DNA of 21,893 nucleotides from a virus. The stretch is from IMG/VR virus record IMGVR_UViG_3300040751_002909, positions 1 to 21,893 of that record; one strand, written 5' to 3'. The notes under the pieces were generated by a model. The model did not search any database and was not told the DNA's origin. It worked only from the letters and a program-made list of their open reading frames with translations. Shown here in pieces: positions 1 to 21,893 of this stretch (position 1 is the stretch's first letter; each line of letters opens with the position of its first letter). The position numbers and the translations under genes are program-made.

Positions 1-670
1 TGGCAAAGCTGTTGCCCCACGACTCATGGCCCTTAGTGTATCTAAAAATCAATTTGTGCTGATCTGTGAGCGTTGTAGAGCCAAGCCAACCCAATAAGTG
101 AGCTTCATGCCTGCGCCCATCATACGAGCTTAAATAAGCGCTGTCAGGGCGGTGAGAGCAGCCCCAAATGAATGAGCCTGCCATCTTTTTTAATAACGAC
201 GTTCTGGCAGCATTTTGACTGTATGACGGCGGCGAGTGTTGCAAATAAATGTCTGTACCTGGTATTTGATAGGCGTGGTTATAGGGATAATATTCAATAT
301 TGTAGTGCTCTAGTTGAAGTTGTTTATCAACGCTTAAAAACCCCCAAAACGGTTTGCAGTTTTTCATGATAAATCGATCAAGGCGGAATTCGTGGTTGCC
401 AGCGTTAAAGATAATCTTTTGTGTTGGGAATTTTCTTCTAAGTTTTTTTATAAACTCAATACCCCAATGCATCTCATCTTCTAGATTTGTTATAATGTCT
501 GGATCTTTTGGGGAGTGTTGGTTTAGCTCGAAAAAGTCTAAAATGTCTCCGTTTAAGAAAACATGAGTGCAATTAATATCCTCGCCAATGTCTAAGACAA
601 GATCGGATAAGCGGGGGTCGTTCCATGGCCCATGAACGTCTGAGAACACAAGCCATCTTTCTTGTAGCAT
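1..670 (-). CDS. Calcineurin-like metallophosphoesterase (3' end cut by window edge)
   Basis: 223 residues are visible and the reading frame stays open to base 1. The metallophosphoesterase motifs appear in order: D-x-H (SDVHG, D11 and H13), GD (NGDILDFF, D42), GNHE (NAGNHEF, N92, H93, E94), a histidine (LQHSP, H145) and GCSHRPD (H173) in the place of the usual GHxH. All expected metal ligands except possibly the last one are present, so the enzyme is probably active on a phosphomonoester or phosphodiester; the substrate cannot be read from sequence. Start: ATG at 668-670, preceded by AAGGATGGGAA as ribosome binding site. It is the last gene in the block, separated from the HNH gene by 75 bases, and probably cytoplasmic (no signal peptide). 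The family assignment is firm; its role in the phage (nucleotide, RNA or DNA turnover) is unknown. Confidence 0.88.
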   Translation of the reverse strand, partial: MLQERWLVFSDVHGPWNDPRLSDLVLDIGEDINCTHVFLNGDILDFFELNQHSPKDPDIITNLEDEMHWGIEFIKKLRRKFPTQKIIFNAGNHEFRLDRFIMKNCKPFWGFLSVDKQLQLEHYNIEYYPYNHAYQIPGTDIYLQHSPPSYSQNAARTSLLKKMAGSFIWGCSHRPDSAYLSSYDGRRHEAHLLGWLGSTTLTDQHKLIFRYTKGHESWGNSFA

Positions 671-745
671 TTCCCATCCTTGGAAGTGTTACAAGTATTG
701 TATGGAAAATTTTGCCTAATTAAAACTCGACGCTATTGGTCGGGA

Positions 746-1255
746 TTACCAAGGGGCAACACCATTCCACTCTAGGAATGTATCGTAAAAAATTTTATAA
801 GCATCATCTGCCGTCTTGTGACAACCAAGATTCAGCGTTGGTAGCCCCTGTATATAAAACTTAACAAAATATGGGTTTTTCTTGTTTTTCTCCGGGCAAT
901 ACTGCACTCCTCTTTTTTCACCGACGAACCTTCTATATTTTTGCTTGTTTTCTTGACCAGTAACCCATTCAAGATTGTCCACCGAACAATTGCTTTTGTC
1001 GTGATCGATATGGTTGACTTCTTTTAGGTTTTTAGGGTTTTCTATCCACGCCCTTGCCACGCACCTATGGAGAGATACGTGACACCTTTTCCCAAGTGCG
1101 TTTCTAAGGTTTACGTAGATATAGCCGCTCCTGCAGTTTGCGACCCGTGAAAGCAACCTTGGCTTTTTAAGTCTAAAACTGTAAACATCACCCGACTTAG
1201 AAACCTTATATCCCGGATAGCCCGGTATGTTTTTTAGTTCTGGCAAATTAGACAT
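746..1255 (-). CDS. HNH homing endonuclease (NUMOD4 + HNH, AP2-like C-terminus)
   Basis: 169 aa. Residues about 5-55 fit a NUMOD4 DNA-binding motif (PGYPGYKVSKSGDVYS). Residues 79-99 hold the HNH core with EVNHIDHDKSN and DNLEWVT (H82, D84, H85, N94), as in free-standing phage homing endonucleases. Residues about 117-165 (GVQYCPEK, YFVKFYI, TADDAYKIF) resemble an AP2-type DNA-binding module. The ATG at 1253-1255 sits 8 bases inside the end of the endolysin gene and has AGGGTTAAGCG upstream, so insertion did not damage its neighbour. Such genes cut DNA at a specific site and spread by copying into cut alleles; they are selfish rather than structural. Its placement between endolysin and phosphoesterase suggests insertion into a gene junction. 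The family is certain; whether it is active cannot be seen. Confidence 0.9.
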   Translation of the reverse strand: MSNLPELKNIPGYPGYKVSKSGDVYSFRLKKPRLLSRVANCRSGYIYVNLRNALGKRCHVSLHRCVARAWIENPKNLKEVNHIDHDKSNCSVDNLEWVTGQENKQKYRRFVGEKRGVQYCPEKNKKNPYFVKFYIQGLPTLNLGCHKTADDAYKIFYDTFLEWNGVAPW

Positions 1256-2000
1256 CGCTTAACCCTAGTTCTTTTCTTTTAAGGTCACCCATCTTGACTA
1301 GATATAAAGCAAAGGCAGCAGCGCCTGGTCTTTTAACCTCTGCATTGCGATCAAAAACATGATCCCTAACCCATCTTCCTGTCTCATCATGAAAATTGGT
1401 AAAGCCTACGACGTAACTGTTGTACTCGCCACGTGACCTGCTTCCGTGACCATTGTAGTGCTCCCAGGCAGCGCATGCATCGCCAAGGTTCATGTCAGGG
1501 CTTAAAAGTGCAGTAAAATCTTTCGCTGTCTTTGCCTTGTAATCAAATACCTGTATTACCGATTGCATCCAAGTGTCAGCCGGGCCAAGGTTTTTAGGTA
1601 CACGGTAGGTTTTTCTTCCTGTGCCAAGAATTTTATCGCCATTAGCAAAGTGGCCCGTGTGAACAAATGACATTTCTCTCATATCAATGCCAGCAATAAA
1701 CCACCATGGAACATTAACCGCTTTGGAAGCTGCTCTTATCTCGCCCTCAACCTCTTTAAACCGCCTATAGTACCAAGCAATAGTTGAAAGCTTTGAAGTG
1801 TCGTTATCAAGCTTAATATTGGTTGCAATATAATACCAATCTGGATTTGCTGGTGAACCGTTGTTTATATTGTCGTGAAAAATATCAGCCGCCCTTTGCT
1901 CAGCCATGGCGGGTGTTTCATCGACAACAACAGGCTCGCTGGGTGTACTCGTAGGGACTTTTTTTCTAAATAAGCTCTTTAACCATCTCCAAATTCTCAT
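1248..2000 (-). CDS. Endolysin, lysozyme-like peptidoglycan hydrolase
   Basis: 250 aa. The central and C-terminal part (about 85-240) follows a recurring phage and bacterial lysozyme-like pattern: VPWWFIAGIDMREMSF (E109 the likely catalytic glutamate), HFANGD at 117-122, WEHYNGHGSR at 179-188, NSYVVGFTNFH at 194-204, WVRDHVFD at 210-217 and RPGAAAF at 224-230. Other members read roughly IPW..IA.IH..E...HLHNGD and LE.YNG.GY; I recognise the pattern but cannot give a family number. The first 30 residues are cationic and Pro/Thr-rich with no signal peptide or TM segment, so release needs a holin. The ATG overlaps the stop of the upstream 56-aa gene (ATGA). It would cleave host wall at the end of infection; the exact bond is unknown. 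Confidence 0.75.
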   Translation of the reverse strand: MRIWRWLKSLFRKKVPTSTPSEPVVVDETPAMAEQRAADIFHDNINNGSPANPDWYYIATNIKLDNDTSKLSTIAWYYRRFKEVEGEIRAASKAVNVPWWFIAGIDMREMSFVHTGHFANGDKILGTGRKTYRVPKNLGPADTWMQSVIQVFDYKAKTAKDFTALLSPDMNLGDACAAWEHYNGHGSRSRGEYNSYVVGFTNFHDETGRWVRDHVFDRNAEVKRPGAAAFALYLVKMGDLKRKELGLSDV

Positions 2001-2167
2001 AAATCCAACCCTCTTAGCTCAAAAATGTCACCATCTAATGTGTAAATTAAAAGTCTACCATGAGCTTCTAGTGACTCTTTGACCTCTTCTCTGTTCATCT
2101 CACCAAGCTTAGACCAGCTAACCTTTTTAGGGTGATCGGTCTCTTCTTTTAAGTTTTGCTTTTTCAT
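1997..2167 (-). CDS. Small hypothetical protein, 56 aa
   Basis: Not a recognised family. The product is charged (MKKQNLKEE start, then HPKKVSWSKLGEMNREE) and ends in LLIYTLDGDIFELRGLDL, which looks like a short beta pair. It is soluble by composition. Both ends are overlapped: its ATG shares bases with the TGA of the upstream 31-aa gene, and its TGA shares bases with the endolysin ATG. This exact four-base spacing on both sides is the main evidence that it is a real, translationally coupled gene. It may belong to the lysis group by position only. Confidence 0.65.
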   Translation of the reverse strand: MKKQNLKEETDHPKKVSWSKLGEMNREEVKESLEAHGRLLIYTLDGDIFELRGLDL

Positions 2168-2259
2168 CTTAATGCTCCAATCGCATCCTCTAATAGAATG
2201 ATCTTAGCAAGCCAAACAAGCCATAAAACAAAAGTAAAAAAGACAAAGCTACTTTTCAT
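2164..2259 (-). CDS. Tiny single-TM membrane protein, 31 aa
   Basis: Starts MKSSFVFFTFVLWLVWLAKIILL and ends EDAIGALR; residues 4-23 form one hydrophobic helix with two tryptophans, long enough to span a membrane. ATG at 2257-2259 lies within the end of the zinc-binding gene upstream and the stop overlaps the next ATG (ATGA). Ribosome binding site is weak (GAAGAG), consistent with coupling. Being two genes upstream of the endolysin it is a candidate lysis accessory (holin-like or inhibitor), but one TM and 31 residues are shorter than usual holins, so the role is only inferred from position. Confidence 0.5.
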   Translation of the reverse strand: MKSSFVFFTFVLWLVWLAKIILLEDAIGALR

Positions 2260-2440
2260 TAAAAAACTCTTCGATTTCGGATAAAGCTCTATCAAGATCA
2301 TAAGTTTTCCCCTTAACACAATTGCAAGTTAGAATGGTTTCCTCGTGGTCATTTTCTGAAAATCCACAACGCTCACAGTAAAGTGAGTTCTGCGTCAATC
2401 CATTCCTCGCTACCCTTGCAGCGCTCACAGATTCGTTCAT
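2249..2440 (-). CDS. Small zinc-ribbon-like protein
   Basis: Four cysteines in two pairs (YCERCGF and LTCNCVKG) suggest a small zinc site, followed by an acidic helical tail ending EIEEFFNEK. The start is uncertain. The longest frame begins at 2470; ATG at 2438-2440 has AAGGA seven bases upstream and is chosen here (63 aa). A TTG at 2396-2398 with GAGG upstream would give 49 aa and would limit overlap with the upstream zinc-ribbon gene to 26 bases. The cysteine pairs are present in all versions. Function unknown; small zinc proteins of this kind are common in phage accessory regions. Confidence 0.55.
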   Translation of the reverse strand: MNESVSAARVARNGLTQNSLYCERCGFSENDHEETILTCNCVKGKTYDLDRALSEIEEFFNEK

Positions 2441-2636
2441 ATTTTGTCCTTGCTGTAAATTTTCGATCACACTTTAAGCATGATCTTTCTATTGATTCTT
2501 CTGCGGGAAACTTGGTCATTAGTGCCAGATTTTCTTTCCAGCGCCCCTTTTTATTATGGTGCTGTTTTGCAATGGCCTCTAATTGCTTATAGGTAAAGAG
2601 TCGATCTTTATATTTGTAACGTGGTAAATTGCTCAT
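2373..2636 (-). CDS. Zinc-ribbon hypothetical protein, 87 aa
   Basis: Residues 53-73 carry CLKC...CERC (C53, C56, C70, C73), a typical zinc ribbon or knuckle. The N-terminal 45 residues are basic and helical (YKQLEAIAKQHHNKKGRW), which could contact DNA or RNA. ATG at 2634-2636 has only a weak GG upstream. It follows rusA by 23 bases and overlaps the next zinc-binding gene by 68 bases or more. No specific function recognised. A nucleic-acid-binding accessory role is an inference from charge and zinc motif. Confidence 0.6.
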   Translation of the reverse strand: MSNLPRYKYKDRLFTYKQLEAIAKQHHNKKGRWKENLALMTKFPAEESIERSCLKCDRKFTARTKYERICERCKGSEEWIDAELTLL

Positions 2637-2659
2637 CCAAAAAACGCTATAACTATTTT

Positions 2660-3037
2660 TTAGTGATGTAAATACGATTTTATATCCACGAAAATACCAC
2701 CTACAGGGCCGTATTTCTTAGACGCATTGATTTCAATTATTTGCGAATCATCCACAAAGGCAATGCCATTTAGTGCGTCGCATAAAGACTTGATGTAGTT
2801 ATCCAAATCGCTCTTAACTGTTGGATATTCTCTTTTGACTGATTTGGGCTTTTTGATAATAAAGACTACCGTCATGCTAACGGCGTCCCTTAGAGGGCCG
2901 TTTCTGTATTGCTCAGAAGCCATTTTTCTTACTAGCTTCTCAAACTCTTTTGTCTTTGGTGGCGTGTAGACCTTGCCCCTAGAGAATCGAGGTCTACCTT
3001 TTGGAACTGGATCAATGGGAAAGTTAAATATCATCAT
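2660..3037 (-). CDS. rusA: RusA-family Holliday junction resolvase
   Basis: 126 aa from ATG at 3035-3037, close to the usual RusA length of about 120. Visible signature: an N-terminal strand then PVPKGRPRFS and VYTPPKTKEFE, and later KSDLDNYIKSLCDALNG followed by FVDDSQI. The three acidic residues of DLDN and DDSQ match the catalytic aspartates of the family. RusA dimers cut four-way DNA junctions and help resolve recombination intermediates or clear branched DNA before packaging. The open frame continues upstream to a TTG at 3088, but the extra 17 residues are encoded by the terminator-like hairpin and are unlike the family N-terminus, so a start at 3037 or the adjacent ATG at 3034 is preferred. 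Its own promoter may lie at 3124-3152. Confidence 0.87.
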   Translation of the reverse strand: MMIFNFPIDPVPKGRPRFSRGKVYTPPKTKEFEKLVRKMASEQYRNGPLRDAVSMTVVFIIKKPKSVKREYPTVKSDLDNYIKSLCDALNGIAFVDDSQIIEINASKKYGPVGGIFVDIKSYLHH

Positions 3038-3081
3038 AAAATAAAAACCCCCTGCTTCCTCAATCCATTGATCACAAGGGG
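3038..3081 (-). terminator. Terminator-like hairpin directly before rusA
   Basis: Read on the minus strand, CCCCTTG (3075-3081) pairs with CAGGGGG (3048-3054) through seven pairs including one G-T wobble, and is followed at once by GTTTTTATTTT. The loop holds a second small hairpin (TCAA/TTGA). The T tract ends at the rusA ATG. It could be an intrinsic terminator acting as attenuator, or could mask the GGGGG that may serve as the rusA ribosome binding site. Confidence 0.5.
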
Positions 3082-3095
3082 CTTTCAAGGTCTGT

Positions 3096-3115
3096 CGATT
3101 TGATGGATTAAATCG
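3096..3115 (-). other. Leader hairpin upstream of the rusA terminator
   Basis: CGATTT (3110-3115 read on the minus strand) pairs with AAATCG (3096-3101) around the loop AATCCATC. The loop region TTAATCCAT (3103-3111) can also pair with ATGGATTGA (3060-3068) inside the terminator hairpin, nine pairs with one wobble. This gives a possible alternative or kissing structure. Short stems occur by chance, so this is tentative. Confidence 0.35.
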
Positions 3116-3123
3116 TTAATTAA

Positions 3124-3152
3124 ATTATCCGTAAATTAGGATGATAATGCAA
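3124..3152 (-). promoter_or_regulatory. Possible sigma70 promoter for rusA
   Basis: On the minus strand TTGCAT (3147-3152, 4 of 6 to TTGACA) and GATAAT (3124-3129, 5 of 6 to TATAAT) are separated by exactly 17 bases. It lies in the end of the 36-aa membrane gene; transcription would begin near 3117 and pass two hairpins before rusA. It is the best promoter-like pair I noticed; not proven. Confidence 0.35.
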
Positions 3153-3235
3153 ATCGGCGCTAACGCGACAATCCAAAGCATTGCCCATAATTGCATGAAT
3201 AATAACAGTTGTTTTTTATCGGGATTTTCTTTCAC
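3125..3235 (-). CDS. Tiny single-TM membrane protein, 36 aa
   Basis: GTG start at 3233-3235 overlaps the end of the lipoprotein gene by 20 bases; product begins MKENPDKKQLLLF and continues as an almost unbroken hydrophobic stretch (residues 10-35, with two Trp and one Pro) ending IIILIYG. The charged N-terminus followed by one TM helix predicts N-in orientation. Adjacent to the spanin-like pair, it is a reasonable holin-like or lysis-accessory candidate, but I recognise no family. It is too short for ordinary gene finding, and the only support is coding overlap and composition. Confidence 0.5.
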   Translation of the reverse strand: MKENPDKKQLLLFMQLWAMLWIVALAPICIIILIYG

Positions 3236-3491
3236 AACGGATTAACTTTTCTCTAAGGTCAACGGCATACTCTCTTATGCGTTGGTAGTCCCTTGGATTG
3301 GTGCAAAGATCACCAAGTTCTAGCTCTCTTTCGTAGTCTTGAGGGTCCATGTAGGGGGCATTGCAAACCAAGACATTTTCAGCAGGGTAAGCCGCACAAA
3401 GTTCTGTCTCTGGCGGCTCGTGTCTTTTGCAACTACTTAATAGAGTTAAGGCGAGAAACAATGTCTTTAAGGTCTTCTTTAGTTGGTGCAT
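3216..3491 (-). CDS. Outer-membrane lipoprotein, o-spanin (Rz1)-like
   Basis: 91 aa from ATG at 3489-3491, which has GAAGG seven bases upstream; an in-frame TTG at 3497 would add two residues. The N-terminus is a lipoprotein signal: basic KKTLKTL, hydrophobic LFLALTLL, then the lipobox LSSC with the cysteine as lipidation site. The mature part is acidic and rich in Cys and Tyr (LCAAYPAE, CNAPYMD, DYERELELGDLC), ending with a charged helix. Its 5' end lies out of frame within the 3' end of the coiled-coil gene upstream (59-base overlap), as Rz1 genes do inside Rz. In Gram-negative phages o-spanins fuse outer and inner membranes at lysis. The lipoprotein call is firm; the spanin role is inferred from context. 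Confidence 0.6.
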   Translation of the reverse strand: MHQLKKTLKTLFLALTLLSSCKRHEPPETELCAAYPAENVLVCNAPYMDPQDYERELELGDLCTNPRDYQRIREYAVDLREKLIRCERKSR

Positions 3492-3654
3492 TTTCAAGCC
3501 TTCTCACTAATTGGTTGATCTTCTCTTTCTGCTTCGCCACTTCCTGCTCTAGCAGGACGTTTCTTCCTTGGTCGATTTTTTCGCCAATGGTTTTTAAGAC
3601 GCTTACCAACTCGGGAAGCGCCTTTAGGAAAGCGATTATTTCTGCTAGACCCAT
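3433..3654 (-). CDS. Coiled-coil protein, possible spanin partner
   Basis: 73 aa. Residues 1-26 (MGLAEIIAFLKALPELVSVL) form a moderately hydrophobic amphipathic helix with Glu and Lys, weaker than a standard TM anchor. Residues 27-73 are charged with heptad-like spacing (LLEQEVAKQKEKINQLVRRLE). Size, coiled coil and overlap with a downstream lipoprotein gene resemble an i-spanin (Rz), but the anchor is poor, so a holin-like or peripheral membrane role is also possible. Start ATG shares one base with the stop of the upstream gene (TAATG). Confidence 0.5.
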   Translation of the reverse strand: MGLAEIIAFLKALPELVSVLKTIGEKIDQGRNVLLEQEVAKQKEKINQLVRRLENAPTKEDLKDIVSRLNSIK

Positions 3655-3941
3655 TAGGCCTTTTCAACTTCGCTTACGCCATTAACAAGAACCATTACAA
3701 GCTCAATGATCTCTTCTTTGTCGAGGTCTTTTAACTCATCTTTTACAAGTTTAACACCCTCATAAGCAGCTTTATAAACATCAACCTTATCAGCTTGACC
3801 CTTAATCACATCAAAACCAGCAACCAAGTCGCTTGGTTGATAGCCGTCGCCAAGAATGTCTCTTACTTGCTTTCCAAGCTTTGCAAGCTCTTTAACACCC
3901 TCTAAAAGTTCTTTTGTTTCTTTGATTGATTTCTCTTCCAT
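3654..3941 (-). CDS. Small helical phage protein, 95 aa
   Basis: Entirely helical by composition and soluble. The C-terminal motif KDELKDLDKEEIIELV resembles the ending seen in many small phage proteins encoded between tail genes and lysis genes; I know the pattern but no function. Start ATG at 3939-3941 is supported by AGGAG seven bases upstream. It is coupled (TAATG) to the coiled-coil gene downstream. Possibly part of the lysis group by position. Confidence 0.6.
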   Translation of the reverse strand: MEEKSIKETKELLEGVKELAKLGKQVRDILGDGYQPSDLVAGFDVIKGQADKVDVYKAAYEGVKLVKDELKDLDKEEIIELVMVLVNGVSEVEKA

Positions 3942-3954
3942 TATTTAACTCCTA

Positions 3955-4356
3955 TTAAACATTGGCTTGTCCGCCGAAATAAACTTTTGTGTAATAAAGG
4001 AAAGCGTTAGATGAGGAAGCATTTGACCCGATCACCCTAACCTGTTGGCCGGGATAAATTATCCTCTCTTGAGACTCTGCCGTATTATCGGCTAAGAAAA
4101 AATCCTTCTCACTCGAAAGATTGGCATTACTGAAAGTGTGATATATTGTCGCTGTGTTGGTGCTTTTGTTCTTATCAACACCGAAAAAATTTCCACCTAT
4201 TTGATTGGTGGCAATAACAACAGAGTACAAATGATTAATCCACACAAAATAATTAGCAGTTGTCGGAACATCAATCAATAGTTGGTCTGTTGTAACGCTA
4301 GAACCCAATGAAAGTTGTTCAAACTCTAACCTAATGCCTCTCCCGAATGTAGACAT
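3955..4356 (-). CDS. Beta-rich tail appendage or fibre protein, 133 aa
   Basis: No recognised domain. The sequence alternates short hydrophobic strands with Ser/Thr/Asn-rich turns (VPTTANYFVWINHLYSVV; VRVIGSNASSSNAFLYYTKVYFGG), as in small jelly-roll or fibre-end proteins. No signal peptide, TM segment or coiled coil. AAGGGG precedes the ATG at 4354-4356. It follows another beta-rich gene by ten bases and the tail hub two genes up, so it is probably a virion surface component such as a receptor-binding tip or appendage. Confidence 0.5.
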   Translation of the reverse strand: MSTFGRGIRLEFEQLSLGSSVTTDQLLIDVPTTANYFVWINHLYSVVIATNQIGGNFFGVDKNKSTNTATIYHTFSNANLSSEKDFFLADNTAESQERIIYPGQQVRVIGSNASSSNAFLYYTKVYFGGQANV

Positions 4357-4366
4357 ATATAACCCC

Positions 4367-4906
4367 TTATCTTGGCCTAAAGAAAATAATTAATTGTAAA
4401 TTACTAGCTCCACCAGTTGAAGAATCAAGATCAAGTCTTATTCCATCATGGCGGTCAAATGTTGTTTTTGAAAATGTCCCTTCGGTGTGACCAGTTGGAA
4501 CCTCGCTAGACGCTGCTCTAATATTAGAATGAGTAAAAGAGCCATCGGCGGCACTTGTAGCAATAGATGGCTTAGTTGAAAAGATTGTTCCGTTGTCTGT
4601 CCCGTCTGAGCTAATCCAATGAAGATCACAAGTGATAGAAGAACCAGTTGAGCCGTTCGTTCCAATGTAAAGGGCATAACCGACTAGCTCCATATCTTCT
4701 TGGCAAATAAAAACACCGTCACCAACTTCACTTGCTGCGACAACTGAGAAGTCCCCATTAAGGTTCCAATTGTGTTGGTCAAACTGAAAAAGATTAACAA
4801 AATTCAAACCTTGACCTATCTTGGTTCCAACGGCGCTGCTTATACTTTGTTTAAAGGCAACGTCCTCTTCGAATATGTTAGACCTAGCTGGTGTAATCTC
4901 TGCCAT
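4367..4906 (-). CDS. Beta-rich tail appendage or fibre protein, 179 aa
   Basis: Short helical lead (residues 1-30, MAEITPARSNIFEEDVAFKQ) that could attach to a partner, followed by a beta-rich body with many Gly, Ser and Thr (ELVGYALYIGTNGSTGSS; LQLIIFFRPR at the end). The N-terminal helix and C-terminal sandwich suit a small trimeric fibre or tail-tip protein. GAGGT lies six bases before the ATG. It directly follows the hub gene, so a virion role is likely; receptor binding is inference. Confidence 0.5.
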   Translation of the reverse strand: MAEITPARSNIFEEDVAFKQSISSAVGTKIGQGLNFVNLFQFDQHNWNLNGDFSVVAASEVGDGVFICQEDMELVGYALYIGTNGSTGSSITCDLHWISSDGTDNGTIFSTKPSIATSAADGSFTHSNIRAASSEVPTGHTEGTFSKTTFDRHDGIRLDLDSSTGGASNLQLIIFFRPR

Positions 4907-4915
4907 GAAATACCT

Positions 4916-7366
4916 CTAATAGAATGCGTAAAAGCTTCCCGTGTCTCCCGCGAATCCAATTTTATCTATTAAGTGAGAACTTGTCACACTAAAGCCGAGT
5001 TCGGTTGTCAGGTTTACAGTTGTGCCGCTAATGCTTTCAACTGTTGCGCTAGCGTTTTCGCTGTAATCTGCTAAGTGAATTTGCAGCGGAGCGCCAACAT
5101 AAAACTTTCCAATATCGCCAGAGTCAACCGTGAAAGATGTTGTATTGCCACCAGTCGCCGCTACTTGCGGATTCCAGAAACAATGGATTGCTTTGTAGAG
5201 CTTTAACTCTCTAGCGTCGCTTTCATCATAAACTGGAGGCTCTATAATCATGTTCTCAGTGGGCGTAAAAGATAGTGGCGGGTTTACTATTAAAACGTTT
5301 GGTCTTGTAGCTGATAGGCCAATGAGCGTAGTTCTTTCGCTTGTGGAGTGATCATCTGATCTAACCCTAATGTCTGATAAGATATAATCAGCCCACTTGT
5401 CTCTCTCTAGCTCAAAATCCTCTGTTCCAAAGCTCTTTTTCACAACTATATTTGATGCTGTTGAGCCTGACCCCACAAGACTAGCAGGAGCCCATGTCCC
5501 ATAGCGTGCCCTTACCCCTAAGTTAGTGTCCTGAATAATGATTTTACACTCGCCTGTGCGCAGATTTATCTGCTTATCGATGCACTCAAATACGCGAGGG
5601 AGAAAGTCGCGGTTACCTTGTGTGATGTCAGAAACACCAAGAGATGCCCCATCAAAGATTACCGTATCCCCTGGCTCGATAGCAAAGCCAGTTTTAAAAT
5701 TAACACCAACCTCTACAGTTTCGGCTCCGTATTGATAGCGATCTAAAAAGCGAGAGGATATTGCTTCAATCTTGTTTCTATTCGCCTCGCTTTCTCTGAT
5801 GCCACCGCACTCGATCTCTAAAACCCTGTTGCCAATATTGATTCTATTGGTAGAGTCAGCACTTTGAGTAATAACGGCAGATAAGAAGCGATCATCTATA
5901 GAATCATCGTTAAACTTATAAGCGATTGCATTATAGAAAGCATTATTAATAGAGCGGGTCATCTTTAAAGATGTTGCATTGGTCACATTGTCCGCATTAA
6001 TAGTCTTTGCTTTAGGCCCTACAATTGGGGGTGCTGAAATTCCTACTGATATGCGTCCAGCCCTAGGGAGAGAGAACAAACCAGAGGGATAGAATAGTTG
6101 AGAGGCGATAAAATCAGCTAGATTTAAATCATCTTTGATATAATGCTCATAGCTAAAGAATTGAGCGCTAAAGGTCTCTTGTAGTGATTCAAACTGAGCA
6201 ATATCTACATGATAGGCTTTTATATTTTTTCCAGCACCAAATGTTCCAAGCACGTTATATTTACTCTTGAATAAAATGGTGGCACTTAAGTCAATCTCTT
6301 CTGTTAGCGCCTGATCAACAACAATCCAAGAGCCGCTAGAGTTTGAGCCAAAAGACAAGATGTTTCTATAGCTAAAAAGGTTGCCAACGCTTGCCCCAAC
6401 AGTAAGTGCTGCTTGATCGCCTACGGTTAGACCAAACTTTTCTTGTACGTCTATACCGTCAAAGAATACCGCACCTGGCACGCTAGTGGTCGCGTCAACC
6501 CTTACTATTCTGGAGGCGGTAGCAGTTGCAAACTCCTCTTGTGCTGCCGTGGGGTCACTAAGCATCATCTTTAATGCTAGATCAATAGGGCCACCACTTA
6601 GTTTGTAAAATGACTCTATCTCATCTCCTATTCCATGTGACTGGGCAACGGTGTTTAAAGCCCCTCTTTCTGAGATAAGAAATTCGTTATTAACAATGTT
6701 CGAAACCTTCATGATTTCATCATTGATTCTTATATAGGTTTCAAGCTCATTGTTATTTGATGGCTCGACAAATCCAGTAACATCATCGGCAAAAGCCAGC
6801 GTTGCCGAGTCTGTCATTGCCACCGTTAGCTCTGTGGTTGCTTTTGGGAGAAGTATTTGACGCTTGAGGGTTTCAGGATGTTGAATCTGCACCTCGCAGT
6901 ACCCTGCTCCAAAGGCGCAAGATGCCACGACTCCCACAAATAAACGTGCTGAGTCGACTGGGTGCTTTGATCCCTGCGCTTGCCAGTAGACTACGGCTTC
7001 ACGCCCCAGCACATCAGCAACGGTAATACCTGGGGAGAATATTCTCGTAAGCTCATCGTCTTTATCAATCAGTCTGATCTTAAAGCTGGTAACCGATGAA
7101 GCCCCGCCCTTGTCTTGATCTAGTTTTTGACTGATGTTGTTGGTCGTTCCACTAAGAGAAACATAGTCTTTAGAGCCCACGTCCTCAGTTGAGCCACCAT
7201 AAAGCGTGCCATCACCAAATGTAATGGCGTCACCATAACGGGCAACCTTGGTGACTTTGACGCTGCCAAAAAGGAAATCAAAGCCATCAATCTCAAGGAT
7301 GATGTTTCCGCTGATATTGTTTTGAGAAAGAAACGCCTCGGCTTCTAGTGAAAGTTCTAGTGCCAT
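4916..7366 (-). CDS. Large tail hub / tail-tip protein, 816 aa
   Basis: The largest gene here after the tape measure region. The N-terminal part (1-165) resembles tail hub domains: FGSVKVTKVARYGDAITFGDG, LIDKDDELTRIFSPG and then REAVVYWQAQG with LFVGVV, a layout like gp27-type or Tal-type hub strands that report measured axes and rings. The middle holds another hub-like piece (AISSRFLDRYQYGAETVEVGV, then FAIEPGDTVIFDG at about 560), typical of the second hub barrel in siphovirus tail-tip proteins. The C-terminal 200 residues are beta-rich. No peptidase or lysozyme motif was noticed. It should close the distal tail tube and open for DNA. The start ATG at 7364-7366 follows a lysine micro-ORF whose AAGAAG may act as ribosome binding site. 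The assignment is by pattern and position, not by search. Confidence 0.6.
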   Translation of the reverse strand: MALELSLEAEAFLSQNNISGNIILEIDGFDFLFGSVKVTKVARYGDAITFGDGTLYGGSTEDVGSKDYVSLSGTTNNISQKLDQDKGGASSVTSFKIRLIDKDDELTRIFSPGITVADVLGREAVVYWQAQGSKHPVDSARLFVGVVASCAFGAGYCEVQIQHPETLKRQILLPKATTELTVAMTDSATLAFADDVTGFVEPSNNNELETYIRINDEIMKVSNIVNNEFLISERGALNTVAQSHGIGDEIESFYKLSGGPIDLALKMMLSDPTAAQEEFATATASRIVRVDATTSVPGAVFFDGIDVQEKFGLTVGDQAALTVGASVGNLFSYRNILSFGSNSSGSWIVVDQALTEEIDLSATILFKSKYNVLGTFGAGKNIKAYHVDIAQFESLQETFSAQFFSYEHYIKDDLNLADFIASQLFYPSGLFSLPRAGRISVGISAPPIVGPKAKTINADNVTNATSLKMTRSINNAFYNAIAYKFNDDSIDDRFLSAVITQSADSTNRINIGNRVLEIECGGIRESEANRNKIEAISSRFLDRYQYGAETVEVGVNFKTGFAIEPGDTVIFDGASLGVSDITQGNRDFLPRVFECIDKQINLRTGECKIIIQDTNLGVRARYGTWAPASLVGSGSTASNIVVKKSFGTEDFELERDKWADYILSDIRVRSDDHSTSERTTLIGLSATRPNVLIVNPPLSFTPTENMIIEPPVYDESDARELKLYKAIHCFWNPQVAATGGNTTSFTVDSGDIGKFYVGAPLQIHLADYSENASATVESISGTTVNLTTELGFSVTSSHLIDKIGFAGDTGSFYAFY

Positions 7367-7370
7367 TTAG

Positions 7371-7418
7371 CTACTTCTTTTTCTTCTTTGTTTTTTTCTT
7401 TTTCTTTTTATCGTACAT
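7371..7418 (-). CDS. Lysine micro-ORF, 15 aa
   Basis: Encodes MYDKKKKKKTKKKKK, eleven lysines in fifteen residues. Its ATG shares one base with the stop of the upstream TM/coiled-coil gene (TAATG), and its stop is four bases before the hub ATG. Codons alternate AAA and AAG. It may be a real micropeptide (nucleic-acid or membrane binding), or only a purine-rich unstructured spacer that carries ribosomes to the hub start. Too short for statistical proof. Confidence 0.4.
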   Translation of the reverse strand: MYDKKKKKKTKKKKK

Positions 7419-7666
7419 TATTTAAACCTTTCTATTAAAAGCTCTCTCAAGCCCTTAATCTCTTCCTTAATTTCTCTTAGGTCACGCTGCAAAACCTTGT
7501 CTCTTTCAATCTCTTGAGTTTCTAGTTTTATCATGCGTGTCTTAAGCGTGTTAATCTCTGCGGAGACTTCTGAGACAATCCCGTAACCAACAGGGGCAAG
7601 CCCGACAATCATGGTGCCGAGTGCCGTTGCTGCTGTGGTTTTTTTGAGTTTGTCTTTTAAGTCCAT
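7418..7666 (-). CDS. TM plus coiled-coil protein, 82 aa (i-spanin- or XhlA-like)
   Basis: Residues about 11-31 (TAATALGTMIVGLAPVGYGIV) are hydrophobic enough for one TM helix after a charged start (MDLKDKLKK). Residues 33-82 form a strong coiled coil with heptads (INTLKTRMIKLETQEIERDK, then LREIKEEIKGLRELL). N-terminal anchor and periplasmic coiled coil match the layout of an i-spanin (Rz); XhlA-type proteins have the same parts in reverse order. Located between the signal-peptide adhesin and the hub, far from the endolysin, so a role in tail or membrane passage of DNA is also possible. TAATG junctions at both ends. Confidence 0.5.
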   Translation of the reverse strand: MDLKDKLKKTTAATALGTMIVGLAPVGYGIVSEVSAEINTLKTRMIKLETQEIERDKVLQRDLREIKEEIKGLRELLIERFK

Positions 7667-9966
7667 TAGCGTACCTTTGTTATTTTACATTGAGTATAGA
7701 CTTCATTTGTACCGTCATTTGTCGGAACACCTAGGCCGTTACCTGCTTGACCACTAGCCGTATATTGTTGGAGGTCAAATGTTTCCGATGCGTTGATATT
7801 AATTCTTCCATTTAAGATTGAATTAGTCTGTACATCTGTGGTTGTTGAGTTGTATGCGCTTAGGCCGATAATTAAGTCGGATGGTGTTCCTGTTGGGTCT
7901 TGTCTTAATTTTAACTTGTGTATGTTTGATTTATAAATAGGAGCATGACATTCTATATTATATGAGCCTGCCTCAAGAGTAAAATCATTAGACGCTAAAG
8001 ACAAGAAGGAGCAGTCACCTTCTGTAGTGTTTAAATCTCTGTTATTCCACGTAGTCGTTGTTGAACTCCCCGCAGCGACAGTTGTCGCCTTAACGTCCTT
8101 CACGTAACAAGTAGGCTGCCCAAATGTGCCGACAAAAAGCGACCTGTCACCATAATTACCTTTAATGGTTATACTGTGAATGGTGCTGTTGTTAAGAGTC
8201 ACACCTTGGTCTGACCTAAAAGAGAGAGTGTCTCCCTCATTAAGTTTTACCACGCCATCAAATTTTTTCTCAGCCGATGCAGGGCCAGTACCAAGAGGGA
8301 TACTCTGGACTCCGTTTATATAAGCATAGATATAAAAAGAACTATTTGACGTTATATCAACAACACCATGGACTTCATAAAAACCATACTTGGGTGCTGT
8401 AAAAACTGTACCATTCCAAGAGCCGCTTGTATCTTCGACCTCATTAGCGAAGTCAATATTAGTCGTGTTCGCAGTAATGGAAGTTCCTGCGTTTCCTGTC
8501 GCTCTAAGGTATGAACCTGTTAAACTATCGACAGCTGTTGTGTAAACCTTGTCGGTTTCTTTAATGTAGTCGGTGCCTTGTCTTTGGCAAACAACTTCAA
8601 AACCGCTATTACTCAAAGAACCCGAAGAGCAAATTGTTATTCTAGCGTCAAACTGACTGCTTGTTGATGCTGTGTTTTGAGTAGCACACCTTCCTGTTGT
8701 TGTTGGTTTTAGTACGCAGTTAGGTGCCTCGGAAAATAATCCTGCTTTTAGCGTACAGGTATATGGTGAGGTTGTTGTGCAGTTGCCGTCAATCCAGTCA
8801 ACATTTTCCTTTGTAACGTTGCCGCTACCGTCAACCTCGGCACTAAAAACATTCTCAACACTCGCTGAATCTGTGCGGTTTTTCACCACGACACCTTGAG
8901 AGGTGTTAGAAAGTTCGTTTACGGGAACGATTGCTTCTACTGAAAACTTGCTTGATGATCCAAATAGCACGTTGCCATCTAACCCCTCGGTAAAGCTATT
9001 ATTGGCTGATGGGTCAAGTCTTCTACCAGCTTGAAGAAAGTTGTCTCCGCCCACTCCAATAACCGAAAGGGTCTCATCTGATGCAACACTCTCCCTTTCA
9101 ATGTGTCCAAACCTTAAAACTTCTGTTGTGTCAGTTCCTTTGATTGTGTAACCGTTTGGTAACGGAATAGTAAAATCAGATGCAGCAACAGTTCCAGTTT
9201 GAACTTTAAGGCTTATAAAAACAGTATCACCAACTCTTTTCCATTTTGAGTGTAAAAGAGTGTCTGAGCCAATCCCTGTTATGTCTGGGCTATAGTCAGT
9301 CCACTCACTCGAAGCAAAAATATTCGTGGGACTTAAAGGGTCAGAAGCGAACTCGATGTCATCAATGATAAGCTCCGAATTCGCCGACTGAGCAAGCACG
9401 GAAATATCATAATCAATCGAAGCCTCGCCATCTGTTGAGAAGTAACCGCAATGCTTCTTGGCTGTGGTTGACGCTGGAATTGGAATCTCAACTAAGACCG
9501 ATGTAGAAGTGTTGCCGTACACCTGAAACGCCATGTCGTTATTGTTGCCGTTCCATTTAGCATTGAAGCATACCTCGATCAGATTCTTGGTTTGCTCTTT
9601 AGCTGCCAAGGTAATTGTAGGGCCTTCACATTTTACACCAACTGTCGGGGGCGTTGCGCCTTGGGTGAAACTTTTAGAAGTCCCATCAATTTCGTCTACT
9701 GTCTCATCCGCTGCGGTTAAGTTAGTTCCACAGGTAAAGGAAACACTAGCCCCCTCAAAGTCCTCTTGAAAGAAAACATCTTTAGGGCGATCATCGAGCC
9801 TTTTAGAGTCAAAAGTAATAACGTCATTTAGAACGCTGAGAATCTTTCCACTTCCAAAGATAAAGCCGTTTTGAAAGGTTTCAAGATAAGCCCCTGACGG
9901 CCATAGAACTGCCGCCATAACGGGGATAGAGATTGCTAGAATAAAACCAAGAATAAATCTTTTCAT
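7666..9966 (-). CDS. Cysteine-rich adhesin-like tail-cassette protein with Sec signal peptide, 766 aa
   Basis: Residues 1-19 form a classical Sec signal: MKR, then hydrophobic FILGFILAISIPV and MA before AV. Residues about 65-205 look like a carbohydrate-binding-type beta sandwich (EDFEGASVSFTCG; LIIDDIEF). Residues 218-275 (WTDYSPDITGIGSDTL; WKRVGDTVFISLKVQTG; PLPNGYTI) follow a motif common in phage tail-fibre modules. Residues 390-468 carry six cysteines. Residues 475-602 resemble a C1q/TNF-like jelly roll (YLRATGNAGTSITANTT; FTAPKYGFYEVHG; LNEGDTLSF), followed by a last beta domain. There are 14 cysteines, unusual for a cytoplasmically assembled virion protein. Likely a receptor-binding or surface adhesion protein; whether it is exported or in the virion is open. 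TAATG couplings at both ends. Confidence 0.65.
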   Translation of the reverse strand: MKRFILGFILAISIPVMAAVLWPSGAYLETFQNGFIFGSGKILSVLNDVITFDSKRLDDRPKDVFFQEDFEGASVSFTCGTNLTAADETVDEIDGTSKSFTQGATPPTVGVKCEGPTITLAAKEQTKNLIEVCFNAKWNGNNNDMAFQVYGNTSTSVLVEIPIPASTTAKKHCGYFSTDGEASIDYDISVLAQSANSELIIDDIEFASDPLSPTNIFASSEWTDYSPDITGIGSDTLLHSKWKRVGDTVFISLKVQTGTVAASDFTIPLPNGYTIKGTDTTEVLRFGHIERESVASDETLSVIGVGGDNFLQAGRRLDPSANNSFTEGLDGNVLFGSSSKFSVEAIVPVNELSNTSQGVVVKNRTDSASVENVFSAEVDGSGNVTKENVDWIDGNCTTTSPYTCTLKAGLFSEAPNCVLKPTTTGRCATQNTASTSSQFDARITICSSGSLSNSGFEVVCQRQGTDYIKETDKVYTTAVDSLTGSYLRATGNAGTSITANTTNIDFANEVEDTSGSWNGTVFTAPKYGFYEVHGVVDITSNSSFYIYAYINGVQSIPLGTGPASAEKKFDGVVKLNEGDTLSFRSDQGVTLNNSTIHSITIKGNYGDRSLFVGTFGQPTCYVKDVKATTVAAGSSTTTTWNNRDLNTTEGDCSFLSLASNDFTLEAGSYNIECHAPIYKSNIHKLKLRQDPTGTPSDLIIGLSAYNSTTTDVQTNSILNGRININASETFDLQQYTASGQAGNGLGVPTNDGTNEVYTQCKITKVR

Positions 9967-10277
9967 TATGCCTCTGCCTTTAAGTTTGCTGCTAAAATTC
10001 CACTTGTGTTTGTTGTGCCTGCTGCAAGCTTTAAAGAAAGTCTAGAGTTTGCGGGAATGTTTACTTCTAGCTCATTACCACCTGCCAACACCAAAGCCGT
10101 ATCAACTTCACTTGCCGCTGCGCCGACTGCTAAAATCATAGGATCGCCATCAGGGTAGAAAAACTCTATTTTCTTAATCACATCACTACCAGTGTCGGCG
10201 ATAAACTCGACATAAGCGCCCGTGCCAACATTGCTTACACTAAAGTCTAGCGTAGCGGTTAAAACTGTCTCAAACAT
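9966..10277 (-). CDS. Possible internally started C-terminal fibre domain, 103 aa
   Basis: ATG at 10275-10277 (MFETVLTATLDFSV) is preceded by AGGTGGGATT, a good ribosome binding site. The product would be the C-terminal beta domain alone (ends SGILAANLKAEA). In many phages the WKR-type domain just before this point ends the fibre protein, so this could be a separately made subunit besides, or instead of, the fused product. It is in the same frame as the longer gene. Confidence 0.45.
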   Translation of the reverse strand: MFETVLTATLDFSVSNVGTGAYVEFIADTGSDVIKKIEFFYPDGDPMILAVGAAASEVDTALVLAGGNELEVNIPANSRLSLKLAAGTTNTSGILAANLKAEA

Positions 10278-10699
10278 AATCCCACCTAATCTTTTCCAAA
10301 TTGCCGCACCTGTAGAAACATCGAGGGCAATAAAAGCCTTATCATCTGTAACATTAACCCAAAGAGAGCCAACCTCATAGCCGCTAGTGTTGTCATTCGC
10401 CGCACCTGGATTGGTTGTAGCTGTAAAGTTGTTGAGGGTAACGCTCGCTTGAAGGTTGGCAATATCAACGTCATTGCTGGCAATGTTGGCAGCATTGGTT
10501 GCGATATTTGCGGCGTTAGTATTAATTTGCTGTTGTGCATTTGAAATAGTGCCACCGCTAGAGGGGTGATTTAGCGCAACAATTCCAATCGTAGAAGTAT
10601 CTACGAGCCTGGATAAAAACGCTGCATTTGTGGTGGAAGCATCAACTGGTTGGCCGTCACTTACTGAGATAACCCACCCCCTGTAGTTACATTAATCAT
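9966..10699 (-). CDS. Tail fibre-like protein, frame broken at a run of five G
   Basis: Start ATG at 10697-10699 overlaps the stop of the distal-tail gene (ATGA) and has AGGGAAAGG upstream. It encodes MINVTTGG and then meets a stop 12 codons in. Moving back one base at the G run 10677-10681 gives an unbroken frame to 9966: MINVTTGGWVISVSDGQPVD and on, 244 aa. That frame has no usable start of its own before residue 142, and it is clearly coding. Residues 52-86 are a coiled coil of NTNAANIA-type repeats; 105-138 (DNTSGYEVGSLWV, KAFIALDVSTGAAIWKR) is a short domain common in phage fibres; 142-244 is a beta domain. One extra G would restore the gene, so a homopolymer error, true mutation or frameshifting are all possible. 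Confidence 0.72.
10677..10681 (-). other. Frame break at G5 homopolymer
   Basis: Read on the minus strand: ACA GGG GGT GGG TTA in the start frame. A -1 change here (or one inserted G) leads to TGG GTT ATC, continuing the long fibre frame. The site does not fit the X XXY YYZ slippery rule, so programmed frameshifting is not the first choice. Confidence 0.7.
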
Positions 10700-11481
10700 G
10701 TCCTTTCCCTAAATCTTAACAATCCCGTTTCAAAGAAGCCAACCAATCCACGCCCATAAAGCTCTCTTAGTTTATAGCCCGTTCCTGTTCCAGAGGTGGG
10801 AGTTCGCTCAAGTATTATGGTGGCGGTCAAAGCTGATCTATTGCTTTCATCTTCCATGAACTCAATATCACCCTTTGTGATGGCGTATTGCATGAATGAT
10901 CTTAGCTTTGAAACGGCAAGGGGGTCGTTAGTAAACAAGCCGCCCCTGGTTCTCATTTCGTTATTCGTTATAGGCCCTATATTAAACTCTAAAAACTTTC
11001 TAGTGCCAATGGAGTAGACCTCAACAGATCCGCTTGCGCTTTCGTTAATATTGGCCTGCGCGATCTCTTGGTAGTCATCTAGTCCCACATAGCTTTGAAG
11101 AGGAAACTGAGGGATATACTCACTCCCCGCTGGTGAGCCCGTGTAAGTATTGGCCCCTATGAAATCACTAGCGGCAAAGCCCAAAACGCTAGCAGCACTC
11201 AGGCCACTATTTGAGCCGCTAGAAAAAAGCAGTTGGAAATTCGAGGGGGCGCTGATCGTGAAGGTGCGATCATTTCTATTTGCTGTTACCGTATATTCTT
11301 GGCCGCCAACGTCGTTAAGACGAGTTGAAACTTCACTCGCTAGGTCGGTGAAGGAGTAACTGCCAGCGTTTAGGGTCGTGGTAAGCTCTGTAGTTCCACC
11401 ATCCTCAGAAAAGTTGATATAAATATCATTAACCGTGACGGTGAAGCCATAATAAAAAACGGGGGTTGTAGTTATGCTCAC
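10696..11481 (-). CDS. Distal-tail-type structural protein, 261 aa
   Basis: Follows the tape measure, where siphoviruses encode Dit. Two recognisable parts: residues 36-100 with TLNAGSYSFTDLASEVSTRLN, a DRTFTIS strand and LLFSSGSNSG leading to VLGFAASDF; then IPQFPLQSYVGLDDYQEIAQ and GTRKFLEFNIGPITN at about 165-180. I have seen this pattern in phage tail proteins lying after the tape measure, but cannot name a family number. It would form the ring joining tail tube and tip. GTG start at 11479-11481 overlaps the tape measure stop (GTGA). The stop overlaps the ATG of the broken fibre gene. Confidence 0.6.
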   Translation of the reverse strand: MSITTTPVFYYGFTVTVNDIYINFSEDGGTTELTTTLNAGSYSFTDLASEVSTRLNDVGGQEYTVTANRNDRTFTISAPSNFQLLFSSGSNSGLSAASVLGFAASDFIGANTYTGSPAGSEYIPQFPLQSYVGLDDYQEIAQANINESASGSVEVYSIGTRKFLEFNIGPITNNEMRTRGGLFTNDPLAVSKLRSFMQYAITKGDIEFMEDESNRSALTATIILERTPTSGTGTGYKLRELYGRGLVGFFETGLLRFRERT

Positions 11482-13238
11482 GCTATACTCCCGACAATTC
11501 TAACATTTTCATCTCTAATGGTCTTCTCGAGTATGCTCGCCAGCCTTAGACCGGTTTCCTCGGAATCGAATATATTTCCGTTAACTGTAAGTTGAACGCG
11601 GGCTTCTGGGTTTTCTCTTTCCTCTGGTGTTGTTTGTGTGAATTGATCATCAGTTTGAATACCCTCACCAGCAGCAGAGCCAAAACCACCTACGGATGGT
11701 GCGGGAGTTGATCCGCCGCCAAGTGATCCAGCAAATGTTTTAAGAGCAGCACCAGCAGCAATAAGAGCCCCACCAAGAGCAACGGCAGCGAAAGGTGATC
11801 CAACTAAAGACTTTTTTAGCGCATCAATAGCAATGGCCGAGCCAATTACTGTTGTACCAATCGAAATGGCAAGATCACCTAGTGCATTTAAAACAATACC
11901 GACAAAACCCTTAAAGCCATTTCCAGCGCCAGCGAGTATTTTCCCAACGTCCTGAAAGGCAACGGAAAGGGTGTTTACTAAGCCGTTTTTAATAACATTG
12001 TTAAGACCAGCGACCTCTTGAGCAACAGCGTCTTTGGTTCTCTTAAAACTTATTTGAGTCTCACCCCTAAAGCTTCTTGCTGCGTTTATAGCTTGCTGAT
12101 ACTTATCTAAAATAGTGTTGATTCTTGCCGTGAAAGCCTGAGTCTGTTCTTCTGTCACAAGCTCATTTAGGGTTTCATCTACAAGTTCGCCCAAAACTTG
12201 ATCTGTTGTTTCTTTTGCGATTCTTACTTGCTCAGAGATTTGCCTAAATGGTTCACCAAGAGCGCCAGGTATCTTTGCCCCTAGTTCAACGACCGCGTTC
12301 ACCCCTGTTGCAACGGCAGCGATTAACCCTTGTATTAATGTCTTTGCGACGTTTACGCCTGTATTAATAAAGCCAAAGAATCTTTGAAATGGTGGTATTA
12401 AAAACTCATTAGCGGTTCTTGCTAAACTAATCGCCCCTAATAGAAGCTGCCCAAACGGATCATTATCAGCAGCACCAGAAAGTGATTTTGAAAAATCTGC
12501 TATTAGTTTCGATGTGGTATTTATAACCGCAATAAATGCTGGGCTATTTGTAACAACGCGACCAATGGCCTCTTGAAAATCGCCAAAGGTGTTTGATAGT
12601 TGAGCCGTAGCCCCTGCGAATGTTCTAACCCTTCCTTGAGCAGCGCCAGCAAACTTTTCTGCGAGAATATCAATAGCAGCGCCCGCCCTTAATTGCTCTT
12701 GAGTCAATCCCTTAAGCTCTGGGATAACCTCTCCCAACTCTCCAGCATAGCCGCCAAGTGTTTTACCCACGTTTCTAACAGCGCTGTTTAAATCAATATT
12801 AAGCGACTCAGCTAGATCAGCGCCAGCGGCAACAATAGCCTTAGACTGTTCAGCGGTAGCACCTAATGCTTGAGCAAATGCGATCTGGCTTAATATTGCC
12901 TCATCACCAAACCTTGTGGTTTCCTGTATCTGCCTTGCAAAGTTTTGAAGGTCTTGACTTATAGCTTCTGTAAACTGACCAGTTACCGCTAATTGGGTAT
13001 TGAGGTCTTGAATGGCCTGCTGTTGGACAGCGGCGGCGCGAATAGAGTCTTTAAAAAAATCAATAGACTTAGCAAAAGCGGCAACACCAGCAATCGCGGC
13101 AGTTATTAAACCGATGTTGGCCTTAAATCCAGCGGCAAAAGAGGCGGCGCTTTGCTTTCCAATTTGCTGCGTGTCTCTAATGGTTTTCTTTTTCGCTTTG
13201 TCGGTGTCAAGATCGAGGTCTACTTCTAATGTTGCCAC
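11478..13238 (-). CDS. Tail tape measure protein, 586 aa
   Basis: Long, mostly helical, Ala/Gly-rich protein placed directly after the G/GT chaperones, the standard tape-measure position. Hydrophobic segments near residues 40-58 (ANIGLITAAIAGVAAFA) and about 430-505 (VGIVLNALGDLAISIG; AAVALGGALIAAGAAL) suit membrane passage of DNA. The first 150 residues include QNFARQIQETTRFGDEAILS and GATAEQSKAIVAAGADLAES, typical of tape-measure N-terminal parts. With about 1.5 angstrom per residue, as known for helical tape measures, the tail would be roughly 88 nm (inference). No lysozyme or peptidase motif seen. GTG start shares the G of the stop of the chaperone gene (TAGTG). Confidence 0.87.
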   Translation of the reverse strand: MATLEVDLDLDTDKAKKKTIRDTQQIGKQSAASFAAGFKANIGLITAAIAGVAAFAKSIDFFKDSIRAAAVQQQAIQDLNTQLAVTGQFTEAISQDLQNFARQIQETTRFGDEAILSQIAFAQALGATAEQSKAIVAAGADLAESLNIDLNSAVRNVGKTLGGYAGELGEVIPELKGLTQEQLRAGAAIDILAEKFAGAAQGRVRTFAGATAQLSNTFGDFQEAIGRVVTNSPAFIAVINTTSKLIADFSKSLSGAADNDPFGQLLLGAISLARTANEFLIPPFQRFFGFINTGVNVAKTLIQGLIAAVATGVNAVVELGAKIPGALGEPFRQISEQVRIAKETTDQVLGELVDETLNELVTEEQTQAFTARINTILDKYQQAINAARSFRGETQISFKRTKDAVAQEVAGLNNVIKNGLVNTLSVAFQDVGKILAGAGNGFKGFVGIVLNALGDLAISIGTTVIGSAIAIDALKKSLVGSPFAAVALGGALIAAGAALKTFAGSLGGGSTPAPSVGGFGSAAGEGIQTDDQFTQTTPEERENPEARVQLTVNGNIFDSEETGLRLASILEKTIRDENVRIVGSIA

Positions 13239-13749
13239 TAATTACCCCCGAAAATGTTTTCAATCTCGTCAAAGCTATAAACCTTTTGAACAGGAAAGGC
13301 TTTCTTAGTAAGAGATTTGTGAAGTTTGTTTCTCGCCTCGTCTTTCATATTGGGGTAATCCATTACCTTAAGTTGAGTCAAAAGCTCTTGAGCCTCTAGT
13401 CTTTCCATTGCCTTATTATGGCGTTGAAAAGTTAAGCTATCCATGCTTTCAACTTCACTAATTTTAAAACCAAAAAAACGTGCCAACTTAAATAGACCTA
13501 CCTCAAAATCAGATTGGTCTATTTGCCCTTTCCCATAAGCGCCTCAACAATTTGATTAAGGTGAGATGCTTGTAGGTTTTCAACAACGTCAACGGGCATA
13601 CCTGCGTCTTTTACAAGACCACAAATGGCGTCAACGTCAACATTGTCTTTTTTCTTATCCAACTCTCTGAGTTGTTTAACTGTAGGGTAGCTCAACTCGT
13701 GAACTACCCCATCAATTTTTACTGTTAGCTTTTCGGTAACTAATTCCAT
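13238..13749 (-). CDS. Tail assembly chaperone fusion (GT-like) made by -1 frameshift, 170 aa
   Basis: The second chaperone frame (shown by itself as 13238-13486 with a TTG start and no good ribosome site) is open back to the slippery site GGGAAAG at 13528-13534. A slip at codon 74 of the first chaperone joins ALMGK to GQIDQSDFEVGLFKLARFF and continues to FDEIENIFGGN. This is the layout of lambda gpG-T: most ribosomes make the short G, some make the fusion, and the ratio matters for folding tape measure with tube subunits. The T-like part is helical and basic (LHKSLTKKAF). It is read from a spliced pair of frames, so the coding region spans 13749-13528 and 13528-13238. Confidence 0.85.
13490..13534 (-). 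promoter_or_regulatory. Programmed -1 frameshift signal (slippery GGGAAAG + 9-bp stem)
   Basis: Minus strand, zero frame ATG GGA AAG GGC AAA TAG. The heptamer G GGA AAG (13528-13534) is the same one used by lambda G/GT. Three bases later AAATAGACC (13516-13524) pairs perfectly with GGTCTATTT (13490-13498), a nine-pair stem over a 17-base loop; the zero-frame TAG lies inside the stem. This stem could pause the ribosome on the heptamer. Confidence 0.85.
13519..13749 (-). CDS. Tail assembly chaperone (G-like), 76 aa
   Basis: Short protein between the tail tube and tape measure genes, in lambda gpG position. Starts MELVTEKLTVKIDGV with a beta hairpin then a helical body (TVKQLRELDKKKDNVDVDAI) and ends ALMGKGK just after the slippery site. 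Length is near half that of lambda gpG. The known role in siphoviruses is to hold the tape measure soluble and recruit tube subunits. ATG at 13747-13749 sits one base after the tail-tube stop. Confidence 0.82.
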   Translation of the reverse strand: MELVTEKLTVKIDGVVHELSYPTVKQLRELDKKKDNVDVDAICGLVKDAGMPVDVVENLQASHLNQIVEALMGKGK

Positions 13750-13750
13750 A

Positions 13751-14680
13751 TTAAGCCGTCAATCCCTTTTGAGTCCAATCGCCCCTAGAGAATAGGTTGA
13801 TTGCCGTATTCATAGAGCGATCAAGATAAGCTGTGAAGCTGACCTCTAGTGCCTGAGGAGCAGTTCCGTCAAAGTTAAGAGATGATGGCTTTGGAGCGCA
13901 ATTCCAGAAAATTACATCACTAGACTTGTCGCTATCGGCTAATCTAATAGGGTGAAGGATAAGCTGACCACCAAGAGAGTCAAGAGCTTGATAAAGGCGT
14001 GACTCACCAAAACCAGCAACCTTAGTTCCACCAGAAGGGGTTACGCTATCGCCAGTTACTTCACCAACTAGAGTGTCAAAGCGCTCTTTTGTGACCTCTA
14101 TTAAGCTCATTGTGATCTCAGCGGACGATCCGAGATACACTTCTGAGCCAGCGAGTGACCCCGTCTGGTTGCTCTGTATAATTTGGCTTTCAGTATTCAG
14201 AGCCAGGTCTATACTTCCATCGGTTCCTCCCAATTCAACAGAGAGACCAACAGTTCCAACCTCAAGAGAAAATCCAGTTGAACCTGAATCTGTCTCGGCA
14301 GTAATTGCGCCTTGAACTTGGTTGGTTAAAGTTACAACAGCACCAGAAGCGCTAACGATAATAGGAATGTCAGCGGTGTTAATAGCGCTAACGATTGCAC
14401 TAGCAACAGCGGCAGCGGTGTCGTCAGTAGTTAATGAGACCTCAATTGCTGTTTTCCCTGAGATGGCGGGGTCTACGGCCGATCCTCCCGAGGTATTAAA
14501 CCACAAGTAGTATTGATCTTCTGCAAAGTCGTAACCAATCACGTTTAAATCTAAATAAGTGCCATCTAGGCTGTCTGAGCTATCTGCTGCAGTTGTCCAT
14601 GTTCTACATTGCTGACGGCCCCAGCGAGCCTCTGCGGCCTCTAATTGAGCGTCAATTCTTCTAGTTGTTGTGCATGACAT
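13751..14680 (-). CDS. Major tail tube protein, 309 aa
   Basis: Placed directly before the chaperones. An inserted domain at about 53-145 reads YYLWFNTSGGSAVDPAISGK, then AIEVSLTTDDTAAAVASAI and ASGAVVTLTNQ, ending TGFSLEVG. This module recurs in phage tail tube proteins and is an added surface domain. The rest is beta-rich with a final pair of strands (ALEVSFTAYLDRSMN). Three cysteines occur near the N-terminus and in WNCAP. ATG at 14678-14680 lies two bases after the stop of the tail terminator gene; AAGGAG upstream. Confidence 0.78.
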   Translation of the reverse strand: MSCTTTRRIDAQLEAAEARWGRQQCRTWTTAADSSDSLDGTYLDLNVIGYDFAEDQYYLWFNTSGGSAVDPAISGKTAIEVSLTTDDTAAAVASAIVSAINTADIPIIVSASGAVVTLTNQVQGAITAETDSGSTGFSLEVGTVGLSVELGGTDGSIDLALNTESQIIQSNQTGSLAGSEVYLGSSAEITMSLIEVTKERFDTLVGEVTGDSVTPSGGTKVAGFGESRLYQALDSLGGQLILHPIRLADSDKSSDVIFWNCAPKPSSLNFDGTAPQALEVSFTAYLDRSMNTAINLFSRGDWTQKGLTA

Positions 14681-14682
14681 TT

Positions 14683-15111
14683 CTAGGCTCCTTGAAAGTC
14701 AAAATCTTTTCTGATTTGGAAAGTTAATAAAATTTTAAACACTTTGTCATTGGTTGGCAAAGGCTCTGGGGCAATCCCCAGAAAGATAATATCTGAAAAA
14801 GCATCTGAGTTTTTAACGAAAAGCGGGTCTAATACGGTGTTTTTCACATTGATAGCAAGATCGTAAATCTCATCGAAGTCTGAAAGCTCATTAAAGCCAG
14901 CTTTCTTATAAAGCTCAAGTGAGCAATCGACTAAATCAGTATGATAATTACCAACCGCCTCGGTGGATAATGTGGAAAATAGAAGTTTATAATGGCGATC
15001 AATTTGGCTTAAAGCCATGTCATCATCATTCCAAGGATCTTCAATTTCCTTATAATCGGCGTTACACTTTTGGATTTGCTGTCTTATGTACGCCCTACTT
15101 GCTGCAATCAT
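14683..15111 (-). CDS. Tail terminator / tail completion protein, 142 aa
   Basis: Sits between the connector and the tail tube, the usual place of the terminator (lambda U-like) gene. N-terminal helix (AASRAYIRQQIQKC), a central helical part (LVDCSLELYKKAGF, EIYDLAINVKN), then a strand pair ending KVFKILLTFQIRKDFDF typical of terminator folds. It would cap the tail tube and bind the head connector. ATG overlaps the connector stop (ATGA). The call is based mainly on position and size. Confidence 0.55.
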   Translation of the reverse strand: MIAASRAYIRQQIQKCNADYKEIEDPWNDDDMALSQIDRHYKLLFSTLSTEAVGNYHTDLVDCSLELYKKAGFNELSDFDEIYDLAINVKNTVLDPLFVKNSDAFSDIIFLGIAPEPLPTNDKVFKILLTFQIRKDFDFQGA

Positions 15112-15791
15112 CGGCGCACCATCCTAGAGGACATAAAATCGGGGCGAGTATCCACATTGCCATCCGCGTTTAAATCAAGTCTAAGAGTAGCCCTTGTTTT
15201 CTGGCGATCTGCCATATCCATATAACCCTTTGACTTAATCGAGTAAACGTCATCAACATCGCTTTGAACGCTTTTAAAAATAAGTGCTAATGCTAGGTAT
15301 TTTGACCACTCTTTTACTTCCTCGATATCGTAAATATCCGCTTTAACTAGCCTATTGCCTTGATTGTCAGTAAGCCCTCTTTGGTCTAGGTCATCGAGAA
15401 TCATCTTTTGTGCTATTCTGTGAAAGTCTAGGAATGTTGACCGCCCAGGTCTTAAAAAGCGGTAAATATCAACCTCGTGGGAGATTATATCTTTATCGTT
15501 AGAAAAGAGCTTATCATCTGAGGCGCTTAACACGCTTATTGTGACTTCTTTTGTCACGGGGGAACCGTCAGTTGTCACCCGAATAGTTGCCGTCTTATCG
15601 CCAGCAGTTGAATAAGACCAATCGAGATATTTATCGCTAGTCACATCAACAAACCCTGCCGATGCCTCTGGCTCAATCTCAAATAGAGTTATTGCTGCCT
15701 CGTCAGGACTAATAAAAGTCTTTGTGGCGTCTATTCTGGTTTTATCGTCAACCTGAACCTTTTCTTCTAATTGTGATTGTATAAAAATCAT
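15108..15791 (-). CDS. Head-tail connector (adaptor) protein, 227 aa
   Basis: Two parts: a small beta domain (about 20-90: EPEASAGFVDVTSDKYLDWS, VTKEVTISVLSA) and a helical domain (about 95-200) with FLDFHRIAQKMILDDL and KEWSKYLALALIFKSVQS, followed by a strand RATLRLDLNADGNVD. The helical part matches the pattern of phage gp6-like connectors (DFHR-AQ, EVKEWSKY), which stack under the portal. Its overlaps (ATGA) with the two-TM gene before and the tail terminator after agree with a head-tail joining role. It lacks any motif of catalysis. Confidence 0.62.
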   Translation of the reverse strand: MIFIQSQLEEKVQVDDKTRIDATKTFISPDEAAITLFEIEPEASAGFVDVTSDKYLDWSYSTAGDKTATIRVTTDGSPVTKEVTISVLSASDDKLFSNDKDIISHEVDIYRFLRPGRSTFLDFHRIAQKMILDDLDQRGLTDNQGNRLVKADIYDIEEVKEWSKYLALALIFKSVQSDVDDVYSIKSKGYMDMADRQKTRATLRLDLNADGNVDTRPDFMSSRMVRR

Positions 15792-15991
15792 TTCTTTTCC
15801 CTGTTAGAGATAACCCAAAATAGATGCCCCATTGCGAAGCCCATAAGAAACGTAAAGACAGGGTATTCGTAAGACCACTCTATTATTTGGTTAGATATCG
15901 AGGCGTCCGCACCTTCCCCTATGATTAGGTAGGTATCGAATCCGAGAATTGCCAACAAAACTATCCCTATAAATATTCCTGCCTTACTCAT
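15788..15991 (-). CDS. Two-TM mini membrane protein, 67 aa
   Basis: Residues 2-24 (KAGIFIGIVLLAILGFDTYL) and about 46-62 (FTFLMGFAMGHLFWVI) are TM helices with a short acidic loop between, and the tail is NREKK. The FTFLxGFxxGHLFW pattern I associate with small phage membrane proteins of unknown role. Two TM segments fit a class II holin, but the gene is in the head-tail junction region, not near the endolysin. Overlaps on both sides (ATGA) suggest co-translation with virion genes. Function is undetermined. Confidence 0.6.
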   Translation of the reverse strand: MSKAGIFIGIVLLAILGFDTYLIIGEGADASISNQIIEWSYEYPVFTFLMGFAMGHLFWVISNREKK

Positions 15992-16419
15992 GAAACAACC
16001 TCGTGATAAACTAAATTAAGTCCAATTTCTCTATCCTGACTTGAATCGTTTTTATATACAACAACTATCTGAAAACCTGCGTAAACATCAGCATCATAGT
16101 CCGACTTATCAGAATACAAAAGAGAGCTTACTACAACGTCAAATCCGAATTGATTAAGGTCGTAATTTGCTGGCATTCCGTATGCTGCTGCAACTGCTGG
16201 ATCAAGTGGTGATCTAACAATAAGATCAACTCGATCAAGAGCGTTTGCACCAACAACTTCTAGCTTGTTTATTTTTGCCTGCCCGTATGGTGCTGTGAAA
16301 ATTATCTCTTTCTCTGAGTTTGCTAGAACTGTTTCTTTAATTCCATGCTTTCTTCTAAAGAGTTTTTTACCACCATCGACAGTTTTTGGAGCGAACGGGC
16401 TTCTCGGTGTTACTTCCAT
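15988..16419 (-). CDS. Beta-rich virion decoration-type protein, 143 aa
   Basis: After a basic lead (SPFAPKTVDGGKKLFRRKHG), the sequence becomes beta-rich: EIIFTAPYGQAKINKLEV, DRVDLIVRSP, and AGFQIVVVYKNDSSQDREIG followed by LNLVYHEV. This order of strands resembles the C-terminal domain of the genes upstream (see findings). ATG directly follows the preceding TAA. No helices of note, no signal. Position between the capsid and connector genes suggests a capsid decoration or fibre subunit. Confidence 0.5.
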   Translation of the reverse strand: MEVTPRSPFAPKTVDGGKKLFRRKHGIKETVLANSEKEIIFTAPYGQAKINKLEVVGANALDRVDLIVRSPLDPAVAAAYGMPANYDLNQFGFDVVVSSLLYSDKSDYDADVYAGFQIVVVYKNDSSQDREIGLNLVYHEVVS

Positions 16420-17109
16420 TTATCCTACCTGTATTATTGATGCTTCATACTTCTTGTTGTTTTGACCTGGCAATGCCCTTGCGCTAATCACTATTGATGT
16501 TTGTGAGGCTACAGGGAAAGCAGGTGTGAAGTAGAAAACATCTAGGTTGTCATTCCAACTAATATAAGTGCTAGGAAGTGGCGATTGGTTCCAATCAAGC
16601 ATAAGCTTGAGCTGCTCACAGTCTATTTCAAATATAGTGACACCATCGATCTGTAGTCTTATCTCTACTTTCTTGTCACTGAACTTTACCTGAAAGCCTG
16701 AAATTTTTAGCGAACCTGTACTAGAGTAGATAGTAAAGTAAGTTGAATCATCTAGCTCCTGATCTTGATCGCTTGTCTGTAGAATTCTAAGATCAGAGCT
16801 TATTTCATTGCTAGACCTTACGAGAAGCTTCTTGCCTCCATTGTCTAAAACAACATCAGCTTGGTATGCTCCATCAGCACCCTGAATGACGGTCTTGATG
16901 GCATCATTGGTGCTGCCTACGGTTTCAAGTTCGCCACTGTTATCCTCTAGCCCTACTAGTTGAGTAAAGATGGGACTATCGACATTTGTCTCAACGCTTG
17001 CAACAACTTCAAGACCGTTCTTACCATTAGGCTTTAAACTAATCTCCGAGTTGTCACCTGTGACAGAATCTCTTAGCGATGTTTGACTAGGACTCTTTGA
17101 AATGCCCAT
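16420..17109 (-). CDS. Beta-rich virion decoration-type protein, 229 aa
   Basis: Begins with a polar tail (GISKSPSQTSLRDSVTGDNS) followed by two short beta units (NGLEVVASVETNVDSP; ADVVLDNGGKKLLVRSS) and a C-terminal beta sandwich (about 115-229: GSLKISGFQVKFSDKKVEIR; TSIVISARALPG). Leading polar segment then sandwich resembles capsid decoration or fibre proteins attached by an N-terminal arm. It is coupled by TAATG to the preceding gene and abuts the next. No family recognised. Confidence 0.5.
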   Translation of the reverse strand: MGISKSPSQTSLRDSVTGDNSEISLKPNGKNGLEVVASVETNVDSPIFTQLVGLEDNSGELETVGSTNDAIKTVIQGADGAYQADVVLDNGGKKLLVRSSNEISSDLRILQTSDQDQELDDSTYFTIYSSTGSLKISGFQVKFSDKKVEIRLQIDGVTIFEIDCEQLKLMLDWNQSPLPSTYISWNDNLDVFYFTPAFPVASQTSIVISARALPGQNNKKYEASIIQVG

Positions 17110-17504
17110 TAACTGAACTCCTGAATAGTGACTGAGGAAGTCCCATTGCTTGTCACCAAGTAGATGTTAATATTTTCCCCAATATCAAAACTTATTAGCT
17201 CGTCAGCTTGAATAGCAATGCCTGTCGTGCTACTAACACCTGTTGTTCCATAATAGATAACTCTATTACCTCTGTTAAAGATCACAAGAGTTTTTCTATT
17301 AGCAAGATTTGTTCCCGTAGCACTAGCAAGAATCTCAGTTGTCGACACTGTTATATTGGCATCAACAAAAGCAACATTGGCAAAATTAGAGGTTTTAATC
17401 TCACCCTCTGCCGTTACATTAACGTAGTTTGTTTCTGTTCCATCTGGAGTAGCGCCGACTAACTTAGTGCTACTCGCCGAATCTTTTGGACTTAAATCAG
17501 CCAT
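17109..17504 (-). CDS. Head decoration-type protein, 131 aa
   Basis: Residues 65-131 show a pattern shared by many small phage head proteins: NRKTLVIFNRGNRVIYYGTT, a turn, then AIQADELISFDIG and IYLVTSNGTSSVTIQEF. The first 40 residues are polar and repeat the start of the next gene upstream (MAD, SS, then VNVTAEGEIK echoing VNADGSI). Likely a small beta-barrel at the capsid surface. TAATG junctions at both ends. Confidence 0.55.
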   Translation of the reverse strand: MADLSPKDSASSTKLVGATPDGTETNYVNVTAEGEIKTSNFANVAFVDANITVSTTEILASATGTNLANRKTLVIFNRGNRVIYYGTTGVSSTTGIAIQADELISFDIGENINIYLVTSNGTSSVTIQEFS

Positions 17505-18358
17505 TAGACCTCAATACCTGTAAGGGTCGAGTATAAGTCTTGAGCTTGATTATCTCTATTTGTTAGAGTGATTCTAACAACCTCAGTTGCCCCCGCCTTA
17601 ACAATCTTGTCCATAGGAATATCAATATTAGGGTTTGATGTTGAGTTAAAAGCAACAAATACGATTGCGCCATCAACTAAAACCTGTGCTTTAAGTTTTC
17701 CTGAGCCTGATACCCATACGTTTTGACCAAGAAAGGTTTTTGCTGCTGTCACTGTATAGTCGTGATTAACACTAGCATCTTTCGCAACACTCGCACTTGT
17801 ATTAAAGTCAACAACCTCGTCGCCAAGCTGATCGCTTACCATTGTAACGGCAAGGGGGTTTGTTGCGCTAAAGGCAGTTCCGCCGTCGTCTCTTAAATTA
17901 ACAGATACAACATCAGTGGCAGTCAAGTCTCTAATGTCTAAATCGACAGCGTCAACAGTGATTGAGTTTCCACCGTCGGCAATGTTTACATCGTTTGTAA
18001 TTGAAGCAACAGTGCCGATGTTCCATGTCCCAGATTGGGTAGCAGCAACTGTTCCATCAACCGTTAGTGATCCGCCACCATCTTCTACAGTAACAACATC
18101 AGCATTAGTTAGTGCTCTAATGTCTAAGTCGGTTGCAGTTACAGCCGCATTTATCGAACCGTCTGCATTTACCGCAAGAGTGTCAGACCCGTCAGTAATC
18201 TCAACGGCTGTTCCGCTTGGTAAGCTTGTGTTTGTATCGATTGATCCATCAGCATTAACCTTAAGTTTTTGCGATGATGTCGTAGCGTCAGAAATAAAGA
18301 CATCAATGTCCCCTGCGGATTCTGTGCGCGCCGGAAGTGATGAGCTATAATCAGCCAT
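17504..18358 (-). CDS. Repeat-containing beta-rich decoration or fibre protein, 284 aa
   Basis: Contains a series of short beta repeats: KVNADGSI and AVNADGSI; DLDIRALTNADVVTVEDGGG and DLDIRDLTATDVVSVNLRDD; SLTVDGTVAATQSGTWNI and SITVDAVDLD. This type of repeat (DIRALTNADVVTV, SLTVDGTV, SGTWNI) recurs in phage structural proteins. Residues about 190-284 form a jelly-roll-like end (VNHDYTVTAAKTFLGQNVWV, KLKAQVLVDGAIVF, VRITLTNRDNQAQDLYSTL). The repeats could form a thin stalk and the end domain a knob. ATG overlaps the stop of the coiled-coil gene upstream by eight bases. Confidence 0.6.
   Translation of the reverse strand: MADYSSSLPARTESAGDIDVFISDATTSSQKLKVNADGSIDTNTSLPSGTAVEITDGSDTLAVNADGSINAAVTATDLDIRALTNADVVTVEDGGGSLTVDGTVAATQSGTWNIGTVASITNDVNIADGGNSITVDAVDLDIRDLTATDVVSVNLRDDGGTAFSATNPLAVTMVSDQLGDEVVDFNTSASVAKDASVNHDYTVTAAKTFLGQNVWVSGSGKLKAQVLVDGAIVFVAFNSTSNPNIDIPMDKIVKAGATEVVRITLTNRDNQAQDLYSTLTGIEV
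17928..18132 (-). repeat. Two copies of a coding repeat (about 62 codons apart)
   Basis: The DNA for DLDIR appears twice as GA(C/T)TTAGACATTAGAG (near 17931-17946 and 18115-18131), followed by diverged copies of xLTxxDVVxV. Copies are in the same frame and differ mainly at third positions at their starts. Confidence 0.55.
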
Positions 18359-18533
18359 TTTCTATCTCCATGATTTGAGCCGATAGCTCGTTAATTTTTT
18401 CTTCCTGAATTATTATGTCCTTCTCAAGCCTCTCAATATCGGCTTTTCTCTCCATAATTTTGAAGAGCATTTCACTTTTGGCTACATCAACCTTTTGCCG
18501 ATAAAGCTTAAGTTTCTCTAGTTCTATATTCAT
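18351..18533 (-). CDS. Short coiled-coil protein, 60 aa
   Basis: The entire product is helical and highly charged (MNIELEKLKLYRQKVDVAKS; KADIERLEKDIIIQEEKINE), with leucine/isoleucine heptads along residues 5-55: a dimer or trimer coiled coil. No partner recognised. ATGA overlap with the upstream gene and eight-base overlap with the downstream repeat protein suggest it is a virion accessory or assembly factor for the decoration cassette. Confidence 0.6.
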   Translation of the reverse strand: MNIELEKLKLYRQKVDVAKSEMLFKIMERKADIERLEKDIIIQEEKINELSAQIMEIENG

Positions 18534-18979
18534 GTTAGCTTTCCGTACAAATTAGCGTTAAAGTCTGAGGTTGTGGGCCTAAAGTTCTCGACCTCTATTT
18601 CTATAGTCTGCCCTGCGGTTGCTGTTATGTTATCAATGTTAAAGCTTGTGTTGTAGTTGGTAAAATACGTTCTCACTTTATCAAAAACAACCGAGTCAAT
18701 GAGTAGCGTATAGACGGCTATATTTTCTCCGCTTACATTTACACCATTGATTGTTAACGACTGCCCCGTTGGTATTGTGTACGTCAACACAGTTGCGCTT
18801 GCTGCCGAAGCAACACTGTTAACTTCGTTGAATTGATAAAAGTCGCTTCCATTTTCTTCAATGAAAACTGGAATACTTGAGCCAGACTCTTGCTCAACCG
18901 AAACGGCAACTGAAACCTTATTAAGGCTAGGTTCTCTGAACTTTTGTTGCTCTCTATCCTGTCTAGCCTTCGGAAGCAT
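18530..18979 (-). CDS. Beta-rich decoration-type protein, 149 aa
   Basis: N-terminal 45 residues polar and basic (PKARQDREQQKFREPSLNK), then a beta sandwich: TVLTYTIPTGQSLTINGVNV, AVYTLLIDSVVFDKVRTYF, TAGQTIEIEVENFRPTTSDF, ending NANLYGKL. Strand order matches the end domain of the 284-aa gene downstream (TYTIP / DYTV; LTINGVNVSG / LGQNVWVSG; IEIEVEN / VRITLTN). GAGGAA lies eight bases before the ATG at 18977-18979, which is 17 bases inside the upstream gene. Likely capsid surface protein; inferred. Confidence 0.55.
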   Translation of the reverse strand: MLPKARQDREQQKFREPSLNKVSVAVSVEQESGSSIPVFIEENGSDFYQFNEVNSVASAASATVLTYTIPTGQSLTINGVNVSGENIAVYTLLIDSVVFDKVRTYFTNYNTSFNIDNITATAGQTIEIEVENFRPTTSDFNANLYGKLT

Positions 18980-19172
18980 CGTTTAATTCCTCAACTGCCT
19001 TCATTGGATCGTTTTTATCGTCTAGATACCAAGCAAACCATTCTTTCCCATCCCAGACTATTTGGTAGTCGTGATAAGAATTTTTTCTCACGTTGTTTCT
19101 AAGCATTTCACGCTCTAAACCTTTAGGCGTTCTAGCTTTAACGAATCTTTTTATTGCTTGGATATATTGCAT
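18963..19172 (-). CDS. Small protein after the capsid terminator, 69 aa
   Basis: Basic N-terminus (YIQAIKRFVKARTPKGLERE) followed by a WDGKEWFAWYLDD segment and acidic end. Not a recognised family. Its ATG (19170-19172) lies only four bases after the T tract of a strong terminator, with no ribosome binding site, so initiation must be weak, leaderless-like or coupled to read-through from the capsid gene. A later ATG at residue 23 (TTAGAGCGTGAA upstream) is an alternative start, but residues 1-22 look coding. The next gene overlaps its end by 17 bases. Confidence 0.55.
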   Translation of the reverse strand: MQYIQAIKRFVKARTPKGLEREMLRNNVRKNSYHDYQIVWDGKEWFAWYLDDKNDPMKAVEELNDASEG

Positions 19173-19176
19173 AGTT

Positions 19177-19202
19177 AAAAAAAAGAGGGGGCGAACCCCC
19201 TC
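19177..19202 (-). terminator. Intrinsic terminator after the major capsid gene
   Basis: Minus strand: GAGGGGG (19196-19202) and CCCCCTC (19185-19191) form a perfect seven-pair stem with a TTCG loop, followed by eight T (19177-19184). The stop of the capsid gene is seven bases upstream. A strong site that would lower expression of all downstream late genes relative to capsid unless an antiterminator acts. Confidence 0.92.
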
Positions 19203-19209
19203 AATTTAA

Positions 19210-20055
19210 TTAGTTAGTTGAGTCAACTTTTACACAACGCTTACCACCATCTAGCACCTCAGCGCCAAAGATGTAATCGAGTGAGTATCTCATCCCAATA
19301 TTAGCAAGGTCTTTGTCAAAGTCTAGCTCGATTGGTTGAGAGAAAGCATAACCAACAGCAGATGGGTGCCATGCAACCATGTAATCGCTAATTGATGTAT
19401 GAACTAGAACTCTCATCCCGTAAACCATACCGATCTCACCAAGCATAACTGGTGAAGCAGATCCGTATTTAGAAGCATCAACAAATCCCTCAATCGCAAG
19501 CATTTCAGCTTCTTTCTCAGAACCAACAGCTAGGAAACACTCTCTAGGGTTGATGTTCTGATCGATAAGAAGTTTGCGAGCAGCAAGGATATCGCCTTTA
19601 GCAAGAACGTCATTAACTGTATCAGCAAAAACGATTTGATGATCTGGAGCAGATGCAGAGCCTAGATTGATTTCAGCAAGAATTTTCTCATCGATATCAA
19701 GAGCAAGCGCCTTAGTAGCTTTCATAACAGCATCGCTAACAACGTCAACAACTGATTGACGAGCAGCAAGTTTCTCAATTAAGAACTGAACAGTTCTATG
19801 AGAAAAAGTGATCGTATCGCTAGCATAGGTAATTACCTGCGCATCCGCCGAAACATTTTCCTGCTTGTCCTGAACAGTAAAGCCCCCAGAGCGTGGTAGC
19901 TTAATGCTAGAAGCACCTGGAACAGCTAGGTTAGAGTAGTCTGTACAAGTTGGTAACAGTACAGATTCTTGAATAAGAAAAGATTGTGCCATTGCAGCGA
20001 CATTCGCTAGTGCTGCGGCTGAGGTTTCCGTAACCCCCATTAATGCGTCAGCCAT
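19210..20055 (-). CDS. Major capsid protein (HK97-fold type), 281 aa
   Basis: Directly follows the scaffold and precedes a terminator, and has the best ribosome binding site nearby (AAGGGAG, seven bases before ATG). Recognisable pattern: a loop region with SSIKLPRSGGFTVQDKQENV (about 50-70), a helix KALALDIDEKILAEI (spine-like), and an A-domain with NPRECFLAVGSEKEAEMLAI, MVYGMRVLVH and YMVAWHPSAVGYAFSQPIEL then YSLDYIFGAEVLDGGKR. Such features fit HK97-type capsid proteins of about 280-300 aa. Four cysteines (CTDYSN, ECFL, RCVKV region). The N-terminal 25 residues are too short for a delta domain like HK97, so a separate scaffold is expected and is present. Confidence 0.85.
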   Translation of the reverse strand: MADALMGVTETSAAALANVAAMAQSFLIQESVLLPTCTDYSNLAVPGASSIKLPRSGGFTVQDKQENVSADAQVITYASDTITFSHRTVQFLIEKLAARQSVVDVVSDAVMKATKALALDIDEKILAEINLGSASAPDHQIVFADTVNDVLAKGDILAARKLLIDQNINPRECFLAVGSEKEAEMLAIEGFVDASKYGSASPVMLGEIGMVYGMRVLVHTSISDYMVAWHPSAVGYAFSQPIELDFDKDLANIGMRYSLDYIFGAEVLDGGKRCVKVDSTN

Positions 20056-20075
20056 TTTTAACTCCCTTTAAAAGT

Positions 20076-20690
20076 TTAGGCCTTAACCACTTGAGACAGA
20101 CCTTCTTTCATGATTGCAAGTCTCTCTGCTGGGCTTAGGTTGTTCATATTTCGTTTCGTTTCAGTTTCAACTTTATTTGACGGGGTAACGTCATTGACCT
20201 TTACCGCCGCTTGCTTAAAGAGAAAATCGTTCTCCCTTTTCGCTTTCTCAATAACCCCGCGCACACTCTCAGACATGATCTGACCATCTTCTGATTGCAG
20301 TGCTGCAAAGTCATCCTTGTCAATCAACTTAATGAGCTTGTCGGGATTGATGCAACCCTCTTTCTGGGCCTCTGACTTAATTGCGCCAGTTACATCTTTC
20401 CATAGAGCTTGCTTTTTGGTGTTAAGTAATTCGGCCTCGGTGTTTTTTAAACGCTGTTTGAAGTTCTCGATAATTTCTTGATAATTACCTTTTGCCTCAA
20501 GCTCTGCGTTTTTCTTCGCCTCTAGCTCGGCTTCTAATTGCCTCGCCCTTTCTTTGGCATTCTTAGCCTCACTTAAAACCTTTTTGTAGGACTCGTATTT
20601 TACAAGATCCTGCTGCTCAGTCTCATTTGCTGCCTCAACGCCACTGGCATTTTCGGGTTGCTCCACAGGAGCATCATTGACATTTTCCAT
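20076..20690 (-). CDS. Scaffolding protein, 204 aa
   Basis: Highly charged and helical with a long coiled coil (residues about 35-105: KNAKERARQLEAELEAKKN; FKQRLKNTEAELLNTKKQ). The order scaffold then capsid, acidic N-terminus and helical C-terminus (NNLSPAERLAIMKEGLSQVV) fit GP20/DUF4355-like phage scaffolds. GGAGG lies seven bases before the ATG. No protease motif was seen; whether the scaffold is cleaved cannot be told. Confidence 0.8.
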   Translation of the reverse strand: MENVNDAPVEQPENASGVEAANETEQQDLVKYESYKKVLSEAKNAKERARQLEAELEAKKNAELEAKGNYQEIIENFKQRLKNTEAELLNTKKQALWKDVTGAIKSEAQKEGCINPDKLIKLIDKDDFAALQSEDGQIMSESVRGVIEKAKRENDFLFKQAAVKVNDVTPSNKVETETKRNMNNLSPAERLAIMKEGLSQVVKA

Positions 20691-20714
20691 TTTCTTCCTC
20701 CATGACTTTGTTTG

Positions 20715-21212
20715 TCAAGATTTTCTAAAATACCGCTTAATTGCGGCCACTAATTTTCTTTCTGTTTTAGCTTTAAATTCTGGGCGATCAAAAACCTTGG
20801 TTACGGGTCTCAGTTTGCTAACACCCTCAAATATATCTTTAAGTTTAGTGCCACCGCCCGTCTTGTAAATCTTCTTCTTGCCTTTTACTCTGTAATCTTT
20901 ATGAATACCTGTTTGCACAAAGAATCCAAATCTTGATTTTTTCCTATTAAAAAAGGATCTTAAAGCGCCAAGTAGTTGACCAGAGAGGGTTAATGAAGAT
21001 TTGCCAACAAAATAACCTGGGCCCTTTCTTGAAACCACTCTATTTCTAAATTGCTTTGTGGGGGTCTCTAATTCGGGCTCAATCCCATTCTTTCTAATTT
21101 CAGCAGCAACATCTTTAGCAAGGCGCTCATTAAACTTTGACCTCTCTATCGAATTCAATATATCAATTCTGAGCTTATCAATGTCTTTGTCTAAACCCTT
21201 AAGTTTCGCCAT
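20715..21212 (-). CDS. Neck / gp10-like tail-joining protein, 165 aa
   Basis: Basic protein with the phrase SSLTLSGQLLGAL (about 77-89) and a following strand FGFFVQTGIHKDYRV, reminiscent of HK97 gp10-like or virion morphogenesis proteins (LTxTGxLxxSL then strand). Helical N-terminus (DKDIDKLRIDILNSIERSKF), basic C-terminus (FKAKTERKLVAAIKRYF). Paralogous in layout to the gene immediately upstream. Overlaps that gene by 14 bases. Likely at the head-tail neck; family call is tentative. Confidence 0.5.
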   Translation of the reverse strand: MAKLKGLDKDIDKLRIDILNSIERSKFNERLAKDVAAEIRKNGIEPELETPTKQFRNRVVSRKGPGYFVGKSSLTLSGQLLGALRSFFNRKKSRFGFFVQTGIHKDYRVKGKKKIYKTGGGTKLKDIFEGVSKLRPVTKVFDRPEFKAKTERKLVAAIKRYFRKS

Positions 21213-21777
21213 TAAATATCTGCCCTAAGATTGCATCAATATTAATCTCGACTTGATTGCCAAAAACCTCACCAATTAACTCGGGAGTTGCTAACCCTTG
21301 CAAAACAGGCTCGCTTTCCACAACTCTAACCTGCTCTGCAATATCTCTGGCTTCATCTTTGGTTATTCCGAAAAAATCTCTCTGATAATCTTTTTTGTTG
21401 TAACCTTTTGCCTTGGATATAATTGAGTGTTTTTCAAATCCAGTTATATGACCATGCGCCTTTGCCGCCTGTTTGTCGTCATCAATAAAAATCTCAACAC
21501 CATTTTCCGTAGTTCTATAGTCAATAGAGTTAAGCATATCCCCAAAAAGAGTAAGATCAACGCTATTGCGTGAGACACCTTTGAACTCTGCATAATCAGC
21601 TTTGTAAGCAGGGAACCCCTGTCCATCAAAGTCTTTACCTGACTGAGTGCGGTCAATAATAAGATCGCGCGCAAGCTCGGCGAACTCGCGCTTTTCAAAG
21701 GCGGTTGGTCTGCGTCCATAAATCTCCCTTAGATTAATGGAAAGACTAACCCTATTCTCCGATAGTCTCCGTTCCAT
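21199..21777 (-). CDS. Virion morphogenesis (gpG/gp10)-like neck protein, 192 aa
   Basis: Contains DFDGQGFPAYKADYAEFKG then SVDLTLFGDMLNSIDYRTTE and GVEIFIDDD, the typical order of phage virion morphogenesis proteins (G-x-x-F-x-x-Y...DLTLTGDML-S strand). Then FEKHSIISKAKG and YQRDFFGITKDEARDIAEQV as C-terminal helix. In Mu-like head operons gpG lies between the portal and the protease/scaffold; the same place here. ATG at 21775-21777 lies 26 bases inside the portal-like gene; AGGG upstream. Role: neck assembly or tail joining. Confidence 0.65.
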   Translation of the reverse strand: MERRLSENRVSLSINLREIYGRRPTAFEKREFAELARDLIIDRTQSGKDFDGQGFPAYKADYAEFKGVSRNSVDLTLFGDMLNSIDYRTTENGVEIFIDDDKQAAKAHGHITGFEKHSIISKAKGYNKKDYQRDFFGITKDEARDIAEQVRVVESEPVLQGLATPELIGEVFGNQVEINIDAILGQIFNGET

Positions 21778-21893
21778 TTAACCCTAATGACTCAGCTTGG
21801 TATTGAAAGTATTTCTCTAAAGCATCTTCTCTACTTAGTTTCTCTCTTTCCATTATTGCCTTAACTGGGCTAGAAATTCCGAGGTCAATCTCT
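21752..21893 (-). CDS. C-terminal end of probable portal protein (5' part outside window)
   Basis: 47 codons are visible, open to the right edge, reading EIDLGISSPVKAIMEREK, then LSREDALEKYFQYQAESLGL and ending TETIGE. The pattern DLGIxSPVxxIMERxxLSREDALEKY resembles the C-terminal ends of phage portal proteins. Its position directly before gpG-like, scaffold and capsid genes supports this. Only the tail end is present, so the call rests on position and a short match. Confidence 0.55.
   Translation of the reverse strand, partial: EIDLGISSPVKAIMEREKLSREDALEKYFQYQAESLGLNGTETIGE

Follow-up and report, generated by a model that had tools for sequence, protein, structure and literature searches.

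A paired jelly-roll gene module downstream of the capsid gene of an uncultured phage, possibly encoding a portable virion-surface appendage

The window considered here (positions 1 to 21,893 of IMG/VR virus record IMGVR_UViG_3300040751_002909; 21,893 nucleotides) carries a cassette of genes within its capsid block, where the capsid gene and then one small gene come before it. All genes described below lie on the minus strand. The major capsid gene (19210..20055), which precedes the cassette, encodes a 281-aa protein matching PHROG 267 (E 7.7e-19) and Pfam Phage_capsid_4. Gene A (18530..18979, 149 aa) consists of an N-terminal tail (codons 18842-18979) and a putative jelly-roll domain (18533-18841) whose family is shared with gene B. 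Between the two lies a gene for a helix-prone protein of 60 aa with a heptad pattern (18351..18533). Gene B (17504..18358, 284 aa) encodes, according to conservation along the protein, a conserved N-terminus (18215-18358) and a variable beta-repeat stem (17828-18214), followed by a C-terminal jelly roll (17507-17827) predicted by AF2 and by its jelly-roll matches. Next come a 131-aa beta-rich protein (17109..17504), P2 (16420..17109, 229 aa), whose C-terminal domain (16423-16794) is possibly a jelly roll, and P1 (15988..16419, 143 aa), predicted by AF2 to be a single jelly roll over residues 19-142. The cassette ends with a 67-aa protein (15788..15991), hydrophobic by eye and conserved in several relatives; a BLAST run of a 16-protein set, performed with no composition correction and whose values were not used as evidence, gave 10 ORF hits for it, two of them the window itself. 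The gene that follows (15108..15791) matches no PHROGs or Pfam family, and we take its product to be connector-like mainly from gene position.

The C-terminal regions of A and B, each of about 105 residues, belong to one family. Disjoint profiles were built from 30 B-type and 29 A-type members, a further 6 being kept out; hhalign aligns the two profiles along 108 columns with a probability of 99.6% and an E-value of 1.7e-23, and an iterative profile begun with one domain picks up the other, in both directions, at 1e-26 to 1e-35. The profile of the family alignment (A6) has two matches in the window, A (2.4e-34) and B (2.2e-41), and none in P1 or P2. Short motifs reflect the same relationship, A carrying TYTIP, VSG, DSVVF, VENF and LYGKL, and B DYTVT, VSG, DGAIVF, LTN and LYSTL. 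Among 20 records searched with the profile, 15 contain two copies of the domain, three contain three and two contain none; the third copies are antisense inside B in two records and weak in the other (E 1.7e-6). In a tree of 31 A and 31 B domains from 31 loci, including one 595-kb phage, one branch (support 98/83, present in 98% of 200 bootstrap trees) sets all A domains apart from all B domains, which matches what one old duplication would produce. The sequences support the view that A and B descend from such a duplication, common to all 31 sampled loci.

The initial annotation had gone further, proposing that four genes, those of A, B, P2 and P1, share an end-domain through duplication of a surface module. 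The four reading frames, at the coordinates given, and the differing N-termini of their products were confirmed. Duplication is supported for the A/B pair, though not as a local series of four copies. The end pattern is clear in A and B, reads EIIFTAP...LVYHEV in P1 and fits P2 loosely. Profile comparison, which firmly links A and B, relates the other two proteins to the combined A+B profile at low probability: P1 reaches 1.8-2.7%, above 104 of 105 null profile windows, and the C-terminal profile of P2 reaches 12-25% over about 40 columns, above all 105 nulls. Compared with each other, P1 and P2 score at chance level, and two background families of proteins from the same loci (numbers 37 and 14) outscore the P2 families against the A+B profile. 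The 131-aa protein was also considered as a further copy and was rejected, its profile having no link to A+B.

Structure models were made for B and P1. The AF2 model of B contains a block with pLDDT 93-98 from residue 181 onward, its stem and N-terminus being modelled at low confidence, while the P1 model has a mean pLDDT of 88.5 and a pTM of 0.80. The B domain and P1 are both modelled as eight-strand beta sandwiches matching solved jelly rolls, with strands in the same order and of similar lengths (13,8,9,7,10,5,8,13 in P1 and 12,7,10,7,7,5,8,11 in B). P1 is thus predicted with high confidence to adopt the same eight-strand jelly roll as the B domain, and homology to B makes A a probable jelly roll too. 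Solved structures matched by these models include chain TD of PDB 8QPG, which we take, from its 114-residue length, to be the turret base protein of HFTV1; the matches (Z 9.9, 96 aligned, 2.4 A for the B domain; Z 9.2, 109 aligned, 3.3 A for P1) cover nearly the whole of this small chain. The trimeric cement protein of KHP40 (7dou_4) matches the B domain (Z 9.0, 103 aligned, 3.0 A) and P1 (Z 8.5, 111 aligned, 4.0 A), and a capsid chain of cyanophage Pam1 (7eel_H) matches P1 (Z 8.0, 116 aligned, 5.2 A). Tail-fibre and baseplate chains (9rkv, 9f4b) are also found, and GOLD domains, satellite-virus capsids and toxins match B and P1 as well or better. Folds of the BPP-1 cement protein and lambda gpD types are absent among the best 50 fold matches listed, which does not count against either, and a BFVD fold search returned many uncharacterised phage proteins and nothing decisive.

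It is on this evidence that the kinship of all four end-domains has to be judged. The strand order common to P1 and B, together with scores that beat 104 (P1) or all (P2) of the nulls, speaks for four true paralogues that arose by repeated local duplication. Profile probabilities of 2-25%, the chance-level comparison of P1 with P2, the stronger scores of the two background families and possible convergence on the jelly roll all speak against it, and we regard this reading as rather unlikely. The results suggest two certain kin (A and B), one protein of the same predicted fold (P1) and a suggestive case (P2); for P1 and P2, jelly rolls of separate origin are conceivable, as is a very distant kinship with A/B.

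Known families gave little to anchor these proteins. PHROGs and Pfam returned nothing for the four proteins, nor did PHROGs for any member of the P1, A and P2 alignments. Profile searches of the PDB with the same three alignments produced no credible hit (best E 0.019, a BolA-like protein) and no solved cement protein up to E 10. Searches of cultured phages by tblastn were empty for A, P1 and P2; B led to one jumbo metagenomic phage and the capsid protein to one Thermobifida phage. The genome collection contained no relative of B and none of the capsid protein.

The arrangement of A and B is conserved well beyond the window. An A-type gene lies upstream of B in 33 loci, including that of the 595-kb uncultured phage, and an ORF of 53-97 aa separates them in 32 of these 33 pairs, so that the 60-aa gene, one of the small intervening genes mentioned in the initial annotation, is part of a conserved unit. 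The family to which this gene belongs spans 53-81 aa. The heptad signal of the window's own protein is reached by 11 of 2000 shuffles in one run and by 1 of 500 in another; at most 17 of 500 shuffles reach the observed value in the 12 tested members of its family, against 26 to 493 of 500 in the other 13 small proteins tested. On these results, a coiled-coil pattern is claimed for the window's small-gene family only.

The capsid genes found in the neighbourhood of the module fall into PHROG 267, 371, 1357 and 10. In the 12 capsid-267-lineage loci compared, one or two small genes separate the capsid gene from the start of the module downstream. Compared across 12 phages (66 pairs), the identities of A correlate with those of B (Spearman 0.62); the Spearman coefficients of A and B with the capsid protein are -0.02 and 0.19, respectively. 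A dedicated base that tracks the capsid protein was therefore rejected as a role for A, and this divergence also counts against a simple capsid-binding base. The locus with the nearest capsid protein (L002, 84% identical) has neither the small gene nor B, P2 or P1; other proteins stand in their place, one of them tail-fibre-like. In the 595-kb record, the four neighbours scanned in 16 kb include a helicase and a virion structural protein, and no capsid gene.

At the level of sequence, the homology of A and B, their pairing, their synteny and their exchange between phages are established, and jelly rolls are predicted for B and P1; the location of the module in the virion, its stoichiometry, its binding partners and a function in adhesion are inferred. 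On balance, and with modest conviction, we favour the view that A, the 60-aa gene and B form a portable module building a virion-surface appendage, for which a turret on the capsid or a short head fibre is the likeliest form. This rests on the homology of A and B and the single branch between them, on the pairing, on association with at least four capsid PHROG families, on divergence independent of the capsid protein and on the absence of the set from L002. The initial annotation had likewise placed several knobs or fibres at the surface, which is plausible given the slot after the capsid gene and the lectin-, YadA-head- and tail-fibre-like proteins that relatives carry there. The fold matches point both ways: those to the HFTV1 turret, the KHP40 cement protein and the Pam1 capsid chain support the appendage reading, but jelly rolls are common and proteins other than appendages match equally well or better. 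The 595-kb record, with no capsid gene among the four neighbours scanned, also speaks against it. In such an appendage, A would be held by its N-terminal tail and form the base, B, with its conserved N-terminus, length-variable stem and C-terminal jelly roll, would project from it, and the small helical protein would join the two or aid their assembly; P1, P2 and the 131-aa protein could provide further swappable knobs of the island. More tentatively, the three genes may constitute a self-contained mobile kit of base, clamp and fibre, which would fit unrelated capsid families, up to the 595-kb phage, and whose order would have been kept since the one old duplication.

Two other placements have to be weighed against this surface appendage. 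A and P1 could act as cement, locking capsomers as Bbp16 does in BPP-1, with B merely an added fibre and adhesion secondary; the two proteins are indeed alike in length (149 and 143 aa) and place, and the cement protein 7dou_4 is among the fold matches (Z 8.5-9.0), yet the divergence of A and B is unrelated to that of the capsid protein, the nearest capsid relative lacks the island, unlike what is expected of an essential cement, and B has a variable stem, so that this role appears unlikely. A place for the module in whiskers or fibres of the head-tail junction or the baseplate seems quite improbable to us: connector-like genes adjoin it, the L054 version of A is fused to a region with a weak tail-terminator match (E 0.005), which makes a neck or tail placement possible, upstream genes in L055 and L059 match virion structural and baseplate-wedge families, and 9rkv and 9f4b are tail-fibre or baseplate chains, but the module lies close behind the capsid gene in the 12 capsid-267-lineage loci. 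Capsid accessory genes usually sit just downstream of the capsid gene.

Several known systems resemble the proposed appendage in part. HFTV1 has a two-gene capsid appendage made of base and head proteins, the latter with galactose-binding-like and deacetylase-like domains; in the account consulted, the head protein is not described as a jelly-roll paralogue of the base, unlike A and B, and a small helical third gene, present in the window's module, goes unmentioned (PMC12494034). A Pfam scan of island genes gave no match to either type of head domain. Bbp16 of BPP-1 is described as one jelly roll with eight strands and some 140 aa, bound to an HK97-type capsid (PMC3863775), and P1 and A are of similar length; it differs from the A/B module in being one gene and a stabilising dimer, and the PDB profile searches showed no sequence link to P1, P2 or A. 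The head fibres gp8.5 of phi29 and spikes gp12 of SPP1 are reviewed among capsid-bound accessory proteins of the adhesion type (PMC7602432), with coiled-coil or collagen-like shafts whose folds are unlike the jelly rolls of A/B. The KHP40 (7DOU) and Pam1 (7EEL_H) proteins match in fold but share 4-10% identity in the aligned parts. We know of no A/B-type pairing for either of them.

Phage capsid decoration has mostly been described phage by phage. Jelly-roll decoration is already known, while the paired A/B module is undescribed in the literature and databases searched. If true, a conserved portable pair would explain a class of genes, so far unnamed, that follow the capsid genes of uncultured phages, and would provide a sequence marker for capsid appendages. 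It also makes a testable claim about the movement of surface adhesion parts among unrelated capsids, and the module may offer a modular display scaffold.

Other parts of the island are also variable or shared. The N-terminal motif of gene A is kept in L002 and L004, where the jelly roll is absent, and also in L080, whose capsid protein is 29% identical, so that it is no marker of capsid binding. A collagen-like protein occupies the same island in L036, L038 and L039. The N-terminal 45 aa or so of the 131-aa protein also occur in proteins bearing other C-terminal domains, and residues 60-105 of P2 match the N-terminal module of relatives.

The window is a linear fragment of a virus record (21,893 bases) whose main genes form a compact minus-strand block running from 21777 down to 13519, with capsid-side genes followed by the capsid protein (19210-20055, minus strand; PHROG 267, E 7.7e-19), an island that holds the four genes of the initial annotation, and connector- and tail-like genes. 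These four, all on the minus strand, are A (18530-18979, 149 aa), B (17504-18358, 284 aa), P2 (16420-17109, 229 aa) and P1 (15988-16419, 143 aa), in exact agreement with the coordinates of the initial annotation. A small gene (18351-18533, 60 aa) separates A from B, and a 131-aa gene (17109-17504) separates B from P2. Between the last putative knob gene and the connector-like gene, a 67-aa protein (15788-15991, minus strand), hydrophobic by eye and kept in several relatives, occupies an odd location for a membrane-like protein.

The four genes had been proposed to share an end-domain through duplication of a surface module. Profiles bear out the shared domain for A and B, and the sequence evidence for P1 and P2 is weak. 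An iterative profile seeded with either the A or the B C-terminal domain finds the other (1e-26 to 1e-35), and disjoint profiles of 30 B-type and 29 A-type members, none in common and six more set aside, align over 108 columns with 99.6% probability (E 1.7e-23); within the window itself, the A and B domains share 27% identity across 96 residues. The null set comprised 105 windows taken from unrelated families at these loci. With the combined A and B profile, P2 outscores 105/105 of them in both directions, at probabilities of 25% and 12% over about 40 columns, and P1 outscores 104/105, at 2.7% and 1.8%. The P2 link is not specific, because two other families of these loci outscore the P2 families against that profile. 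The P1-P2 comparison scores at chance level.

B and P1 were modelled with AlphaFold2 from alignments of 47 and 19 rows, respectively. The B model has block pLDDT values of 93-98 from residue 181 onward and of 46-91, mostly below 75, before it; the P1 model has a mean pLDDT of 88.5 and a pTM of 0.80. The strands of B (180-191, 196-202, 209-218, 222-228, 231-237, 244-248, 260-267 and 273-283) and of P1 (19-31, 35-42, 48-56, 63-69, 87-96, 101-105, 117-124 and 130-142) follow the same order with most loop lengths alike, apart from an insert of some 15 residues that separates strands 4 and 5 of P1. VIA-align matched the two models to a common set of solved chains (Z for B and P1, respectively): the faba bean necrotic stunt virus coat (6s44; 10.9, 9.7), the TMED1 GOLD domain (7rrm; 10.7, 9.4), a Klebsiella phage baseplate-cup chain (9f4b_F2; 10.2, 9.2), the HFTV1 turret (8qpg_TD; 9.9, 9.2) and the KHP40 trimeric cement protein (7dou_4; 9.0, 8.5). 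P1 also matches the STIV turret (4ind; 8.9) and a cyanophage Pam1 capsid chain (7eel_H; 8.0). We read the predicted B C-terminal domain and P1 as jelly rolls, a fold that A has by its homology to B. Because the jelly roll is common, a fold match shows neither function nor, for P1, homology.

The A/B-domain profile, applied to the window's record and 19 others (20 in all, with two near-copy pairs), gave two matches in 15, none in two and three in three, the third matches being antisense inside B in two cases and weak (1.7e-6) in the other. Among 86 sequences, whose loci partly overlap, removal of identical A proteins left 33 A-B pairs, including at least one near-copy (L038/L039). A lies upstream of B on the same strand in all 33, and an open reading frame of 53-97 aa stands between them in 32, the exception being L056; at the single-member loci (L001, L053, L070 and L074), the sequence ends inside or beside the pair. 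Most of these loci were retrieved by likeness to B, so the presence of A or of the small gene was for the most part no criterion of selection. Members of the window's small-gene family measure 53-81 aa, and most of the 76-97 aa frames do not join it by sequence (E 0.0036 for L055, 0.19 for L085). The same A-small-B genes occur, with minus-strand genes on both flanks, in LR756511, a 595-kb uncultured phage; there the three-gene module stands alone (L083, 6806-8318), adjoining a virion structural gene, phrog_1645, which also weakly matches the part fused before the A domain in L073.

In a phylogeny of 62 domains (31 loci), built on only 108 usable columns and with a very long L056_A branch, one branch splits all A from all B (98/83; 98% of 200 bootstrap trees), the simplest reading being one old duplication that would predate the divergence of these phages. 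Across 12 capsid-267-lineage phages, compared as 66 pairs, identity averages 33.5% for the capsid, 39.3% for A and 59.2% for B; A and B identities correlate (Spearman 0.62), and capsid identity correlates with neither A (-0.02) nor B (0.19). L002, the nearest capsid relative found (capsid 84%, connector-like 62% and tube-like protein 74% identical), has no counterpart of the small gene, B, P2 or P1. It carries instead a 91-aa protein with only A's N-terminal motif and proteins of 59, 133 and 538 aa, the last matching tail-fibre families. In L033, B is 76% identical to the window's and the capsid 32%; in L028, B, P2 and P1 are 63%, 53% and 66% identical, with no capsid match in the same search. 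Where a capsid gene was identified close to the module, it falls in PHROG 267 in the window, L079 and L080, 371 in L024, L028 and L049, 1357 in L047, L052 and L058, and 10 in L031 and L054; none was identified among the genes scanned in L055, L059, L064, L066 and L083.

Other capsid relatives carry a Laminin_G_3 lectin-like protein (L016, 8023-9162) or a YadA-head-repeat protein (L007, 9975-11783) between capsid and connector, so this stretch would seem to accommodate surface proteins in general. In L036, L038 and L039 (4574-5680 in L039), the island encodes a collagen-like protein of 369-370 aa that matches tail-fibre families. In relatives, the N-terminal 45 or so residues of the 131-aa protein are found before P2-type domains and also before unrelated proteins of about 205 aa. 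In L073 and L057 the A/B domain follows a segment of roughly 250 residues, which in L073 matches a virion structural family (E 5.6e-5). B is conserved over its first 36 residues and its jelly roll; at residues 49-132 both sequence and length are variable, as expected of a stem.

That HK97-type capsids can bear jelly-roll decoration is already known. The A-small-B module corresponds to no named family in PHROGs or Pfam; a search of 50,697 phage records matched B only to the jumbo phage and gave nothing for A, and no description of the module was found by title or abstract start in the open-licence full-text literature.

We propose that A would form a base anchored through its N-terminal tail and B a projecting fibre carrying its own jelly-roll knob, with the small helical protein linking the two or aiding their assembly; P1, P2 and the 131-aa protein would be additional surface modules. 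Capsid placement is suggested by gene order and by known examples: the capsid hexamers of HFTV1 bear a hexamer of the base protein and a trimer of the head protein (PMC12494034), and the BPP-1 cement protein is a jelly roll of 140 aa (PMC3863775). The module may instead sit at the neck or tail, an alternative kept because in L054 (5220-6032) the A/B domain follows a segment with a weak tail-terminator match (phrog_347, E 0.005), and because genes upstream of it in L055 (2473-4534) and L059 (1049-4423) give matches to very large families of virion structural and baseplate-wedge proteins. A review (PMC7602432) names stabilising the capsid and adhering to the host as common roles, and head-fibre proteins of phage 7-7-1 and their functions are described as unknown in PMC12796354. 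For this module we favour adhesion, because the module is exchanged between unrelated capsids and is absent from the nearest capsid relative.

Elsewhere in the window, a 766-aa protein (7666-9966, minus strand) has a tail-fibre match at its C-terminal end and a start that resembles, by eye, a signal peptide, unusual in phage structural proteins. Downstream of the structural block lies an HNH endonuclease gene (746-1255, minus strand; phrog_59, E 1.9e-32).
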